A stretch of DNA of 64,000 nucleotides from positions 2,430,621-2,494,620 of the forward strand of contig NZ_LMQR01000001.1 of the NCBI RefSeq assembly GCF_001424645.1. The letters are read 5' to 3'. The number at the start of each line of letters is the position of its first letter. Within the stretch, counting starts at the first letter, position 1. The stretch comes from Frigoribacterium sp. Leaf415 (GTDB lineage Bacteria; Actinomycetota; Actinomycetes; Actinomycetales; Microbacteriaceae). The translations under genes were made by a program, and so were the position numbers. The notes beneath the pieces were generated by a model that worked only from the letters and a program-made list of their open reading frames with translations, was not told the origin of the DNA and did not search any database. Of this stretch, positions 1 through 64,000 are shown piece after piece.

Positions 1-701
1 TCGAGTACGTCCGGCGGATCGGGCACGCCGTCGACCTGCTGCCCGAGGGGCCGGTCACCGCGCTGCACCTCGGCGCCGGCGCCCTGACCCTGCCGCGCTA
101 CGTCGAGGCGACCCGACCGGGCTCGCGCCAGCAGGTGATCGAGCTCGAGGCCGACCTCGTGGCCCTGGTGCGCGAGACGCTGCCGCTGCCCCGCGGGGCC
201 TCGATCCGGGTGCGCTACGGCGACGCCCGCGAGGTCATGGTGAAGCTGCCCGCCGGGCTGCGCGGCACGGTCGACCTGCTGATCGTCGACGTGTTCGGCG
301 GCTCGCAGATCCCCGCACACGTGACCTCGCTCGAGTTCTACACAGCGGCTGCAGAGTTCCTGTCGCCGACCGGCATGCTGATCGTCAACTCGGCCGACGG
401 CGCGGGGCTGGCCTTCGCCCGGGGCCAGGCGTCGACGCTCGCGACCGTGTTCGAGCACGTGGTCGCGGTCGCCGACCCCGCGACACTCAAGGGGCGTCGC
501 TTCGGCAACGTCGTGCTGATCGGTTCGCCGTCGCCGCTGCCGACCGACCGCATGCCGCGGCTCTACTCGTCGGACCCGCTGCCGGCCAAGGTCGTCCACG
601 GCCGCGAGCTGCGTGACTTCGTCGCCGGGGCGCCCGTCGTCACCGACGCGACGGCCGTGCCGTCGCCCGAGCCGTCGCGGAGCGTGTTCGGGGCACGGTG
701 A
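1..701 (+). CDS. Spermidine synthase-like protein, 5' end outside the window
   Basis: The reading frame is already open at base 3, so the N-terminus lies upstream and about 232 codons are visible. A glycine-rich SAM-binding motif (LHLGAGALTLPRY) is followed by VIELEADLV, where the acidic residue would hold the nucleoside ribose, then YGDAREV and DLLIVDVFGG. This order is that of spermidine synthase-fold aminopropyl or methyl transferases. Actinobacterial relatives of this type are often annotated fused MFS/spermidine synthase or plain spermidine synthase; the substrate cannot be read from the sequence. The last 62 bases overlap the 3' end of the convergent permease gene. Polyamine synthesis is therefore family knowledge, not shown here. 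Confidence 0.75.
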   Translation, partial: EYVRRIGHAVDLLPEGPVTALHLGAGALTLPRYVEATRPGSRQQVIELEADLVALVRETLPLPRGASIRVRYGDAREVMVKLPAGLRGTVDLLIVDVFGGSQIPAHVTSLEFYTAAAEFLSPTGMLIVNSADGAGLAFARGQASTLATVFEHVVAVADPATLKGRRFGNVVLIGSPSPLPTDRMPRLYSSDPLPAKVVHGRELRDFVAGAPVVTDATAVPSPEPSRSVFGAR

Positions 702-2118
702 TCACGCTCCGGTCGAACCACCGGGCCGCCCCCGTGGCGCCCACGACGGCGACCGTGGCGAGGACCGTCGCGACGACGACGGGGACGACGTTCGGCAGGG
801 TGGGCGTCACCGGCACCCTGGTGACCACGGCGAGCGCGAGCGAGAGGCCCGTCGACGTCGCCACGACGAGACCGACGGGCAGCGTGGCCGTGAGCACGAC
901 GACCAACCCCTCGGCCAGGGCGGTCCGTCGCGCGACGGACGGTCGTGCCCCGTGGGCGGACAAGTGGAGTCGGTCGGGGTCGCGGCGAGGGCCGCGGAGC
1001 AGGGTGGAGGCGGCCGCGCCCGCGAGCGCCACGGCCGACGCCGGCCCGAGGGCCAGAGCCGTCTGACCCCATTGGGACGCCGAGGCCCCGGCGGGTGCGG
1101 CTCCGAGCATCACACCCAGGTCGAGCGCTGACCCGGTCGCCATGACGAGACCGACGAAGAGGCCGACGGTCACCGTCGTGGACACGCCGGCTACGGTCCC
1201 GACAACCGCCCGGGCCCTCGTGATCCGCCAGACGACTCCTCTGCCGTCGGGAACCAGTCGTGTCCAGCGCCGAACGAACCACGGCGTGAAGCACGGGTAC
1301 AGGAGGACGAGGGAGACGACCGACACGACGCCGACCGTCGAGTGCAGCGCGAGCAACCGGAGTGACGGCGTGAAGAACGCGAGCTCGGAGAACGCGGCGA
1401 CGTCGGCCTGGTCGAAGAACCCCGCGCCGGACGTGACGGCCGCCGTCAATCCGTCCCAGACGAGGACGAGGGCCACGACGGGCAGGACGAACACGAGCCA
1501 CAGGGCGGCGACGACGACGATCCGACCTGCGGACGGGGCGGCGGCCGCCGTGCTGTCCGCCCCGTCGCCGCGGAGGACCCGAGCCGGGAGGCGCACCGAA
1601 GCCCTCGAGGCTGCCGAGCGCGCCGACAGCAGGGACAGCGCCACGACGGACGCGGCGCTGCACGTCCACGACAGGCTGCCGCCGACCAGCAGCACGGGCG
1701 AGGGGACGACGACGTCGAGGGAGGGACGGACCAGCGCCAGGACGAGGACGTGGGCGAGTGGCGCGGCGAGCACCGCCCCGAGGACGGCACAGCCACCTGC
1801 CCGGGCGAGTGCGAGACGAACGACGTGCCTCGGACCCAGCCCTGCGGTCGACAGGAGGGCGCTCTGTACCTCGTCGCCGCGCACGGCGAGTGCGTGCACG
1901 CGGATCAGGACGACGACCGTCGCCATCGCCGTGGCGACGACGACAGGGCTCACGTCGGCGTCCACCGGATCGGGCTCGATCCACCTCGTGATCTCGGAGG
2001 ACACCGCGAGTCCCAGCACGAACGTCAGGGCCGAGGCCGAGACGAAGGCGACGATCGTGGCGGCGAGGGCCGCCCGGGGGTCTGCACGGATCGACCTCCA
2101 GACCAGCCAGACCGTCAT
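640..2118 (-). CDS. ABC transporter permease, FtsX/MacB-like
   Basis: The 492-residue protein is strongly hydrophobic with roughly ten candidate membrane segments. The first is near residues 19-40 and others cluster around 100-165, 200-225, 315-340 and 400-460. Two blocks of segments separated by longer loops suggest a duplicated FtsX-like permease. The start codon overlaps the stop of the upstream ATPase gene by four bases (ATGA), so the two are translationally coupled and should form one exporter or lipoprotein-release-type complex. The substrate is unknown. The 3' end overlaps the convergent upstream gene by 62 bases, which leaves no room for a separate terminator. Confidence 0.75.
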   Translation of the reverse strand: MTVWLVWRSIRADPRAALAATIVAFVSASALTFVLGLAVSSEITRWIEPDPVDADVSPVVVATAMATVVVLIRVHALAVRGDEVQSALLSTAGLGPRHVVRLALARAGGCAVLGAVLAAPLAHVLVLALVRPSLDVVVPSPVLLVGGSLSWTCSAASVVALSLLSARSAASRASVRLPARVLRGDGADSTAAAAPSAGRIVVVAALWLVFVLPVVALVLVWDGLTAAVTSGAGFFDQADVAAFSELAFFTPSLRLLALHSTVGVVSVVSLVLLYPCFTPWFVRRWTRLVPDGRGVVWRITRARAVVGTVAGVSTTVTVGLFVGLVMATGSALDLGVMLGAAPAGASASQWGQTALALGPASAVALAGAAASTLLRGPRRDPDRLHLSAHGARPSVARRTALAEGLVVVLTATLPVGLVVATSTGLSLALAVVTRVPVTPTLPNVVPVVVATVLATVAVVGATGAARWFDRSVITVPRTRSATARATARPSRR

Positions 2119-2843
2119 GCCGTGCCAGCCGAACGGAAGAGGGTCTCGAGCCCCTCCGGAGTCGGACCGGTCACGTCATGGCGCACCCGGCCCCGGTCGA
2201 CGAAGACGACGCGATCGGCAGCGGACGCCACCCTCGGATCGTGTGTCACGACGAGGACCGCCGCGCCGGCACGGGCGCGGATGCGGATCATCTCGACCAC
2301 GGCGTCGACCGATCTCGGGTCGAGCCCGTCGGTCGGTTCGTCGAGCAATGTGACGTGAGGCTGCTGGACGGCGACCCGGGCCAGTGCGACCCGGCGCTTC
2401 TCGCCACCCGACAGACCCTCGGGCAGTTCGTCGGACCTGTCGGCGAGTCCGACGCGACGAAGGGCGTCGTCGATCACGTCAGCCGGGGGCCTCTCGCCGC
2501 GGATGCGATGGAGGAGTTCGACGTTCTCCCGGACCGTCAGAGCGGGCAGGAGGTCGTCACCCTGGAGGAGGAGGAGGGCGATGTGATGAGCCCGGACCCA
2601 CGCACGGCCTGCGGCGTCGAGCGCCTGGATGTCGCCACCGAGGACGTCGACGCGACCCGTCGAACAGTCCTGCAGCCCGGCCACGCACCCGAGGATCGAC
2701 GACTTGCCGGACCCGGAGGGCCCCATGAGCGCCACGGTCTCACCCCTCGCCACGGTGAACGAGATCTGCTCGAGGACGGGGCGCCGCGCCCCCTTCGTGT
2801 CCACCACGTCGAGGCCGACCCCCCACAGCGACACGGCCGTCAT
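2115..2843 (-). CDS. ABC transporter ATP-binding protein
   Basis: The 242-residue ATPase of the LolD/MacB type has a Walker A motif GPSGSGKSS at residues 41-49, a Q-loop glutamine near residue 94, the signature LSGGE at 144-148 and Walker B TLLDEP at 165-170, followed by a D-loop and a switch histidine in VVTHD. I chose the ATG at 2843 because GGAGG lies just upstream and the conserved N-terminal beta strand begins there; the longer open frame upstream is non-coding. It pairs with the downstream permease through an ATGA overlap. A hairpin terminator separates it from the flagellar operon, so it is probably transcribed on its own. Confidence 0.88.
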   Translation of the reverse strand: MTAVSLWGVGLDVVDTKGARRPVLEQISFTVARGETVALMGPSGSGKSSILGCVAGLQDCSTGRVDVLGGDIQALDAAGRAWVRAHHIALLLLQGDDLLPALTVRENVELLHRIRGERPPADVIDDALRRVGLADRSDELPEGLSGGEKRRVALARVAVQQPHVTLLDEPTDGLDPRSVDAVVEMIRIRARAGAAVLVVTHDPRVASAADRVVFVDRGRVRHDVTGPTPEGLETLFRSAGTA

Positions 2844-2980
2844 CTGGTGCCTCCGCGGAGGAACAGGTGGTCGGGCAGGGCATCGAGGATCGTCGACCTC
2901 GTCGACCTCGCCGACTCGCCGACGACGCGGTCGGAGGCAGCTGGCGAGAGGCATCGGACGCGACTGTCGTGCATGCGACG

Positions 2981-3011
2981 AATGTAGCAAAATTCTTATC
3001 CACAATGTCAG
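2981..3011 (-). promoter_or_regulatory. Candidate promoter of the ABC transporter pair
   Basis: An unusually AT-rich patch in this GC-rich region holds a minus-strand TACATT (-10, 2981-2986) and CTGACA (-35-like, 3006-3011) with a 19-base spacer. It lies about 140 bases upstream of the ATPase start. The rest of the 2844-3193 gap holds only this patch and the terminator at 3045-3102. This is sequence matching only. Confidence 0.35.
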
Positions 3012-3044
3012 ATCGGCCCGAGATCGGCGTCCTCTCGGGCACCC

Positions 3045-3102
3045 CGCCACGATGTGGACACGACGCCACGCGAAAAGGTGGCGGTGTGTCCATTTCGTGG
3101 CG
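3045..3102. terminator. Long inverted repeat, likely terminator after csrA (family A)
   Basis: Two 25-base arms (3045-3069 and 3078-3102) pair with four mismatches around an 8-base loop GCGAAAAG. It sits downstream of csrA at the end of the long fliM-to-csrA operon, so it likely ends that transcript. There is no T-tract. The outer arm sequence CGCCACGA recurs in the hairpin at 55506-55563, so the two form a related pair. Confidence 0.6.
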
Positions 3103-3193
3103 GCGTGAGGGTGCGGCGGCGTGACGGCATGAGCGCGCGACGGCACGAACGCACAGCGACCCGGGCCGGGAACCGTGGGGCCGGGCGGCGCGA

Positions 3194-3442
3194 CTACTGG
3201 TCGGCGCGAGGGGCGGGGGCGCCGAGGGCGGCGCGGAGGCGGGCCTCGGCGTCGTCGGGGGCCTTCGCCGCCTCGACGTTGGCCTCGGTCACGGCCTTGA
3301 TGACCTCTTCGCGCTGGATCTTGACCCCGCGCGGTGCGTCGATGCCGATGCGCACGCCGTCGCCACGGGAGTCGAGCACCGTGATGACGATGTCGTCGCC
3401 GATCACGATGCGTTCTCCGACCTTGCGTGTCAGCACCAGCAT
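3194..3442 (-). CDS. csrA: Carbon storage regulator CsrA
   Basis: The 82-residue protein begins MLVLTRKVGERIVIGDDI, the canonical CsrA beta strand with its RNA-binding residues, and continues IGIDAPRGVKIQREE, the second RNA-contact region. The family is usually 60-75 residues, so this one has a short charged, alanine-rich tail. CsrA binds GGA motifs in hairpin loops near ribosome binding sites and represses translation. Next to flagellar genes it controls flagellin output and is opposed by FliW, whose gene is at 50815. It is the last gene of the fliM operon, 128 bases after the FlhF-like gene and before the 3045 hairpin. Candidate target hairpins are listed for flbD, flgB, fliH and fliC. Confidence 0.95.
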   Translation of the reverse strand: MLVLTRKVGERIVIGDDIVITVLDSRGDGVRIGIDAPRGVKIQREEVIKAVTEANVEAAKAPDDAEARLRAALGAPAPRADQ

Positions 3443-3570
3443 CGGGCCAGCTTACTGAGCGCGGGGCGCTCCGGTCGCGACGACAGGCAGGAGGCGCGGC
3501 TCGGCGGCCCCGGGACGGCGGCGGCCACGAGGCACGACCGCGGGAGGACGACCACCGCGGGAGGCGCGGC

Positions 3571-4797
3571 TCAGCGGCCCGCGCCTCCTTCGCGCCAGCC
3601 CACCGGCACGCCGAGCAGGTGCACCGTGCCCGGGGTCGCCGTGTCGTCCTCACCGACCACCGCGGCCGCGACCACGGGCGCGACCGCCCGGACGGCCTCG
3701 ACCCAGCGGGCCGTGTCGTCGTGCTTGCGGCCGACGTCGACCGCGACCCAGACCTGGTCGGCGGCGATCGCCTCGAGGGTGGCGGGGGCGGCGGCGTCCC
3801 AGGCGAGGGCCGTCACGACGGCCGAGTTCTCGTGCACGCCGGTGGCCCGGGCCAGGATGCCGCTGCGTCGATCCGACACGTCGACCGAGCGCAGCCCGAA
3901 GGTCGACGCCATCTGGGCGGCCACGCGGAAGGCGTCGCCCGGGCGGCCGACGACCACGACGAGGTCGCCCGCCCCGCGCGACACGTCGGGGGCGGGCGGC
4001 ACACCCGGGGAGGCCACGGCCCGGGCCTGCGCGGCGAGGGCGTCGGCGGCGGCCGCGAGCGAGGCGGCCGTGCGGCGGGGGGCGGCCCCGTGCGGCGCGT
4101 CGGGGTCGGCTGCGTCACCGTCGGCGAAGGCCGTGGGACCCGCACCCACGGTACCGACGCCGGCACCCACACCGGCACCGGCGGAGGGCGCGATGCCGTT
4201 GAAGGTGAGGTCGTCCATGATCGAGGCGAACGCGTCGGTGCGCGTCGACACGTCGGCCGGGGGCGCTACCGGCACCGCGCCTCCTGCGCCCGACGGCGAG
4301 GCCGAGGCCGAGGCCGCCGCGGATGCAGACACCGAGGCTCCGCCCGCACCCGCCGCGGCGGCAGCGGCGCGCGCCGCCCGACGCGGGCTCACGGGCACGG
4401 CCGAGCCGGTCAGCACGTCGTCGAAACCGTCCCGGACGGGCGTGCTCGACGCGACGGCGCCGCCGGGGGCAATCGAGGCCGACCACGCGGCCCGGGGTGC
4501 CGGAGCCCCCGCCTGCAACGCGTCCTCGGCCTCGTCCGCCGACGCCAGCAGCGCCGCGATGCCCGCGCGCTCGGCCGGCACCGGCGTCGTGATGCGCACC
4601 CGCGCGACGGGCAGGTCGACGGCCGGGTCGGGCACCTCGACCGTGACCTCGTAGTGCTTGCGGGCGAAGAAGCCGGCGACTCCCCCGACGGTGACCTTCT
4701 GGGCCGCGACGATGCGGGCCGAGGCACCGTGGGTCGCCCGCACCTCACGGCGCAGCCCGTCGAGCGTCTCACCGGTCATGACGATCGTGGTCGCCAT
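3571..4797 (-). CDS. FlhF-like flagellar protein with a degenerate GTPase domain
   Basis: The 408-residue protein follows flhA directly. Its N-terminus (residues 1-70, TIVMTGETLDGLRREV and later RIVAAQKVTVGG) resembles the N-terminal domain of FlhF, the SRP-like GTPase that places the flagellum. A 150-residue Ala/Pro/Ser-rich linker follows. The C-terminal part has an alternating strand/helix pattern starting VVVVGRPGDAFRVAAQ, but this lacks the lysine and Thr/Ser of a P-loop, and VAVDVGRKHDD stands where a DTAG motif would be. It therefore looks like an FlhF relative that no longer binds GTP. The assignment rests on gene order and the N-terminal domain, so an unrelated flagellar accessory protein is possible. 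Confidence 0.6.
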   Translation of the reverse strand: MATTIVMTGETLDGLRREVRATHGASARIVAAQKVTVGGVAGFFARKHYEVTVEVPDPAVDLPVARVRITTPVPAERAGIAALLASADEAEDALQAGAPAPRAAWSASIAPGGAVASSTPVRDGFDDVLTGSAVPVSPRRAARAAAAAAGAGGASVSASAAASASASPSGAGGAVPVAPPADVSTRTDAFASIMDDLTFNGIAPSAGAGVGAGVGTVGAGPTAFADGDAADPDAPHGAAPRRTAASLAAAADALAAQARAVASPGVPPAPDVSRGAGDLVVVVGRPGDAFRVAAQMASTFGLRSVDVSDRRSGILARATGVHENSAVVTALAWDAAAPATLEAIAADQVWVAVDVGRKHDDTARWVEAVRAVAPVVAAAVVGEDDTATPGTVHLLGVPVGWREGGAGR

Positions 4798-4798
4798 C

Positions 4799-6850
4799 TC
4801 AGGCCACGATCGAGTCGGTCGCGCGGACGACGCCGACGGTCTCGATGGTCGATCCGGCGGCGGTGGCCTCCTGGTACGACAGCACCGGCAGGCCGTTCTG
4901 CTGCGCCGACACGAGTCGGTGGATGGCCGGCCGCAACGCCGGAGCGCAGACCAGCACCGCGCTGAGACCCTGGGCCTCGACCGACTGCACGGCCTCGCGC
5001 AGCGACCCGAGCACCTGCTCGACCCGGTGCCCGTCGAGCAGGATCTGCGTGCCCTGGTCGCTCGGCCGCAGCCCCTCGAGCATCGACTGCTCGAGGGTCG
5101 GGTCGATCATGATGACCCGCAGCACGCGGCCGTCGAGGTACTGCGCCGTGAGCGCGGGCCCCAAGGAGGCGCGGGCCGCCTCGACGAGTCCCTCCGGGTC
5201 GGTCGACACCTTCGCCCGCAGCGTCAGTCCCTCGCAGATCCGCGCGAGGTCGTTGATCGGGATGCGCTCCGACAGCAGGCCCTGGAGGACGCGCTGGAGT
5301 TCGGCGAGAGACAGCATGGTCGGCACGAGGTCGTCGACGGCCGGGGCGTTGACCTGCTTGACGCCCTCGGTCAGCACGCGGACGTCCTCGCGGGTGAGCA
5401 GTCGGGCGGCGTTGTCGGCGATGATCGACGACAGGTGCGTCACCAGGACCGAGACGCGGTCGATCACCGTGGCGCCGGTCATCTCGGCACTGTGGCGCAT
5501 CTCGGCGGGCACCCACTTGCCGGCGAGGCCGAAGACCGGCTCGACCGTCGCCGTGCCGGGCAGGCCGTCGAGCGCGTCGCCGAGGGCGAGCACCGAGCGG
5601 GCCGGGGCCTGACCGCGGCCGGCCTCGACGCCCGCGATGCGGATCGAGTAGGTGGCCGGCGGCAGGTCGACGCTGTCCCGGGTGCGGACGGGCGGCACCA
5701 CGATGCCGAGGTCGACCGCGATCTTGCGGCGCAGGGCCTTGACCCGGCCGAGCAGGTCGTCCGACGCTCCCCCGACCATGTCGACGAGATCGGGCGCGAG
5801 CAGGATCTCGAGCGCGTGCACCCGCATCTGCTCGAGCAGGTCGTCGGTCGTGTCGGTGGGGGCGACGACCGCCGCCTGCTGCTCTGCGAGGGCCGCGCGC
5901 GCCTCCTCGGCCTTGGCGGCCACGCCGAGCCGGTAGGCGACGACCAGCAGCGCCCCGCCGATCAGCAGGAAGGCGACGATCGGCATGCCGGGGATGAAGC
6001 CCATGCCGATGGCGGCGGTCCCGGCCACGGCGAGCGCGATGCGCGACTGCCCGAGCTGCGACGCGGCCTGCGCGCCCATCTCGGTGTCGGCGCCCGAGCG
6101 GGTGACGATCATGCCGGTCGAGACGGCCATCAGCAGCGCGGGGATCTGCGTGGTCAGGCCGTCGCCGATGGTGAGCAGCCCGTAGTGCGAGAGGGCGTCG
6201 CCGATGGCCATGCCGTTCTGCAGGGCGCCGATCGCGATGCCGCCGACCAGGTTGATGATGATGATGATGATGCCGGCGATCGCGTCGCCCTTGACGAACT
6301 TCGACGCACCGTCCATGGCGCCGTAGAAGTCGGCCTCGGCGCTGACGTCGGCACGACGCTGCTTGGCGACCTCGTCGGTGATGAGACCGGCGTTGAGGTC
6401 GGCGTCGATGGCCATCTGCTTGCCCGGCATGGCGTCGAGGGTGAAGCGCGCGCCCACCTCGGCGACGCGCTCGGCACCCTTGGTCACGACCACGAACTGG
6501 ATCACGACGAGGATCAGGAAGATCACCGAGCCGATGATGATCGAGCCGCTCACCGCCACGTGCCCGAACGCCGCGATGACGTCGCCCGCGTAGCCGTCGC
6601 CGAGCACGAGGCGCGTCGAGGCCACGTTGAGCCCGAGGCGGAACAGCGTCGCCACGAGCAGCAGCGACGGGAACACCGAGAAGTCGAGCGGCTTCTTGAC
6701 GAACAGCGTCGTCAGCAGGATCACCAGCGCCAACAGGATGTTGAGGATGATCAGCACGTCGAGCAGCGGCGCGGGCACCGGCACGACGAGCAGCAGCACG
6801 ATGCCGACGATGCCGACCGGGACGGCGAGCTTGGGCAGGGTGGACTTCAT
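4799..6850 (-). CDS. flhA: Flagellar export apparatus protein FlhA
   Basis: The 683-residue length is typical of FlhA. Eight hydrophobic segments fill the first half, and the FHIPEP-family region RLGLNVASTRLVL lies near residues 72-84. The cytoplasmic loop with MPGKQMAIDADLNAGLI is also characteristic. The C-terminal half is the soluble docking domain for export substrates and chaperones. FlhA forms the nonameric ring of the flagellar type III export gate in the inner membrane. Its start overlaps the flhB stop by four bases, and the FlhF-like gene begins right after it, so all belong to the fliM operon. Confidence 0.96.
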   Translation of the reverse strand: MKSTLPKLAVPVGIVGIVLLLVVPVPAPLLDVLIILNILLALVILLTTLFVKKPLDFSVFPSLLLVATLFRLGLNVASTRLVLGDGYAGDVIAAFGHVAVSGSIIIGSVIFLILVVIQFVVVTKGAERVAEVGARFTLDAMPGKQMAIDADLNAGLITDEVAKQRRADVSAEADFYGAMDGASKFVKGDAIAGIIIIIINLVGGIAIGALQNGMAIGDALSHYGLLTIGDGLTTQIPALLMAVSTGMIVTRSGADTEMGAQAASQLGQSRIALAVAGTAAIGMGFIPGMPIVAFLLIGGALLVVAYRLGVAAKAEEARAALAEQQAAVVAPTDTTDDLLEQMRVHALEILLAPDLVDMVGGASDDLLGRVKALRRKIAVDLGIVVPPVRTRDSVDLPPATYSIRIAGVEAGRGQAPARSVLALGDALDGLPGTATVEPVFGLAGKWVPAEMRHSAEMTGATVIDRVSVLVTHLSSIIADNAARLLTREDVRVLTEGVKQVNAPAVDDLVPTMLSLAELQRVLQGLLSERIPINDLARICEGLTLRAKVSTDPEGLVEAARASLGPALTAQYLDGRVLRVIMIDPTLEQSMLEGLRPSDQGTQILLDGHRVEQVLGSLREAVQSVEAQGLSAVLVCAPALRPAIHRLVSAQQNGLPVLSYQEATAAGSTIETVGVVRATDSIVA

Positions 6851-8133
6851 CGGGTGCCTCCAGAGGTGGCGGGGCGGACGGAGCGGGAGAGCGCAGGAGG
6901 CGCGGGGCGGGTGGCCGCGGAGGCCGCGCCGGTCGCGGTGCCGGTCGCGGCGGTCGCGCCGGTCGCGGCCTCGCGGGCGATGCGGAGGCGGCGGGGCACG
7001 GCGTCGGCCTCGAGCGACTCGGGCGCGAGGACGCCGGCCACCTCGTCGGCCGTGGTGACGCGGGGCGGCGTGTGCGTGCCCTTCAGCGTGCCGCGGGCCT
7101 TGAGCGCCATGACGAAGGTGAGCACGCGGGCGACCGGCGTGTAGAGGTCGACGGGGATCTCCTCGCCCAGGCCGCAGGCGGCATGGAGGGCTCGGGTCAG
7201 GGGGACGTCGACGACGAGCGGGACGCCGTCGGCGGTGGCCTGCTCGCGGATGCGGGCGGCGACCGTGCCGGCGCCCTTCGCGACGACGCGCGGCGCCGAC
7301 TTGCCGGGTTCGTACTTCACCGCGACGGCGTAGTCGGTCGGGTTGACCATGACGACGTCGGCGTCGGCGATGGCCCCGATCATGCGGTTGCGGCTCATCG
7401 CGAGCTGACGGGAACGCCGCTGCGACTTGACCAGGGGGTCGCCGTCGCTCGACTTGTTCTCGTCCTTGACCTCTTTCTTGGTCATGCGCGTCTTCTTGCG
7501 GTTGCGACGCATGACGACGAAGACGTCGGCGAAGGCGAGCAGCAGGCCGGCCGCGATCGCGGCCTTGATGAGGATGCCGGTGCCGACCTTCGCCTCCGCG
7601 AGCACGGCCGAGACGCTGAGGCCGCCGCCGCTCATGAGCACGGGCATCAGGCCCTGGATGGCGAACCAGAGCACCAGGCCGACGACGGTCGTCTTGATCA
7701 GCGCCTTCGCGCCGTTCCAGAGCGCCTGCGTGCCGAAGGTGTTCTTCAGGCCGTTGAGCAGGTTGAACTGCTCGTAGTTGCCGGTCATGCGCTTGATGTG
7801 CACGCCGCCCTGCACGATCGCGGTCGCGAGCACGGCCACGCCGACGACCGCGAGCATCGGCCCGATCGTCGCCCCCATCGATCCCGCGCCCTGCATCAGC
7901 TCGGTGACGACGGTGGACGAGTCGGGGTGCGTGATGGCCTGGCGGATCGAGAACATCTGGTCGACGCCCGCCGAGGACGCCCGCTCGATGGTCGAGGGGA
8001 TCATCACGGCGGCGGCGCCGACGCCCACCCAGGCGCTGAGGTCCTGCGACCGGGACAGCTGGCCCTTCGAGTGGACCTCTTTCATCCGCTTGTCGGTCGC
8101 GGCCTCGGAGCGCTCGCCGGAGTCGTCCGCCAT
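6847..8133 (-). CDS. flhB: Flagellar export switch protein FlhB, NPTD variant
   Basis: The 428-residue protein starts MADDSGERSEAATDKRMKE, a standard FlhB start; the ATG at 8133 was chosen because the longer frame lacks homology. Four membrane segments span about residues 35-205. The linker leads to the cytoplasmic domain, where the autocleavage motif that is normally NPTH reads NPTD (residues 264-267) within VMVNPTDYAVAV. FlhB cleaves between N and P to switch export from rod/hook to filament proteins. The histidine change may slow or alter cleavage. The C-terminus has an Ala/Thr-rich extension of about 50 residues. It is coupled to fliR upstream and flhA downstream by overlaps. Confidence 0.95.
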   Translation of the reverse strand: MADDSGERSEAATDKRMKEVHSKGQLSRSQDLSAWVGVGAAAVMIPSTIERASSAGVDQMFSIRQAITHPDSSTVVTELMQGAGSMGATIGPMLAVVGVAVLATAIVQGGVHIKRMTGNYEQFNLLNGLKNTFGTQALWNGAKALIKTTVVGLVLWFAIQGLMPVLMSGGGLSVSAVLAEAKVGTGILIKAAIAAGLLLAFADVFVVMRRNRKKTRMTKKEVKDENKSSDGDPLVKSQRRSRQLAMSRNRMIGAIADADVVMVNPTDYAVAVKYEPGKSAPRVVAKGAGTVAARIREQATADGVPLVVDVPLTRALHAACGLGEEIPVDLYTPVARVLTFVMALKARGTLKGTHTPPRVTTADEVAGVLAPESLEADAVPRRLRIAREAATGATAATGTATGAASAATRPAPPALSRSVRPATSGGTR

Positions 8134-8134
8134 G

Positions 8135-8887
8135 TCAGCCCACCCCCAGCAGCATGTCGGCGGCGTCACCGGTCAACGAGGCCACGACGCCGGGCAGCGC
8201 GAGGAAGACGCCGCCGGCCAACATGACCGTCATGAGGATCTTGAGCGGGAAGCCCATCGCGTAGGCGTTGAGGGCCGGCGCGACGCGCGAGAGCAGTCCG
8301 AGGCCGACGTCGGCGAGGAAGAGCACGACGCAGAGCGGCCCGGCGATCTGGATGGTCGAGAGGAAGAGCTGGCTGACGCCGGTCGTCAGCAGCTCGACCG
8401 GACGGGAGAGGTCCATGCCGAGACCGAGCGGGACGGCGTCGAACGAGCGGGTGAGTCCCCCGATGATCAGCTGGTAACCCCCGGTCGCGAACATCAGCGC
8501 GAGTGCGGTCATCTGGAACAGCCGGGTGAACTGCGCGCCGTTGACCATCGACTGCGGGTCGAACGCCTGCGCGAGCGTGAAGCCGCCGAAGAGGTCGATC
8601 AGGCTGCCGGCCGCCTGCACCGCGGCGAAGGCGACGAACACCAGGAACCCCAGCACGGCGCCGACGACGAGCTCGAGCACGAGCGCCATGACGAACGGCC
8701 CCGTCTCGAGCGACACGTAGCCGGGGGTGACGCGCGGCGCGACGGCGAGCGCGAGCCCGATGCCGAGCATGGCCTTCACCCGCGCCGGGAACGCGCGGTA
8801 CGAGAACGGAGGCGCGATCACGAGGAACGCGGTCATGCGCACGGCGGCGAGGAGGGTGGCCTCGAGCCAGCTCAGGTCGAACGACAC
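8135..8887 (-). CDS. fliR: Flagellar export apparatus protein FliR
   Basis: The 250-residue integral membrane protein has about six transmembrane segments and the FliR-typical stretch FVAFAAVQAAGSLIDLFGGF, with a shared FliR/SctT core. FliR joins FliP and FliQ in the export gate at the base of the flagellum. It ends inside the start region of flhB and begins nine bases after fliQ, so P, Q, R and FlhB should be made from one message. Length and order match the family; nothing odd was seen. Confidence 0.95.
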   Translation of the reverse strand: MSFDLSWLEATLLAAVRMTAFLVIAPPFSYRAFPARVKAMLGIGLALAVAPRVTPGYVSLETGPFVMALVLELVVGAVLGFLVFVAFAAVQAAGSLIDLFGGFTLAQAFDPQSMVNGAQFTRLFQMTALALMFATGGYQLIIGGLTRSFDAVPLGLGMDLSRPVELLTTGVSQLFLSTIQIAGPLCVVLFLADVGLGLLSRVAPALNAYAMGFPLKILMTVMLAGGVFLALPGVVASLTGDAADMLLGVG

Positions 8888-8896
8888 GGTCGGCCC

Positions 8897-9172
8897 CTAC
8901 CCGCCGCTGAGCAGCTGGGGGATGCGGTCGAACACCATGGTCGTGAACGACACCATCTCGCTGATCATCCAGTGGCCGGTGACGATGAGCGCGATGCCGA
9001 CGGCGACGGCCTTCGGCACGAACGAGAGGGTGACCTCCTGGATCTGGGTGATCGACTGCAGCAGCGAGATCGCGAAACCGACGACGAGCGAGGTGATCAG
9101 CACGGGCGCGGCGAGCTTGCCCGTGATGATGAGGGCCTGCATGGACAGGTCGAGGACGGCGTTGGAATCCAT
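8897..9172 (-). CDS. fliQ: Flagellar export apparatus protein FliQ
   Basis: This is a 91-residue protein with two hydrophobic hairpin segments (near residues 15-38 and 52-72), including the family stretch LLQSITQIQEVTLSFVPK. FliQ is a small subunit of the FliP-FliQ-FliR export gate. Its start overlaps the stop codon of fliP by one base. Length is as expected for the family. Confidence 0.95.
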   Translation of the reverse strand: MDSNAVLDLSMQALIITGKLAAPVLITSLVVGFAISLLQSITQIQEVTLSFVPKAVAVGIALIVTGHWMISEMVSFTTMVFDRIPQLLSGG

Positions 9173-10206
9173 CAGGCACCCACCTGGTAACTCTCGATGA
9201 GGCTCTTGATGATGAGGCCCCAGCCGTCGACGAGGACGAACAACAGGATCTTGAACGGCAGCGAGATCATCACCGGCGGCAGCATCATCATGCCCATCGA
9301 CATCAGCGCGGCGCTGACGACGAGGTCGATGACGAGGAAGGGGATGAAGATGACGAAGCCGATGATGAACGCGGCGCGCAGCTCGCTGATCATGAACGAC
9401 GGGATGAGCGTGAGCATGGGCACGTCGGCCTGGCTGGCCGGGTTCGGCTGGTTCGCCGAGCGGGTCATCAGCGCGAGGTCCTCTTCGCGGGTGTGGGCGA
9501 GCATGAACTCGCGCAGCGGCGCGATGCCGGCGTCGATCGCCCCCTGCAGGTCGAGGCGGCCGTCGAGGTAGGGCTGCACGGCGTCCGTGTTGATGTGGGT
9601 CAGGATCGGAGCCATGATGAACAGGCTCAGGAACAGGGCCAGCCCCGCGAGCACCTGGTTCGGCGGGATGGACGGCAGCGCGAGCGCGTTGCGCGTCATC
9701 GCGAGCACCACGAAGATCTTCGTGAACGACGTCATCATCAGCAGCAGCGCGGGCGCGACGCTCAGCAGCGTGATGCCGATCAGGGTGACGACGGCCTGGC
9801 TGGGCGCACCGTCGGGGCCGTTGATGTCGATGTTCAGCCCGCCCGAGCCGGTACCGTCGGACGTCGTCTGATCGGTGTCGGTGAAGTCGGTCGGGGTCGT
9901 GCCCGTGGTGCCCTCGGAGCCGGTGCCGTCCGTGGCCGGGGCGGTGGGGGCCGTCGGCGAGACGGGGGCCGCGTTCGCCTGCTGACCGATCAGCATGACG
10001 AGGGCGGACGCCACGACGAGGGCGAGCAGCGTGACGACGACCGCACGGGCGAAGCGCGTGTCGGCGAAGCGCACGGGCACGGCCACCACCGAGCGGCCCA
10101 GGGGGGCTCCGTGCAGGCCGTCACGCAGCGTCGGACGGGCGAGCCGGCGCAGGGCGGACGCGAAGGAGGGGCGGGTCGGGGACGCGGACGACCGGCGGCC
10201 GGTCAT
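9172..10206 (-). CDS. fliP: Flagellar export apparatus protein FliP with long N-terminal extension
   Basis: The 344-residue protein has the FliP core in its last 210 residues, with typical stretches such as MMTSFTKIFVVLAM and the conserved four membrane segments. Before it come a 55-residue basic leader, a hydrophobic segment (about residues 57-75) with an AXA-like site near NAA, and a Thr/Gly/Asp-rich linker. FliP normally has a short cleavable signal, so the long basic N-region is unusual. I chose the ATG at 10206 because it overlaps the true fliO stop (ATGA), matching the other junctions in this operon. An alternative start at 10248 would only lengthen the basic leader. Confidence 0.92.
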   Translation of the reverse strand: MTGRRSSASPTRPSFASALRRLARPTLRDGLHGAPLGRSVVAVPVRFADTRFARAVVVTLLALVVASALVMLIGQQANAAPVSPTAPTAPATDGTGSEGTTGTTPTDFTDTDQTTSDGTGSGGLNIDINGPDGAPSQAVVTLIGITLLSVAPALLLMMTSFTKIFVVLAMTRNALALPSIPPNQVLAGLALFLSLFIMAPILTHINTDAVQPYLDGRLDLQGAIDAGIAPLREFMLAHTREEDLALMTRSANQPNPASQADVPMLTLIPSFMISELRAAFIIGFVIFIPFLVIDLVVSAALMSMGMMMLPPVMISLPFKILLFVLVDGWGLIIKSLIESYQVGA

Positions 10207-10843
10207 CCGGCTCGTCCGCTGCGCAGCACGGCTGCGGCCTGACGCCACGTGTCGGGGGCGAGGATCGAGCCCTCGAGCGACTTCGCGGCCCGCCCGGTGC
10301 GGCGGTCGGCCGGGTCACGAGGCGCGCGGCCGCGGAGACCGGCCGTCGCGGCACGGCGGGCGGCACCGCGGGGGCGGAGCAGCTCGGCGGGGGTGGCCGA
10401 GGCCGACGCGAGGGACGGGGTCGTGGCGAGGGCCGGGACCGCCGAGGTCTCGGCCGACAGCACGGCGGCGAACGAGGCCGAGGGCGCGGGGTCGCGACGG
10501 GCGCGATCGGGGTGACCCGCGCCTCCTGCACCGGGGTCGGCTCGTCGTCGGGCGCACCCGACGGGACGAGCGTGAGAGGGGCGGCCTCGACGGGACGGTC
10601 GGCGGCGGCCAGGACGGTCACCGACGACTCGGTCACGCCGAGCACGAGGCGCTCGCCCTCGACGTCGACCACGACGACGCTCGCCTTCGCGCCGACGCCC
10701 TGGCGGGCGACAACCGAGACCTGCGACGTGGCGCGGGTGCCCGCGCGGCCGCCCTTCACCAGGCGCTTCTGCAGCACCCAGAGCAGGGCGAGGACGACGC
10801 CCAACGAGAGGACGACCCGCAGGCCGACGACGACGGTGTCCAC
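10203..10843 (-). CDS. fliO: Flagellar protein FliO, interrupted by a frameshift
   Basis: The N-terminus reads MDTVVVGLRVVLSLGVVLAL, a membrane segment followed by the FliO beta-rich domain ending GERLVLGVTESSVTVL. After about residue 110 the same frame becomes a run of Pro/Arg codons with poor codon bias. A second frame, shifted by one base, carries the expected FliO C-terminus GSILAPDTWRQAAAVLRSG and stops at 10203 with an ATGA overlap onto fliP. The switch lies between about 10463 and 10570, a segment that also holds a GGAGGCGCG repeat. So the gene is disrupted, or the base is a sequencing error, or frameshifting occurs. FliO helps assemble FliP in the membrane and is dispensable in some species. 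Confidence 0.8.
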
Positions 10844-10845
10844 GA

Positions 10846-11571
10846 TCAGGCGATGCCGTCGGCGACGTCGAGGATCTTGGTGATGCGGACGGCGTAGTCC
10901 TGGTCGACGACGACGACCTCGCCGTGCGCGATCAGGCGGCCGTTGAGCAGCACGTCGGCGGGGGCACCGGCCGAACGGTCGAGCTCGATGACCGCGCCGG
11001 GCTCGAGGCCCAGGACGTCGCGGACCGACATGCGGGTGCGGCCGATCTCGACCGTCAGCGCCATCTCGACGTTGTTGATGCGACCGAGGTTGCCGGTCGA
11101 GACCGCGCCCGGGGTCGGCACCACCGGCGACGATCCACCGATCGTGCCGGTCTCGCGCAGGCGCAGGGCGAACCAGCCGGCGGGCTGGCCCGCGGCCGTC
11201 AGCTCGAAGACGACGGTCTCGGGGTCGGCCAGCAGGGCGTCCGCCGACTCGCGGCGGCTCTCGCCGAGCACGCCCGTGCCGAGCACGCCCGTCGCGGACT
11301 CGAGCGCGGGACGCAGGACGTCCGAGACCGAGACCATCGGGTTGTCGGTGCCGGCGGCGGCGGCGAGCTGGTCCATGTCGGCCAGCACGACCGCGGTGTC
11401 GGCCGAGACCGACCCGACGAACGACGTGACCACGACGGACGAGCCCGCGACGCGGAGGCCGTGCGCGGAGGCCGGGTCGACGGCCACGGCACGCAGGGGC
11501 GTGGGCGTCGGCAGCTGGGCGACCAGCGCCTCGACCGCCGCGGTGTGCAGGGTGATGGTCGTGCCGGTCAT
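10846..11571 (-). CDS. fliN: Flagellar motor switch protein FliN (FliN/FliY type)
   Basis: The 241-residue protein has a C-terminal SpoA/FliN domain from about residue 165 (NNVEMALTVEIGRTRMSVRD, then GEVVVVDQDYAVRITKI). An N-terminal region of about 150 residues is longer than in enterobacterial FliN and resembles a degenerate CheC-like part of FliY. FliN forms the lower C-ring and takes part in export and switching. It starts in an ATGA overlap with fliM and ends two bases before fliO. Confidence 0.92.
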   Translation of the reverse strand: MTGTTITLHTAAVEALVAQLPTPTPLRAVAVDPASAHGLRVAGSSVVVTSFVGSVSADTAVVLADMDQLAAAAGTDNPMVSVSDVLRPALESATGVLGTGVLGESRRESADALLADPETVVFELTAAGQPAGWFALRLRETGTIGGSSPVVPTPGAVSTGNLGRINNVEMALTVEIGRTRMSVRDVLGLEPGAVIELDRSAGAPADVLLNGRLIAHGEVVVVDQDYAVRITKILDVADGIA

Positions 11572-12515
11572 GAGGTTCCTTCTTCGGTGCCGGTCAGGGA
11601 GGTGGAGACGACGATGCCGGCCAGACGCGAGCCGGCGGCCCCGACGGCGGCGCGGCCGACGGGCTGGCCGTCGACACTGATCTCGAGCGGGCGGTGCTGC
11701 GGGTGGGGCAGCGGCAGCAGGTCGCCGACGGCCAGCCCGAGCACGACGCTCGGCAGCACCGCGGCGGGGGCGAAGGTCAACGAGACGCCGACCGGCACCG
11801 AGGCCAGCTGGGCGCCGAGCAGCTCACGCGCGTCGGCCGCGTCGATCGTCGGGTTGGACTCGCCGAGTTGCGACAGCAGCACGTCGGCCGGGATCGCGAC
11901 CGTGCCGGGTGCCACGCGCTCGCCGACGCGGATCTCGAACGAGGCCACGATCATCAGGTCGGACTTCTGCGCGGCCTGGGCGAACTGCGAGTTGTACTGG
12001 AACCCGCCGACGCTGATCGGGTCGGCCAGCATGGTGCCGAACGAGTAGCGCAGGTCGTCGAGGGCGTCGTCCATCAGGCGGCGCACGAGGGCCTGCTCGA
12101 TGGGCGTGAAGGTGCGCTCGGGCAGGCTCGCCGGCTTGACGGCCCCCAGCATGTGGCTGACCCAGGTGAGCGCGGCCGACGACGGGAACTGGATGACGGC
12201 CTTCGCCGAGACGCCCTCGAGGGTGCAGAGCACCATCGCGGTGGTCGCCGGCAGCGACGAGGCGTACTCGTCGTAGGTGAGCATCTGCACCTGGTCACAG
12301 GTGACCTGCGAGAGCACCCGGACCTTGGCGGTGAGCTGAGTTCCCCACTGCCGCGCGAAGGTGTCGAAGGCCAGCTCGAGGACGCGCGAGTGCTCGCGGG
12401 CGAGGGTCGTCGGACGGCGGAAGTCGTAGACCTCGACGGTCTTCTGCGGGCGCGTCGACGAGCCGACCGTCGCGGTCGGTGCGCTGCTGCCCGTCGGGGC
12501 GTCGAGGAGTGTCAC
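11568..12515 (-). CDS. fliM: Flagellar motor switch protein FliM
   Basis: The 315-residue protein has the FliM middle domain (KTVEVYDFRRPTTLAREHSR near residues 25-45 onward) and a C-terminal SpoA domain. I chose the GTG at 12515 because a flagellar promoter box ends only eight bases upstream, which would place transcription initiation at or near the start codon (leaderless). The frame upstream is arginine-rich and not FliM-like. The N-terminal CheY-binding peptide of other FliM proteins is not obvious. FliM links FliG to FliN in the C-ring. First gene of the ten-gene operon that ends with csrA. Confidence 0.92.
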   Translation of the reverse strand: MTLLDAPTGSSAPTATVGSSTRPQKTVEVYDFRRPTTLAREHSRVLELAFDTFARQWGTQLTAKVRVLSQVTCDQVQMLTYDEYASSLPATTAMVLCTLEGVSAKAVIQFPSSAALTWVSHMLGAVKPASLPERTFTPIEQALVRRLMDDALDDLRYSFGTMLADPISVGGFQYNSQFAQAAQKSDLMIVASFEIRVGERVAPGTVAIPADVLLSQLGESNPTIDAADARELLGAQLASVPVGVSLTFAPAAVLPSVVLGLAVGDLLPLPHPQHRPLEISVDGQPVGRAAVGAAGSRLAGIVVSTSLTGTEEGTS

Positions 12516-12523
12516 GGACGGAG

Positions 12524-12550
12524 CTATCGGCCCGCCCCACCTGAGCGTTA
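12524..12550 (-). promoter_or_regulatory. Flagellar (FliA-type) promoter of the fliM operon
   Basis: On the minus strand the box reads TAAC, 15 bases, GCCGATAG. It is one of six identical-spacing copies in front of flagellar units here. The consensus resembles sigma-28 promoters (TAAA-N15-GCCGATAA). Initiation would fall close to the fliM GTG. Confidence 0.8.
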
Positions 12551-12651
12551 GCCCAGGACGGCGTGTACCCCCCGGACTGGGTTGCCGTCCGCGAGCTCTG
12601 GACCGGGGTCGCGCTACCGGGCCGGAGGCGCCGGGCGGGGCCCGGCGGAGG

Positions 12652-13686
12652 TCAGTGGCCCGAGGACTCCTCCTTCTTCTCCGTCTTCTTCTCGGTCTTC
12701 GTCTCGGTCGCGGTGCCCGCCTTCGACGTGTCACCCGACTCGGCCGTGGTCGAGGTGTCGGCCGCCTGCTGGACGGTGGGATTGCGACCGTCGGTCACCG
12801 CGCCTCCTGCGGCCGCCGCCGCCTGCTCGAGCTGCGGCAGCAGCGCGCTCACCGCGTCGGACTGGTTCGACAGGACGACGATGTCGACCCGACGGTTCGA
12901 CGCGAGGTCGGCGTCCGTCGTGCCGGTGCTGAGGGGACGCGACGAGCCGAAGCCGACCGACTGGATGTGGTCGGCGCCCACGCCGCCGCGTTCGACCAGG
13001 TCGCGCAGCACCTGGGTGGCGCGGGCGGACGAGAGCTCCCAGTTGGTCGCGAAGGGCGCGGTCGAGCTTCGCTGGTCGGCGTGGCCCTCGACCGAGACGT
13101 CGTGACCCGAGGTCTTCAGCACCGGCCCGATGGCGTTCATGACGTTGACGGCCGTGCCGCTGAGGTCGGCGCTGTTCGTGCCGAAGAAGGTCTCGGAGCC
13201 GATCAGGCGGACCGTCAGCCCCCGGTCGTCGACGGCGAACTGGACGTCGGCGCTGAGCCCCGAGCCCTCGAGGTTCGCGGCGATCGCGGCCTTGATGGCG
13301 GTGAGGTCGTCGAGCTCGCCCTGGGCCGCGACCGTGGCGGCGGCGGCCTGCTCGGCGGTCTGGGCGTCACCCGAGGCGGCGGCCTTGCTCATGTCGGTCT
13401 CGTCGCCCGACGAGTAGCCCTTGCCCTCGGCCGTCACGTCGGCGGCGTTCACAACGGTGCCCGAGGCCGTGTCGACCTTGCCGACGTCGGTCTGGCCGAA
13501 GCCGGTCGCGAGCGAGTTGCGCAGGGCGATGTACTTGTCCTGGTCGACGTTCGACATCGCGAACAGCACGATGAACATGCACATCAGCACGGTGATCATG
13601 TCCATGTACGAGGCCATCCAGCGCTCGTCGGGGTGCTCGTCCTCGGCGTGCCCCTTCTTCTTGCGTCCGCCGCGTGCCCCGCTCAT
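12652..13686 (-). CDS. motB: Flagellar stator protein MotB
   Basis: The 344-residue protein has one membrane helix near residues 28-46 with the proton-carrying aspartate D29 in YMDMITV, and a C-terminal OmpA-like peptidoglycan-binding domain at about 160-290 (VEGHADQR, then SNRRVDIVV). A Lys/Glu-rich tail ends the protein. The ATG at 13686 overlaps the motA stop by four bases. With MotA it forms the stator that converts ion flow to torque, and the aspartate context fits proton use. No fliL lies between motB and fliM, where many operons have one. Confidence 0.94.
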   Translation of the reverse strand: MSGARGGRKKKGHAEDEHPDERWMASYMDMITVLMCMFIVLFAMSNVDQDKYIALRNSLATGFGQTDVGKVDTASGTVVNAADVTAEGKGYSSGDETDMSKAAASGDAQTAEQAAAATVAAQGELDDLTAIKAAIAANLEGSGLSADVQFAVDDRGLTVRLIGSETFFGTNSADLSGTAVNVMNAIGPVLKTSGHDVSVEGHADQRSSTAPFATNWELSSARATQVLRDLVERGGVGADHIQSVGFGSSRPLSTGTTDADLASNRRVDIVVLSNQSDAVSALLPQLEQAAAAAGGAVTDGRNPTVQQAADTSTTAESGDTSKAGTATETKTEKKTEKKEESSGH

Positions 13687-14519
13687 GCGGCCAGCCCCTG
13701 GTCGTCGCCGCCCTTCTTCGCGCCGGCCTTGGCCTTGCCGCCCTTGCCGCCCTTGCCGTCGCCACCCTCGAGCGCGTGGGTCGGCACCATGGCCTTGAGG
13801 CGTTCGCCGAGGAGGCGCGGCTGGCTTCCGGCCTGGACCGCCAGGACCCCCTCCATCAGCAGCGTCATGCGCAGCTCGTCGAGGTCGGCCAGCTTCTTGA
13901 GGCGCGCGCCGAGCGGCAGCCAGAGGAAGTTGGCGGTCAGCAGGCCCCACAGGGTCGCGACGAAGGCCGCGGCGATCATGTGGCCGAGCTCGTCGGGTTC
14001 GGCGAGGTTCTCGAGCACGTGGGTGAGGCTGACGACCGTGCCCACGATGCCGACCGTCGGGGCGTACCCGCCGAGGCTCATGAAGAACTTGCTGGCGGTG
14101 CGGTCGGCGGCGAGGCGGGACTCCATCTCGTCCTCGAGCAGGATGCGCAGCTCCTCGCCGTCGGTGCCGTCGGCGATGTTCTGCAGCGCGCCCTTCATGA
14201 AGGGGTCGTCGAGCTTCTCGGCCTCCTGCTCGAGCGAGAGCAGGCCCTCGCTGCGGGCCTTCTCGGCGAGCGAGACGACACCGTCGATGACCGACTGCGG
14301 GGGGACGACCTTGCCCGTGAAGGCGCGGGTGATCTTCTTGAAGCTGAGGATCGCGTCCTTGATCGTCGTGCCGGCGATGCCGACGCCGATCGTGGCGCCG
14401 AAGACGAGGATGATCGGGGCGGGCAGCAGCAGCCCGGCGATGCTGACGCCCTCGAGCTGGATCATGCCGAAGAGGGCGCCCAGGGCGAGGACGATGCCGA
14501 TGATCGTTGCGGGATCCAC
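13683..14519 (-). CDS. motA: Flagellar stator protein MotA
   Basis: The 278-residue protein has four membrane segments (about residues 3-20, 28-50, 150-170 and 185-205) and a large cytoplasmic loop between segments two and three with charged residues that contact FliG. The sequence GGYAPTVGIVGTV carries the conserved prolines and glycines around segment three. The C-terminus is rich in Gly/Lys. It begins two bases after flbD and overlaps motB, so the three are one unit. Confidence 0.94.
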   Translation of the reverse strand: MDPATIIGIVLALGALFGMIQLEGVSIAGLLLPAPIILVFGATIGVGIAGTTIKDAILSFKKITRAFTGKVVPPQSVIDGVVSLAEKARSEGLLSLEQEAEKLDDPFMKGALQNIADGTDGEELRILLEDEMESRLAADRTASKFFMSLGGYAPTVGIVGTVVSLTHVLENLAEPDELGHMIAAAFVATLWGLLTANFLWLPLGARLKKLADLDELRMTLLMEGVLAVQAGSQPRLLGERLKAMVPTHALEGGDGKGGKGGKAKAGAKKGGDDQGLAA

Positions 14520-14521
14520 GG

Positions 14522-14929
14522 TCAGCGTCCCTGCGTGGTGTCGGCCGAGGCGGCCGGCGCAGCCGGCGCGGTCGGCGCGGTCGGCGCGTGGACGGCGGGA
14601 GCCTGCACGGCGGGACGGAACTCGGTGACGCGACCCGCGCCTCCTGAACCGGACGAGCCGCGGACGATCCCGAGCTGAGGGCCGGTCGAGGTGCGGTTGC
14701 CGAGGGCCTGGCTGGCCGGGGCGGTGGCCGACGGCTCGTCGTAGGCGAGCGAGACGATGCGGGCCCGGTAGCGGGCGATCATCTCGATGACCTCGGCCAT
14801 CGGCTCGGTCACGACGTACTTGGCGCCGTCGACCATGATCAGGACCGTGTCGGGCGTCTCGTGGATGCGCTCGATGAGGTCAGGGTTGACAGCGAATCTG
14901 CTGTCGTTGAGTCGCGTGACGACGATCAT
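14522..14929 (-). CDS. flbD: FlbD family flagellar protein with an extended C-terminus
   Basis: Residues 1-65 match the FlbD/SwrD family: MIVVTRLNDSRFAVNPDLIE, then a Thr/Val strand (PDTVLIMVDGAKYVV) and a helix. The family is usually 60-80 residues and in Bacillus increases motor torque by supporting stator function, which fits its place before motA and motB. The extra 65 residues here are Ala/Pro/Thr-rich and probably disordered. A flagellar promoter and a candidate CsrA-binding hairpin (14953-14975) lie in the leader. Confidence 0.88.
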   Translation of the reverse strand: MIVVTRLNDSRFAVNPDLIERIHETPDTVLIMVDGAKYVVTEPMAEVIEMIARYRARIVSLAYDEPSATAPASQALGNRTSTGPQLGIVRGSSGSGGAGRVTEFRPAVQAPAVHAPTAPTAPAAPAASADTTQGR

Positions 14930-14952
14930 CGGCCCGTCCTAGGTCTGTGTCT

Positions 14953-14975
14953 CCTGCCGCCATCCGTGGGGCAGG
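14953..14975 (-). promoter_or_regulatory. Candidate CsrA-binding hairpin in the flbD leader
   Basis: On the minus strand a six-base stem (CCTGCC/GGCAGG) closes an 11-base loop that contains CACGGATG, a match to the CsrA consensus CANGGANG. It lies about 25 bases before the flbD start. Three other flagellar leaders here carry similar loops. Confidence 0.5.
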
Positions 14976-15007
14976 TGTCGCTGCTCGTCCTGAGCGGCTA
15001 CGGGTGA

Positions 15008-15034
15008 CTATCGGCCGGGGGCGGCGGGGCGTTA
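15008..15034 (-). promoter_or_regulatory. Flagellar (FliA-type) promoter of flbD-motA-motB
   Basis: The minus-strand box is TAAC, 15 bases, GCCGATAG, identical in spacing to the fliM, flgB, fliC and flgN boxes. The leader to the flbD start is about 75 bases. Confidence 0.8.
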
Positions 15035-15146
15035 GGTGCGGGTCGTCGGTGCCGGTTGTCGGCGTGTGCCCTCTCGCGCTTCCGGTCGCGCGACCCGTGG
15101 GGCGACCCGTTGTCCACAGGCAGGTCGTGGCGGGCCGAACAGTCGG

Positions 15147-15152
15147 TATGGT
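15147..15152 (+). promoter_or_regulatory. Candidate -10 box of the first type VII cassette
   Basis: TATGGT fits the TANNNT -10 pattern and lies 37 bases before the GTG at 15190, with a GAGGGGA ribosome binding site in between. No clear -35 was seen. Confidence 0.35.
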
Positions 15153-15189
15153 GTGTGACATTGCTCATATCGACGAGGGGAAAACCGCC

Positions 15190-15489
15190 GTGGCGCCGTA
15201 CATGGACATCGATCTGGAGGCGCTGGCCGCGTTGGCCCGCGACCTCCAGACCCTGCACACCGACCTGTCCTCGGGCAGCGCCGGCGCCTCCGGTGACGGC
15301 GTCGCTTCACCCCGCCTGCAGCAGGCCGTCACCGCGTTCATCGACGACTGGGCGATCGCCCGGGGCCGCATGCTCGAGTCGATCGCGGCGGTCGGCGCCA
15401 TGGCCGAGGGCGCGGCGAAGACCTTCACGCAAGCCGAGGACGAGCTGGCTGCCGCGCTGGCCCCGACCGACACGGCGGGTGTGGCATGA
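15190..15489 (+). CDS. Small helical WXG100-like protein
   Basis: The 99-residue, mostly helical protein has the size and helix-turn-helix layout of ESX/WXG100 family proteins, without a clear WXG triplet; the turn lies near FIDDWAIARG (residues 55-65). I chose the GTG at 15190 because GAGGGGA lies eight bases upstream. Its stop overlaps the start of the next gene (ATGA). By position it may be the small partner of the larger secreted-type protein that follows. The family assignment is an inference from length, helices and context. Confidence 0.6.
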   Translation: MAPYMDIDLEALAALARDLQTLHTDLSSGSAGASGDGVASPRLQQAVTAFIDDWAIARGRMLESIAAVGAMAEGAAKTFTQAEDELAAALAPTDTAGVA

Positions 15490-16772
15490 GCCGCCCCTGG
15501 GACTGGAGTCCGCTCGACCTGGCGTCCGACCCCGTGCCCGGTGACCCGACCGACATCCGGTCGTCGGCGGTCGCGGCTCGGGCCACGGGCACGTCGATCG
15601 AGACACAGTCGAGGCGGCTGCGTCGGTTGGCGAAGGCCGAGGGGTGGGACTCCGAGTCGGGCCGCACCTTCACGACGTCGGCAGAACCGCTCGCCGACGC
15701 GATCGACGAGGCGAAGCAGCGCTACCTCGACCTCGCCACGGCGCTCGACACCTATGCGGACGGCCTCGAAGAGCTGCAGCGCCAGGCGGACGCCGCGCGC
15801 CTCGACGCCGACGAGGCCAAGGAGGCGCGGCGTACGGCCGACAAGTTCGTCGTCCCCGGCGAGACCGACCCGTTCGAGATCGACCGGCAAGAGGCCACCC
15901 GGACGCGGGCAGTCGACCTCGCCGACACCGACCTCGCGGACGCGAAGGCGGTCATCACCCGACTGGTCGGCACCGGGGGCGATACGGACGGCGAGTACGG
16001 CGCCCTCAACGACCAGGCGATCGCGGCCATCCGCCTGGCCGGCGACGACGAGCTGCGCGACACCTGGTGGGACCATGTGAAGCAGGTGGTGCACGACGCC
16101 CGCGGGGTGCTGGGGGCGATCAAAGACCTGCTGACCGCGCTCGCGCCGCTGCTGACCATCCTCGCCATCATCTTCCCTGCCGCCGCCCTCGGCCTCCTGA
16201 TCGCCGGCATCGCCATGGCCGCTCTGACCCTCGCGATCACCCTGGCGCAAGCGAGTGCCGGCGATGCATCGTTGTCCGACGTGATGGCCGACCTGGCCGG
16301 CGTGGGACTCGCCTGCATCGGCTTCGGTGGAGCTCGGGCCATGGCGGGGCTCGTCGCCGGCACGAGGACCTCGGTGATCTCGAGCCAGTCCATGCGAAAC
16401 GCCCAGCGAGCTGCCGCCCAGGCTCCTACCCGCAAGGTGGACGCCGTCTACGACCGGGTCAGGAGGGAATCCGAAGCAGCGCTCACGCAGCGCGCCTCCT
16501 CGATCGGAGGCGATCTGGGCACACGGATCATCGACGGTCTCGTCGGCGGCGGCGCTCGAGAGATGCAGCTCCTGCGGCGTCTCGCCGAGAACGGAGGGGG
16601 GCCGCTGGCTCAGGCGTCGTGGCGGCCCGGCGTCATCGTGGGAGTCGGGACGGGCATCCCGTCGCTGGTGGTCGACGTCAAGTCCGGCGTGGAGACCGCG
16701 CTGGACGTCGGTGCCCTGTTGACCGACGCCTACTGGACCCAGAAGATGCAGATCCGGGTGGGAAGCCTGTGA
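15486..16772 (+). CDS. Putative type VII-secreted protein with central membrane segments
   Basis: The 428-residue protein begins WDWSPLDLASDPVPGDP, then a helical region with GWDSESGRTF (near residue 55), which resembles the putative T7SS signal region of large secreted actinobacterial proteins. A coiled-coil-like stretch runs over residues 75-130. Two or three hydrophobic segments cover about 205-255 and a small, partly hydrophobic domain follows to the end. No known toxin domain or catalytic motif was recognised in the C-terminus. It is the second of six overlapping genes. A secreted effector or a membrane-anchored envelope protein are both possible. Confidence 0.6.
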   Translation: MSRPWDWSPLDLASDPVPGDPTDIRSSAVAARATGTSIETQSRRLRRLAKAEGWDSESGRTFTTSAEPLADAIDEAKQRYLDLATALDTYADGLEELQRQADAARLDADEAKEARRTADKFVVPGETDPFEIDRQEATRTRAVDLADTDLADAKAVITRLVGTGGDTDGEYGALNDQAIAAIRLAGDDELRDTWWDHVKQVVHDARGVLGAIKDLLTALAPLLTILAIIFPAAALGLLIAGIAMAALTLAITLAQASAGDASLSDVMADLAGVGLACIGFGGARAMAGLVAGTRTSVISSQSMRNAQRAAAQAPTRKVDAVYDRVRRESEAALTQRASSIGGDLGTRIIDGLVGGGAREMQLLRRLAENGGGPLAQASWRPGVIVGVGTGIPSLVVDVKSGVETALDVGALLTDAYWTQKMQIRVGSL

Positions 16773-17410
16773 CGGTCTCGTACTCGTTGACCCTGCCCCG
16801 GGGCTGGCATCGATTCTCTCCCGAGGGCGACTTCGACGAGCAGGTCCACCGGCTGGGCCGCCAGCTCACGGCGACTGACCGGGACGCGGCAGCAGCGGTT
16901 CTGTCGAGGCGGCGATTCGGCACGGCCATGGGGCACGTTCGTGAGACGGCTCGGCAGGCCGGCGCGCTGGACCTCTTCGCCTTCGTCGGACCGAGCCGGA
17001 CCGGCCTGGGGCCGATGTCCCTCGTCACGAGCGTCGTCCACCTCGGCGCATGCATCGCCGGATCTCTCGAGAGCCCCCCGGCCGTCGGAGCGGCGGGATC
17101 GATGACGATCCTCGAGACAGCCGGGGGCCCCTGCCTCAGGGTTCTCGCTCGCGCGTCGACCGACGTCGGAACGTGGTGGAGGACCCTGGCCGGGCACCTG
17201 GCCGATCTCGAACCAGGTCGCGACGACGTCTCCCTCAGCTCGGAGGACGTCCGGCGAGTCATCTCGACTGCCGACGTGGGCTACGCCATCGACATCCCCG
17301 GGCACCGGGGATCGCAGCTCATGCTGTCGTTCTCGACGATGGGTGGCCCGTTCGTCGGTGCCCAGATCGACCACGGCGATTCCATCGCGAGGACGTTGAC
17401 GTGGACGTGA
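16769..17410 (+). CDS. Uncharacterised cassette protein, similar in layout to the 18696 gene
   Basis: The 213-residue soluble protein has no membrane segment or signal peptide. The C-terminal stretch VGYAIDIPGHRGSQLMLSFS, followed by a short helix ending ARTLTWT, has the pattern seen in type VII-associated actinobacterial proteins that end in a beta sheet plus helix. I start at the GTG (16769) because it overlaps the previous stop (GTGA). The 192-residue protein at 18696 appears to have the same plan, so they may be paralogues. The function is unknown; a chaperone-like role for the secreted protein is only a guess. Confidence 0.55.
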   Translation: MTVSYSLTLPRGWHRFSPEGDFDEQVHRLGRQLTATDRDAAAAVLSRRRFGTAMGHVRETARQAGALDLFAFVGPSRTGLGPMSLVTSVVHLGACIAGSLESPPAVGAAGSMTILETAGGPCLRVLARASTDVGTWWRTLAGHLADLEPGRDDVSLSSEDVRRVISTADVGYAIDIPGHRGSQLMLSFSTMGGPFVGAQIDHGDSIARTLTWT

Positions 17411-18699
17411 CGGTCTCGTGGGTCGTGCCCGCAGCGCACACGAGCGCCTTCCGGGCAGGGCGCCGCGACCCGTCGCATCTGTCCGTCCACGAAGGCCGAC
17501 TGCGCCTCCATCGGCGGAACGCCGCCCCAGGCGACCTCTTCCCCCTTGCCGATGTGACGTCAGGCGGTTGGGCCCACCCCTACGAGGGACCGCTCGCGTG
17601 GGGGGAGCCCCACCCCCTCGGGATCGTATGGTTCCTGACGAAGGACGACCTCTTCGTCTTCCCTCTGGCCGACTGGTGGGCGGACGGCGTCGAGTGCGCA
17701 CCTCACGAGGCCGTACGGAGTTCTGGCTTCCTCGACCTTCTCGAGACTCGTGGCGTGCGCCCCCTGTTCGACGTCCAACCCGGTGGCCGTTTCGCGGAAC
17801 GTGCCGGTGACGCCCGGATCATCCGTTCGGTCGACATCGATGCACATCGCCGACTCGCCACCACCCAACTCGCACTCTCCCTGGGCGCAGCGGTGAGCTA
17901 CGTCGCCATCCTCGCCCTGGCCGTGACGTCGTTCCTGCTGGCGCCCGGCGAAGTCCCGCCGGCGCTCATCCCGACGGGGGCAGCAGCGGTCGTCCTCGTG
18001 ACGTCCGTCGCCAACCTGTGGTCGATCTCGCCGTGGCTCAGGCCCGTCCGCATTCCGTTCGGCCCACGAAGCTATGTGGCACCGAAGTCCTCGAGAGCGC
18101 CGCTTGCGGACCCCCTCTCGTTGACACCGGGCATCCACGGGTTGACCACGTCGGACGCCTCAGGTACGTCAGCGGTCATCCGCACCGTCGACGACACCTC
18201 CCGACCGGGCACGATGCGTTTCCAGTACACCGAGAGAGATGGCGGGCGCGATCTCGTGCTGATGGATGAGCGGGGCCTGCCTCGCGCTTGCCTGCCCCTG
18301 GCCGACTGGGCGCCGACCGCTCGGGACGAACTGCGGCTGGAGGAGTGGCTGCACGATCAGGGCATCGGCGTCAGCGCGAACCGTCTGGGCGACGCGCCGT
18401 TGCCTCCACCCATCGGCGTGGAGCTCGCCCGAGCTCGTGCACGGCAGGCGCTCCTCGGCGGCGGCCCGTGGAGAACACCCTCGCCTTTGTCGGCCCTGCG
18501 CTCCTGCATCGCGTCCGGCGTGCTGCTGGTGCCCTTCATCATCACCCTCTCCGATGGCGGAAAGACCGCGGCCGCGATCCAGCTGTCGTCGATCGTCCTC
18601 TGGGCTCTCACCACCGGGCTGGTGATCGGATTGCCGACCTGGTGGGTGCTCCGCCTGTGGATGCGCCTTCCCCGAGGACTCCGCAAGGGTGAGCGATGA
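17407..18699 (+). CDS. Uncharacterised membrane protein of the type VII cassette
   Basis: The 430-residue protein has hydrophobic segments near residues 157-182, 186-206, 370-390 and 398-422 and two soluble domains between and before them. Both soluble parts contain a similar FPLADWW/LPLADWA motif (about residues 94 and 298), which suggests an internal duplication. I chose the GTG at 17407, which overlaps the previous stop by four bases as at the other junctions of this cassette; a GTG at 17401 is the alternative. No known domain was recognised. Confidence 0.55.
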   Translation: MTVSWVVPAAHTSAFRAGRRDPSHLSVHEGRLRLHRRNAAPGDLFPLADVTSGGWAHPYEGPLAWGEPHPLGIVWFLTKDDLFVFPLADWWADGVECAPHEAVRSSGFLDLLETRGVRPLFDVQPGGRFAERAGDARIIRSVDIDAHRRLATTQLALSLGAAVSYVAILALAVTSFLLAPGEVPPALIPTGAAAVVLVTSVANLWSISPWLRPVRIPFGPRSYVAPKSSRAPLADPLSLTPGIHGLTTSDASGTSAVIRTVDDTSRPGTMRFQYTERDGGRDLVLMDERGLPRACLPLADWAPTARDELRLEEWLHDQGIGVSANRLGDAPLPPPIGVELARARARQALLGGGPWRTPSPLSALRSCIASGVLLVPFIITLSDGGKTAAAIQLSSIVLWALTTGLVIGLPTWWVLRLWMRLPRGLRKGER

Positions 18700-19274
18700 G
18701 GGTCACCCTGAGACACCGCACGGCATGGCGGACGCTGATCGGCTTCGAGGCCCATGACGGCCCCCTCCCGGGTGCCCTGCAGGACATCCACGACCTGATG
18801 GAAGCCCAGGAAGTCACCGCGGGCATGGCGCTGATGTCCGACGACGACCCGGCCCTCGTCGTGGGCTGGGCCTCGGTGTTCGTGCTCGCGCCCGAAGCCG
18901 TCACGGCCGTCGATCTGAGGAGTTCGTTCGACTCCCACCCGGCCGCAGTGTCGTCGACGACGGCACGGACCCAGCACACACCGCTCGGGCCGGCCCGGAG
19001 GCAGAGCCACGAACGAGCCGTCGACATGCCCTCGGACACGACGCGAGTCCCCCGAACCGTCGTGATGACACACGTCCTCTGGACCTGGTCGGTCACACGC
19101 CCCGAAGACGGCGACACCACGCCCCCCTGGACCGTCGCACTGTCGAGCGAGTCCCCGTCGCCTCATCCGGCCGACGCGGTCGTTCCGTTGGTCGACGAGC
19201 TGGCCCTCGGCCTGACGCTCGACGACACCGGCCCGGAACCGACGCCACCCACCCTGCAGAAAGAAGGACCATGA
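18696..19274 (+). CDS. Uncharacterised soluble cassette protein
   Basis: The 192-residue protein is coupled to both neighbours by ATGA overlaps. A sheet/helix layout ending near TPPWTVALSS, then a helix, recalls the protein at 16769. It has no signal peptide, membrane helix or catalytic motif. A role linked to the secreted protein at 15486 is inferred from the operon only. Confidence 0.5.
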   Translation: MRVTLRHRTAWRTLIGFEAHDGPLPGALQDIHDLMEAQEVTAGMALMSDDDPALVVGWASVFVLAPEAVTAVDLRSSFDSHPAAVSSTTARTQHTPLGPARRQSHERAVDMPSDTTRVPRTVVMTHVLWTWSVTRPEDGDTTPPWTVALSSESPSPHPADAVVPLVDELALGLTLDDTGPEPTPPTLQKEGP

Positions 19275-19861
19275 CCGCCACACCCCTCATCACCGGAGCC
19301 ACCTACCGACCGACCTGGTCGCACTTCTGGGCGAAGGCCAAAGGCCGGCTCGTCCTGATACCCCTCGCCTTCCTGATCGGCTGGAATCGAATGGGCATGA
19401 CCGTCGTCCCGTACCTCCTCGTCCTGCTGGTCGTTCTGGCGGCCGGTCTGTGGATCTACCTCCGGACGACGAGCATCACCGTGTCCGACACCGCGGTGAC
19501 CAGACGTGGGTGGGGGCGCACCACGATCGTCGAGTTCGACGGCTCACAGCGCGGCATCCTCTGCACTCTCAACATGGGGGTGCAGAACCTCGCATACCTC
19601 GCTGTCCGGAACGGAACAGGCCGCCGACTCGTCCTCACCGAGGCCAACTGGCCCGGAGAACAGCTGCTCGAGATCGCCCAGCACGCAGGACTCACGATCA
19701 TGCCGGCCGATCAGGTCTTCTCGGGCAAGAACGCCGCCGCCATCGTGCCCGGCGTCGTCCCACTGACGACCCGACGTCCGGTGCTCTGCGCCCTCGTGGC
19801 GCTCGCCGGCCTGATCGCCGTCATCGTGCCGTTCGCCATGGTGATGGCCGGTGCAGTCTGA
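19271..19861 (+). CDS. Membrane protein with a PH-like domain, last gene of the cassette
   Basis: The 196-residue protein has two close membrane segments (about residues 28-65) followed by a beta-rich stretch beginning TSITVSDTAVTRRGWGRTTI, as in bacterial PH-like membrane domains, then a C-terminal hydrophobic segment (about 172-193). It starts in an ATGA overlap with the gene before. A long inverted repeat follows 15 bases after the stop and should end the six-gene transcript. Confidence 0.55.
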   Translation: MTATPLITGATYRPTWSHFWAKAKGRLVLIPLAFLIGWNRMGMTVVPYLLVLLVVLAAGLWIYLRTTSITVSDTAVTRRGWGRTTIVEFDGSQRGILCTLNMGVQNLAYLAVRNGTGRRLVLTEANWPGEQLLEIAQHAGLTIMPADQVFSGKNAAAIVPGVVPLTTRRPVLCALVALAGLIAVIVPFAMVMAGAV

Positions 19862-19876
19862 TCGCTGAGGGGAGGA

Positions 19877-19934
19877 CACCGTCGAGTGGACGAGACACCG
19901 CGACATGCGGCGGCGTCTCATCCACTCGACGGTG
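19877..19934. terminator. Long inverted repeat, terminator of the first type VII cassette
   Basis: Two 25-base arms (19877-19901 and 19910-19934) pair with two mismatches around an 8-base loop. It starts 15 bases after the last cassette gene. There is no T-tract, as is common in actinobacteria. Confidence 0.65.
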
Positions 19935-19988
19935 CGGCAGGCTGAGTAGCAGGGCGCGGCGCGTCACGTGCGCGAAACAGGGGGCTGG

Positions 19989-19994
19989 CAGGAT
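19989..19994 (+). promoter_or_regulatory. Candidate -10 for a leaderless YitT-family gene
   Basis: CAGGAT, a near match to TANNNT, lies six bases before the GTG at 20001. The same spacing is seen at several other leaderless starts in the window. Confidence 0.35.
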
Positions 19995-20000
19995 GTGCCG

Positions 20001-20864
20001 GTGACCCACGAACCCCTCGACGAGTCGCGCCCCGGCACCACCCCCGCCGCCCGCGCCGACGACGTCACCCGCACCTCCTCCGCCACCCCGACCGCGAGCA
20101 CGTCCCGCACCGCGAGCGCGGAGCGGAACGCCGTCGACAGCGACGACGGGCCCGCCCCCGAGTCCTCGCCGGCCGGCCTGCCCGACGCCGCGACCCCCGA
20201 CGCGGCCGCACCGGCCCGTCACGGCATCGACGACCCGGCCCTGACCGGCTCGATCGAGACCGTCGACGTGAACAAACACACCCTCGCCGAGAACGTGATG
20301 GGCGTCGTGACCGGCGTCTTCCTGGCGTCGTTCGGGCTGTTCCTGCTGAAGACCAGCGGGGCCGTCTCAGGCGGCACGGCGGGCCTCGCCCTGCTGACCA
20401 GCTACGCCACGGGCTGGACCTTCGGCGTGCTGTTCGTCCTGGTCAACGTGCCGTTCTTCGCACTCGCGGTGTGGAAGAAGGGCTGGCCGTTCACCCTGCG
20501 CACGGTGTTGACCGTCGTCATGCTGTCCGCGTTCTCGTACCTGCACCCCCTGATGTTCGACATCGACGGCATCAACCCGATCTACGGCACCCTCGCCGGC
20601 AACCTGCTCGTCGGCGTCGGCCTGCTGATCCTCTTCCGCCACGGGGCGAGCCTCGGCGGGATCAACATCCTCGCCCTCGTGCTGCAGGAACGCGCCGGCC
20701 TGCGCGCCGGCTACGTCCAGATGGGCTTCGACGTGGTCATCGTGCTGACCTCGCTGACCGTCGTCTCGCCGTGGATCGTGCTGCTCTCGGCACTCGGCGC
20801 CGTCGTGCTGAACCTGGTGCTCGCGATGAACCACAAGGCCGGCCGTTATGTCGGCCACACGTGA
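20001..20864 (+). CDS. YitT family membrane protein
   Basis: The 287-residue protein has an N-terminal disordered stretch of about 85 residues (Thr/Ala/Asp-rich) and then five or six membrane segments (residues 95 to 280). The patterns LKTSGAVSGGTAGLALL and HGASLGGINILALV match the YitT (DUF161) family, which often has GG/GTAG motifs in paired helices. Family members are integral membrane proteins of unknown transport role. The GTG at 20001 has a -10-like box six bases upstream and no ribosome binding site, so a leaderless start is likely. The usual C-terminal DUF2179 domain is absent. Confidence 0.8.
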   Translation: MTHEPLDESRPGTTPAARADDVTRTSSATPTASTSRTASAERNAVDSDDGPAPESSPAGLPDAATPDAAAPARHGIDDPALTGSIETVDVNKHTLAENVMGVVTGVFLASFGLFLLKTSGAVSGGTAGLALLTSYATGWTFGVLFVLVNVPFFALAVWKKGWPFTLRTVLTVVMLSAFSYLHPLMFDIDGINPIYGTLAGNLLVGVGLLILFRHGASLGGINILALVLQERAGLRAGYVQMGFDVVIVLTSLTVVSPWIVLLSALGAVVLNLVLAMNHKAGRYVGHT

Positions 20865-20977
20865 TCACAACTTTCTGCCAGACTTTCGTGCACGACCGGT
20901 CTGTTTGAGGCATTCTCGTCTCGAAGCGGTCAATCTCGTCTTGCACGTCCCCGGACGTCACACCACCTAGGAGTCTC

Positions 20978-21250
20978 ATGTCCAACAACACCGCCATGCC
21001 CCAGTCCGCCGGCACCGCCGCCGGCTACAACGTCCTCGCGATCGTCGGGTTCATCCTCGCCTTCGTCTTCAACATCGCCGGCCTGGTCGTCAGCCTGATC
21101 GCCCTGTCCAAGATCAAGAAGACCGGCGAGCGCGGACGCGGCCTCGCCCTCGCCGGCGTCATCATCAGCATCGCGTCGATCATCTTCGGCATCATCTACA
21201 TCGCGGTGATCCTGCCCGCCATCATGAACTCGATGCCGACGACCTACTAG
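20978..21250 (+). CDS. DUF4190 domain membrane protein
   Basis: The 90-residue protein has two membrane segments (about 17-42 and 58-84) joined by a basic turn KIKKTGERGRGLALAG, the DUF4190 signature. The ATG follows an AGGAG ribosome binding site by six bases. The function of this family is unknown. A GC-rich hairpin follows nine bases after the stop. Confidence 0.85.
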   Translation: MSNNTAMPQSAGTAAGYNVLAIVGFILAFVFNIAGLVVSLIALSKIKKTGERGRGLALAGVIISIASIIFGIIYIAVILPAIMNSMPTTY

Positions 21251-21259
21251 GTCGATCGA

Positions 21260-21279
21260 CCCCGGCACACCAGCCGGGG
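21260..21279 (+). terminator. GC-rich hairpin after the DUF4190 gene
   Basis: A perfect 7-base stem CCCCGGC/GCCGGGG with a 6-base loop lies nine bases after the stop codon. It has no T-tract. It insulates the downstream reverse transcriptase locus. Confidence 0.6.
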
Positions 21280-21284
21280 AGCAC

Positions 21285-21323
21285 AGGAGGCGCGGTGTCT
21301 GCAGAGCAGGCACCGCGCCTCCT
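21285..21323. repeat. Inverted pair of the GGAGGCGCG repeat
   Basis: AGGAGGCGCGGTG (21285-21297) and its exact reverse complement (21311-21323) flank 13 bases. This is a head-to-head pair of the dispersed nonamer and could form a hairpin in the leader region of the reverse transcriptase gene. Confidence 0.75.
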
Positions 21324-21397
21324 TCGCGTCCCGGGTGGGCGCCCCGCCTGAGACGGGTTCCGCCCTGCGAGGGATCGCGGACGTCGGTGGGCGCCGT

Positions 21398-21403
21398 TAG
21401 CGT
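21398..21403 (+). promoter_or_regulatory. -10 box upstream of the reverse transcriptase locus
   Basis: TAGCGT lies six bases before an ATG at 21410, the spacing typical of leaderless starts here. It predicts an RNA beginning at about 21410, some 257 bases before the reverse transcriptase start. Confidence 0.5.
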
Positions 21404-21409
21404 GTGGGC

Positions 21410-21666
21410 ATGCGACGGTGTCTCGGCGAGGTGGACGGCACACGCGCTGTGCCTTCCTCTCCGGGGCTACCCCGGGGCACGCAGATCGACCACGGCACCG
21501 CACCGCAGGCCGGTGACCGCGCTTCGCGCGGCTCGCGGCCCGCACCGACGCACGAGTCGCCGAGGCACCGCCGCAGCCACCCGAACGCACCCGCCGCGTC
21601 AGCGGCACGAGCGGCTTGCGCCCGCACGATCGCGAGCAGCACGGCAAAGGGCATGACGGGCACCGG
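21410..21666 (+). ncRNA. Candidate retron msr-msd RNA, or a short leaderless ORF
   Basis: This stretch lies between the -10 box and the reverse transcriptase. It can form compact hairpins at 21437-21453 (GGCACA/TGTGCC, loop of five), 21461-21475 (CCGGGG/CCCCGG) and 21517-21531 (CCGCGC/GCGCGG), which fits an msr-like series, but no long msd hairpin was found by eye. The same stretch is also open from ATG 21410 for 86 codons and its stop overlaps the reverse transcriptase GTG (GTGA), which would suggest translation. Codon third positions look less GC-rich than in neighbouring genes, which favours RNA. The evidence cannot decide between the two. Confidence 0.35.
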
Positions 21667-23037
21667 GTGAGCGTCCGCTCCCCCGCGTCGGCCGCTGGCG
21701 CACACGAGCCCGACCCGGGGCCCGATGCCGTCGCGACCGTGCTCGCCGACGCCTTCCTCGGCGCGGAGTGGTCGGTCCGCGGGCTGGCCGCCGCGGCCGG
21801 CGAGGCGATCGACGGGTCCGCCCGCTTCTGGCGTCCACTCGCCCGAGACCTCGTCCACGCCCTGCCCCGAGCGCCGCTCGACGATCCCCGCACGCTCGCC
21901 GCCCTCATCCGCCGCGACCCGGCCTTCACCGAGGCGGTGGCCGAGGCCCGGAGGCGCGGCCGTCCGCTGCGCAACGTCCACCACGTGCCCGTGACGCAGG
22001 AGGCGCGCTCGGCCGACCCGCGCCTCCTGCGTCTGGGCACCGTGGCCGACGTCGCCCGCCTGCTGCACCTGACCGTGGGCGAGCTCGACTGGTTCGCCGA
22101 CCCCGGCCGGTGGCACCGCCGCGTCGACGGCGGGCCCCTGCAGCACCACCGGTACGAGTGGCGGTCGCGGCCCGGACGCACGCCACGACTGCTCGAGGTC
22201 CCCGGCTTCCGGCTGCGCGACCTGCAACGCGTCGTGCTCGACGAGGTGCTGGCGGCCGTTCCGCTGCACGATGCGGCGCACGGGTTCGTCCCCGGGCGCA
22301 GCGCGGTCACCGGTGCTCGTCGACACGTCGGCCGCGAGGTCGTGATCGCCCTCGACCTGACCTCGTTCTTCGCCCGGGTCACCGCCGGGCAGGTGTTCGG
22401 CTCCCTGCGCCGCGAGGGCCTGCCCGACGCCGTCGCCCACGTGCTCACGGGGTTGTGCACGACCTCCGTGCCGCCGGGCGTGCTCTCGCGCATGCCCCCG
22501 GGAGGCAGCCCCGAACAGCGGTTCGCCCTGCGTCACGCACTCGCCGTCGCGCATCTCGCCCAGGGCGCGCCGACCTCGCCCTCCCTCGCGAACGTCGCCG
22601 TCCGCCGACTCGACTCGCGGCTCGACGGATACGCCCGAGCCGCCGGCGCGACCTACACGCGGTACGCCGACGACCTCGCGTTCAGCGGCGACGGGACGCT
22701 CGCGGCGCGGGCCGACGCGTTCGTGCGGGGCGTGGGACGCATCGTCGGCGACGAGGGACACCTGCTCAACCAGGCCAAGACCCGGGTGCGCGGGGCGGCC
22801 ACGCGACAGGTCGTCACCGGCGTGGTGGTCAACCAGGGCACGAACACGGTGCGCTCCGAGTACGACCAGCTGCGGGCCGTGCTGCACAACGCCGCCACCA
22901 CCGGGCTCGAGGCGCAGAACCGCGCCGGGCACCCGGACTTCGCCGCCCAGCTGTGGGGGCGCATCGGCTGGGTCGAGCAGCTCCACCCCGGGCGCGGGGC
23001 CCGGCTGCGCGCCGCGTTCGCGCGCGTCCCCAGGTGA
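21667..23037 (+). CDS. Retron-type reverse transcriptase
   Basis: This 456-residue RNA-directed DNA polymerase carries the catalytic aspartates D230 (VIALDLTSFF) and YADD (Y333-D336 in YTRYADDLAFSG). Two retron hallmarks are visible: the VTG triplet (383-385) and an AXXH motif, GARRH at 216-220, where most retrons have NAXXH. QGAPTSPSLAN is the motif before YADD. A 150-residue helical N-terminal region ending VGELDWFADPGRW precedes the fingers, as in myxobacterial-type retron enzymes. I chose the GTG at 21667; no ribosome binding site is seen and it overlaps the upstream short ORF. No effector gene adjoins: the neighbours are DUF4190 and flgE. There are no group II intron maturase or HNH parts. 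Confidence 0.85.
   Translation: MSVRSPASAAGAHEPDPGPDAVATVLADAFLGAEWSVRGLAAAAGEAIDGSARFWRPLARDLVHALPRAPLDDPRTLAALIRRDPAFTEAVAEARRRGRPLRNVHHVPVTQEARSADPRLLRLGTVADVARLLHLTVGELDWFADPGRWHRRVDGGPLQHHRYEWRSRPGRTPRLLEVPGFRLRDLQRVVLDEVLAAVPLHDAAHGFVPGRSAVTGARRHVGREVVIALDLTSFFARVTAGQVFGSLRREGLPDAVAHVLTGLCTTSVPPGVLSRMPPGGSPEQRFALRHALAVAHLAQGAPTSPSLANVAVRRLDSRLDGYARAAGATYTRYADDLAFSGDGTLAARADAFVRGVGRIVGDEGHLLNQAKTRVRGAATRQVVTGVVVNQGTNTVRSEYDQLRAVLHNAATTGLEAQNRAGHPDFAAQLWGRIGWVEQLHPGRGARLRAAFARVPR
21994..22032. repeat. Inverted GGAGGCGCG pair inside the reverse transcriptase gene
   Basis: ACGCAGGAGGCGCG (21994-22007) and its exact complement (22019-22032) give 14-base arms around an 11-base spacer. It encodes TQEARSADPRLLR in the linker before the conserved domain, a place that tolerates insertion. 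Confidence 0.75.
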
Positions 23038-23081
23038 CCCGCACCGCGCCTCCTGCGCGGCACCGCGCCTCCTGAGGGCGG

Positions 23082-23129
23082 ACCGCCCGACGACAGGGCC
23101 GCCCGACGACAGGGCGACCCGACGACAGA
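23082..23129. repeat. Three tandem copies of a 15-17 base unit
   Basis: The unit reads roughly CCGCCCGACGACAGGG, with the third copy changed. It lies between the reverse transcriptase stop and the palindrome at 23131, after two GGAGGCGCG motifs in reverse orientation at 23044 and 23061. Confidence 0.6.
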
Positions 23130-23130
23130 A

Positions 23131-23188
23131 CGGGCGGGTTCGTCGAGAGCGGGCGTCCGAAGACGCCCGCTCTCGACGAACCCGCCCG
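23131..23188. terminator. Perfect 27-bp hairpin between the convergent reverse transcriptase and flgE genes
   Basis: The arms 23131-23157 and 23162-23188 match over all 27 bases with a CGAA loop. It sits between convergent genes and can serve both as a terminator. Confidence 0.75.
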
Positions 23189-23215
23189 TCCGAGCCGGCC
23201 TGCCAGCGGCTGCGG

Positions 23216-24385
23216 CTAGCGCTTGAGGTTGGTGAGCTCCTGCAGCACCTCGTCGGAGGTGGTGATGATGCGGGCGTTGGCCTGGAAGCCGCGCTGGGCG
23301 ACGATCAGGTTGGTGAACTCCTGCGAGAGGTCGACGTTCGACATCTCGAGCGAGCCGCTGGCCAGCGAGCCGACGCCGGGCGAACCGGGGGCGCCGACCG
23401 TCGCGGCACCCGAGTTGGCGGTCGCGCGGTAGCCCGAGTTGCCCTCCTTCTCGAGGCCGCCGGGGTTCGTGAAGGTCGCGAGCACGACGCGACCGAGGCC
23501 GACCGTCGAACCGTTGCTGAACTGGCCCATCAGCGTGCCGTCCTTCGACAGCGAGAAGCCCTGCAGCGTGCCGGCCGCGCGACCGTTCTGCTCGGTGATC
23601 GACGTGGTGTTGAGCGCCGCGAAGCCGGTGATGCCCGACAGGTCGACGGTGACGCCGTTGAGGTTGAGCGATGCCGCACCGGTCTGCTTGCCGTCGGCGA
23701 AGGCCAGCGAGGCGGTGGCGCCCCCGTTGCCGTCGGTCGCCGAGGCGTCCCAGCCGGTCGCGGTGCGCGAGAAGGTCAGCGTCAGGGTGCGCTCGAGGCC
23801 GTTGGCGTCGAACACCTTGGTGTCACGGACGATCTTGTCGCCGACCGCGGACTCGCTCGGCAGGTTGCCGCCGACCGTGGCGCTCGAGGTCGCCGTCGCC
23901 GGTGCCGCGGCGTTCAGGGGCAGCGTGATGTCGCCGAGCGCGCCTCCGTCGTTGATGACGCCGTTCGTGGCCGAGTAGCCCTGCACGATCTTGCCGTCGG
24001 ACGACACGAGGCGGCCGTCGGCGTCGAAGTCGAAGGCGCCCGAGCGGGTGTAGACGGTGTCGTTGCCGAGGCGGGTGACGAAGAAGCCGTCGCCCGAGAT
24101 CATCAGGTCGGTGGCCTTGCCGGTGGCCTGCGCCGACCCCTGCGCGAAGTTCGTCGAGATGCCGGCGACCTGCACGCCGAGGCCGATCTGGGCGGGGTTC
24201 GTGCCGCCGATGCCGGTCTGCGGGCCGCCGGCGCCCTGCGTGATCTGCGACAGCGTGTCCTGGAACTGGGTGGTCGACGACTTGAAGCCGGCGGTGTTGA
24301 CGTTGGCGATGTTGTTGCCGGTGACGTCGAGCATCGTCTGGTGCGAGCGGAGGCCCGAGATGCCGGAGTAGAGGGAGCGGAGCAT
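23216..24385 (-). CDS. flgE: Flagellar hook protein FlgE
   Basis: The 389-residue protein has the rod/hook N-terminal motif MLRSLYSGISGLRSHQTMLD with NNIANVNTAGFK, a central hook domain, and the C-terminal helix ending SLEMSNVDLSQEFTNLIVAQ and RIITTSDEVLQELTN. FlgE polymerises into the hook outside the cell after export. GAAAGG precedes the ATG by eight bases. It is the last gene of the fliH operon, 149 bases after flgD, and the 23131 hairpin follows. Confidence 0.95.
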   Translation of the reverse strand: MLRSLYSGISGLRSHQTMLDVTGNNIANVNTAGFKSSTTQFQDTLSQITQGAGGPQTGIGGTNPAQIGLGVQVAGISTNFAQGSAQATGKATDLMISGDGFFVTRLGNDTVYTRSGAFDFDADGRLVSSDGKIVQGYSATNGVINDGGALGDITLPLNAAAPATATSSATVGGNLPSESAVGDKIVRDTKVFDANGLERTLTLTFSRTATGWDASATDGNGGATASLAFADGKQTGAASLNLNGVTVDLSGITGFAALNTTSITEQNGRAAGTLQGFSLSKDGTLMGQFSNGSTVGLGRVVLATFTNPGGLEKEGNSGYRATANSGAATVGAPGSPGVGSLASGSLEMSNVDLSQEFTNLIVAQRGFQANARIITTSDEVLQELTNLKR

Positions 24386-24469
24386 GGGTGCTGCCTTTCA
24401 GCTGGGGAGAGATCTGGAGGCGCGTCCTGCGCGGGTGGTGCCGGTCGCGTCCTGCTCCCGGTGCGGTTC

Positions 24470-24535
24470 GAGGGGTGGTGCGGGTCGTACGGGTGGTGCG
24501 GATCGTGCGGGTCGTTCTGGTCGTGCGGGTGGTGT
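24470..24535. repeat. Degenerate GGTCGTGCGG / GGTGGTGCGG repeats
   Basis: About six imperfect 10-12 base units of the form GG(T/A)(C/G)GT(G/A)CGG lie in tandem between flgD and flgE. No gene is seen in the 24386-24534 gap apart from the flgE ribosome binding site. Confidence 0.5.
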
Positions 24536-24981
24536 CACGCCTTCGTGGTGGCGATGCCCGAGATGAGATCCAACGCGACCTCCTTCCCGCCGACCGAGAC
24601 CTTGGGGACGGCCTCGGCGAACGACACGCTCGTGGCGGTGCCCTTCACCTCGACGCCGTCGGGGCCCGTGTAGCTGACCTCGCGGCCGACGAGGTTCGAC
24701 GCGGCGATGCGCATCTGCAGCGAGAAGTTCTCGTTGGCCGTCGTCGTCTGGGCCGTGACCTGCTCCATCATCGCCAGCTGGGTGGTCTGCGACATCATGG
24801 CGTTGGTGTCCATCGGGGTCGACGGGTCCTGGTTCTTCAGCTGCGTGACGAGCAGCTTCATGAACATCTCGCTGTCCATCGTGTTCGTCGTCGCACGGCT
24901 CGAGCCGCTCTTCGCGGCGTTGGCGGCGGCGATCTGGGTCGCGACGTCGACGGTTCCCGATATCTGGTCGATCGAGGGCAT
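24535..24981 (-). CDS. flgD: Flagellar hook cap/assembly protein FlgD
   Basis: The 148-residue protein has the FlgD N-terminal core MDSEMFMKLLVTQLKNQDPS (residues 36-56) with TNAMMSQTTQLAMMEQV, then a short beta-rich end. It is shorter than enterobacterial FlgD (about 230) because the C-terminal FnIII-like domains are missing, as in other Gram-positive forms. FlgD caps the growing hook. It lies 12 bases after fliK. Confidence 0.92.
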   Translation of the reverse strand: MPSIDQISGTVDVATQIAAANAAKSGSSRATTNTMDSEMFMKLLVTQLKNQDPSTPMDTNAMMSQTTQLAMMEQVTAQTTTANENFSLQMRIAASNLVGREVSYTGPDGVEVKGTATSVSFAEAVPKVSVGGKEVALDLISGIATTKA

Positions 24982-24993
24982 GGGGTCTCCGGT

Positions 24994-26886
24994 TCAGGCC
25001 AGGACGTCGAGGGACGTCGAGAGGGACGAGGAGGCGCGGGCACGGTCGACCGCGCCCGTCGCGTCGAGGGGGTCGGTTCCGTCGCGCGGCGCGCGTCCGG
25101 TGCGGGCGTCGGCGGTGCGCGCCTCGGCGGCGTCGCGAGCCTGCCGGCCCGGCCCGCCGTCGGCACCGGCCTGCGCCCCGAGCAAGCCGGGCTGACCGGA
25201 GCGGTCGCCCCGGGCGTCGGACGGCTGGTTCTGGGACGAGAGGTCGACGCTGGTCTGGTGACCCGCGCCTCCCGGGCCTGCGCCTCCCGGGTTCGACGCG
25301 GTCGCGAGGTCGCGGCGGAGGTCGCCGAGGATCGCCCGGACGGCGTCGCGGCCGGCGTCCGACGCGGCGAACATCTCGACGTGCGTGCCGTGCGCCGAGA
25401 CGTGGGCCCGGACGGTGACCGGGCCGAGCGCCTCGGGAGCGACGTCCACGGTGACGACGTGCACCCCGGGGCCCGCCGCGGCGAGCGTGAACAGCGGGCG
25501 GGCGAGCTGCTGGGTCAACGGGGCCGGCTGCGCGGCGGCCGGCGTCGGGGTCGCGGACGAGGAGGCGCTGGTGGCGGAGGCCGCGGACGTCGCGACGGTC
25601 CCGGGGGCGGCGAACACGAGCGTGTCGACGGGGGCGGTCGCGGGGCCGGTGGAGGGGGCCGAGACGGTGGCGGGCGACGAGACGGGACGGCCGTCCGTCG
25701 CCGTTGCCGCGGAGGAGGCAGGCCCCGGGATCGTCGATCCGGCACGGACCGGATCACCGGTGACGGGCAGCGCCTCGGAGCGGCCGGCCGATCCGGTGGG
25801 TACCGGAGCGAACGGACCGGCGAGGGCCGAGTCGGCAGACGTGCCGGCCGCACTCGTGCCGGAGGGCGCGGCGGTCGCTGCGGCGGTCGCGGCGGTCATT
25901 CCTGCGACTGCGGGCGTGGCAGGGGTCGTGGTCGCGGCGGCGATTCCCGGGGTGGAAGCCGTGGTGATCGGAGCGCTCGCTGCCGCGGTGGGACCGGCAA
26001 CGTCGGCAGCTCCCGAGGAGGCGGAGGCGGTGGTGGGCGCCGACGCGCCGAGGGCCGAGCCGGAGACGGACGGGTCGGCCGATCCGGTACGTGTCGGATC
26101 GAGGTCGGAGACCGGCCCGGCGACCATGGACGAGCCGGCCGATCCGGTACGTGCCGGATCGAGGCTCTCGGCCGAGGCGCCGGGGGAGGTCAGCGCTCCG
26201 GTGCGTACCGGATCAGCGAACGCGGAAGGACGCAGCGACACGGCGGCGAGGGCAGGAACCGCAGCGGGGACCGTCCCGGCGGCGTCCGTCGTCCCGGTGG
26301 CCCCGGCCGAGGCGGAGGCGACGACGGCGCTGCTGCCGGCGACGGCGCTGGCGACGGGCAGACCGGGCGTCACGATGCCGGATGCCGTGCCGTCCGACAC
26401 GGCGGGCCCGCCGGCGGTGGTCGACGGGGGTTCCGAGGCTCCGGCCGGCGTTGCGGGCTCGGCGGCACCGGCTGATCCGGCGGTCGGCGCCGAGCTCGCA
26501 CCGGCGAGGGTCCGGCGCCAGGGTGCGACGGACGCGGGGTCGAGCGACGTGGCGACGTTCTCGTTCGAGGCAGGGGTCGAGGAGTCCGGGCCGACCGGGG
26601 CGTTCCGGTCGTCGGCGCCGCCGGCGGTACGTGCGGCGGCGCGGGCGTCACGGTCCGCGGTGCCGGCGTCACGGTCCGCGACCCGGGCGTCGCGCCGGTC
26701 GGCGGCCCGCGAGGCGTGCTCGTGACGCATGGCGGCGCCGAAGCCGGCGGCCGCACGGTCGGCCTCGCGGGCAGCACCGGCACCGGCACCGCCTGCTCCG
26801 GGTCCGCGCGACCCGACGGGGGCACGCAGCGACGACGCCTCGGACAGGGCGGGAGGCGCGAACGGAAGGGTGCGGGACAGGGTCAC
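24994..26886 (-). CDS. fliK: Flagellar hook-length control protein FliK with in-frame repeats
   Basis: The 630-residue protein is rich in Ala/Thr/Ser/Pro, with the conserved C-terminal FliK domain at about residues 480-560 (VDVAPEALGPVTVRAHVS, then HVEMFAASDAGRDAVR). FliK is an exported ruler that tells FlhB to switch specificity. The GTG at 26886 overlaps the stop of the NlpC/P60 gene (GTGA). The linker contains five DPxRTGS-like heptapeptides, each encoded by a 20-bp near-palindrome (25736-26214). A GGAGGCGCG motif lies at the C-terminus. The length is high for the family because of the linker. Confidence 0.85.
   Translation of the reverse strand: MTLSRTLPFAPPALSEASSLRAPVGSRGPGAGGAGAGAAREADRAAAGFGAAMRHEHASRAADRRDARVADRDAGTADRDARAAARTAGGADDRNAPVGPDSSTPASNENVATSLDPASVAPWRRTLAGASSAPTAGSAGAAEPATPAGASEPPSTTAGGPAVSDGTASGIVTPGLPVASAVAGSSAVVASASAGATGTTDAAGTVPAAVPALAAVSLRPSAFADPVRTGALTSPGASAESLDPARTGSAGSSMVAGPVSDLDPTRTGSADPSVSGSALGASAPTTASASSGAADVAGPTAAASAPITTASTPGIAAATTTPATPAVAGMTAATAAATAAPSGTSAAGTSADSALAGPFAPVPTGSAGRSEALPVTGDPVRAGSTIPGPASSAATATDGRPVSSPATVSAPSTGPATAPVDTLVFAAPGTVATSAASATSASSSATPTPAAAQPAPLTQQLARPLFTLAAAGPGVHVVTVDVAPEALGPVTVRAHVSAHGTHVEMFAASDAGRDAVRAILGDLRRDLATASNPGGAGPGGAGHQTSVDLSSQNQPSDARGDRSGQPGLLGAQAGADGGPGRQARDAAEARTADARTGRAPRDGTDPLDATGAVDRARASSSLSTSLDVLA
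25736..26214. repeat. Five copies of a 20-bp palindrome inside fliK
   Basis: Copies lie at 25736-25755, 25790-25809, 26081-26100, 26141-26160 and 26195-26214. The consensus is close to the perfect palindrome GATCCGGTACGTACCGGATC. All are in the same reading frame of fliK and encode DPxRTGS-like residues. No copy was seen elsewhere in the window. Confidence 0.8.
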
Positions 26887-27671
26887 GAGGCCACCCCCGC
26901 GCTCATCAGCTTCTGGAGGGCCGCGGTCATCAGGTCGGTCCCCGACGAGGACGCGCCCGACGCACCGGCCGCACCGGAGAGACCGGACAGGCCGGACAGG
27001 CCCGACAGGCCGGAGAGACCCGACAAGCCCGACAGGCTCGACAGCGCCGACGACGCGGCCGACGTCGGCGCGGCACCCGACGCGCCCTCGGCCGGGACGA
27101 TGCGGCGGATCGTGCTGAGGTCGGAGTCCTTGTACCAGTTGTCGACGATCTGGACGTCCTTGCCCGGACGGGGCGCGTGCAGCACCTTGCCGTCGCCGAG
27201 GTAGATCACGATGTGGCCCTCGCCCTTGGGCACGAGCAGGTCGCCGGGCTTCGCCTCGGCGAGCGACGACACCTCGGCGCCCATCTTCGCCTGGTCCGGC
27301 ACGACCCGCGGCATGCTGACGCCGAGGTCCTCGAACACGGTCTGCACGAGACCCGAGCAGTCCATGCCCGTCCGGTCCTCGCCGCCGAACACGTACGGCA
27401 CGCCGAGGTACTTCTTGGCGGACTCGACCACGTCCGAGCCGTCCGCTCCGCTGCCGCTCGCGACCGATCCGGCCACGGCGTCCACGGAGGCGCTGGTCGC
27501 CGTCGCGCCCGTCCCGGACGTGCCGGCGAGCGCGTCGGCGAAGGCCGTGGCCGACGTGGCGGACGCGGCGGTGGCCGTCGCGGACGTCGCACCGGTGGTG
27601 CCGGCGCGCAGCTGGGCGATGGTCGCCTGGATGTCCTGGATGCGGGACAGGACCTCGGTCACGGGACTCAC
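26883..27671 (-). CDS. NlpC/P60 peptidoglycan hydrolase of the flagellar operon
   Basis: The 262-residue C40 peptidase has its NlpC/P60 domain at about residues 80-195, with catalytic C105 (GMDCSGLVQ), H153 (GEGHIVIY) and a likely third residue H165. It cuts peptide stems of peptidoglycan. Between fliJ and fliK it probably opens the wall for the rod, the task of FlgJ in other bacteria. No signal peptide is seen, so export through the flagellar apparatus is likely. Seven LSG repeats lie at residues 213-233. The GTG overlaps fliJ (GTGA). Confidence 0.88.
   Translation of the reverse strand: MSPVTEVLSRIQDIQATIAQLRAGTTGATSATATAASATSATAFADALAGTSGTGATATSASVDAVAGSVASGSGADGSDVVESAKKYLGVPYVFGGEDRTGMDCSGLVQTVFEDLGVSMPRVVPDQAKMGAEVSSLAEAKPGDLLVPKGEGHIVIYLGDGKVLHAPRPGKDVQIVDNWYKDSDLSTIRRIVPAEGASGAAPTSAASSALSSLSGLSGLSGLSGLSGLSGLSGAAGASGASSSGTDLMTAALQKLMSAGVAS
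26973..27035 (-). repeat. Seven 9-bp LSG repeats in the NlpC/P60 gene
   Basis: Tandem 9-bp units encode Leu-Ser-Gly seven times (residues 213-233). Such a repeat could vary by slippage without shifting the frame. Confidence 0.8.
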
Positions 27672-28126
27672 GCCGCGCCTCCTGGGTTCTCGGGGTCGGT
27701 GCCGGACGGCGAGCCGTCGGGGCGGGGGCGCGAGGCGATCTCGTCGAGGGCGATCTGCTCGTCGCGCAGGTCGGCGGCCGCCTCGGCCACCACGTGCTTG
27801 TGCTCGAGCTTCTCGAGGCCGATCGCCGCACGACGGGCCTCGTTGAAGGCGGCCTGCGCCGCGTCGGCGTCGGCCTGACGGCGCTGGGTGACCGCGTCGA
27901 GCTCGGCGAGCATGCCGCGCGACGAGGCCCGCGAGGCGGCGAGCGCGCTCAGCATGGCCGCGTCCGTGACCTCGGACGGCTCGTCGGCGAGGGTGCGCTT
28001 GGCGCGCACGCGCTCGTCGGCGGCCTCACGCAGGCGGTCGGCGGCCTCGGCGAGGACGGCGCCGGCCTGGTCCTGCTGGGCGTGACGCAGCCGCAGCAGG
28101 CCGAGCAGCGAGAACGGACGTGCCAT
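27668..28126 (-). CDS. fliJ: Flagellar export protein FliJ
   Basis: The 152-residue protein is nearly all helical with heptad-like charge pattern, as expected for the FliJ coiled coil. It starts MARPFSLLGLLRLRHAQQDQ, as FliJ proteins do. FliJ is the central stalk of the FliI ATPase ring and recycles chaperones. Its ATG shares a base with the fliI stop codon (TGATG). Confidence 0.88.
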   Translation of the reverse strand: MARPFSLLGLLRLRHAQQDQAGAVLAEAADRLREAADERVRAKRTLADEPSEVTDAAMLSALAASRASSRGMLAELDAVTQRRQADADAAQAAFNEARRAAIGLEKLEHKHVVAEAAADLRDEQIALDEIASRPRPDGSPSGTDPENPGGAA

Positions 28127-29550
28127 CAGATCGCTCCGAACCGTGAGGTGAGCGAGGCCAGGGCGTTCCACGAGTCGGCCGAGGCCGCCCGGTCGTCCAT
28201 GCCCTGCTGCAGGAACGCGTCGATGGCGCCCTGGTGGTCGACCGCCGCGTCGACGAGCGGGTTGGTGCCACGCTGGTACGCGCCGACGTCGAGCAGGTCC
28301 TGGGCGGCTCGGCGCGCGGCCATCACCTTGCGCAGCGTCGTCGCGGCGGCGCGCTGCGGCGGGCTGGTCACCTTCGAGGCGACGCGCGAGACCGAGCCGA
28401 GCGCGTCGACCGACGGGAAGTGCCCGGTCACGGCGAGCTTGCGGTCGAGCACGACGTGCCCGTCGAGGATGCTGCGGGCGGCGTCGGCGATCGGTTCGTT
28501 GTGGTCGTCGCCGTCGACCAGCACCGTGTAGAGCCCGGTGACCGAGCCGATGCGGTCGGTCCCGGCGCGCTCGAGCAGGCCGGCCAGCACCGAGAACGTC
28601 GACGGCGGGTAGCCCCGGGTCGCGGGCGGTTCGCCGACCGAGAGGCCGATCTCGCGCTGGGCCATCGCCACGCGGGTGAGCGAGTCCATCATCAGCACGA
28701 CGTCGGCGCCCTGGTCGCGGAACGACTCGGCGATGCGGGTCGCGACGAACGCGGCGCGGAGGCGCATCAGGGCGGGCTCGTCGCTGGTCGAGACGACGAC
28801 GATCGAGCGGGCGAGGCCCTCGGGGCCGAGGTCGTCCTCGAGGAACTCGCGCACCTCGCGGCCGCGCTCGCCGACCAGGGCGATCACGCTGACCTGGGCG
28901 TCCGAGCCGCGGGCGATCATCGACAGCAGCGACGACTTCCCGACGCCCGAGCCGGCGAACAGGCCGACGCGCTGGCCCTTGCCGACCGTGGTCAGGGTGT
29001 CGAGCACGCGCACGCCGAGCTGCAGGGGCGTGTCGATGCGCGCCCGGTGCATGGCGGACGGGGTCTCGTGGTCGAGCGGCACGAGGTCGACGCGACCCCC
29101 GTCGGCGCCGACGAGCGGCCCCTTGCCGTCGATCGGCCGACCGAGCCCGTCGAGCACGCGCCCGAACAGGCCCGTGCCGGTCGGGACGAGCAGCGGACGA
29201 CCGGTCGAGCGGACGGGCGTGCCGGTCGTGATGCCGGTGAGGCGGCCGAGCGGCATGCACCGCACGCCGTCGGGCGTGGTCGCGACGACCTCGGCGAGGT
29301 CCGAGCCGGCGCCGGGCCCGCCGGACGTCGCGGTCGCGTCGCCGACGGCGACGATCTCGCCGACGGCCGCGTCGAGGCCCTGCACGGTGAGGCCGAGGCC
29401 CACGGCCGAGCTGACCCGGCCCACGCGTTGCGGGCGGGCCGCGACGCGTGCCGCGGCGAGACGGGGGGCCAGGGCGGTCGGCACGCGCGGACGGCCGCCG
29501 TCGACGACGGCACCCGTCGACACGAGAGCAGGAGGCGCGGTGAGGGTCAC
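28126..29550 (-). CDS. fliI: Flagellum-specific ATPase FliI
   Basis: The 474-residue ATPase has the Walker A motif GSGVGKSS (near residue 195), the family stretch GERGREVREF, and Walker B VLMMDSLTR. It also has QREIGLSVGEPPATRGYPPS, typical of type III export ATPases. FliI forms the hexamer that unfolds and hands over export substrates. The GTG overlaps the fliH stop (GTGA). A GGAGGCGCG motif falls within the first codons (APPALVS). Confidence 0.96.
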   Translation of the reverse strand: MTLTAPPALVSTGAVVDGGRPRVPTALAPRLAAARVAARPQRVGRVSSAVGLGLTVQGLDAAVGEIVAVGDATATSGGPGAGSDLAEVVATTPDGVRCMPLGRLTGITTGTPVRSTGRPLLVPTGTGLFGRVLDGLGRPIDGKGPLVGADGGRVDLVPLDHETPSAMHRARIDTPLQLGVRVLDTLTTVGKGQRVGLFAGSGVGKSSLLSMIARGSDAQVSVIALVGERGREVREFLEDDLGPEGLARSIVVVSTSDEPALMRLRAAFVATRIAESFRDQGADVVLMMDSLTRVAMAQREIGLSVGEPPATRGYPPSTFSVLAGLLERAGTDRIGSVTGLYTVLVDGDDHNEPIADAARSILDGHVVLDRKLAVTGHFPSVDALGSVSRVASKVTSPPQRAAATTLRKVMAARRAAQDLLDVGAYQRGTNPLVDAAVDHQGAIDAFLQQGMDDRAASADSWNALASLTSRFGAI

Positions 29551-30305
29551 GAGACTCCCCCGTCCGACGCCGGGTCACCGAGCAGCGCCGTCCGGGCCCG
29601 GTCGAGCGCGGTGCCGAGTCGGGCGTCGACCTGGCCGATGCGTCGCTCGGCCTCGGCGTCGCCGCGGGCCAGGCTCGCGTCGGCCACGAAGGACACCTCG
29701 GCGGCCACGGAGTCGCGGGTCGCGGCGTCGAGCTGCGCGAGGTCGGCCGGGTGCAGGCGGACGGTCACGACGTCGCCGGGGTCGGTCACGGCGAGGGCGC
29801 GGGCGACGGCCGCACGAGCGGTGCGGCCGAGGCGCGGGTCGACGTCGGGCGTGACGATGGCATCGGGCGTGGCGGTGGCGTCGACCCCGTGCGACCCGTC
29901 GTCGACGGACTCGGAGGCGCGCAGTTCGTAGCCGAGGACCGCCTCGGCGAGCTCGAAGGCGGTGGCGACCAGCGCCTCCTCGGCGTCGTCCAGGACGGGC
30001 GCGACGCGGGCGTCGAGCGCACGGGCCGACGTGGCGAGGGCCCCGACGGCCGAGACGGTCGCGGCCTGGAGGCGGTGCAGCAGGTCGGAGTGCTCGGCCT
30101 CGAGGACGGCCCGGCGGGCGGCGAGCTCGAGCTCGGCGGCGCGGAGGCCGGCGGCGTACCCGGCGGCGTGACCGCGGGCCTCGGCCCGGGCGTCGTGGGC
30201 CTGTCGGGTGGTGGCGGCGTCGGACCCCGGCAGCGAGACGGACGGGTAGCTGACGCGCGCGAAGGCCGGGGCAGCGCCCTCGGGGGTCATCACGGAGTCG
30301 AGCAT
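29547..30305 (-). CDS. fliH: Flagellar assembly protein FliH
   Basis: The 252-residue protein has a helical central stretch (EARGHAAGYAAGLRAAELEL) with GxxxG-like spacing and a C-terminal V-ATPase E-like region (VVTVRLHPADLAQLD). FliH regulates the FliI ATPase. I chose the ATG at 30305; a GTG one codon upstream and an ATG at 30290 are alternatives, and none has a strong ribosome binding site. It is first of the seven-gene operon to flgE and has its own promoter 77 bases upstream. Confidence 0.88.
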   Translation of the reverse strand: MLDSVMTPEGAAPAFARVSYPSVSLPGSDAATTRQAHDARAEARGHAAGYAAGLRAAELELAARRAVLEAEHSDLLHRLQAATVSAVGALATSARALDARVAPVLDDAEEALVATAFELAEAVLGYELRASESVDDGSHGVDATATPDAIVTPDVDPRLGRTARAAVARALAVTDPGDVVTVRLHPADLAQLDAATRDSVAAEVSFVADASLARGDAEAERRIGQVDARLGTALDRARTALLGDPASDGGVS

Positions 30306-30332
30306 CACGAGCCGTTCGGCGTTGGGGGTGAC

Positions 30333-30376
30333 GGCCGATCCGTGGCCAGGGGTGAGGTGAGCGATCCGTGCTCACC
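30333..30376 (-). promoter_or_regulatory. Two candidate CsrA-binding hairpins in the fliH leader
   Basis: On the minus strand, 30356-30376 is a 7-base stem (GGTGAGC/GCTCACC) with loop ACGGATC. 30333-30347 is GGCC/GGCC with the same loop. Both show GGA in the loop, as CsrA prefers. The flgB leader has the same two hairpins. Confidence 0.55.
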
Positions 30377-30381
30377 GGCGA

Positions 30382-30408
30382 CTCTCGACGCGCGGCGGGC
30401 GGGCGTTA
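30382..30408 (-). promoter_or_regulatory. Flagellar promoter of the fliH operon, weaker -10
   Basis: The minus-strand box has TAAC, 15 bases, GTCGAGAG. Two changes from GCCGATAG at the correct spacing suggest a weaker member of the set. Confidence 0.6.
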
Positions 30409-30435
30409 GGGCTTGCCCCGAAGGGGGGCCGCGTC

Positions 30436-30558
30436 GCGTACCGAACCCGACCCGCACCTCCCGGCTCCGCGTACCGAACCCGACCACGTCGGCCCGACTC
30501 GCCGCTCACCTTCGTCAGCAGTCGGCGTGTCGCCCTGCCGTTGTCGCGATGTGCACAG
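30436..30558 (-). repeat. Composite intergenic repeat, copy 1 (two 33-bp units plus core)
   Basis: GCGTACCGAACCCGACC occurs at 30436 and again at 30469, exactly 33 bases apart. The segment 30511-30558, read on the minus strand, closely matches 52641-52688 on the plus strand. So the fliG-fliH gap (30306-30619) contains a copy of the element found upstream of the TPR gene, in opposite orientation. No gene is seen in the gap. Confidence 0.7.
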
Positions 30559-30619
30559 GGAAGAGGGAAGGGGCCGGGCGGGAGAGGAGGGGCGGGTGGG
30601 GTGGTCGATGGGGGGCCAG

Positions 30620-31675
30620 CTAGTCGACGAGGGCGTCGTCGTCGGAGCGGTGCATGGTGATCGCGCCCATCGCCTCGAGTTCGCGGATGGCGCGCACGAC
30701 CGACGCCCGCGCCTCCTCGATCTGCGACTTGCGGACCGGACCCATCGACTGCAGCTCGTCGTCCAGCAACTCGCGGTTGCGCTCGGAGACGTTGCCGCGG
30801 ATGACCTCGGTCACCGCGGTCGGTGCGCCCTTCATCGCCGTGGCGAGGATCGCCGCGTCGATGCCGCGCAGCACCTGCTGGATGTCGCGCGACTCGAGCT
30901 TGACGATGTCCTCGAAGGTGAGCATGCGCGAGCGGACCTCCTCGGCCAGCTCGGGGTCGCGTTCGTCGAGGCCCTCGAGCAGCGCTTTCTCGGTCGCCAC
31001 GTCGCTGCGGTTGAGGATCTCGATCAACGGCTGGATGCCCCCGACGACCTCGACCTGTTCGCGCGGGGCGACGACGGCACCGGCCCGCACCTTGAGGGTG
31101 GCCGCGACGATGCCCACGGACTCGGGGGTGGCCGTGCCCATCGTCGCGATGGCCTGGGCGACGTCGGCGCGCAGCTCGACGTCGAGACCCGACATCACGG
31201 CGGAGGCCTGCTGCGGTCGCAGGTGGGCGAGCACCAGGGCGATGGTCTGCGGCAGTTCGCCGTCGAGCAGCGTCACCACCTGACCGGCCTCGGCCTCGTC
31301 GAGGAACTCGAACGACTTGCCGGCCATGTTGGAGGCCATGCGCTCCATGACGCCGGCGGCGCGCTCCGAACCGAACGACGCCTCGAGCAGGCCGACCGCG
31401 ACGTCGTGCCCGCCGCGGCGCTGGTAGCGGCCGCTGACGCTGAGGTCGTGGAACTCGGCCACGGTGGCCTCGGCGAGCGACGGGTCGACGCGACGCAGGC
31501 GCACGATCTCGGCCGCGATCTCCTCGGCCTCGACCTCGCTGAACTCCTTCATGACCGCGGCCGCACGGGCCTGGTCCATCTGCATCAGGATGACCGCGAC
31601 CTTCTGCGGTCCGGTCAACGGCTTGCCGACGCCGGGGGCCGCCGGGGCACCGAAGGTGGTGGGGACGAGGCTCAT
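30620..31675 (-). CDS. fliG: Flagellar motor switch protein FliG
   Basis: The 351-residue protein has N-terminal, middle and C-terminal armadillo-like domains. The start MSLVPTTFG leads into LTGPQKVAVILMQMD, and LSGRY/EFLDEAEAGQVV and VREVIRGNVSERNRELLDDE are family-typical. C-terminal charged residues that face MotA are present. FliG joins the MS ring (FliF) to the C ring. Its ATG overlaps the fliF stop. It ends the flgB operon, followed by the composite repeat region. Confidence 0.95.
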   Translation of the reverse strand: MSLVPTTFGAPAAPGVGKPLTGPQKVAVILMQMDQARAAAVMKEFSEVEAEEIAAEIVRLRRVDPSLAEATVAEFHDLSVSGRYQRRGGHDVAVGLLEASFGSERAAGVMERMASNMAGKSFEFLDEAEAGQVVTLLDGELPQTIALVLAHLRPQQASAVMSGLDVELRADVAQAIATMGTATPESVGIVAATLKVRAGAVVAPREQVEVVGGIQPLIEILNRSDVATEKALLEGLDERDPELAEEVRSRMLTFEDIVKLESRDIQQVLRGIDAAILATAMKGAPTAVTEVIRGNVSERNRELLDDELQSMGPVRKSQIEEARASVVRAIRELEAMGAITMHRSDDDALVD

Positions 31676-33363
31676 GCGGGCTGCCGGTCGTCCATCAGGC
31701 CGCGCAGCAGCTCGGCGGTCTTGCCCGGGTCGCGCTCGGCCATCGCGTCGATCTCGGCGCGGCGGCGCTCGGCCGAGACGAACTCGGGCGACGGCGTCGG
31801 GGCGTCGACGTCGAGCAGCTCGGTCCTCGCCTCGCCCATGCCGGGCAGCGTGAGCCGCGAGGTGGCGACGGCGTCGTCGAGCGACAGCGGCATCGTGGCG
31901 TCCCAGGTCTGGGCACCGTTCTGCGGGGCGAGCTCGCCGAGGTCGACGTCCTCGCGGTCCTGGCGGCGGCTGCGACGGGCGAAGACGATCAGGCCGACGA
32001 TGGCGGCGATCGCGATGGCCGCGACGATGCCGACCGTGCGGATGGTGCCCCACATCGCCTCGCTCGCACTCGCCGCGTCGGCGGCCTTGAGCGCCTCGGC
32101 GGCGGCGTCCGCGGCCGAGGTGTCGAAGTCGACCTGGGCGACCTGGACGGTGTCGCCGCGGGCGGCGTCGATGCCGGCGGCGGCGCCGACGAGGTCGCGC
32201 ACGCTCTGCATGTTGACCCCGTTGGCCGCGGCCGAGTTCAGCGCGACCGAGACCGTCTGCCGGCTGACCTCGCCGGCCGGCACGTTGAGGCTCTCGGTGA
32301 CCTTGTCGACGGCGTTGTTCTTCGTGGTCGACTCGTTGGTGTATCCGCCGTCGGCGCCGGTGCCCGCGGTGGTGGTCCCGTCGGCGGCGGTGCCGTTCGG
32401 CACGGCGATGTTGTCCGGGCCGAGCACGCCGGTCGCGCCGGTACCGTTCGCCCCGTCCGCCCCCGAGCCGTACTGCTCGGTGGTGCCCGACTCGTTGAGG
32501 GCGATCGGCCCCGAGGTCGGCTGCGAGAACGACTCGGTCACCTTGGTGCCCGAACTCTGGTCGAGGTCGGCGGCCACCACGACGGACGAGTTGCCGGGGC
32601 CCACCATCTTGTCGAGCATGGCCTGCACCGACGCCTGGACCTTGGACTCGTAGTCGCTCGCGTCGCCGCCCGCGCCTCCGACCGCTCCGCTGCCGACGGC
32701 CGACAGCACCGTGCCCGAGGCGTCGGTGACGGCGACGTCGGTCGCCTTCATGCCGTCGACGGAGGCGCTGGTGAGGTTGACGATGGCCTGCACCTGCTTC
32801 GAGTCCAGCGTCGCACCGGCCTGGGTCTCGACGAACACCGAGGCGGTCGGGTCGCGCTGCTCGGCGACGAAGACCGACTCCTCGGGGATCGCGAGCTGCA
32901 CGCTGGCGTTCTTGACGCCGTCCATCGCCTTGATCGTGTTGGCGAGCTCGCCCTCGATGGCGCGCTTGTAGGTGACGTTCTGCTGGAACTCGGACGAGGT
33001 GACGCCCATGGTGTCGAGCAGCGAGTAGCCGCCGCCCGAGCTCGCGGCGGGCAGCCCCGCGGCCGCGGCCTTGAGGCGCTCGTCGTAGACGACGTTCTCG
33101 GGCACGAGGATCGTGCCGCCGCCCGCGGTCAGCTGGTACGGCACGCCGTCGGTCTGCAGCAGTTCGACGATGGCGCTCGCGTCGGTCGGGTCGATGCCGC
33201 TGAACAGCGGCGTGTAGGTGGGCTTGCCCAGCCAGCTGACGAGCGCGACGACGCCGAGCACGAGCGCGGCGAGCAGGATGACGGCGATCGTGCGCTGCGC
33301 GACCGTGAAGCTCTGGAGGGCGGCACCGAGCTTGGCGAGCTGGCCCTTGACGGCGTTCGGCAT
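31672..33363 (-). CDS. fliF: Flagellar MS-ring protein FliF
   Basis: The 563-residue protein has two membrane segments (about 22-45 and 440-465) enclosing the YscJ-like periplasmic domains (WLGKPTYTPLFSGIDPTDAS near the start). A Gly/Thr/Asn-rich stretch runs between about 300 and 350. The short cytoplasmic C-terminus that binds FliG follows. FliF builds the MS ring. The start overlaps the fliE stop by one base and its end overlaps fliG by four. Confidence 0.95.
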   Translation of the reverse strand: MPNAVKGQLAKLGAALQSFTVAQRTIAVILLAALVLGVVALVSWLGKPTYTPLFSGIDPTDASAIVELLQTDGVPYQLTAGGGTILVPENVVYDERLKAAAAGLPAASSGGGYSLLDTMGVTSSEFQQNVTYKRAIEGELANTIKAMDGVKNASVQLAIPEESVFVAEQRDPTASVFVETQAGATLDSKQVQAIVNLTSASVDGMKATDVAVTDASGTVLSAVGSGAVGGAGGDASDYESKVQASVQAMLDKMVGPGNSSVVVAADLDQSSGTKVTESFSQPTSGPIALNESGTTEQYGSGADGANGTGATGVLGPDNIAVPNGTAADGTTTAGTGADGGYTNESTTKNNAVDKVTESLNVPAGEVSRQTVSVALNSAAANGVNMQSVRDLVGAAAGIDAARGDTVQVAQVDFDTSAADAAAEALKAADAASASEAMWGTIRTVGIVAAIAIAAIVGLIVFARRSRRQDREDVDLGELAPQNGAQTWDATMPLSLDDAVATSRLTLPGMGEARTELLDVDAPTPSPEFVSAERRRAEIDAMAERDPGKTAELLRGLMDDRQPA

Positions 33364-33719
33364 CAGGCCTGCATCCTCATGATCTCGTTGAAGGCGTCGA
33401 CGCCCTTGTTGCGGACGGCGCTGACCAGCTCGAGCGTGACCTGGGCACGCGTCGCGGCGATGGTCGCGTCGTGGATGTCGGTCAGGTCGCCCGTGACGGC
33501 CTTGACCGCGAGGGTCTTCGACTCGGACTGCAGCTGCTGCAGGCCCTCGACGGCACCGGTCATGGTCGCGCCGAAGGTCGCGCCCGAGACCGAGGAGGCG
33601 CCGGTCGCGCCGGTCGAGCCCGTCACGTCGGACGCGCCGCCGGCCGTCATGAGCGAGCTCACGTCGGCGTAGCCGGACTGTTGCACGGCCCCGAGGGCCT
33701 GGATTCCTGCGATGGGCAT
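33363..33719 (-). CDS. fliE: Flagellar rod/hook-basal-body protein FliE
   Basis: The 118-residue protein has the FliE helical C-terminus (LQSESKTLAVKAVTGDLTDI, then VTLELVSAVRNKGVDAFNEI and MRMQA). The N-terminus is Gly/Ala/Thr-rich. FliE joins the MS ring to the rod. Start and stop overlap its neighbours by one base each. Confidence 0.93.
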   Translation of the reverse strand: MPIAGIQALGAVQQSGYADVSSLMTAGGASDVTGSTGATGASSVSGATFGATMTGAVEGLQQLQSESKTLAVKAVTGDLTDIHDATIAATRAQVTLELVSAVRNKGVDAFNEIMRMQA

Positions 33720-34114
33720 CAGCCACGTCCGATCTGGAGTGCGGCCTCGTAGGCCGTCTTGGCACGGTCGACCACGGCGGCGTTGGCCTGGTAGCCACGC
33801 TGCGCCATGATCAGGTCGCCCATCTGGGCGCCGAGGTCGATGTCGGGCATGCGCACGTATCCCTCGGCGTCGGCGAGCGGGTGGTCGGGGAGGTAGGTGA
33901 CGCGGCCGGCTTCGCTGCCGTAGCGGTCGGCCTTGACGAAGACGCCCGAGGTGCCGGCGCCCTCCTGCACCTCGACGTAGCGGGCCTGGAAGGCGGTGTC
34001 GTCCATCGACTTGACGGTGTTGACGTTGGCGATGTTGTCCGAGACGGCGTCGAGCCACTTGCGGTGCACGGTCAGGCCGGTGCTCGCGATGCCGATCGCG
34101 TCGAAGGCGGTCAC
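33719..34114 (-). CDS. flgC: Flagellar basal-body rod protein FlgC
   Basis: The 131-residue protein starts TAFDAIGIASTGLTVHRKWL and has the rod motif DNIANVNTVKS; the end IMAQRGYQANAAVVDRAK is the conserved rod C-terminus. The GTG at 34114 overlaps the flgB stop (GTGA). FlgC forms part of the proximal rod. Confidence 0.94.
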   Translation of the reverse strand: MTAFDAIGIASTGLTVHRKWLDAVSDNIANVNTVKSMDDTAFQARYVEVQEGAGTSGVFVKADRYGSEAGRVTYLPDHPLADAEGYVRMPDIDLGAQMGDLIMAQRGYQANAAVVDRAKTAYEAALQIGRG

Positions 34115-34458
34115 GAGTTCGTCCGGAACGCGGCGCGGACGGCCGTCAGCTCGGAGTTCATGGCCTGCGTGGCGAACTGGTACCGCAGCACGGTGTCGAC
34201 GTTCGACAGGGTCTCCGTGTCGAGGTTGACGTTGTTGCCGTCGAGGCGCGTGGGCTCGAGGCTGCGCGACGTGGACGCCTGGACCGCTCCACTGCCGGAC
34301 GCGACCGACCGGCCCAGCGCCTCCTCGAACTGCACCCGCTTGGCGGTGTAGTTGGGGGTGTTGACGTTCGCGATGTTCGCGGCGATCGTCTTCTGGCGCA
34401 GCGAGAGACCGTCGAGGGCGCTCTGCAGCGCCGCTTGCGTCACGGATTCGAGTGGCAT
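34111..34458 (-). CDS. flgB: Flagellar basal-body rod protein FlgB
   Basis: The 115-residue protein has the rod motif AANIANVNTPNYTAKRVQFE. The ATG at 34458 is preceded by GGGACAGG; a longer start at 34530 would run into the promoter region. FlgB is a proximal rod subunit. First gene of flgB-flgC-fliE-fliF-fliG. Confidence 0.93.
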   Translation of the reverse strand: MPLESVTQAALQSALDGLSLRQKTIAANIANVNTPNYTAKRVQFEEALGRSVASGSGAVQASTSRSLEPTRLDGNNVNLDTETLSNVDTVLRYQFATQAMNSELTAVRAAFRTNS

Positions 34459-34489
34459 GCCTGTCCCGGTGGGGTCGGTGGAGTGCGGG

Positions 34490-34528
34490 GGCCGATCCGT
34501 GGCCGGGGTGTGCGAGCGATCCGTGCTC
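34490..34528 (-). promoter_or_regulatory. Two candidate CsrA-binding hairpins in the flgB leader
   Basis: GGCC/GGCC (34490-34504) and GAGC/GCTC (34514-34528), both with loop ACGGATC on the minus strand. The arrangement is the same as in the fliH leader, so the two leaders share a common origin. Confidence 0.55.
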
Positions 34529-34536
34529 ACGGCGCT

Positions 34537-34563
34537 CTATCGGCGGGGCGCGGGGCGGCGTAA
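34537..34563 (-). promoter_or_regulatory. Flagellar (FliA-type) promoter of the flgB operon
   Basis: The minus-strand box is TTAC, 15 bases, GCCGATAG. The leader to flgB is about 78 bases. Confidence 0.8.
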
Positions 34564-34612
34564 GCGGCGGGCGGGCGCCTGCCCCGTACTGGGGGCGCAC
34601 GCCGGCTGCTGC

Positions 34613-34618
34613 TAGCGT
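34613..34618 (+). promoter_or_regulatory. -10 box of the second type VII-like cassette
   Basis: TAGCGT lies 33 bases before the ATG at 34651, with an AACGGAGGCGCGCGC ribosome binding site in between that is itself a copy of the dispersed GGAGGCGCG motif. Confidence 0.45.
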
Positions 34619-34650
34619 CGCGCCCAGGACCGGGGAACGGAGGCGCGCGC

Positions 34651-34926
34651 ATGGACGAGGACGGCCGACGGCTGCTGGGCCTCGGGGACGAGCACGCCCC
34701 CGACCCGGACGAGAAGATCGTCGTGGACGACGACGAGGCGGCTGCGGAGGCTGCCCTGGGCCGCCGGTCGGTCGGTGCCTTGGTCGGGCTCGTGTTCCTC
34801 GCCCTCGTGGTCGCGGCGATCGCGGTCGGGGTCGTGCTGCCCCTGCTCCTGTGGCCGGTCGGCTTGTGGATCGGCCTTCAGCAGCAGCCCGCCGAGATCG
34901 CGTCGCTCTGGTGGTTCGTGGGCTGA
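34651..34926 (+). CDS. Small membrane protein
   Basis: The 91-residue protein has an acidic N-terminus of about 40 residues and then a long hydrophobic segment (about 42-76) that could form two helices. GGAGG lies nine bases before the ATG. No family was recognised. It opens the second cassette and may be a membrane partner of the secreted proteins that follow. Confidence 0.6.
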   Translation: MDEDGRRLLGLGDEHAPDPDEKIVVDDDEAAAEAALGRRSVGALVGLVFLALVVAAIAVGVVLPLLLWPVGLWIGLQQQPAEIASLWWFVG

Positions 34927-35019
34927 CAGCCCTCCGCCGGTGTCGTCCGCCGGGGCACTGTGGCACGATGAACGAGCAGCGCTCGGGGCAGCGGGCGGAC
35001 AACAGAGCATCCAGGGGGG

Positions 35020-35394
35020 ATGACGATGACGTCGTGGAGCATCTCGATCGACGGGGTACGGGCGGTTCTCGCCTCGGTCGCGACCGACGGGGAAGCCTTG
35101 ACCGCGGCGGGGTCGGCGTTCGACGTCGCCTCGGCGTCGGCCGTGGCCACCGTGGCCGCACCGACCGTCTCGGCGGCGCTGCGATCCGCCATGGACGAGC
35201 GCGAGGACGTCGCCGACCGCATGGCCGCGACCGTCCGCCGGGCGGTCGGTGGGGCGAGCGACGCCACGACCGCCTACCTCGACGGCGACGAGGAGATGGC
35301 GGCGAACGCGACCACCCGCGCCTCGGCCGTCGACGCGTGGAACCGGAGCGCGCCTCCTGCGGGCGTCGACCGCGGTGCCTGGAGGGTCCGATGA
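35020..35394 (+). CDS. WXG100/ESX-like small protein
   Basis: The 124-residue helical protein has W near the start (TSWSISIDGVRAVL) and two long helices, similar in size to ESX-like partner proteins of actinobacteria. GGGGGGA precedes the ATG; a second ATG two codons on is possible. The stop overlaps the next gene (ATGA). It probably pairs with the N-terminal helical domain of the hydrolase encoded next. Confidence 0.6.
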   Translation: MTMTSWSISIDGVRAVLASVATDGEALTAAGSAFDVASASAVATVAAPTVSAALRSAMDEREDVADRMAATVRRAVGGASDATTAYLDGDEEMAANATTRASAVDAWNRSAPPAGVDRGAWRVR

Positions 35395-37274
35395 GCTACA
35401 TCACGACGGCCGACGTCGAGCCGATGGCCGACGACCCCGCCGCCGTCGAATCAGCGGCGACGTCCCTGCGGGCGACCGCCGAGCCGCTGCGGTCGGCGGG
35501 TGCGGACGTCGAGACTCACTGGCAGGGTCTCGGCGGCGTCTACGAGGCTCCCGAGCAGGGCGTGCTGTTCGGGGCGGTCGCCCCGGTGCGCGTCGCGGGC
35601 GACGACCTGGCGACGTCGATCGAGCAGATCGCCGACGCCCTCGCCGCCTACGCCGAGGCGCTCGCCCCGCTCGAGGTGCTGCGCGACCGGCTGTACACCG
35701 ACGTCGGCGAGTTCGGCATCGAGGTCGCGACCTGGCACGGCGAGGACGGCAACGGGTCCGAGTCGTGGACGTCGAACCCCGAGTTCGTGGCCCGCGACCA
35801 GTCCCTGCGCCGGGCGGCGTCGGGCATCACGTCGGCGATCCTCGACGCCGAGCGCGACTGCGCCGGCGCGATCGGGGCCGTGTCCGGAGGCACGGGCAGC
35901 GGACTGAGCGCGGTGCGCGACGACCAGGCGGCCGCGATCGCCCGCCCCGGCGCCTGGCAGACGGTGCTGACGACGTTCGACGCGAACGTCGACGCCGCGG
36001 CGATGACGACGCTCAAGCAGCTCGCGGCGATGGACCGCGACCAACTCGACGCGTGGGTCGCCGACAACGAGGAGCGCATGCACTCCCTCATCGACGCGCC
36101 GCCGTCGGCGGAGGCGACCGAGACCTGGTGGAACGGAGTCGATCCCACCGCGCAGGCGCTGATGGTCTCGAGCGCCTACCTCCTCGTCGGCAATCTGGAC
36201 GGGGTGCCGTGGAACCGCCGCATCGAGGCGAACCACAACGGGCTGCGGTCCGAGAGCGAACGCCTGCGACGGCTCATCGACGGCGTCCCGGAGCACCCTT
36301 CCGACGAACGACGAGCCCAGGCAGACGCGTGGGCCGCTGAACTCCGTCTCTACGACGGACTCCTCGAGGAGCAGAGCACCGTCGTCGCCGCAGACGGCTC
36401 GACGACGACGACGGAGGGTGCGCACGTGATCGTGTTCGACCCGTCTCGCGAGGCCATCGCGGTGTACGTCGGGGGGCTGGGCCCGGATGGCGGAATACCG
36501 GCCTCGACCCGGGACGTCGGCGTCTACGTCCCCGGAACGGGAAGCCTCCTCTCGAATGCCGACGGCAGCATCGACAAGGCGACGACCATGGCGAACGCAG
36601 CGATGCCTCCGGGGTCACTGGGAATGCTGGCCTGGCAAGGCGGTCATTTCCCCCAGGGAGCCGAGGCGGCGAACTCCGCAGCCAGCGAAGACCTCGCCCC
36701 GCGACTCTCTCGGCTCGTCAACGCCGTCGACCACCACGAGTCGACGACAGTGACGGCCGTGGGATACAGCTACGGCGGGGCGGTCGTCGGCATGGCAGAG
36801 AAGGAGGGGATGGATGTCGACCGGGTGCTCCACGTGTCCAGCGCCGGTCTCGGACACGGCATCCGCGACCTCGATCAGTACCCCGAGACGGCCGACGTGC
36901 CCCACTACGCCATGCTCGCTCCGTTCGATCCGATCGTCGGTGGTTCCCAGGGGCTCGAACTCCCGGGAACCGGCATCGGCCACGGCGGCAGTCCGGTCGA
37001 CACACCAGGAGTGACCCGGCTCGAGACGGGCTTCAACGATGCCTCCGCAGGACAGGAGAGCGGACCGATGCGAGGACACTTCAACTGGTGGTCGACCAAG
37101 TCGTCCGCCTTCCGGCAGGTCATGGGTGTCCTCACCGGCGGTGACGTCGAACCCTTCGTCGAGGACCCCGAGGGTGAGAGCCACAAGTGGGACGTCGGGG
37201 TCGACGACCTCCCGATCATGCAGGACGATTACCGACGCCGGACGATCGCTGTCGAGACGGGGCAGGGAGGATGA
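35391..37274 (+). CDS. DUF1023 alpha/beta hydrolase with N-terminal WXG-like domain
   Basis: The 627-residue protein has an N-terminal helical domain of about 250 residues that includes WQGLGGVYEAPE, a WXG-like turn. The C-terminal half (about 330-570) is a DUF1023 alpha/beta hydrolase with nucleophile elbow GYSYGG (S460), a probable acid in APFDPIVGG and a probable histidine in GHFNWW. Substrates of DUF1023 enzymes are unknown; the fold suggests an esterase or lipase. The ATG overlaps the small WXG-like gene and its stop overlaps the first of three lipoprotein genes. This layout fits a type VII-secreted lipase effector with nearby immunity genes, an inference. Confidence 0.75.
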   Translation: MSYITTADVEPMADDPAAVESAATSLRATAEPLRSAGADVETHWQGLGGVYEAPEQGVLFGAVAPVRVAGDDLATSIEQIADALAAYAEALAPLEVLRDRLYTDVGEFGIEVATWHGEDGNGSESWTSNPEFVARDQSLRRAASGITSAILDAERDCAGAIGAVSGGTGSGLSAVRDDQAAAIARPGAWQTVLTTFDANVDAAAMTTLKQLAAMDRDQLDAWVADNEERMHSLIDAPPSAEATETWWNGVDPTAQALMVSSAYLLVGNLDGVPWNRRIEANHNGLRSESERLRRLIDGVPEHPSDERRAQADAWAAELRLYDGLLEEQSTVVAADGSTTTTEGAHVIVFDPSREAIAVYVGGLGPDGGIPASTRDVGVYVPGTGSLLSNADGSIDKATTMANAAMPPGSLGMLAWQGGHFPQGAEAANSAASEDLAPRLSRLVNAVDHHESTTVTAVGYSYGGAVVGMAEKEGMDVDRVLHVSSAGLGHGIRDLDQYPETADVPHYAMLAPFDPIVGGSQGLELPGTGIGHGGSPVDTPGVTRLETGFNDASAGQESGPMRGHFNWWSTKSSAFRQVMGVLTGGDVEPFVEDPEGESHKWDVGVDDLPIMQDDYRRRTIAVETGQGG

Positions 37275-37822
37275 GGTCCCTCCACACTGCCGGCGCACTG
37301 ACGGGCGTCGTCCTGCTCGCCTTCGTCACGGCCTGCACGTCGGGTTCGCCTGCGCCTGATGCCTCCCCTACCCGCTCGTCCCAGGAGGACACCGTGACCA
37401 TCGACCAGACGCAGATCAAGGCCAACGAGATCGCCGATGCCGTACAAGCTCTCATCCCCAGCGACCAGGTCACGTCGGTCGAGGTCGTCGACGACAGCGC
37501 GGGATCGCTGCTCGGTGGCGACGTCGATGCCGATTCGAGTGTCGTCGAGTGGCACGTACAACGCACCATCTCGCTGCGGGAGCCGGCGAACCAGTTGCAG
37601 CTGGCCGACCACGCAGTGGACGAGTTGGGGTCGTCGGGCTGGAAGGTCGTCTACGACGGTGAGACGACCGGCGCGGGAGGCCGATGGGTGGAACTGACAC
37701 GGGACGCCGACGAGGGGTACCAGATCCGCCTGCAGGCCGGCGACGACGGCTCGACACCCGCCGTCCTGTCGCTCGCCGTGACGGGCCCGACCGTCGAGAC
37801 CGATGGTGACGCAGCGACGTGA
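37271..37822 (+). CDS. Lipoprotein 1 of three paralogues
   Basis: The 183-residue protein has a signal peptide with lipobox VTAC (C22). The body has alternating helices and strands and ends in SLAVTGPTVET, a motif shared with the next two genes (GPTVET / GPVVET). The ATG overlaps the hydrolase stop. Anchored outside the membrane, it is well placed to bind a secreted hydrolase. Confidence 0.75.
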   Translation: MRSLHTAGALTGVVLLAFVTACTSGSPAPDASPTRSSQEDTVTIDQTQIKANEIADAVQALIPSDQVTSVEVVDDSAGSLLGGDVDADSSVVEWHVQRTISLREPANQLQLADHAVDELGSSGWKVVYDGETTGAGGRWVELTRDADEGYQIRLQAGDDGSTPAVLSLAVTGPTVETDGDAAT

Positions 37823-37831
37823 CGTTCCTCC

Positions 37832-38359
37832 ATGGGTGACCGCCGCGCGCTCTGCGTCGTCGTGTTGGGCCTCGCGCTCCTCACGGCATGCAGCACTGGC
37901 ACGACCGGGCCTCACGATGCGGACGACGGACTGTCCCTCGAAGAGACCGGCACGGTCGCCACGGAACTGATCGACAGCCTCCAAGCCCAGATCGACCCGA
38001 CGCTCGTGGCGAGCGTCGAGGCCCAGGAGGACAGCGCGGCGGCGATCGGCGGCTCGGCGGACGACGCCGACGGCAGCATCCAGGAGTGGCGGGTGCTGCG
38101 GTACGTCGATCTCGTGGCCGACGCGCCTCAGCTCGACGTCGCCGAGTCGGTGATCGACGCCCACGTCGCGGACGGCTGGACGGTGGGTCTCGACCGTGAG
38201 ACGTCGAACGCGGGAGGCCGTTGGGTCACGTTGACCTCCGACGAGGACCGCTACGACGGCTTCGAACTGACCGTGCAGGCCGGCGACAACGGTGCGTCAC
38301 CCGGCCAGAACTACGTCCTCCTCGGCGTCGTCGGACCGACGGTCGAGACAGTACCGTGA
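37832..38359 (+). CDS. Lipoprotein 2 of three paralogues
   Basis: The 175-residue protein has lipobox LTAC (C20). It shares with its neighbours the pattern SVEAQEDSA, GSIQEW, and the end GPTVET. It starts ten bases after lipoprotein 1. It is probably a tandem duplicate. Confidence 0.75.
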   Translation: MGDRRALCVVVLGLALLTACSTGTTGPHDADDGLSLEETGTVATELIDSLQAQIDPTLVASVEAQEDSAAAIGGSADDADGSIQEWRVLRYVDLVADAPQLDVAESVIDAHVADGWTVGLDRETSNAGGRWVTLTSDEDRYDGFELTVQAGDNGASPGQNYVLLGVVGPTVETVP

Positions 38360-38362
38360 GTC

Positions 38363-38905
38363 GTGACTGACGAGAGGTCGTGGGTCTCCGCGTCGATCGC
38401 GATCGCCCTGGTCACCGTCCTGACAGCGTGCAGCACGACCCGGCCGACGACGGACGAGACGTCGACGCCCGTGCCGACCATGTCCGTCGAAGAGACCGGC
38501 CGACGTGCCGACGACCTCGTCGACCGGGTGGTCGCGCTCGTCGACCCCGCGGTCGTCGAGAGCGTCGAGGTGTTCGAGGACGGGGACGCCGGCGTGGCCG
38601 GCACACCGAACGACCCGGACAGCAGCATCCGTCAGTGGACCGTCGCGCATTCCGTCGTGCTCGTGCCGGGCGTCTCCCGGGACGCGACGACGGCAGCGCT
38701 GGTCGACGCCCTCGTCGCCGACGGCTTCACCGTGTTCGAGGACGACACCACCCCGAGCGGCTCACGGCGGATCGTGACCGGACCCGGTGAGGGTGCGGAC
38801 GAGCCCTACACCGTGACCCTCCGGGGAGGGCCCGACAGCTCCGTCAACCGCCTGATCGACGTCCAGGTGAACGGCCCGGTCGTCGAGACCGCACCCGCGG
38901 ACTGA
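38363..38905 (+). CDS. Lipoprotein 3 of three paralogues
   Basis: The 180-residue protein has lipobox LTAC (C23) and shared motifs SVEVFEDGDA, SIRQWTV and GPVVET. It starts with GTG, three bases after lipoprotein 2. Together the three form a tandem array; the sequence does not show which, if any, gives immunity. Confidence 0.75.
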   Translation: MTDERSWVSASIAIALVTVLTACSTTRPTTDETSTPVPTMSVEETGRRADDLVDRVVALVDPAVVESVEVFEDGDAGVAGTPNDPDSSIRQWTVAHSVVLVPGVSRDATTAALVDALVADGFTVFEDDTTPSGSRRIVTGPGEGADEPYTVTLRGGPDSSVNRLIDVQVNGPVVETAPAD

Positions 38906-38954
38906 GCCGAGCCGCGCCTCCTCGGCCGCACGCCTGACAAGGGGGCGCGTCGGG

Positions 38955-39659
38955 TCAGGGGCGCGAGTAGCGGTGCTCGGGGCGGCCGGTGGTGCCGTAG
39001 CTGAGCTTCATCGTGACGAGGCCGTCCGCGGCGAGCGCCGCGAGGTAGCGCTGGGCCGTCGCGCGCGAGACCCCGACCCGGGCGGCGACGTCCGCCGCCG
39101 AGAGCTCGAGCGGCCCGACGTCGGCCCCGCCGGCGGCGCCGGCACCGGCACCGGCCTCCGCGCCGAACTGCTCGAGCACCGCCTGCTCGGTCGCCGACCG
39201 CGACGACGAGGCCGCCTTCGCCGCGTCGCCGGAATGGAGGATGCGCAGGGCCCGTTCGAGCGCCTCCTGGTCGACGGCCGTCCGCTCGTCGAGCACGTTG
39301 CGGTACCGCTGATAGGCGCGCAACCGGTCGACCAGCGTTCCCGACGCGAAGGGCTTGATCAGGTAGCCGAGCGCCCCGCGCCGCAGGGCCCGCCGCACGG
39401 TCGTGGCGTCCGACGCGGCGCTGAGCACGAACGCGTCGACGTCGACCTCGCGCAGCAGGTCGAGGCCGCTGCCGTCGGGCAGGTGCACGTCGAGCAGCAG
39501 CAGGTCGACCGGCCGCTCGGCGAGGACGCGGCGCACCTCGGCGATCGTGCCGACGGCCGGCAGCGCCCGCAGGCCGGGCAGCTGCTCGACCTGGCGACGG
39601 TGCAGGTCGGCGACGTAGAAGTCGTCGTCGACCACGAGCACGGTGAGTTCGGTCGTCAT
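38955..39659 (-). CDS. Citrate-type response regulator (CitB/DcuR family)
   Basis: The 234-residue protein has a receiver domain with acidic pair D11/D12, phosphoacceptor D57 (LLLLDVHLPDGSG) and K102, then a linker and a C-terminal HTH (SAADVAARVGVSRATAQRYL). This is the CitB/DpiA layout. The ATG overlaps the kinase stop (ATGA). It likely controls the adjacent CitMHS gene, which diverges from the kinase gene. Confidence 0.88.
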   Translation of the reverse strand: MTTELTVLVVDDDFYVADLHRRQVEQLPGLRALPAVGTIAEVRRVLAERPVDLLLLDVHLPDGSGLDLLREVDVDAFVLSAASDATTVRRALRRGALGYLIKPFASGTLVDRLRAYQRYRNVLDERTAVDQEALERALRILHSGDAAKAASSSRSATEQAVLEQFGAEAGAGAGAAGGADVGPLELSAADVAARVGVSRATAQRYLAALAADGLVTMKLSYGTTGRPEHRYSRP

Positions 39660-41602
39660 GGAGTCGTCCTCTCGGAGCTGCGGGGGGCGCTGCCGGTGCG
39701 CGGGTCGGGCCGGTCGTGTGGTCCGTCGGTGAACGAGGAGGCGCGGGCCGACCCGGACGCGTCCGTCACCACCGCCTCGCTCGAGACCGCACCCACGAGC
39801 CTCGCGCAGAACACGGCCCCGTGCCCCTCGCCACCGGGCGAACCCAGCCACACGTCGCCCCCGCGTCGCCGGGCGATGTCGCGCGACAGCGGCAGCCCGA
39901 AGCCCAGACCGTGCACGCGTGCGGGGTCGGCCTCGACATCGGCCGCGACGTCGGCCGCGTGCGGCCCGCGGTCGAACAGCTGCCCCGCGTCGGCGACGCC
40001 GTCCCCCGAGTCCATCACCGACAGGTGCAGGTCGGTGCCGTCGTCGAGCACCTCGACCTCGATCCAGGCGGGGGTGACGCGACCGGCCACGGCGGCCCGG
40101 ACCGCGTTGTCGACCAGGTTGCCGAGCACGGTCGTCACGTCGCCGGGCTCGACGACCGACCCCGTGACGAGCGTCTCGGGCCCGAGCTTCAGCAGCACGC
40201 CCCGTTCGGCCGCCTCGACGCCCTTCGCCCCGAGGAACGCCTGCAGGTACGGCTCGGTCAACCGGTCGGCGTGGGCGACGGGGTAGCGCAACGGCCCGTG
40301 GTCGAGCACGTCGGCGAGGTAGGCGCGGGCCTGCTCGGCGCGACCGAGCTCGAGCATCCCCGACAGGGCGTGCAACCGGTTGGCGAACTCGTGTCGCTGC
40401 GCGCGGAGGGCCGTGGTCATCGCGCCGACGGCGTCGAGCCGACGGGTCAGGGCCTCGACGGCCGTGCGGTCGCGCACCACCGCGACCCGGCCGAGGTCGA
40501 CACCGTCGCGCGACACCGGACGCACGTCGACGAGCAGCACGTGGTGGTCGACCACGAGCGTCGTGTCGGTCGTGGTGCCGGCCGGCGTCCCTCCCGGGGT
40601 CACCTCCACGTCGCCGTGCCGACCGCTCGAGCCGAGCAGCGCGACGAGCCCCTCGGGCAGGTCGAGCCCGCCGAGGGGCTGCCCCACCACGGCACCCGCG
40701 TCGAGCCCCAGCAGTCGGGCGGCCTGGTCGTTGCACACCGTCACCACGCCGTCGCGCGACACGGCGAGCACGCCCTCGCCGACGCCGCCGAGCACGGCCT
40801 GCTGGTTCTGCACGAGGGTCGACAGTTCTTCCGGCTGCAGCCCGAGGGTCGCCCGGTCGAGCCGCCGGCGGATGAGCACCGACGCGACGACGCCGAGCGC
40901 GAGGGCCAGCACGGCCACCCCGACGACCGGCACGGCGTCCTGCACGAGCGTGTCGTAGACCCGGGTCGGCGCGTAGCCGACGCTGACCTCGCCCACGACG
41001 TCCGCCGCCGAGCCGGACCCCGGCGACGCCGCGCCGACCGAGACGCCCGGCGCGTAGATCGGCACCTTCGCGCGGGCCGAGTCGCCGAGCGTGCCGCGCT
41101 CCCAGGCCACGACCTCCTCCCCGCGCAGGGCGGCGTCGGGGCTGGTGCTGACGCGCTCGCCGATGCGGGAGGGGTCCGGGTGGGCCAGCCGCACCCCGCG
41201 ATCGTCGGTCACGACGACGAAGAGCGCCCCGGTGCGCTGCTGGGCCGCGACCGCGGTGCGCTGCAGGGCTCCCCCGGCCAGCGCCTCCTGGTCGATCTCG
41301 GTGCCGTCGACGCTCAGCAGCGCGACCTGCTCGCGGACGTCGGCGTCGCTCGCGACGCTCTGCGCCACGGCGAGCGCCGTCGACTCGGCCTCGCGCGCCA
41401 GGCGCTGGACGGCGATCGTCGCGAAGACGGCGCTGGTCAGCAGCACGATGGCGGTGACGACGGCGAGCTGCAGCAGCAGCACCTCGGTGGCGAAACGTCG
41501 CTTCCGGAGGCGCGGCGCCGGCCCCTGCCCGAGGTCGCGTCGCGATCCCGGTCGGGCCCTCGTCGAGGTGCGCCGCCCCCGGGGTGAACTGTCGTCGGTC
41601 AC
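39656..41602 (-). CDS. Citrate-type sensor histidine kinase (CitA/DcuS family)
   Basis: The 648-residue protein has two membrane segments (about 40-62 and 225-245) enclosing an extracytoplasmic sensor of CitA/DcuS type. A PAS-like domain (VTVCNDQAARLLGLDAG) and a SpoB-type kinase core with phosphorylated H404 (LRAQRHEFANRLH), N and G boxes (NLVDNAVRAAV, DSGDGV) follow. The GTG at 41602 lies seven bases from TACCCT on the minus strand, so a leaderless start is likely. The ligand is probably citrate or another dicarboxylate, inferred from the transporter next door. Confidence 0.88.
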   Translation of the reverse strand: MTDDSSPRGRRTSTRARPGSRRDLGQGPAPRLRKRRFATEVLLLQLAVVTAIVLLTSAVFATIAVQRLAREAESTALAVAQSVASDADVREQVALLSVDGTEIDQEALAGGALQRTAVAAQQRTGALFVVVTDDRGVRLAHPDPSRIGERVSTSPDAALRGEEVVAWERGTLGDSARAKVPIYAPGVSVGAASPGSGSAADVVGEVSVGYAPTRVYDTLVQDAVPVVGVAVLALALGVVASVLIRRRLDRATLGLQPEELSTLVQNQQAVLGGVGEGVLAVSRDGVVTVCNDQAARLLGLDAGAVVGQPLGGLDLPEGLVALLGSSGRHGDVEVTPGGTPAGTTTDTTLVVDHHVLLVDVRPVSRDGVDLGRVAVVRDRTAVEALTRRLDAVGAMTTALRAQRHEFANRLHALSGMLELGRAEQARAYLADVLDHGPLRYPVAHADRLTEPYLQAFLGAKGVEAAERGVLLKLGPETLVTGSVVEPGDVTTVLGNLVDNAVRAAVAGRVTPAWIEVEVLDDGTDLHLSVMDSGDGVADAGQLFDRGPHAADVAADVEADPARVHGLGFGLPLSRDIARRRGGDVWLGSPGGEGHGAVFCARLVGAVSSEAVVTDASGSARASSFTDGPHDRPDPRTGSAPRSSERTTP

Positions 41603-41609
41603 GCCCGCC

Positions 41610-41615
41610 AGGGTA
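41610..41615 (-). promoter_or_regulatory. -10 box for the leaderless sensor kinase gene
   Basis: Minus-strand TACCCT ends seven bases before the GTG at 41602. The spacing equals that of other leaderless starts in the window. Confidence 0.4.
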
Positions 41616-41733
41616 CCGGGCGTGGCCGACCCGACCCGCGCCTCCTGCGGTCCTGAGCAGAACGCGCAGAACCTCGGCAACGCGCGATAGTCGGCCAATG
41701 CGCACAAGCGCGACGCGGGTCGGGAGGCGCGGC

Positions 41734-41739
41734 TAGCGT
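41734..41739 (+). promoter_or_regulatory. -10 box of the CitMHS transporter gene
   Basis: TAGCGT lies 33 bases before the ATG and GAAGGAG lies in between. It may be the site activated by the divergent two-component system. Confidence 0.4.
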
Positions 41740-41772
41740 GCCCGGACACACGAACCGGACGAAGGAGTCCTG

Positions 41773-43302
41773 ATGCTCGTCATCCTCGGTTATCTGATGA
41801 TCGCCACCTTCATGGTGCTGATCATGACCAAGCGGCTCTCGCCGATGCTCGCCCTGATCATGGTGCCGACCATCTTCGGCCTGTTCGCGGGGGCCGGCCT
41901 CGGCATCGGCGACATGGTGATCGAGGCGATCGGCGACCTGGCCCCGACCGCGGCGCTGCTGATGTTCGCGATCATGTACTTCGGGCTGATGATCGACGTC
42001 GGGCTGTTCGACCCGCTCGTGCGGTTCATCCTCCGTGTGACCGGCAACGACCCCGCGAAGATCGTGCTCGGCACGGCGCTGCTGGCCGGCGCCGTCTCGC
42101 TCGACGGCGACGGGTCGACCACGTTCATCGTGACGACCGCCGCCATGCTGCCGATCTACCTCAAGCTCGGCATGAGCCCGGTCGTGCTGACCTGCGTCGC
42201 CGGCCTCGCCAACGGCACGCTCAACATCGTCCCCTGGGGCGGGCCGACCGTGCGCGCCGCCGCCGCCCTCAACGTCGCGCCGTCCGACATCTTCGTGCCG
42301 CTCGTGCCGTCGCTGATCACGGGCCTCGTCATCGTGTTCGTGTTCGCCTGGCTGATGGGCCTGCGCGAGCGCCGCCGCCTCGGCACGGTCGAGCTCGGCG
42401 GCTCGGTGCTCGCCGCCGCGGCCGAGAAGATGTCCCCCCTGTCACGCGAGCTGGCCACGGCCGCCCGCGGCGGCGGACCGGGCAAGGCGGGCGTCGGCGT
42501 CTCGATGTTCACCAGCCCCACGGTCGCCCTGGGCCTGCGCGGCGGTCGCGCCGACGGCAGCCGCGCGGACGCCCCCGGCGAGCGCGCGGTCTACAACCCG
42601 GGCGGCACCGCCGGCAGCGAGAACGGCGCACCCATGGCCGGCACGATGGCCGACACGATGCTCGACCCGACCCGCGAGACCCTGCGTCCCAAGCTGATCT
42701 GGTTCAACCTCGCGCTGACCGTCGTGGTGATGGTGCTGCTCGTGCTCGACCTCTTCCCCCTGGCCTACGTGTTCATGGTCGGCGTCGCGGTCGCGCTGCT
42801 GATCAACTTCCCGAAGGTGAAGCAGCAGTCGGCCGAGATCGTCGCCCACGCGCCGAGCATCGTCGGCGTCGTCTCGATGGTCTTCGCCGCCGGCGTGCTG
42901 ATCGGCGTGCTCAACGGCACGGGCATGGTCGACGCGATGGCGCAGTGGCTCGTGCAGGTGATCCCGAACGAGATGGGCCCGTACCTGGCCGTCATCACGG
43001 GGTTGCTCAGCCTGCCGCTCACCTTCTTCATGAGCAACGACGCCTTCTACTTCGGCATCCTGCCCGTGCTCGCCCAGAGCGCCGCGGCGTTCGGCATCGA
43101 GCCGGTCGAGATGGCGCGCGCGTCGGTCATCGGCCAGCCCGTGCACCTGCAGAGCCCGCTCGTGCCGGCGATCCTGCTGCTGGTCAGCCTCGCGAACGTC
43201 AACCTCGGCGACCACCACAAGAAGGTCCTCTGGCGAGCGGCCGTCGTCTCGGTCGTCATGCTCGTGGTCGCGATCGTCGTCGGGGTCATCCCCTTCGGCT
43301 GA
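41773..43302 (+). CDS. CitMHS family citrate transporter
   Basis: The 509-residue protein has about 12 membrane segments, with family stretches LDGDGSTTFIVTTAAMLP and NIVPWGGPTVRAAAAL. A long cytoplasmic loop (about residues 200-305) separates two halves. CitMHS proteins import citrate with divalent metal ions and protons. GAAGGAG precedes the ATG by eight bases. The divergent citrate-type kinase and regulator support the role. Confidence 0.88.
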   Translation: MLVILGYLMIATFMVLIMTKRLSPMLALIMVPTIFGLFAGAGLGIGDMVIEAIGDLAPTAALLMFAIMYFGLMIDVGLFDPLVRFILRVTGNDPAKIVLGTALLAGAVSLDGDGSTTFIVTTAAMLPIYLKLGMSPVVLTCVAGLANGTLNIVPWGGPTVRAAAALNVAPSDIFVPLVPSLITGLVIVFVFAWLMGLRERRRLGTVELGGSVLAAAAEKMSPLSRELATAARGGGPGKAGVGVSMFTSPTVALGLRGGRADGSRADAPGERAVYNPGGTAGSENGAPMAGTMADTMLDPTRETLRPKLIWFNLALTVVVMVLLVLDLFPLAYVFMVGVAVALLINFPKVKQQSAEIVAHAPSIVGVVSMVFAAGVLIGVLNGTGMVDAMAQWLVQVIPNEMGPYLAVITGLLSLPLTFFMSNDAFYFGILPVLAQSAAAFGIEPVEMARASVIGQPVHLQSPLVPAILLLVSLANVNLGDHHKKVLWRAAVVSVVMLVVAIVVGVIPFG

Positions 43303-43306
43303 GGCT

Positions 43307-43347
43307 CCGGCCGGGCCGGGCCGGGCCGGGCCGGGCCGGGCCGGGCC
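43307..43347. repeat. (CCGGG)n tandem repeat between convergent genes
   Basis: About seven copies of CCGGG lie between the CitMHS stop and the end of the fliT-like gene. The GGG runs spaced by two bases fit a G-quadruplex pattern on the plus strand. It may act as a terminator or barrier. Confidence 0.7.
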
Positions 43348-43357
43348 TTGCTCTGCC

Positions 43358-43693
43358 TCAGCCGGTGGCGTCGAGGTAGACCGGGCGCGAGGGCTCGTGT
43401 GACGCCTCGACGGTGCGGACGGCGCCGAGGTGCTGCAGCACGGCGACCCGCGCCGCCTCGAGGCGGGCGAGCACGCCGCGCTGGCGCTCGGCCAACGAGG
43501 AGGCGCGGGTCGCCAACTCCTGTGGCAACGGCCCCAGCCCCACGGGCGGCGTCCATCGACGGGCCGGAGTGGGCAGGGCGGTGGGGTCGCCGTCGCCTAT
43601 GGGAAGCGAGGCGTCCGCCTCGGCGACCAGCGCCTCCAGCTCGTCGAGGGCGGCGCGCCAGGCGGCGTGCGTCCGCTCGGTCCTAGGCGACAC
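43358..43693 (-). CDS. FliT-like small flagellar protein
   Basis: The 111-residue helical protein overlaps the end of fliS by 11 bases in another frame. I chose the GTG at 43693, where the helix TERTHAAWRAALDELEALV begins. Position after fliD-fliS and the helical composition fit FliT, the FliD chaperone, though similarity is not visible at sequence level. Confidence 0.6.
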   Translation of the reverse strand: MSPRTERTHAAWRAALDELEALVAEADASLPIGDGDPTALPTPARRWTPPVGLGPLPQELATRASSLAERQRGVLARLEAARVAVLQHLGAVRTVEASHEPSRPVYLDATG

Positions 43694-44159
43694 CGAAGCC
43701 TCCGGACAGGCCCGGGACGGTCGAGGCGGCGCCCGCCTGCAGCGAGGCCGCGGCCTCGTGCCAGGCCTGGCGCAACGGTTCGAGCAGCCCGATGACCTCG
43801 CGGGTCTGCGCGACGTCACGGTGCACGTTGGCGTTGACCAGGGCGGTCGACGTGTAGGTGTACAGCGCGAGCAGGCCCTCGCCGCCGTCCCAGACGTCGA
43901 TCTTGAGAGACGACGACAGCTCGGCGATGATCGCCTGGGCGTGCAGCAACTGCTCGGAGGCGGTGCCCCAGTTCGCGGCGACCTGAGCGGCCTCGGCGCG
44001 CGACAGGTCGAGCATGAGGCGGTCGTAGAGCATCGTGACGAGCTGCACGGGCGTCGCCGACAGCACGGCGTCGCTCGTGTACTGGGCGCGCTGCTTCTGC
44101 ACGACGGCCGAGGGGCCGGCCGAGGCCGCGGCGAAGGCGGCGAACGAGGTGGCGTCCAT
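43683..44159 (-). CDS. fliS: Flagellin chaperone FliS
   Basis: The 158-residue helical protein has the FliS core QYTSDAVLSATPVQLVTMLY and RLMLDLSRAEAA. FliS binds the flagellin C-terminus and blocks early polymerisation. In Bacillus the FliS-flagellin pair also affects the FliW-CsrA switch. Its ATG overlaps the fliD stop. Confidence 0.93.
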   Translation of the reverse strand: MDATSFAAFAAASAGPSAVVQKQRAQYTSDAVLSATPVQLVTMLYDRLMLDLSRAEAAQVAANWGTASEQLLHAQAIIAELSSSLKIDVWDGGEGLLALYTYTSTALVNANVHRDVAQTREVIGLLEPLRQAWHEAAASLQAGAASTVPGLSGGFGVA

Positions 44160-45547
44160 CAGCTGCTGCTCGTCGAGAGGGTGGCGAGCTGGCTCGAGAT
44201 GTACTTCTGCTGCGCGGTCAGAGCACTGAGCGAGGTCTCGAGGGCCGAGTAGGTCTTCTGCAGGCTCGCGCGGCGAGCGGAGAGACGGTCGTCCCAGTCG
44301 CTGACGCGGTTGTTGAGGTCCTTCACGACCGACTGCTGCCCGGTGATGACCTTCGTCAAGGAACCGTCGAACTTGTCCGACACGGCGGTCGACGTCGAAG
44401 CGACCCGCGCGGCGATGGCACTCATCGTGGCCTGCACCTTCGCGGGGTCGGCGGCGAGCGCGGCGGCGAACTTCGTGGCGTCGACGGCGAACTGGCCGGT
44501 CTTCGCGTCGATCGAGATGCCGATGGTGCTCGGCGACTGCCCGTCGACGGGGCTGAGCACGGCATCGGTCAGACGCTGAGTGATGCCGCGTGTGGTCGAG
44601 TTGCCGCCGAAGACGCCGGCGGTGACGGTCGTCGTCCCCGTCGCACTGGTCGAAGTGGTGGCCGCGCTCTTGGTGCTGATGAGGCTCAACGCGGCGTTGA
44701 CGCCAGCGACCAGGTCGGTGGCGACCTTCGTGGCGGCGGTCGCGTCCCGGGCGATCGAGAGGTGCACCGGCTCGGTCGTCGCGGCCGAGACGGTCACCGA
44801 GACGCCGGGGATCACGTCGGTGAACGTGTTGCTGCTGCTGGTGACGACCTGTTCGGCCGCGGTGCCCGCCCACAGCGTGATCGAGGCGTCGCGTGCCTGC
44901 GAGATCACGGCGGCACCGGGCTGGGCGATCAGGTCGGGCGCGGTACCGGCGGCCACGTCGGCGGCCGTGCCTCGGAAGACGTCGAAGCCGCCCTCGGCGC
45001 CGCTCTTCTGGCTCGACAGCTGCAGGCGGTACTGCACGGCCCCCGAGGCATCCTTGCCCGAGGCGACCTTGACGGCCGAGACGCCGGCGGCGGAGGCGTT
45101 GATCGCCTTCACGACGTCGTCGAGCGACGAGGAGGCGGCGGTCACCTCGGTCTTCGTGCCCGCGGCCGAGACGAAGGTCAGGGTGGCGGGCGAGTCGGGC
45201 CAGGCGGTCATCGCCGCGGTCACGGCGGTCTTCGACGAGGCGGTCGAGCCGACCACAAGGTCGATCGAGCCGGAGACGGCCCCGGGCGCGGTGGTGGCCG
45301 TGACGGCCGTCGAGCTGCTGGTGGGGGTGAAGAGCGAGAGCGAGCCGGCCTTGGCGGTCGAGGTCGCGAGCGTCGCCAGGTCGGCGATCTTGGTGTTCAG
45401 ACCCTGCAGTGCCGTGACGAGCGTCTGGCCGACGGTGGCCTTGTTCTTCAGGATCGTCTGCGGCACGGCCTCGGACTGCATCAACGTGTTGATCAGCGTC
45501 GTGGTGTCGAGCCCGCTGACGAGGCCGTCGATGCCGAGCGAGGCCAT
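44159..45547 (-). CDS. fliD: Flagellar filament cap protein FliD
   Basis: The 462-residue protein starts MASLGIDGLVSGLDTTTLIN, the FliD N-terminus, and has the helical C-terminus (QQSVVKDLNNRVSDWDDRL, LSALTAQQKYISSQLATL). The centre is Ala/Thr/Ser-rich. It caps the filament. It follows the fliC terminator; no flagellar promoter box was seen in its own upstream region, so its transcription may depend on read-through or an unrecognised promoter. Confidence 0.94.
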   Translation of the reverse strand: MASLGIDGLVSGLDTTTLINTLMQSEAVPQTILKNKATVGQTLVTALQGLNTKIADLATLATSTAKAGSLSLFTPTSSSTAVTATTAPGAVSGSIDLVVGSTASSKTAVTAAMTAWPDSPATLTFVSAAGTKTEVTAASSSLDDVVKAINASAAGVSAVKVASGKDASGAVQYRLQLSSQKSGAEGGFDVFRGTAADVAAGTAPDLIAQPGAAVISQARDASITLWAGTAAEQVVTSSSNTFTDVIPGVSVTVSAATTEPVHLSIARDATAATKVATDLVAGVNAALSLISTKSAATTSTSATGTTTVTAGVFGGNSTTRGITQRLTDAVLSPVDGQSPSTIGISIDAKTGQFAVDATKFAAALAADPAKVQATMSAIAARVASTSTAVSDKFDGSLTKVITGQQSVVKDLNNRVSDWDDRLSARRASLQKTYSALETSLSALTAQQKYISSQLATLSTSSS

Positions 45548-45616
45548 CAGGTGCTCCTGTCGAGGTGGGGTGTCCGGGGTCGGACCGTGGGGCAGATCGA
45601 AGTGGGGGGAAGTGCT

Positions 45617-45673
45617 GAGACCGGGTGGCCCGACGGTGCAGGATCAGCTGCACCGTCGAGGCCACCCGGTCTC
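45617..45673. terminator. Long hairpin after fliC
   Basis: Arms 45617-45641 and 45648-45673 pair over 25 bases with one bulged base and a 6-base loop GATCAG. It separates fliC from fliD and would limit read-through. Confidence 0.7.
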
Positions 45674-45735
45674 GAACCGCGGTGAGGTGGTGGTTCAGGC
45701 CCGAGCTGGGAGCACGGGACCTTCCTCAGCTAGGA

Positions 45736-46593
45736 CTAGCGGAGGAGCGACAGCACGCCCTGGGTGCTCTGGTTCGCCTGGGCCAGCATCGCGGTGCCGG
45801 CCTGGCTGAGCACGTTCGAGCGGGTGTACTTGACCATCTCTTCGGCCATGTCCACGTCGCGGATGCGCGACTGGGCCGCCGTGAGGTTCTCCTTCGCGAC
45901 GTTGGTCGACGCGATGGAGTGCTCGAAGCGGTTCTGGACGGCACCCAGCTCGGAACGGGTGGTCGAGACGGCCTTGATGGCCGTGTCGATCGCCGCGATC
46001 GAGGTGAGGGCCTCCGCCGAGGTCGTGAACTTCAGGGCGGCGACATCGGTCGCGATGGTACCGACGTTGGACTTCGACAGATCGATCTCGATCTGGTCGT
46101 TGCCCGCGTCGCTACCGGCACCGACCTGGAAGGTCAGCTTGCCGGTACCAGCGGCAGCGCCGGTCGCGGCCTCACCGTCGAGCAGCTTGATGCCGTTGAA
46201 GTTGGTCGAGCCCGAGATGCGCGTGAGCTCCTTCGACAGTGCCGTGACCTCGGTCTGGATCGCCGTGCGGGCGTCTTCGTTGTTCGAGTCGTTGCCGGCC
46301 TGAACGGCGAGGTCGCGGACACGCTGGAGGATCGAGTGCACCTCGGTGAGGCCACCTTCAGCGGTCTGGACGACCGAGATGCCGTCCTGGGCGTTGCGTG
46401 CGGCGACGGTCAGTCCGCCGACCTGCGAACGCAGGCCCTCGGAGATCGCGAGGCCGGCCGCGTCGTCAGCGGCACGGTTGATGCGGAGGCCGGACGAGAG
46501 CTTCTCGAGGCTCTTCGACAGGTCGTTCTGCGTGGCGTTCAGGTTGCGGTACGTGTTGTTGGCCGCGAGGTTGGTGTTGATCTGCATACCCAT
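45736..46593 (-). CDS. fliC: Flagellin FliC
   Basis: The 285-residue flagellin has the conserved D0/D1 ends (MQINTNLAANNTYRNLN, LSSGLRINRAADDAAGLAIS; C-terminus QAGTAMLAQANQSTQGVLSL) and only a small variable centre. GGAGGA lies seven bases before the ATG at 46593. A second ATG two codons on is possible. The leader holds two CsrA-like sites, so translation is probably gated by CsrA and FliW. Confidence 0.96.
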   Translation of the reverse strand: MGMQINTNLAANNTYRNLNATQNDLSKSLEKLSSGLRINRAADDAAGLAISEGLRSQVGGLTVAARNAQDGISVVQTAEGGLTEVHSILQRVRDLAVQAGNDSNNEDARTAIQTEVTALSKELTRISGSTNFNGIKLLDGEAATGAAAGTGKLTFQVGAGSDAGNDQIEIDLSKSNVGTIATDVAALKFTTSAEALTSIAAIDTAIKAVSTTRSELGAVQNRFEHSIASTNVAKENLTAAQSRIRDVDMAEEMVKYTRSNVLSQAGTAMLAQANQSTQGVLSLLR

Positions 46594-46601
46594 GGTGTTC
46601 T

Positions 46602-46641
46602 CCTCCGTGACTGGGTGGTGTTCGTCGGCCCGTCCGTGGGC
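46602..46641 (-). promoter_or_regulatory. Two candidate CsrA sites in the flagellin leader
   Basis: On the minus strand CACGGAGG (46602-46609) covers the ribosome binding site, and CACGGACG (46631-46638) lies in the loop of GCCC/GGGC (46628-46641). Both match CANGGANG. Two sites, one over the ribosome binding site, is the known layout of the Bacillus hag leader. Confidence 0.65.
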
Positions 46642-46653
46642 TGACACCGGCTA

Positions 46654-46680
46654 CTGTCGGCCGGTCGACCGCGGCTGTAA
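46654..46680 (-). promoter_or_regulatory. Flagellar (FliA-type) promoter of fliC
   Basis: The minus-strand box is TTAC, 15 bases, GCCGACAG, one change from the set consensus. The leader to fliC is about 55 bases. Confidence 0.8.
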
Positions 46681-46709
46681 GTCAGCCGCAGAAGTTTTTT
46701 CGGGCGATC

Positions 46710-47531
46710 TCAGACCGCCGTGCTGACGGCGGCCGCGTCGGGCTCGCGCATGGCGCGGGCGATGCCGACGGCGGCGTTGGTGGCGACGCGCGACAGGTAC
46801 GCGCTGCGTCGGGCCGGCGCGGTCTTCGAGACCGGCGTGAACTCGGCGTCGGGGTCGTCGGCGTAGTGCGACTCGAGGGCGTCGCGCAGCAGGCGGACCG
46901 CCTCGGTGCGCTGCTGCGAGACGGCGCTGTGGGTGATGCCGAGCTCGTCGGCGATCTCGGTGACGGTGCGGTCGCCGAAGTAGACGCCCTCGACGATCAG
47001 GCGCATGCGCTCAGGCAGGGCCTCGACGGCGGCGGCGACGTAGCGGCTGCGCTCCGACACGAGCAGGTTCTCCTCGGGCAGCGGCAGGTCGGCGGCGAGG
47101 TGGTCGGCGACGGTGTCGTCGAGGGCCGAGACCGTGCGGGCCGCGTCGGTCAGGGCACCGGCCGCCGTCTGGCGGTCGACGCCGAGGGCACCGGCGATCT
47201 CGTCGACACTCGGGGCGCGTCCCAGGGTCGCGGTGAGCGCCTCCTGGACGGCGAGGGTCTCCTTGATGCGCTTGCGGGTGCCACGGCTGGCCCAGTCGCC
47301 CGAGCGCATGTCGTCGGCGAACGCGCCGACGATTCGGGTGCGGGCGTAGGCGCCGAACGGGATGCCGAGCGTGTGGTCGAAGGCGTCGGCGGCCTGGACG
47401 AGGGCGACGGCACCGACCGAGGCGAGGTCGTCACGCGACAGGTGGGTGGCGCGGGCGCACACCTCCGAGACGAGGTAACCGACCAACGGCAGGTTCTCCA
47501 CCACCATGGCGTTGCGTTCGGTGCGGTTCAT
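46710..47531 (-). CDS. fliA: Flagellar sigma factor FliA (sigma-28)
   Basis: The 273-residue sigma-70 family protein has region 2 (NLPLVGYLVSEV, DLASVGAVALVQAADAFD, FGAYARTRIVGAFADDMR), region 3 (RKRIKETLAVQEALTATLGR) and region 4 HTH (RTVTEIADELGITHSAVSQQ). This layout is FliA/WhiG. The ATG at 47531 is preceded by GGGAG. It should read the six TAAC-N15-GCCGATAG boxes found here. A C-terminal tail of about 45 residues follows region 4. Confidence 0.93.
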   Translation of the reverse strand: MNRTERNAMVVENLPLVGYLVSEVCARATHLSRDDLASVGAVALVQAADAFDHTLGIPFGAYARTRIVGAFADDMRSGDWASRGTRKRIKETLAVQEALTATLGRAPSVDEIAGALGVDRQTAAGALTDAARTVSALDDTVADHLAADLPLPEENLLVSERSRYVAAAVEALPERMRLIVEGVYFGDRTVTEIADELGITHSAVSQQRTEAVRLLRDALESHYADDPDAEFTPVSKTAPARRSAYLSRVATNAAVGIARAMREPDAAAVSTAV

Positions 47532-47739
47532 CGCGACTCCCAGTGCGAAGGGGACCTGTGTGGTCCGGTGACGGTGACTCCGGGCGCGACGAACGGCCCT
47601 CTGATCAGGGCACGTCGACAGGGTTCGCCGAGGAGGCGCGGCGCACCGGACGAGACGTCGTCCGGACCGCGGATGGTGCTGCGCGACCGACCCGTCGGGG
47701 GTCCGTCGCTGCTCTGCAACGCTACCGAGCAGGAGGGGG

Positions 47740-47885
47740 GCGGCGGCAGTCCGGAACTGCCCCCAGTGCGGGGGAACGGTCGTCATCCCTTCGGGGGACA
47801 CACCCCGTGCCCCCACCCCCGGACTGGGTCGGAACGGCCCTTCCTTCGAGTGGTGCTTTAAGGCTAGGAGCACGGTTCGGGGCCG
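47740..47885. other. Intergenic region between fliA and flgN with small hairpins
   Basis: The 47532-48000 gap holds no gene. Hairpins GGCAGT/ACTGCC with a nearby CCCC/GGGG are visible near 47745-47775, and GTGCT/AGCAC surrounds TTAAGGCTAGG (about 47854-47874). The latter could be an operator. The flagellar promoter of flgN follows. Confidence 0.3.
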
Positions 47886-47890
47886 CTGAC

Positions 47891-47917
47891 TAACGTGCTC
47901 CGCGCCTCCGCCGATAG
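47891..47917 (+). promoter_or_regulatory. Flagellar (FliA-type) promoter of flgN-flgK-flgL-fliW
   Basis: Plus-strand TAAC, 15 bases, GCCGATAG. The 15-base spacer includes a copy of the dispersed motif (CGCGCCTCC). The leader to flgN is about 80 bases. Confidence 0.8.
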
Positions 47918-48000
47918 TCACCGGTGCAGAGGACGCCGGGCACTCCTCGCCGACGACCGACGAACCCGACACCCCGATGCGACCGACCGAGGAGGCCCCC

Positions 48001-48504
48001 ATGGGCGCTAACGAACTCTCCGCGCTGCTCTGGCGAGAGCGCGAGCTGCTCGAGCTGCTGACCTTCAAGCTCGAAGAGGAGCAGTTGCTGCTCACCGCGG
48101 GCCGCAGCCGCTGGATCGACCACGCCACGCGTGAGGTCGAGCAGGTGCTCGGTCGCCTGCGGTCGGCGGGGCTCGAGCGCAGTGTCGAGGTGTCGGCCGT
48201 CGCCCGCGAGTGGGGCACCGACGAGGAGGCCCCGCTGCGCGAGATCATCGCCGCGGCCCCGGCCGGCCCGTGGGGCGAGATCTTCACCGCCCACCTGCGC
48301 GCCATGACCGAGCTGACCGGACGCATCGCCCAGCTGCGCGACGAGAACGAACGCTTCCTCCGGGCCGCCGCCCGCGCCACGCAGGAGACGTTGGCCACCG
48401 CGTCGACCGGCCCCGCGACCGCGACGTACGACGCGACCGGCCAGACCGGTCACGCGAACTCGGCCAGCGCCTCCGGCGGTCACCTGTTCGACGGGCGGCT
48501 CTGA
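48001..48504 (+). CDS. flgN: FlgN-type flagellar chaperone
   Basis: The 167-residue helical protein starts MGANELSALLWRERELLELL, with a Leu/Glu-rich helix LTFKLEEEQLLL as in FlgN, and ends in a Ser/Ala/Thr-rich tail. FlgN chaperones the hook-filament junction proteins FlgK and FlgL, which follow. GAGGAGG precedes the ATG at 48001; a longer start at 47977 is less likely. Confidence 0.82.
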   Translation: MGANELSALLWRERELLELLTFKLEEEQLLLTAGRSRWIDHATREVEQVLGRLRSAGLERSVEVSAVAREWGTDEEAPLREIIAAAPAGPWGEIFTAHLRAMTELTGRIAQLRDENERFLRAAARATQETLATASTGPATATYDATGQTGHANSASASGGHLFDGRL

Positions 48505-48505
48505 C

Positions 48506-49930
48506 GTGGTGAGCACGTTCGGCAGCCTCAACACGGCCTACCGCGGGCTGACCGCGGCCCGGACCGGGCTCGACGTGGTCGGCCAGAACATCGCCAACGT
48601 CAACACCGAGGGCTACACGCGCCAACGGGTCACCCAGTCCTCGATCGAGGCCGCGGCCCGCGTGGGCCTGTTCTCGAGCGGCGTCCAGCCGGGACAGGGC
48701 GTGTCGGTCGACGGCATCGCCCGCATCGGCGACCGGTTCGCCGACGCGCAGGTGCGCGGCGCCGCCGGGGCCGCCGGCTACCAGGGCGTCCGCGCCTCGG
48801 TCACGGCCGCCCTCGAGTCCTCCCTGAACGAGCCGAGCAGCACCGGCATCGCCTCGCAGCTGACGAAGTTCTGGTCGGCCTGGCAGGACGTCTCGAACGA
48901 CCCGTCCGCCGCCGCCCCCGCCGCCGTGCTGCTCGGCCAGGCGAACACGATCGCCCAGACCCTCTCGACCGGCTACAAGGCCGTCGACGACCAATGGACC
49001 TCGCAGCGTCAGCAGCTCGACGGTCTCGCCTCGCAGCTCAACTCGGCCGCGACCCAGGTCGCCGACCTCAACGTGCGCATCCGCACCGCGACCCAGCAGG
49101 GTGTCAGCACCAACGAACTGGTGGACGCGCGCTCGGCGCTGACCGAGAAGATCGCGACCCTCGCCGGAGGCACGGTGCGCGACAACGCGGACGGCACGGT
49201 CGACGTCCTGGTCGGCGGCAACGCCCTGGTGTCGGGCGACTCGGCCCGGCAGGTGAAGGTGACCGGCGACTACACCCTGGCCACCGCCTCCTCGGGGGTC
49301 TCGCTCGAATGGACCCACCGCGCCGGCGACCCCATCTCGCTCGACGGCGGCAGCATCGCCGGCTCGCTGTCGGTGCTGGCCCCGGCCGCTCCCGGCGGCA
49401 CCGGCGGCGTGCTCGCCGAGGCCGCCGCGAGCTACGACGCCCTCGCGACCCAGCTCGCCGCCCAGGTCAACGCGGTGCACTCCACCGGGACGACGGCCGA
49501 CGGCACCACGGGTCACGCCTTCTTCGGGTTCACCGCCGGGGTGTCCGCCGCCCGCGGCCTCACCGTGCTGCCGACCGGCGCCTCGACCATCGCCTCGGGC
49601 AACGGCACGGGCGGGGCCCTCGACGGATCGGTCGCCCGGGCCGTCGGCCAGATCGGCCTGTCGGTCGGTTCGCCCGACCGCACCTGGGGCTCGATCGTCA
49701 GCACGATCGGGGCGACGGCCCGCACCGAGGCCGACCGTTCGACCCTCACCGACCTCGCGGCGACGTCCGCCAAGGGTCGCCAGCTCTCGACCGCCGGGGT
49801 CAGCCTCGACGAGGAGAACGTCAACCTGCTCACCTATCAGCACGCCTACCAGGGCGCGGCCCGGGTCATGACCGCGATCGACGAGATGCTCGACACGTTG
49901 ATCAACGGCATGGGACGGGTCGGGAGGTAA
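48506..49930 (+). CDS. flgK: Hook-filament junction protein FlgK
   Basis: The 474-residue protein has the N-terminal motif STFGSLNTAYRGLTAARTGL with GQNIANVNTEGYTRQRV, and the end SLDEENVNLLTYQHAYQGAA. These are typical FlgK ends. It starts with GTG (48506 or 48509), one base after the flgN stop. It links the hook to the filament. Confidence 0.95.
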   Translation: MVSTFGSLNTAYRGLTAARTGLDVVGQNIANVNTEGYTRQRVTQSSIEAAARVGLFSSGVQPGQGVSVDGIARIGDRFADAQVRGAAGAAGYQGVRASVTAALESSLNEPSSTGIASQLTKFWSAWQDVSNDPSAAAPAAVLLGQANTIAQTLSTGYKAVDDQWTSQRQQLDGLASQLNSAATQVADLNVRIRTATQQGVSTNELVDARSALTEKIATLAGGTVRDNADGTVDVLVGGNALVSGDSARQVKVTGDYTLATASSGVSLEWTHRAGDPISLDGGSIAGSLSVLAPAAPGGTGGVLAEAAASYDALATQLAAQVNAVHSTGTTADGTTGHAFFGFTAGVSAARGLTVLPTGASTIASGNGTGGALDGSVARAVGQIGLSVGSPDRTWGSIVSTIGATARTEADRSTLTDLAATSAKGRQLSTAGVSLDEENVNLLTYQHAYQGAARVMTAIDEMLDTLINGMGRVGR

Positions 49931-49933
49931 CCG

Positions 49934-50818
49934 ATGATCACCCGCACCACGAACCAGATGGCGATGCTCACCGCGCAGCGCAACCTGCAGACCAGCTCGT
50001 ACCGGGTCGACCAGGCCCAGCAGCGCGCGTCGACCCTCGACAAGATCTCGAAGCCGTCGGACGATCCGGCCGGCACGGCGGACGCACTGCGGGTCAAGGC
50101 CGAGCAGGCGGCGAACGTGCAGTTCTCCCGCAACGTCGGCGACGGCAACGGGTGGCTCTCGCTGGCCGACTCGGCGCTGTCGTCCACCGACGACGTGCTC
50201 AAGAAGGTGCGCGACCTCACGGTGCAGGGCGCCAACACCGGCGCGCTGTCACAACCCGCGCTCGACGCCATCGCGACCGAGATCGACGGCCTCAAGGCCG
50301 ACCTGCTCGCCGTGGCGAACACCTCGTACAACGGTCGCAGCGTCTTCGCCGGCACGTCGGACGCGGGCGTCGCCTTCCGCCCCGACTTCAGCTACACCGG
50401 CACCCCGGGCTCGTCGGTCACCCGCCAGATCGGCGTCGAGACCAGCGTGCGCGTCGACGCCGACGGGGCCACCGCTTTCGGCACCGGTGCCGACTCGGTC
50501 TTCAGCATGCTGGACCGCATCAGCAACGACCTGCGGGCCGGCGTCAACGTCGGGACGCGGCTCACCGAGGTCGACGCCCGGTTGACGGCCGTCCGCGGCG
50601 TACAGTCCGACATCGGGGCACGACAGTCCCAGATCCTGAGAGCCGAGGACACCCTCTTGGACACGAAGACCACGCTCGAGGCGCAGCGCGCCGGCATCAT
50701 GGACCTCGATCTCGGCCAGGCCGTGCTCGACCTGCAGATGCAGAACACCTCCTACCAGGCGGCCCTCGCGGTCACCGCCAAGGTGCTCCAGCCCACGCTG
50801 ATGGACTTCCTCCGATGA
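49934..50818 (+). CDS. flgL: Hook-filament junction protein FlgL
   Basis: The 294-residue protein has flagellin-like ends (MITRTTNQMAMLTAQRNLQ, ASTLDKISKPSDDPAGTADA; C-terminus LQMQNTSYQAALAVTAKVLQ). It lies three bases after flgK and overlaps fliW by four. Confidence 0.95.
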   Translation: MITRTTNQMAMLTAQRNLQTSSYRVDQAQQRASTLDKISKPSDDPAGTADALRVKAEQAANVQFSRNVGDGNGWLSLADSALSSTDDVLKKVRDLTVQGANTGALSQPALDAIATEIDGLKADLLAVANTSYNGRSVFAGTSDAGVAFRPDFSYTGTPGSSVTRQIGVETSVRVDADGATAFGTGADSVFSMLDRISNDLRAGVNVGTRLTEVDARLTAVRGVQSDIGARQSQILRAEDTLLDTKTTLEAQRAGIMDLDLGQAVLDLQMQNTSYQAALAVTAKVLQPTLMDFLR

Positions 50819-51219
50819 GCGCGAACGCCGCCCGCGAGGTCGCGGGCTCCGTCGTGACGTTCGTCGCGCCTCCGTTCGGTCTCGAGCCGTTGACCGACTT
50901 CTCGCTCGAGCGCATCGACGGCGCCCCAGGACTCTTCGCCCTGCGGGCGAGCGGGTCCGAGGTGCGGCTGTTCGTGCTCGACGCGTCCGTGCACCTGCCC
51001 GACTACTCGCCCGTCGTGTCGGACGACCAGTCCGCCACCCTCGACCTGCAGGACGCCGCCGAGGCCCTGCTGCTCGTCGTCGCGACGCCTGCGTCGACCG
51101 GCATGACGGTGAACCTGCTCGCGCCGATCGTGGTCAACGTGCGCACCGGCGCGGGTGCCCAGTTGATCCTCGAGGGCCAGGACTGGCCGCTGCGCGCCGA
51201 GCTGAACCCGCGCGCGTAG
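50815..51219 (+). CDS. fliW: Flagellar assembly factor FliW
   Basis: The 134-residue, beta-rich protein has the FliW features PPFGLEPLTDFSLERID near the start and VNLLAPIVVNVRTGAGAQLIL toward the end. FliW binds CsrA when it is not held by flagellin and so couples secretion to flagellin synthesis. The ATG overlaps the flgL stop. csrA lies in a different operon, 47 kb away in this window. Confidence 0.93.
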   Translation: MSANAAREVAGSVVTFVAPPFGLEPLTDFSLERIDGAPGLFALRASGSEVRLFVLDASVHLPDYSPVVSDDQSATLDLQDAAEALLLVVATPASTGMTVNLLAPIVVNVRTGAGAQLILEGQDWPLRAELNPRA

Positions 51220-51324
51220 GCCTGCCACGCGGCTGGGCACCGGCTGCGAAGGCGGTCACGGTGTGGTGACGACCGGTGCGCACGTCGCGGGCATCGGCTT
51301 GCCTGGAACGCAGGAGGCGCGATC

Positions 51325-52533
51325 ATGATCACGACACCCCGCACCACACGGCACCGGCTCGCCGTCGGCACGATGGCGGCGGTCACCGCCGTCCTGCTCG
51401 TCGGCTGCACCGCCGGGGCCGACGCCACGGGCTCGGGCGGCCGGGCCGCCACCCGCCCGGCGTCCGAGACCCCGACCGACCCGACCGCCGCCGCCGGTCC
51501 CGGCCCGGTCGCCGGGACCACCGACGCGACCGCCGTCACCGTCGCGGCCGATGCCGTGCCGACCGACGTCGCCACCGACCTGGCCGCCCCCTGGTCGGTC
51601 GTGCGACTCGACACCGGGTCGTCGTTCGTCAGCCTGCGTGACACCGGCACGGTGCTCGAGCTGCTCGCCGACGGCAGCACCCGCGAGGCCGGCACGATCA
51701 ACGGGGTCGTGCACGAGGGCGAGGGCGGACTGCTCGGCCTGGCCGTGCTCGCCGGGTCGCCGTCGTACCTCTACGCCTACGCCACGACCGCCGACGACAA
51801 CCGCGTCGTGCGCGCGCCGATCACGGGCGAGGCCGGGTCCTACGGCCTGGGCGAGCAGGAGGCCGTGATCACCGGCATCCCGAAGGCGAGCAACCACGAC
51901 GGCGGCCGCCTCGCGTTCGGCCCGGACGGGCTGCTCTACGTGACGACGGGTGACGCGAACCAACGGCCGAACGCGCAGGACCCCGGGTCGCTCGGCGGCA
52001 AGGTGCTGCGCGCGACCCCGGTCGGCGGCGTGCCCGACGACAACCCCACGCCCGGGTCGCTCGTCTACTCGCTCGGTCACCGCAACCCGCAGGGCATCGC
52101 CTGGGACGCCACCGGTGCCGCCTGGGCGGCCGAATTCGGGCAGAACACCTACGACGAGCTCAACGCCCTCGAGGACGGGGCGAACTACGGCTGGCCCGAG
52201 GTCGAGGGACGCGGCGAGGTCGCCGGCTTCTCGAACCCGGTGCTGCAGTGGTCGACCGACGACGCCAGCCCGAGCGGCCTCACGGCGGTCGGCACGACGC
52301 TGTACCTGGCCGGGCTCGGCGGCGAGAAGTTGTTCGAGATCCAGGTCGCACCCGGCTCCGAAGCCGTGCCGACCGAGCTCTTCGCCGGAGACCGGTCGCT
52401 CGGCCGCATCCGCGACGTCCTCCCCGGTCCCGACGGCACCCTCTGGCTCGTGACGAACAACACCGACGGGCGCGGCACGCCGAGCGCCGGCGACGACCGC
52501 ATCGTCAGCGTCCCCCTCACCGCCGCCCCCTGA
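51325..52533 (+). CDS. PQQ-type sugar dehydrogenase, lipoprotein
   Basis: The 402-residue protein has a lipoprotein signal (lipobox LVGC, C28), a Thr/Ala linker and a beta-propeller of the GDH/aldose sugar dehydrogenase family. Markers are VVHEGEGGLLGLAV, NHDGGRLAFGPDGLLYV, and YSLGHRNPQGIAWD. The histidines and Arg in these loops are the family's catalytic site for sugar oxidation with PQQ, but cofactor use is not shown here. The ribosome binding site AGGAGGCGCG before the ATG is itself a copy of the dispersed motif. Confidence 0.85.
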   Translation: MITTPRTTRHRLAVGTMAAVTAVLLVGCTAGADATGSGGRAATRPASETPTDPTAAAGPGPVAGTTDATAVTVAADAVPTDVATDLAAPWSVVRLDTGSSFVSLRDTGTVLELLADGSTREAGTINGVVHEGEGGLLGLAVLAGSPSYLYAYATTADDNRVVRAPITGEAGSYGLGEQEAVITGIPKASNHDGGRLAFGPDGLLYVTTGDANQRPNAQDPGSLGGKVLRATPVGGVPDDNPTPGSLVYSLGHRNPQGIAWDATGAAWAAEFGQNTYDELNALEDGANYGWPEVEGRGEVAGFSNPVLQWSTDDASPSGLTAVGTTLYLAGLGGEKLFEIQVAPGSEAVPTELFAGDRSLGRIRDVLPGPDGTLWLVTNNTDGRGTPSAGDDRIVSVPLTAAP

Positions 52534-52642
52534 CCCGCGGCCCGCCCCGCGCCTCCTGGCCCTCCGCCCCTTCTGGCACTCCGCCCCTCCGCCCCTCGCC
52601 CTGCCCTGACTCCGGCTCCGGCTCAGATCCCGCTGCTTCTCC

Positions 52643-52730
52643 TGTGCAAATCGCGACAGTCAGGGGGCGACACGCCGGCCGACCGGCACGATCGAGTGGC
52701 GGGATGCGGCCACCTGTCGCGATGTGCACG
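52643..52730. terminator. Interrupted inverted repeat after the dehydrogenase gene
   Basis: GTGCAAATCGCGACAG (52644-52659) and the inverted CTGTCGCGATGTGCAC (52714-52729) pair with one mismatch around 54 bases that include CCGGCCGACCGG. The left half matches the minus strand of 30511-30558. It is part of the composite repeat below. Confidence 0.5.
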
Positions 52731-52737
52731 CAACAGA

Positions 52738-52869
52738 AGGAGGCGCGGGTCGGGTTCGGCACACGACCCGAGGAGGCGCGGGTCGGGTTCACCACACGAC
52801 CCGAGGAGGCGCGAGTCGGGTTCGGCACGCGACCCGAGGAGGCGCGGGTCGACTTCTCCACACGGCCCC
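52738..52869 (+). repeat. Composite intergenic repeat, copy 2: four 33-bp tandem units
   Basis: Units begin at 52738, 52771, 52804 and 52837, each AGGAGGCGCGGGTCGGGTTC plus 13 further bases. All contain the dispersed nonamer. Two units with the same period lie at 30436-30485 in the other orientation. There are no spacers, so it is not a CRISPR array. The units read in frame with the TPR gene as an 11-residue repeat (EEARVGFGTRP), though the TPR start is probably downstream. Confidence 0.85.
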
Positions 52870-52923
52870 GTGACACTCGCTCACACGCTGCGCGCCGCGC
52901 GGCCTGTTCGGGGGCCGGGCGGT

Positions 52924-52929
52924 TACCCT
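52924..52929 (+). promoter_or_regulatory. -10 box for the leaderless TPR gene
   Basis: TACCCT lies eight bases before the ATG at 52938. Confidence 0.4.
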
Positions 52930-52937
52930 CGTACTCG

Positions 52938-54155
52938 ATGAGCCAGCACGACCGACCCGACACGACAGCACCCGGCAGCGCCCGCCCCCAGACCGTGCCG
53001 CCGGGGCTCGCTGCACCCGTCGTGCGCGGCATCGGCGGTGCCGGCGGTTTCGACCCCGTCAGCCTCCGCACGGCCGTCGACGTGCCCGCCGCCGAGGCCC
53101 GCCTCGCCGCCCTGGGCCAGAGCCGCAGCACCGCCGCCCTCGGTGAGCGCGCCGACCTGTTGCGCCTGCTCGGCCGCCTCGACGAGGCCCTCGCCATCGC
53201 CGAGGAGGCCTTCCGTCTGGCGCACTTCACCGGCGACCGGGCCGACTCGACGGCCGCCCGCATCCGACGGGCCCACATCTTCCGCGAGCAGGGCAAGCTC
53301 GACCGCGCCCTGAACGACCTGCACACCAGCCGCATCACGGCCGCCACCGAAGAATGGCGCGAGCTCGAGGCCGCCGCGGCCGAGCTCGAGGGCTACACGC
53401 TGTACGACCTCGGCCGCAACGAAGAGGCTCGCGAGACGCTGGCCAAGGCACTCGAGGCGTACGAGGCGTCGGGCGCCCCGCGCGACCGCACGAACGGGCT
53501 GCGCGTCGCGATCGAGGGCGTCATGCGCGCCTACCTGAGCGACACGGGCCCGCAGCCACGCATCGAGGCTCCCGCCGCCGGCGACACGAACCCGGTACCG
53601 ATGCAGCCCCTGACCCCGGCGTCGCCGGCCCCGGCCCCGGCGCGGACCGAGGTCCCCCGCTTCGACGGCATCGCCGCCCTCTACGGCGGGTCGCCCGCGC
53701 CCGTGTCTGCTCCCACTCCTGCTCCCGCCCCCGAGGCGCCGCAGGGCACCGAGGCCACGACCTCCGACGTCGACGCGGAAGGAGGCGCGGTGCCGGTCCG
53801 TCAGACCATCGACGCCGCGCGCACCGCCGCGATCAGCTTCGACCCCGAGTCGATGCCCGACGAGGCCGCCGCGTCGCCCGTGGCCCAGGCCGCCGCCGCG
53901 CGCGCCGAGAAGGTCGCCGCTAGCGCTCCCGCCGCACCACGCGACGGTGGTCTCTGGGGCAAGATCAGCCACCTCGCCGAGCGGGCCGCGGGTCACCGCG
54001 ACCGCGACTCGGACGAGTTCGACGCCGAGCGTCGTGGCGACGACGAGGCCCGTGGCACCGATCGGCCCCGCACGGGCGGCACCGGCGTGACCGGAGTCGT
54101 CGACGGCCTCCCGCGCGACGACGAGCCCACCACCTGGCCGTTCCCGCGGCGCTGA
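52938..54155 (+). CDS. Tetratricopeptide repeat protein
   Basis: The 405-residue protein has TPR-like helical repeats at about residues 60-185 (ERADLLRLLGRLDEALAIAE, IFREQGKLDRALNDL, YDLGRNEEARETLAKALE). The rest is a Pro/Ala-rich linker and a charged C-terminus. TPR arrays mediate protein contacts; no enzyme domain is seen. The ATG at 52938 sits next to TACCCT at leaderless distance. An in-frame ATG at 52723 would add four 11-residue repeats and is thought less likely. Confidence 0.72.
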   Translation: MSQHDRPDTTAPGSARPQTVPPGLAAPVVRGIGGAGGFDPVSLRTAVDVPAAEARLAALGQSRSTAALGERADLLRLLGRLDEALAIAEEAFRLAHFTGDRADSTAARIRRAHIFREQGKLDRALNDLHTSRITAATEEWRELEAAAAELEGYTLYDLGRNEEARETLAKALEAYEASGAPRDRTNGLRVAIEGVMRAYLSDTGPQPRIEAPAAGDTNPVPMQPLTPASPAPAPARTEVPRFDGIAALYGGSPAPVSAPTPAPAPEAPQGTEATTSDVDAEGGAVPVRQTIDAARTAAISFDPESMPDEAAASPVAQAAAARAEKVAASAPAAPRDGGLWGKISHLAERAAGHRDRDSDEFDAERRGDDEARGTDRPRTGGTGVTGVVDGLPRDDEPTTWPFPRR

Positions 54156-54176
54156 CCCGCGCCTCCTGACCTCGAC

Positions 54177-54632
54177 GTGGCCGACCTCGACCGGGTGCGG
54201 CGCTGGGCCGCTGCGCTCATCGACCTGCACCTCGACCCCGCCGTGTGGACCTTCGGCTTCGACAACGCCAAGACCCGCGCGGGCCTGTGCAACTACACGA
54301 CGAAGCGCATCACGGTCTCGCGGCACCTCGCCGGCCGCTACGACGACGACGAGATCCACCAGGTGCTGCTGCACGAGGTCGCCCACGCCCTCGCCGGGTC
54401 GCGCGCCGGTCACGGACCCCGGTGGAAGGCCGTCGCGACCGACCTGGGCTACGTCGGCTCACGCCTGCACGACGGAGCCATCGCCAGCGAGCTCGCCCCC
54501 TGGGTCGGGGTCTGCCCAGCGGGGCACGAGCACTACCGCTACCGGCAGCCGGCGCGACCGCTCGCCTGCGGGCGGTGCTCGCGGAGGTACGACCCGGCCC
54601 ACCTGATCACCTGGACCAAGCGCGAGGTCTGA
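54177..54632 (+). CDS. SprT-like zinc metallopeptidase domain protein
   Basis: The 151-residue protein has the HEVAH motif (H66-H70) with GHGPRWKAVATDLGY after it, as in SprT. A C-terminal zinc ribbon follows with C113 and CGRC (about residue 134). The SprT family includes proteases of DNA-protein crosslink repair (SPRTN) and uncharacterised bacterial members. The GTG start lies 21 bases after the TPR stop. Confidence 0.82.
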   Translation: MADLDRVRRWAAALIDLHLDPAVWTFGFDNAKTRAGLCNYTTKRITVSRHLAGRYDDDEIHQVLLHEVAHALAGSRAGHGPRWKAVATDLGYVGSRLHDGAIASELAPWVGVCPAGHEHYRYRQPARPLACGRCSRRYDPAHLITWTKREV

Positions 54633-54676
54633 CGCCGCGCCTCCCGGGCCTTTGCCTGCCCCTGCCCCGGCCCCTC

Positions 54677-54738
54677 GGCGAGATGTCAAGAATTGCCGCT
54701 CATCATAAGAAGTGAGCGGCAAGTCGTGACATCTCGCC
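54677..54738. terminator. Long inverted repeat after the SprT-like gene
   Basis: Arms of 26 bases (54677-54702 and 54713-54738) differ at two positions, with a 10-base loop. It lies 44 bases after the stop. Confidence 0.65.
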
Positions 54739-54740
54739 GG

Positions 54741-54782
54741 CGAGGGAGAGAAAGGGAGAGCAGGAGCAGGAGCAGGAGAGTC
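54741..54782 (+). repeat. Purine-rich tract with AGCAGG repeats
   Basis: A tract of G and A with few interruptions, including AGCAGG three times in tandem, lies between the palindrome and the CGNR gene promoter. No gene lies here. Confidence 0.5.
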
Positions 54783-54801
54783 CAGGAGGCGCGTAACCGG
54801 T

Positions 54802-54807
54802 TAGGGT
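54802..54807 (+). promoter_or_regulatory. -10 box for the leaderless CGNR gene
   Basis: TAGGGT lies six bases before the GTG at 54814, the same spacing as at other leaderless starts. Confidence 0.45.
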
Positions 54808-54813
54808 GGTCAG

Positions 54814-55458
54814 GTGCAGACCGGACAGTGGCTCAGATCCGACACCGACACCCGGTGGTTCTTCGACTCGGGCGCGCTCAGCCTCGACTTCGCCTACCTC
54901 GGCGGATTCCGTGCCGGGTCGCGCTTCGGCCCGGAGTCGGGCCTCGACCTGCCCGCCGACGGGTCGACCCCGTGGGACGGCCTGCTGCTGCCCGCCGACC
55001 TCGACGACTGGATCGGCGAACGCTTCGACGGCATCGCGGGTTCGGCCGCGGACCGTGAGCTCGCCGACGCCCGGGGCCTGCGCGACGCGATCGCCCGGCT
55101 CGCGGTGGCCGCGGCCGACGGCACCTCGACGGACCCCGACGACGTCGACACGCTCAACCTGTTCGCGGCGCTGCCCGACGTCCCGCCGTCCCTCGAGGGC
55201 GGCCGACGCCAGGCCGGAGCCGGACGCCTGCGGCTCGGGCAGGCGATGGCGTCGGTCGCCCGCGACGCGGTGACCCTCTTCACGACCGTCGGCTTCGGAG
55301 GCGGACCGGACTCGCGCCTCCGTCGGTGCACGAACGAGGCGTGCGGGCTCGTCTTCTTCGACGAGTCGCGCGCGGGCAGCCGCCGCTGGTGCTCGATGCA
55401 GAGGTGCGGCAACCGCGCCAAGGTGCGGGCGCACCGGGCCCGGGCCGCGAGGGGCTGA
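54814..55458 (+). CDS. ABATE/CGNR zinc finger transcriptional regulator
   Basis: The 214-residue protein has an N-terminal ABATE-like domain (FDSGALSLDFAYLGGFR) and a C-terminal CGNR zinc finger with C-x4-C and C-x4-C spacing (RRCTNEACG, RRWCSMQRCGNRAKVRAH). CGNR proteins are DNA-binding regulators. A GTG start six bases from TAGGGT suggests a leaderless message. It is convergent with DUF427, with a long palindrome between. Confidence 0.85.
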   Translation: MQTGQWLRSDTDTRWFFDSGALSLDFAYLGGFRAGSRFGPESGLDLPADGSTPWDGLLLPADLDDWIGERFDGIAGSAADRELADARGLRDAIARLAVAAADGTSTDPDDVDTLNLFAALPDVPPSLEGGRRQAGAGRLRLGQAMASVARDAVTLFTTVGFGGGPDSRLRRCTNEACGLVFFDESRAGSRRWCSMQRCGNRAKVRAHRARAARG

Positions 55459-55505
55459 GGCCGGAGCCGCGCGCGCTGCCCGGCCACCCCGCCGCTCCCT
55501 TTTCC

Positions 55506-55563
55506 CGCCACGAAGTGAACAACCCGCCACGTCATTGCGTGGCGGGTTGTTCATCTCGTGGCG
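55506..55563. terminator. Long inverted repeat between convergent genes (family A)
   Basis: Arms of 26 bases (55506-55531 and 55538-55563) differ at two adjacent positions, with a 6-base loop. The outer arm CGCCACGA and the position of the internal mismatch match the hairpin at 3045-3102. Confidence 0.7.
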
Positions 55564-55628
55564 GCGTGAGCGGTGCGGCCCCGGACAGGACACACCCGCG
55601 CGGGCAACGGCCGACGGTCGACGGTCGG

Positions 55629-55934
55629 TCAGTCGACGACCGAGACGTCCTTCCAGAAGGCGACGTAGCCCGAGTAGTCCTTGCCGACGCGGTCGAACGA
55701 GGTCGGGATCGGCGTCGGGTAGCTCCAGGCGCGGTCCTGCAGCAGGTCGTCGCCCGACTTCACGCTGAAGTACTGGGTGTCGCCCTTCCACGGGCAGTGG
55801 TACTGGGTGGGGCTCTCGGTCAGCAGGTCGGAGTTCACGCTCGCGGGCGGGAAGTACCAGTTGCCCTCGATCGAGATCAGCTCGTCTTTCGGGGCCTCGG
55901 CGACGACGGTTCCGTCGGTGAGCACTGCCTTCAT
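55629..55934 (-). CDS. DUF427 domain protein
   Basis: The 101-residue protein has DUF427 motifs IEGNWYFPPASV, TQYHCPWKGDTQYFSV and YPTPIP, with a single cysteine in HCPWKG. The family folds as a small beta protein of unknown function. The ATG is preceded by AGGAGG. Confidence 0.88.
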   Translation of the reverse strand: MKAVLTDGTVVAEAPKDELISIEGNWYFPPASVNSDLLTESPTQYHCPWKGDTQYFSVKSGDDLLQDRAWSYPTPIPTSFDRVGKDYSGYVAFWKDVSVVD

Positions 55935-55983
55935 GGTTCCTCCTGCGGGTCGGGGCGACGTTCGGGTCGCTCTGGCCGCAACG

Positions 55984-56580
55984 CTACGCCGAGGGGATGA
56001 GTTCCTCGCGGGAGCCCTCCCGGACGACGGCCACGACCGCCACGGAGGACGAGGAGGCGCGGGCCGCGTCGACCACGTCGCCCCGGTCGGTCGCGACCAG
56101 CTCGGCCGCCGAGGCCGAGGCCGTCAGCAGGTGCGACGAGGCCCGGGCGAGTGCCCCGGCGGCGGCGCAGGCGACGGCCGCCTCGGGGGACGAGAAGTCG
56201 ATGCCGACCGCGGCGAGCGCGTCGACCACCGCTCCGGCGGCGAGCTGGTCCTCGACGGCGGGCCGGAACCCGTCGGCTTCGACCGCCCCCGCGGCGACGA
56301 GCGCGACGAGGGCGCGGTCGCCCTGTCGGGTCTGACGCTCGACCACGTGTCGGGCCACCTCGGCCGCGGCAGCGGCACCGGTGACGACGAGGACGTCGGC
56401 CCCGCTCGGGACCTCGGGCAGCGCGGCGACGACGCGCACGGTCTCGTCCCGCGTCAGGGTTCCGTGCCCGTCGAGCACGTCGACCACGACGACGACGTGC
56501 GCCCCGGGGGCGATGCGGGCGGCTCCGGCCACGCCGTGGTCGAGCCTCACCTGGTACTTCTGCTGGCCGTGCGAACTCAT
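55984..56580 (-). CDS. 2-phosphosulfolactate phosphatase family (ComB-like) protein
   Basis: The 198-residue protein has VVVVVDVLDGHGTLTRDE near residues 28-48 and a Rossmann-like alternation. ComB-family enzymes remove phosphate from 2-phosphosulfolactate in archaeal coenzyme M synthesis; bacterial members have unknown roles. The length is short for the family (about 240), so this is a tentative family call. TACGCT lies six bases upstream of the ATG on the minus strand, so it is probably leaderless. Confidence 0.6.
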   Translation of the reverse strand: MSSHGQQKYQVRLDHGVAGAARIAPGAHVVVVVDVLDGHGTLTRDETVRVVAALPEVPSGADVLVVTGAAAAAEVARHVVERQTRQGDRALVALVAAGAVEADGFRPAVEDQLAAGAVVDALAAVGIDFSSPEAAVACAAAGALARASSHLLTASASAAELVATDRGDVVDAARASSSSVAVVAVVREGSREELIPSA

Positions 56581-56667
56581 CGGACCAGCGTAGGCAGCCA
56601 CGCTCGGACGTCGCCCGTGCGTGACGCGACGTGACGTGCGATCAGGCGGCGGGAGTTGGATCGGGGC

Positions 56668-57156
56668 ATGCACGTGCAGCTCAAACTCCGCCTCGCCTGC
56701 CCCGTCGACGTCGCGACCGACGCCCTCCGCGATCCGCAGGTGATGGTCGCCGTGACGAAGCCGCTGGTGGTCTACCGGTCCGAGTCGCCGTCGGGCTTCC
56801 CCGACCGCTGGACCGAGGAGGCGCACCCGGTGTCGGCGAGCATCCTCGGCGTCCTGCCGCTCGGCAGCACGCACGTCGACCTCGACTGGCACGAACGAGA
56901 CGGTGCGTGGATCCAGCGCGACACCGGACGCGGCACGAGCGGCCAGTTCGCCCGCATGCGCATCAACCACCGGATGGCCGTCGTGCCGGACGGTCAGGAC
57001 CACACCTTGTTGCGTGACCGACTCGAGTTCCACGCCGGCCCGTTGGGCCTGCTGCTCTGGCCCGGGCTCTGGGCGACCTGGCAGTGGCGCGCGCTGCGCA
57101 TGAAGGCGCTGGCCCCGACCTGGCGCGGGGCGTCGACCCACCCGAAGCACGTCTGA
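56668..57156 (+). CDS. SRPBCC-like small protein of unknown function
   Basis: The 162-residue protein has a beta/helix pattern like START/SRPBCC lipid-binding domains, ending in a long helix WATWQWRALRMKALAPTW. The ATG at 56668 is preceded by GGGG. No catalytic motif was found. Confidence 0.55.
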   Translation: MHVQLKLRLACPVDVATDALRDPQVMVAVTKPLVVYRSESPSGFPDRWTEEAHPVSASILGVLPLGSTHVDLDWHERDGAWIQRDTGRGTSGQFARMRINHRMAVVPDGQDHTLLRDRLEFHAGPLGLLLWPGLWATWQWRALRMKALAPTWRGASTHPKHV

Positions 57157-57187
57157 CCTCGGCAGCACGCCGCACCGGGGGCCGGCG

Positions 57188-57691
57188 TCAGCTCCAGAAT
57201 CCGGCATGCACGGCCGAAGCCTCGTCGAACAGGGCCGGCCCCGACACCGACACCGCGCCTCCCCCACGGGCGAAGACCTCGCGGCAGGGCAGGTCGAGCG
57301 TCGACTCGCCCTCTTGCTCGGTGACCATGCCGAGCAGCTGCTGCTCGGCGAGTGCGTAGACGACCCGACCGATCCCGGCCCAGTGGATCGCTCCGGCACA
57401 CATCGCGCACGGTTCGGTGCTCGTGTAGAGGGTCGCGGCCTTGAGCGTCGGTTTGTCGAACCGCTGTGCGACGAGGCGGACGAGGTTCGTCTCGGCGTGG
57501 CCCGTCGGGTCGCCCTCGGTGACGACCGTGTTCTCGTCCTCGACGACGTCCCCGTCGGCCGTGAGCAGCAGGGAGCCGAAGGGATGGTTGCCGTGGTCGC
57601 GAGCCTGCTGCGCGACCTCGATCGCGCGGTGCAGCTGCGCGAGGTCGGCCGGGGTGACGGTGGGGTCAGGAGTCGTGGTGTCGGTCGTCAT
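57188..57691 (-). CDS. Nucleoside deaminase (cytidine/guanine deaminase-like)
   Basis: The 167-residue zinc deaminase has GHAETNLV (catalytic H and E) and PCAMCAGAIHW (zinc ligands C and C). It belongs to the CDA/TadA/guanine deaminase superfamily; the substrate is uncertain, with guanine or cytosine-type bases possible. TACGCT lies six bases before the ATG on the minus strand, so it is probably leaderless. Confidence 0.85.
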   Translation of the reverse strand: MTTDTTTPDPTVTPADLAQLHRAIEVAQQARDHGNHPFGSLLLTADGDVVEDENTVVTEGDPTGHAETNLVRLVAQRFDKPTLKAATLYTSTEPCAMCAGAIHWAGIGRVVYALAEQQLLGMVTEQEGESTLDLPCREVFARGGGAVSVSGPALFDEASAVHAGFWS

Positions 57692-57797
57692 GGGGTGAGC
57701 GTAGCCAGGGGGCACCGTCCGCCGCGGCCGCGACGGCGAGCTGTGGACGGGCGACCCGCCTGTGAGGGAGCCACGGGCGGCGGGGCGACCGCCTGCG

Positions 57798-57803
57798 TAC
57801 GGT
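57798..57803 (+). promoter_or_regulatory. -10 box for the leaderless DUF1684 gene
   Basis: TACGGT lies seven bases before the GTG at 57811. Confidence 0.4.
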
Positions 57804-57810
57804 GGCAGAG

Positions 57811-58521
57811 GTGACCGACCCGACCCGCGCCTCCTCGTCCACCGGCGAGAACACTCCCGACGCCAGCGCCGACGCCTCTGCCGAGACCACCACCTCGACG
57901 CCCGCCCAGGGCGCGCTCGACATCGCGTCGTGGCGGCGGACGATCCACGGGCTCTACCGTGACGTGCGTGAGGCGACCGACCTCGCGGCGGCCCACGACC
58001 TGTGGCGACGCACCCGCGACGAGCTGTTCGCGACGCACCCCTCGACGCCGCTGCTGCCCGAGGACCGCCCCGACTTCACGGGCCTGCCGACGAAGCCGTA
58101 CGACCCGGCCTGGCGCTTCGAGGTGGCGGTCGAGCCGGCCGAACCGCGGCGCATGGTGGTCGAGACCGGCACCGACGGCGACGTGCTCTTCGATCTCGTC
58201 GGCGTGGTCGACGTGCCCGGCGTCGGCAGCCTCGACGTGTGGAAGCTGGCGCAGTACGCGGGCGGCCTGTTCATCCCGATCAAGGACGCCCTGGCGGGCA
58301 AGCCGGGCGGCACCTACGGCGGCGGGCGCTACCTGATCGACTCGGTCAAGGGAGCCGACCTCGGCGCCGGCGGCGAGCCCGGCACGATCGTGCTCGACTT
58401 CAACTTCGCCTACAACCCGAGCTGTGCCTACGACCCGGCCTGGGCCTGCCCCCTCGCGCAGCCCGGCAACACGGTCGCGGTCGAGATCCCCGTCGGCGAG
58501 CGGTACGGGCGCGCGGTCTGA
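57811..58521 (+). CDS. DUF1684 domain protein
   Basis: The 236-residue protein has the DUF1684 motifs LPTKPYDPAWRFE, FIPIKDALAGKPGGTYGGGR and YNPSCAYDPAWACPLAQPGN. Function is unknown. I chose the GTG at 57811 because of the upstream TACGGT; an earlier GTG at 57802 lies inside the -10. An Ala/Ser/Thr-rich N-terminus of about 30 residues precedes the domain. Confidence 0.82.
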   Translation: MTDPTRASSSTGENTPDASADASAETTTSTPAQGALDIASWRRTIHGLYRDVREATDLAAAHDLWRRTRDELFATHPSTPLLPEDRPDFTGLPTKPYDPAWRFEVAVEPAEPRRMVVETGTDGDVLFDLVGVVDVPGVGSLDVWKLAQYAGGLFIPIKDALAGKPGGTYGGGRYLIDSVKGADLGAGGEPGTIVLDFNFAYNPSCAYDPAWACPLAQPGNTVAVEIPVGERYGRAV

Positions 58522-58522
58522 G

Positions 58523-58855
58523 CTACTCCTTGGGCTCGGAGTCGACCTCCACCGCGACGCTGTAGTCGTCACCGCCGTCGGTGCTGATCACCGAGACCGA
58601 GTCGTAGACGACGTCGTAGCCCGGGGTGTTGACGTCGCAGTGCACCTCGGACCGGTCCACGACCGGGATGGCGTCGTCGCCGCAGTCGACGTCGGGTCGG
58701 GTGCCGACCTCTCGTTCCAGGGCGTCGGCGACGGTGGTCGCGAAGGCACTGGACGACACGGTCCGGTCGATCGAGGCCGAGGCGGTGCACCCCGCCAGGC
58801 CCCCTGCCAGGACGGAGGCGGTGATCAAGCTCGAGACGACTGTCGATGCGCGCAA
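58523..58855 (-). CDS. DUF4333 lipoprotein
   Basis: The 110-residue protein has a signal with lipobox LAGC (C23) and a DUF4333-like domain with two cysteines (DVDCGDD and SEVHCDV) and a final beta stretch. I chose a TTG at 58855 because the hydrophobic signal begins there and GGAAGG lies nine bases upstream; the longer frame is not signal-like. The start is uncertain. Confidence 0.68.
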   Translation of the reverse strand: MRASTVVSSLITASVLAGGLAGCTASASIDRTVSSSAFATTVADALEREVGTRPDVDCGDDAIPVVDRSEVHCDVNTPGYDVVYDSVSVISTDGGDDYSVAVEVDSEPKE

Positions 58856-59108
58856 GGGTTCGGGCCTTCCGGACCAGGGGAGACCGCGGTGCGTGCCCCC
58901 CGGAGCCGCGGCTCTCGCGCCCCCGAGGTGTAGCCAACCACGTCGACGGATCGACAGGTCGATCCACGGTGAGCCAGGCGTGGCGCGGTGGGGGCGAGGC
59001 GTCCTGAGGGGCCGACCCGCGCCTCCTCGGCTCGTCGCCAGCGCCGCCACACGACGCGCCTGCACAGCCGTGCAGACCACACCCGTCGCGTTTTCCGGCC
59101 TCAGCCGC

Positions 59109-59403
59109 TAGGCTGGGGTCACTTGCGAGCCGGTCCGATCGGCTCCCTGCGTCGTAGCACGCCCCTCACCGCCTCTCCGTCCTGGCACACACCCAGGCAG
59201 AACAGCAGGCGCGCGAAGCTCACTCTGCGGCGAAACGATCGTGCACACCTGCACCGTCGCCACACCTCGAGCCCGGCTACGACAGCCGTTCTCCCGGCAC
59301 TGCCCCGCCCTCGTGCGAGCACGTCCCCGACGTGCCCTCGCACCAGCAGGCGGCCAGGCAGCCTCGGCCCGGCTCGACACCGATGCCCCGAAAGGTGCAC
59401 CAC
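59109..59403 (+). promoter_or_regulatory. Promoter and long leader of the DEAD-box helicase gene
   Basis: A TAGGCT -10 box (59109-59114) predicts initiation near 59121, leaving about 283 untranslated bases before the ATG at 59404. GAAAGGTG is the ribosome binding site. Long leaders are known for cold-shock DEAD-box helicases (deaD/csdA). No coding frame in the region looks real. The gap 58856-59108 holds nothing recognisable except one GGAGGCGCG copy at about 59017. Confidence 0.5.
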
Positions 59404-61299
59404 ATGTCAACGAACACCCTCGACACCGAGAACACCGACGCCACGACCGTCGACGAGGCGGCCGACACCGTCACCTTCAGCTCGCTGGGCGTGCCCGCTC
59501 CGATCGTGAAGTCCCTCGCCGCGGAAGGCAAGACGACCGCGTTCCCGATCCAGGTCGACACGCTGCCCGACACCCTCGGCGGACGCGACGTCCTCGGCCG
59601 CGGCAAGACCGGCTCGGGCAAGACCCTCGCCTTCTCGATCCCCATGGCCGCGCGCCTCGGCGGCAAGCTGGCCGGCGGCAACCGCCGCGCCGGGCGCCCC
59701 CTCGGCCTGGTCCTCGCCCCCACCCGCGAGCTCGCCACGCAGATCGACGCCGTGCTCGCGCCGCTCGCCGAGGCCTACGGCATGCGCACCACCACCATCT
59801 TCGGCGGCGTCTCGCAGAACCGTCAGGTGCAGGCCCTCAAGGCCGGCGTCGACATCATCATCGCCTGCCCCGGCCGCCTCGAAGACCTCATGAAGCAGGG
59901 CTTCGTCAAGCTCGACGCCATCGAGATCACCGTGCTCGACGAGGCCGACCACATGGCCGACCTGGGCTTCCTGCCCGGTGTCACGCGCATCCTCAAGGCC
60001 ACCCCGAACGACGGCCAGCGCCTGCTCTTCAGCGCCACCCTCGACAACGGCGTGGACAAGCTGGTCAAGCAGTTCCTCCACAACGAGGTGCTGCACTCGG
60101 TCGACGAGGCCAACTCGCCCGTCGCCAAGATGACCCACCACGTCTTCGAGACGCCCGACGTCGACAGCAAGAACGCGCTGATCCAGAAGCTCGCCGGCGG
60201 CCAGGGCCGTCGGATCCTCTTCATGCGCACCAAGCACCACGCCAAGAAGCTCGCCAAGAAGCTGACCGAGTCGGGCATCCCCGCCGTCGACCTGCACGGC
60301 AACCTGTCGCAGCCGCAGCGTGACCGCAACCTCGCCGCCTTCCAGGACGGCTCGGCCCGCGTGCTCGTCGCCACCGACGTCGCCGCCCGAGGCGTGCACG
60401 TCGACGACATCGAGCTCGTCATCCACGTCGACCCGCCGACCGAGCACAAGGCGTACCTGCACCGCTCGGGCCGCACCGCCCGCGCCGGAGCAGAGGGCGA
60501 CGTCGTCACCCTCGTCATCCCCAGCCAGAAGCGCGACGTCGCCCAGCTGATGAAGAAGGCCGACATCCGCCCGACCATCACCGCCGTGACGCCGAACTCG
60601 CCCGAGGTCGACGCCCTCGTCGGCCAGGTCGCCGCCTACGTCAAGCCCTCGCCCAAGGCTGCCGTCCAGCAGCAGCAGGGTGGCGGCGGACGCTCGCAGG
60701 GCGCCAACGCGCAGCGCAAGCGCGCCGCGCGCCAGGACTCGCAGGGCAACCCCATCGCCCGTCAGGACCGTTCGGGTCGCCCCGGCCAAGGAGGCGCGGG
60801 TCGCGGTTCCGACTCCGGTCGCGCCGGTGCCGGTGCGGGTCGCTCGGGTGGCTCGCGTGACGGCGGCCGCCAGGGTGGCCGCGACGGAGGTGCGCGTCGC
60901 GACGCCGCCCCCCGCGGTGGCGCCTCGACCTTCTACTCGACCGAGTCGGGCCGCGGTTCGTCCACGCCCGTCCATGACGACGCCCGTGGCGCACGTGACG
61001 GTGCTCGCGACGAGACCCGTGGCACCCGTCAGACCGGTCGCCGCGCCCAGAGCAGCGGCACCCAGAGCGACGGCGGCCAGAGCCGCACCAACGCGGTCCG
61101 CAACGACCAGGCCGAGTTCGCCGCGTCGCTCGGCGGCTCGCGCGAAGGCGGCTCGCGCGAGGGCGGCCAGCGTGACGGCGGCCAGCGCAGCGGCGGACGC
61201 CGCGCCTCGTCCGAGGGCGGCCGTCCCGGCTCGCTCAAGGTCGGCGGCCTCGTCGGGGGCAAGGCCCGCACCGGCGGCGGCCAGCGCAGCGGTCGCTGA
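59404..61299 (+). CDS. DEAD-box RNA helicase with Gly/Arg-rich tail
   Basis: The 631-residue protein has the Q motif (FPIQ, Q50), motif I GKTGSGKT (67-74), DEAD at 179-182, SAT, and ARGVHVDDIELV plus HRSGRTARAG in domain 2. After about residue 425 the C-terminus is a 200-residue Gly/Arg/Ser-rich tail with many RGG/GGR repeats, likely to bind RNA and perhaps form condensates. Such helicases unwind structured mRNA in cold or aid RNA decay and ribosome assembly. The stop is followed at once by a long palindrome. Confidence 0.92.
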   Translation: MSTNTLDTENTDATTVDEAADTVTFSSLGVPAPIVKSLAAEGKTTAFPIQVDTLPDTLGGRDVLGRGKTGSGKTLAFSIPMAARLGGKLAGGNRRAGRPLGLVLAPTRELATQIDAVLAPLAEAYGMRTTTIFGGVSQNRQVQALKAGVDIIIACPGRLEDLMKQGFVKLDAIEITVLDEADHMADLGFLPGVTRILKATPNDGQRLLFSATLDNGVDKLVKQFLHNEVLHSVDEANSPVAKMTHHVFETPDVDSKNALIQKLAGGQGRRILFMRTKHHAKKLAKKLTESGIPAVDLHGNLSQPQRDRNLAAFQDGSARVLVATDVAARGVHVDDIELVIHVDPPTEHKAYLHRSGRTARAGAEGDVVTLVIPSQKRDVAQLMKKADIRPTITAVTPNSPEVDALVGQVAAYVKPSPKAAVQQQQGGGGRSQGANAQRKRAARQDSQGNPIARQDRSGRPGQGGAGRGSDSGRAGAGAGRSGGSRDGGRQGGRDGGARRDAAPRGGASTFYSTESGRGSSTPVHDDARGARDGARDETRGTRQTGRRAQSSGTQSDGGQSRTNAVRNDQAEFAASLGGSREGGSREGGQRDGGQRSGGRRASSEGGRPGSLKVGGLVGGKARTGGGQRSGR

Positions 61300-61304
61300 C
61301 CGTC

Positions 61305-61368
61305 AGACCCCAGGAAACCGCTGAGACCCTCGTGCGCGCACGGGGGTCTCAGCGGTTTCCTGGGGTCT
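61305..61368. terminator. Perfect long hairpin between helicase and the AbiEi-like gene (family B)
   Basis: Arms 61305-61329 and 61344-61368 are exact over 25 bases, and the central CGTGC/GCACG extends the stem. The stop codon of the minus-strand gene (61349) lies inside the right arm. The hairpin at 62385-62450 has much of the same sequence. Confidence 0.75.
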
Positions 61369-62317
61369 CGGCGCTCCACTCGCCGTGCGTGCAGCCGGCG
61401 AGCCCCGCACGGGCGAGCTTGTCGAGCATGGGTCGATGCGTCAGGGCGTCGTCCCAGAGCCACCGGGCGAAGCCGCGGACCCCGGGTAGGGCACGGATGC
61501 GGTCCTCGCGCAGCTTCTCGTCGACCACGACCTGTTCGGGTGTGCGGCCTCGTCGTTCGGTCCGGCCGAGGTACTTCACGAGCCCGTCGAACTCGCCGAC
61601 CACCCCGCAGCACGGCCACCAGAAGTCGACCCGGCCGATCAGTCCGTCGTCGTCGTGGAAGCGCTTCTGCAGGACGGGGCGTGCCAGCCCGGCCTCGAAC
61701 ATGCCCGCCCGGCTGAGCGACTCACCCGCCGACTCCGAGAGTGGATCAGCGAGGGCGAGAGCGAGGGTGGCCACCCGGGTACCTCTGTGGGAGCCACGAG
61801 CCTCGAGGTGGGCCCCTGCGGCGGTCCGGTCGAAAGCCTGCGAACGGAGTCCGTGGTCGATGACGACGAGTCCGCCTCGGAGATCGCGGGTACGCGCGAC
61901 GTCGAGAGCGGCGCGGAGGGGGACGACCGTGGGCATGCCCCACCTGCTGATCAGGTCGGCGGCGCCGAGGTCGGCGGCGTGACGGACCAGCGTGGACGAT
62001 GTGAGGGTGCTGGCGCGCCTCCGGTCGACGACGTGGACACGCTCGGGCCGACGCCCCAGGAGGGGGAACCCGTTCAGGGCGAGCGCCGACTCGTGCGACA
62101 CGACGATGTCGGAGGTCAGCCGCCCGACGACGGCACGGACCCGCAATGCGTGCCGTTGTCGAGGGTCGGCCGCGACCCACGTCTCTGCCGACAGGTACGT
62201 GCCGGGGGCGAGTCGGACGAGCTCGTCGACGCGAGCTCGTCGTCGCAACTCGTGGTCGTCACGACCACTGCGCAGCCAGGTCGCTCGGCGGATGATCTCG
62301 TCGTCAGGTGTCGGCAC
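61349..62317 (-). CDS. AbiEi-like antitoxin domain protein with a nuclease-like C-terminus
   Basis: The 322-residue protein has an N-terminal winged-helix-like part (RVDELVRLAPGTYLSAETWV), a central AbiEi-type region (VVSHESALALNGFPLL), and a C-terminal region with E, D and E..K-like residues (SAGESLSRA, GRVDFWWP, GVVGEFDGLVKYL) that resembles a Vsr/DUF559 PD-(D/E)XK nuclease fold. Such proteins are often listed as type IV antitoxin domain proteins; no toxin gene adjoins. It starts with GTG. The gene lies between two related palindromes. Confidence 0.7.
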   Translation of the reverse strand: MPTPDDEIIRRATWLRSGRDDHELRRRARVDELVRLAPGTYLSAETWVAADPRQRHALRVRAVVGRLTSDIVVSHESALALNGFPLLGRRPERVHVVDRRRASTLTSSTLVRHAADLGAADLISRWGMPTVVPLRAALDVARTRDLRGGLVVIDHGLRSQAFDRTAAGAHLEARGSHRGTRVATLALALADPLSESAGESLSRAGMFEAGLARPVLQKRFHDDDGLIGRVDFWWPCCGVVGEFDGLVKYLGRTERRGRTPEQVVVDEKLREDRIRALPGVRGFARWLWDDALTHRPMLDKLARAGLAGCTHGEWSAETPGNR

Positions 62318-62384
62318 GGTGTCGAGCCTGACGGACCGACGTGACCCGCGCCTCCTGCCGTCGTCGGCCTGTGGAGAACGTCGC

Positions 62385-62450
62385 GAAACCCCAGGAAGTC
62401 ACCGAGACCCCGGCTCGCGCACGGGGGTCTCAGCGACTTCCTGGGGTCTC
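62385..62450. terminator. Long hairpin after the Nudix-like gene (family B)
   Basis: Arms of 27 bases (62385-62411 and 62424-62450) have three mismatches. It shares the CCCCAGGAA core and GAGACCCC/GGGGTCTC ends with the 61305 hairpin. It lies 15 bases past the stop of the minus-strand Nudix-like gene. Confidence 0.7.
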
Positions 62451-62464
62451 GGCAGGCGCGGCGG

Positions 62465-63013
62465 CTAGTGCAGGGCGCCGACGGAGGCGAGGGCGCTGCG
62501 CAGCAGGGTGCCGCGGCCGCCCTCCATCTCGGCGGCGACCTCGTCGGAGGCAGCCTGGTGCGGCGTCAGCCAGGTGAGCTCCAGGGCGTCCTGCCGCGGG
62601 TCGCAGGTGCCGGTCACGGGCACCACGTAGGCGAGCGACACGGCGTGCTGACGGGGGTCGGTGTAGACCGACGAGCCGGGCAGCGGGAAGTACTCGGCGA
62701 CCTGGAACGGCACCGGCGACGGAGGCAGCTGCGGGAAGGCCATCGGCCCGAGGTCTTTCTCGAGGTGACGGAACAGGGCGGTGCGCAGGCTCTCGCCGTA
62801 CATCACCCGGCCGGAGACGAGCATGCGCGAGATCGACCCCTCGTCGGAGGCGCGGAGCAGCACTCCGACCTCGGTCACGACCCCCATGCCGTCGGTTCGC
62901 ACGGGCACGGCCTCGACGTAGAGGATCGGCAGGTGCTGCCGCGCCTGGAAGAGCTCGTCCTCCGAGAGCCAGCCGGGATTGGGGTCGGGGTCGGGTGTCC
63001 GCACGGAGCTCAT
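62465..63013 (-). CDS. Nudix-like protein (DUF4916)
   Basis: The 182-residue protein matches the DUF4916 plan: a strand PILYVEAVPVRTDG, then VGVLLRASDEG, and a Nudix-like box GESLRTALFRHLEKDLG where the usual REUXEE acidic set is incomplete. Catalysis is therefore uncertain. A TAAGAA-like -10 six bases before the ATG on the minus strand suggests a leaderless start. Confidence 0.78.
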   Translation of the reverse strand: MSSVRTPDPDPNPGWLSEDELFQARQHLPILYVEAVPVRTDGMGVVTEVGVLLRASDEGSISRMLVSGRVMYGESLRTALFRHLEKDLGPMAFPQLPPSPVPFQVAEYFPLPGSSVYTDPRQHAVSLAYVVPVTGTCDPRQDALELTWLTPHQAASDEVAAEMEGGRGTLLRSALASVGALH

Positions 63014-63099
63014 GGCCCATTCTTACCGGCTCGACGGCCCGATCGCGTGACGTGACGCTACGGGCGAACAGCACCGGCCCCGATGTCGGCACCCGTCGC

Positions 63100-63105
63100 T
63101 AGGCT
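63100..63105 (+). promoter_or_regulatory. -10 box for the leaderless esterase gene
   Basis: TAGGCT lies six bases before the ATG at 63112. Confidence 0.45.
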
Positions 63106-63111
63106 CGGCCC

Positions 63112-63825
63112 ATGGTGCAGATCGACCCGTCCCTCGTCCAGTGGTCCGCCGTCGAGGCCGAGCGTGACGGGCGGCCCCTGCTCGTCCTGCTGCACGGCGT
63201 GGGCTCGCACGAGGGCGACCTGATCGCGCTCGCCCCCTACCTGCCGCAGCAGTTCGTGGTCGCGTCGCTGCGGGCACCACTGCCCCACGGCGACGGGTTC
63301 TCGTGGTACCCGCTGTCGACTCCCGGTGCGCCCGACCTGGGCGCCGTCGACGACGCGGCCGAGGCCGTGCTCGCCTGGCTCGACTCGCTCGGGGCGCACC
63401 ATCCGTCCGTCAGCCTGCTCGGGTTCTCGCAGGGCGGGTCGCTCTCGCTGCAGCTGCTCCGTCACGCGCCCGAGCGGTTCGCGTTCGCGGCCGTGCTCGC
63501 CGGGTTCGTGGTCCCCGCCGCGGGCGACGACGCCACGCTCGAGCGCGCGGCCGCACGCGACGACGCCGTCACGGCCGCCCGCCCCGCCGTCTTCTACGGT
63601 CGCGGCGACGTCGACCAGGTCATCCCCGCCGACGCCGTCGAGCGCACGTCCGCCTGGCTCGAGACGCACGCCGACGCCGAGCAGACCGTCTACCCCGGGC
63701 TGGCCCACGGCATCTCGCAAGAAGAACTCGACGACCTCAACGCGTTCATCGGCCGTGTGACCGCCGCCCCGGCCGCCGACGCCGACGCACCCGTGTCGGT
63801 CGCCGGCGCCGACTCCACCGACTGA
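63112..63825 (+). CDS. Alpha/beta hydrolase (phospholipase/carboxylesterase family)
   Basis: The 237-residue enzyme has LLVLLHGVGS (oxyanion region), nucleophile elbow GFSQGG (S107), acid in GRGDVDQVIP and histidine in LAHGIS. This is the small carboxylesterase/acyl-protein thioesterase family. Start is leaderless. It lies 49 bases before the SIMPL gene. Confidence 0.85.
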   Translation: MVQIDPSLVQWSAVEAERDGRPLLVLLHGVGSHEGDLIALAPYLPQQFVVASLRAPLPHGDGFSWYPLSTPGAPDLGAVDDAAEAVLAWLDSLGAHHPSVSLLGFSQGGSLSLQLLRHAPERFAFAAVLAGFVVPAAGDDATLERAAARDDAVTAARPAVFYGRGDVDQVIPADAVERTSAWLETHADAEQTVYPGLAHGISQEELDDLNAFIGRVTAAPAADADAPVSVAGADSTD

Positions 63826-63874
63826 TCCGGGCCCGCCCCGGCCCTCTAGCCCCAACGAACGAAGGAGGCGCGCG

Positions 63875-64000
63875 ATGGCGACGCTCTCGGTGTCCGGTTC
63901 CGCCACCCACCGCCACCGTGCCGAGCGCGGTGTCGTCCACCTCACCGTGGGCTTCGACGGTGACGACCGCGAGAGGGTCGTCCGCGACACCGCCGCCGTG
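63875..64000 (+). CDS. SIMPL domain (DUF541) protein, 3' end outside the window
   Basis: Only 42 codons are visible. The start MATLSVSGSATHRHRAERGV, with alternating residues of a beta strand, fits the SIMPL/DUF541 family. GAAGGAGGCGCGCG before the ATG is both a ribosome binding site and a copy of the dispersed motif. Confidence 0.65.
   Translation, partial: MATLSVSGSATHRHRAERGVVHLTVGFDGDDRERVVRDTAAV

Follow-up and report, generated by a model that had tools for sequence, protein, structure and literature searches.

We think it probable that a reverse transcriptase (RT) gene of Frigoribacterium sp. Leaf415 and the RNA that precedes it form a two-part retron without an effector, in which a leaderless, translated RNA couples the supply of template to the synthesis of the RT. 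The gene lies in the 64,000-nt stretch of DNA that we analysed (the window; coordinates are positions in it). A first-pass annotation had offered two alternative readings of the region upstream of the gene, a hairpin-rich RNA or an ORF. Each of the two readings appears to hold, the RNA through covariation of its base pairs and the ORF through its frame relation to the RT gene; the choice between them does not, because in most actinobacterial loci both are present at once. The features of the locus are as follows.

21398..21403, plus strand: -10 promoter element TAGCGT, with the predicted +1 at 21410 (from sequence; the pattern recurs across loci)
21410..21670, plus strand: predicted leaderless leader ORF of 86 codons and a stop, running through the RNA (frame open; overlaps the RT start)
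21410..21577, plus strand: msr-msd-like structured RNA, the primary unit (covariation; match to covariance model R1)
21411..21429, plus strand: a1 arm of the closing stem (inverted repeat, covariation)
21430..21430, plus strand: predicted priming (2'-5' branch) guanosine in GAGGnG (invariant in 36/36 rows; role by analogy with retrons)
21433..21457, plus strand: msr stem-loop 1 (9 pairs, 7 with two-sided changes)
21459..21477, plus strand: msr stem-loop 2, CUCCGGGGnnACCCCGGGG, nearly invariant (no variation at all in 5 of 8 pairs; zero two-sided changes)
21505..21543, plus strand: msd hairpin of two helices (10 pairs, 8 with two-sided changes)
21556..21556, plus strand: predicted first template base for reverse transcription, directly 5' of a2 (a1/a2 geometry; G invariant)
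21557..21575, plus strand: a2 arm of the closing stem (inverted repeat, covariation)
21667..23037, plus strand: retron-type reverse transcriptase (ORF, profile matches, predicted fold)
21718..21954, plus strand: five-helix N-terminal domain of the RT, residues 18-96 (predicted structure, without a fold match)

The RT ORF extends from a GTG at 21667 to a TGA at 23037 and encodes 456 amino acids. It is flanked by a DUF4190 gene and by flgE on the opposite strand. A hairpin of 28 perfectly matched base pairs and a loop of 5 nt (23130-23190) lies between the RT gene and the convergent flgE and is likely a terminator shared by both. The RT and the RNA each have a single match in the genome, and the named RT relatives at 88-92% identity belong to Frigoribacterium. 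The RT motifs that had been pointed out earlier are in place: D230, YADD (333-336), VTG (383-385) and GARRH (216-220), the last of which we take to be the NAxxH motif of retron RTs with N replaced by G. D335, D336 and H220 are invariant in an alignment of 66 sequences, in which D230 and G385 are at least 90% conserved. VTG, plus an A and an N, is described as conserved in retron RTs (PMC4244168). The helical N-terminus that had also been claimed appears in the predicted structure as five helices (residues 18-96) with high pLDDT. This N-terminal extension recurs across phyla within the RT clade and is weakly conserved (columns average 35% identity over 20 sequences); a fold search with the five-helix domain returned zero matches.

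Profiles and fold support the assignment of the enzyme to the retron-type RTs rather than to the group II intron, DGR or DRT enzymes. Pfam assigns RVT_1 to it. The best PADLOC profiles, RT_other (563.6 bits) and RT_outgroup (523.3 bits), are near-full-length matches and both untyped, with RT_XIII far lower at 268.7 bits, and the same ranking was obtained for 7 relatives (Actinobacteria, Acidobacteria, Planctomycetes, Paraburkholderia; four phyla). When the AlphaFold model (mean pLDDT 91.4) was used to search PDB folds, ranks 1-18 were all retron RTs, followed by G2L4, group II intron, DRT2 (rank 23) and DGR enzymes. Identity to the solved Ec86, Ec67 and Ec78 RTs is 19-24%. Thus, the retron-type RT of the first-pass annotation is upheld by PADLOC and NCBIfam profile scores and by the fold ranking. 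The clade is already present in PADLOC as a protein profile: the likeness to RT_other and RT_outgroup consists in these matches, and as far as is visible neither profile has an RNA, an effector or a type attached to it. Our analysis adds an RNA family and a leader ORF.

The leader is enclosed by a 19-nt inverted repeat (21411-21429 and 21557-21575), and the 165-nt RNA thus delimited is ordered as a1, msr hairpin 1, msr hairpin 2, msd hairpin and a2. Retron RNAs are described as having an a1/a2 inverted repeat of about 8-30 nt, msr hairpins and then an msd hairpin (PMC6868368), and with its repeat of 19 nt and its msr hairpins followed by an msd hairpin, the leader RNA fits this plan. Comparison across loci shows that the RNA and its fold are conserved. 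We aligned 36 of 68 distinct candidates, from Microbacteriaceae and Arthrobacter loci, omitting distant taxa, some near-duplicates and the oddly labelled locus L014. The RNAalifold consensus of these 36 sequences contains 44 pairs, 29 of them with compensatory changes. Paired cells make up 95.9% of the alignment's paired positions versus 80.3% after shuffling, two-sided changes number 233 versus 57, and sliding the partner columns by 1-3 lowers pairing to 42-46%. The RNA alone (21411-21575) has a folding energy of z = -3.0. Because a looser stretch of 206 nt folds weakly (z = -1.2), we regard covariation, not folding energy, as the decisive evidence.

Every one of the 36 rows has GAGGnG directly after a1 and GTC at the edge of a2. 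By analogy with retrons, in which the priming G is described as lying next to a1 (PMC6868368), these two elements are predicted to occupy the positions of the priming G and of the first template base. AG at the priming position is invariant (36/36) and is followed by G, where the usual retron (U/C/G)AGC has C. Rfam returned no family at gathering threshold across the 64-kb window and none up to E = 10 in 21300-21720. Our covariance model, R1, scores 159.6 bits at 21406-21580, the window itself being in its training set.

The same RNA appears to be embedded in a coding frame. ATG 21410 begins 6 nt after the end of the -10 box TAGCGT (21398-21403), which places the predicted +1 on the A of this ATG. 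The sequence therefore agrees with the leaderless-type -10 box that had been claimed, its ATG sitting at the expected transcript start. The claimed 86-codon ORF that overlaps the RT start was also recovered (21410-21670), its TGA lying over the RT GTG as GTGA. An 88-aa reading from GTG 21404 was rejected; it has no Pfam or NCBIfam match, and in PADLOC a chance match only (E 0.67).

Comparison of upstream regions indicates that the RNA is kept by covariation and the ORF by its frame relation and its overlap with the RT start. The pattern TANNNT, 6 or 7 nt, then [AG]TG is found at the RNA 5' end in 50 of 73 loci (duplicates and L014, L071, L078 and L088 excluded; the counts ignore relatedness), and by chance in 126 of 40000 random 38-nt windows (0.3%). 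The leader frame ends in an NTGA or TGATG overlap with a start in the RT frame in 36 of the 50 pattern loci and fuses in frame to the RT in 12. Thus, 48 of the 50 pass, with L030 and L059 failing, and the other two frames pass the same test in 18 of 100 cases. The leader ORF, 56-107 codons long, is kept in many genera, and the distance from RNA to RT varies among loci while the frame relation is preserved. We also compared the openness of the frame with that of pseudo-RNAs resampled with their base pairs kept, using one gap pattern (21 of 26 rows; 10 rows without a start codon at that column were omitted). The leader frame was open in 21 of 21 rows versus 65.9% of the pseudo-RNAs, and the control frames were open in 13/21 and 9/21, matching their nulls of 57.5% and 46.9%. 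Over all 26 rows, 25 are open in the leader frame, the exception being L059. These results support the view that the leader frame is kept open beyond what the constraint on the RNA would explain, relatedness being ignored in the counts. An independent annotation also favours the overlap: the RT start annotated at L133:2698, on a Tsukamurella plasmid, forms an ATGA together with the stop codon of a leader of 57 codons. No TANNNT box precedes this leader.

The leader ORF is not found everywhere. The -10 and start pattern is missing from 23 of the 73 loci, namely 7/7 outside Actinobacteria and 16 inside, including three of the Arthrobacter agilis type, Mycetocola and the three of genus g45; the retron as such therefore needs no leader ORF. 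L046 and L052, two of these 23, lack the pattern, yet have an ATGA overlap. A further 13 loci did worse than the first set: 8 have the pattern, of which 5 pass and 3 fail (L129, L131, L132). An ATGA overlap is visible by eye in L132, where the RT frame shifts later. Among the same 13, the overlap is present without a TANNNT box in L127, L128 and L130. In the first set, one of the two control frames reads through into the RT without a stop in 16 of the 50 pattern loci; chance opening is thus common in GC-rich frames. In 34 of the 36 overlap loci, codon-position GC is 0.747/0.720/0.741 in the RNA part of the leader and 0.720/0.780/0.830 in its tail. The tail values form a weak signature; the RNA part has none, and thus the peptide is not visibly selected. 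Judging from these sequences, we think that the peptide sequence does not matter.

In the Microbacteriaceae genus g45 (three genomes; L070, L073 and L077), the RNA is encoded ahead of the RT gene, on the other strand. A palindromic -10 region, CAGCCTAGGCTG, lies between the two. The RNA strand has its own -10 box, but no start codon is present at the RNA 5' end in this one genus and its three genomes. As the RNA is divergent from the RT, it must function without being the leader of the RT. We read g45 as a natural control that, within one genus and three genomes, speaks for our proposal: where the RNA is not the RT leader, the start codon appears to be missing. The 73-locus test examined these three loci along the RT strand, opposite to the RNA.

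The lack of an adjoining effector, claimed previously, was confirmed by clustering open frames of at least 80 aa within about 6 kb in 54 loci. Only the RT is widely common (29 groups); smaller ORFs could escape this search. The next cluster consists of 16 ORFs from 10 groups, at scattered places and on either strand. Tripartite retrons are defined with an effector. Since no common neighbour lies within about 6 kb and the N-terminal domain is without a known fold, we file the locus as a retron RT with its RNA and not as a typed tripartite system. Within the genus, RT and flgE are close together on one contig in 7 of the 9 retron-bearing Frigoribacterium genomes (about 1.5 kb in G261); in the other two, a contig end falls between them (G035) or flgE has no match (G255). 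In two divergent species, the RT is 76.5-77% identical in nucleotides versus about 78-84% for long neighbouring blocks. Because of this proximity, and because RT identity is close to that of neighbouring blocks, there is no need to invoke repeated insertion within the genus. The interval before flgE was inspected in three of the seven retron-less Frigoribacterium genomes (L110, L111 and L113) and holds other genes in each. Judged by eye from the translations, two of them have a gene for a glycosyltransferase-like membrane protein there, and the third has two other genes.

Based on this arrangement, we have proposed a model for the actinobacterial loci, in which we infer the translation of the leader, its coupling to the RT, the priming site, the msDNA and its size, and autoregulation. 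A single transcript would start on the first base of the leader start codon, which would make the message leaderless; such transcripts are called common in mycobacteria (PMC4633059). Ribosomes would translate the leader ORF through the entire msr-msd and stop over the RT start codon, so that the RT would be made by termination-reinitiation; in some genera it may be made as a fusion with the leader. ATGA and TGATG overlaps are described as coupling translation in other genes (PMC6728339), and the NTGA or TGATG overlap by which coupled gene pairs are recognized is seen in 36/50 loci, translation of the leader itself being predicted. In Mycobacterium tuberculosis, a translated leader under riboswitch control is described, the gene behind it being made by termination-reinitiation (PMC11260477). 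The folded transcript may instead be bound by the RT at its 5' msr. Reverse transcription would then be primed from the invariant G adjoining a1, and the DNA copy would be very roughly 60-75 nt long. RT bound to the folded msr would block the leader start and favour reverse transcription. Since the 5' end required for RT binding is also the one required for leader translation, the RT should limit its own synthesis.

An extension of this model is speculative, and we consider it rather unlikely: the retron may be wired to host translation, with the same 165 nt serving as template, msr scaffold and leaderless coding sequence. Ribosomes would keep the RNA unfolded and make RT; were translation to falter, as in a phage take-over, the RNA would fold, RT already present would capture it, and msDNA would be made. 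If this were true, no separate regulator would be needed and translation would be sensed directly.

Other explanations have to be weighed against the coupled retron. The locus could be a plain lone retron, in which the RNA is real, the ORF results incidentally from GC-rich composition, and the RT has a weak start site of its own beyond a2. The missing codon signature in the RNA part agrees with this, as do the non-actinobacterial and some actinobacterial relatives without the ORF, and 5-nt Shine-Dalgarno matches fail to separate leader loci (3/34: L002, L006, L027) from non-leader loci (2/12: L015, L018). However, the frame relation, the overlap and the openness exceed those of control frames, the start codon coincides with the predicted +1, and the divergent RNAs of g45 have no start codon; we therefore think a plain lone retron unlikely. 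It is far less probable still that the leader peptide is the functional product, for example a missing effector or an antidote, with the RNA structure secondary. An ORF of 56-107 codons kept in many genera would suit such a peptide, but the tail varies freely in length and sequence, the conserved peptide stretches coincide with RNA hairpins, and base-pair covariation is strong.

DRT systems likewise combine a stand-alone RT, a structured RNA and an additional domain, and the locus might be another defence RT that depends on a non-coding RNA. The RT profile scores, the fold ranking (retron RTs at 1-18, DRT2 at 23), the VTG motif and the combination of a1/a2 with an msd-type hairpin argue against this, and we give it very little weight. 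A last alternative concerns function and is compatible with the coupled retron: the five-helix domain fused to the RT may be the effector or sensor of a single-gene defence retron, in which case no neighbour would be needed. The recurrence of the N-terminal extension across phyla in the clade and the lack of a neighbour common to 54 loci are in its favour, whereas the domain has neither a fold match nor a catalytic motif that we could see, and the low column identity of the extension (35%, 20 sequences) also tells against it. We hold it as a tentative possibility with a real but less than even chance.

Retron RNAs are treated as non-coding and as something apart from the RT gene. In the literature searched, neither this RNA nor any translated retron RNA is described, and Mestre 2020 and Khan 2024 may list the RNA. 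Among known systems, the myxobacterial retrons Mx162, Mx65, Sa163 and Ne144 are described as having RTs with an extended N-terminus, as here (PMC6868368), and for Mx162 and Sa163 vertical inheritance is described there as likely. By description, their priming sites, CAGC in Mx162 and Sa163 and GAGC in Mx65, set them apart from the invariant GAGGnG, and unlike the retron here, they are not credited with a leader ORF in the relevant parts of PMC6868368. Ec86, Ec67, Ec78 and others of Escherichia coli share the RT fold and the RNA plan (a1/a2, msr hairpins, msd hairpin), but act with effectors, whereas the retron here has no adjacent effector gene. Retron-Bth1, compared by its description, likewise has an unclassified RT and no obvious effector, but carries a group II intron within its RT gene (PMC12548924). 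In DRT2, a so-called non-coding RNA carries coding information, as the RNA here may do; there, however, the coding gene is described as arising from cDNA, as a repetitive gene (PMC12039810), whereas in our case translation would act on the RNA itself and precede copying. The ppe2 leader of M. tuberculosis is a structured actinobacterial leader RNA with a uORF and reinitiation (PMC11260477) and resembles ours in this, but it is a ligand switch, whereas our RNA is a predicted template for reverse transcription.

A widespread retron clade without a common effector thus gains a defined RNA, so that its msDNA can be tested for directly. In actinobacteria this RNA seems to double as the 5'-terminal coding stretch of the RT mRNA, and this offers a concrete and cheap test of the balance between template and enzyme in a retron. 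The actinobacterial RT-RNA pairs might also serve as editing parts in GC-rich hosts.

R1 finds the RNA beside the RT in 38 of 40 sources (the window being among the training sequences) and misses it in L078 and L086. The RT carried by L086 is distant. The model also finds the RNA in 13 of 13 new class-level loci and in 3 of the 4 plasmid loci examined, out of 6 plasmid matches. The RNA thus lies beside RT relatives in Actinobacteria, Acidobacteria, Planctomycetes and Burkholderiales. Within the genus, the RT is present in 9 of 16 genomes and the RNA in those same 9; RT relatives were detected in 30 of 249 genomes of the family and in 14 of 394 genomes of the class, the own genome counted. The acidobacterial RT of L048 has at least 7,996 scored relatives; among the 120 matches listed, identity is 57-100%, the named relatives are Acidobacteria, and no myxobacterial RT is named. 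L014, labelled Vibrio cholerae 35D, has an Arthrobacter-like retron locus and is probably mislabelled or contaminated. The RT frame is interrupted or shifted in L041 and L132, and some copies therefore look degenerate. Finally, L133 is a 250-kb Tsukamurella plasmid and L134 a 47-kb Dietzia plasmid on which the retron adjoins merA; thus, the retron can reside on plasmids.
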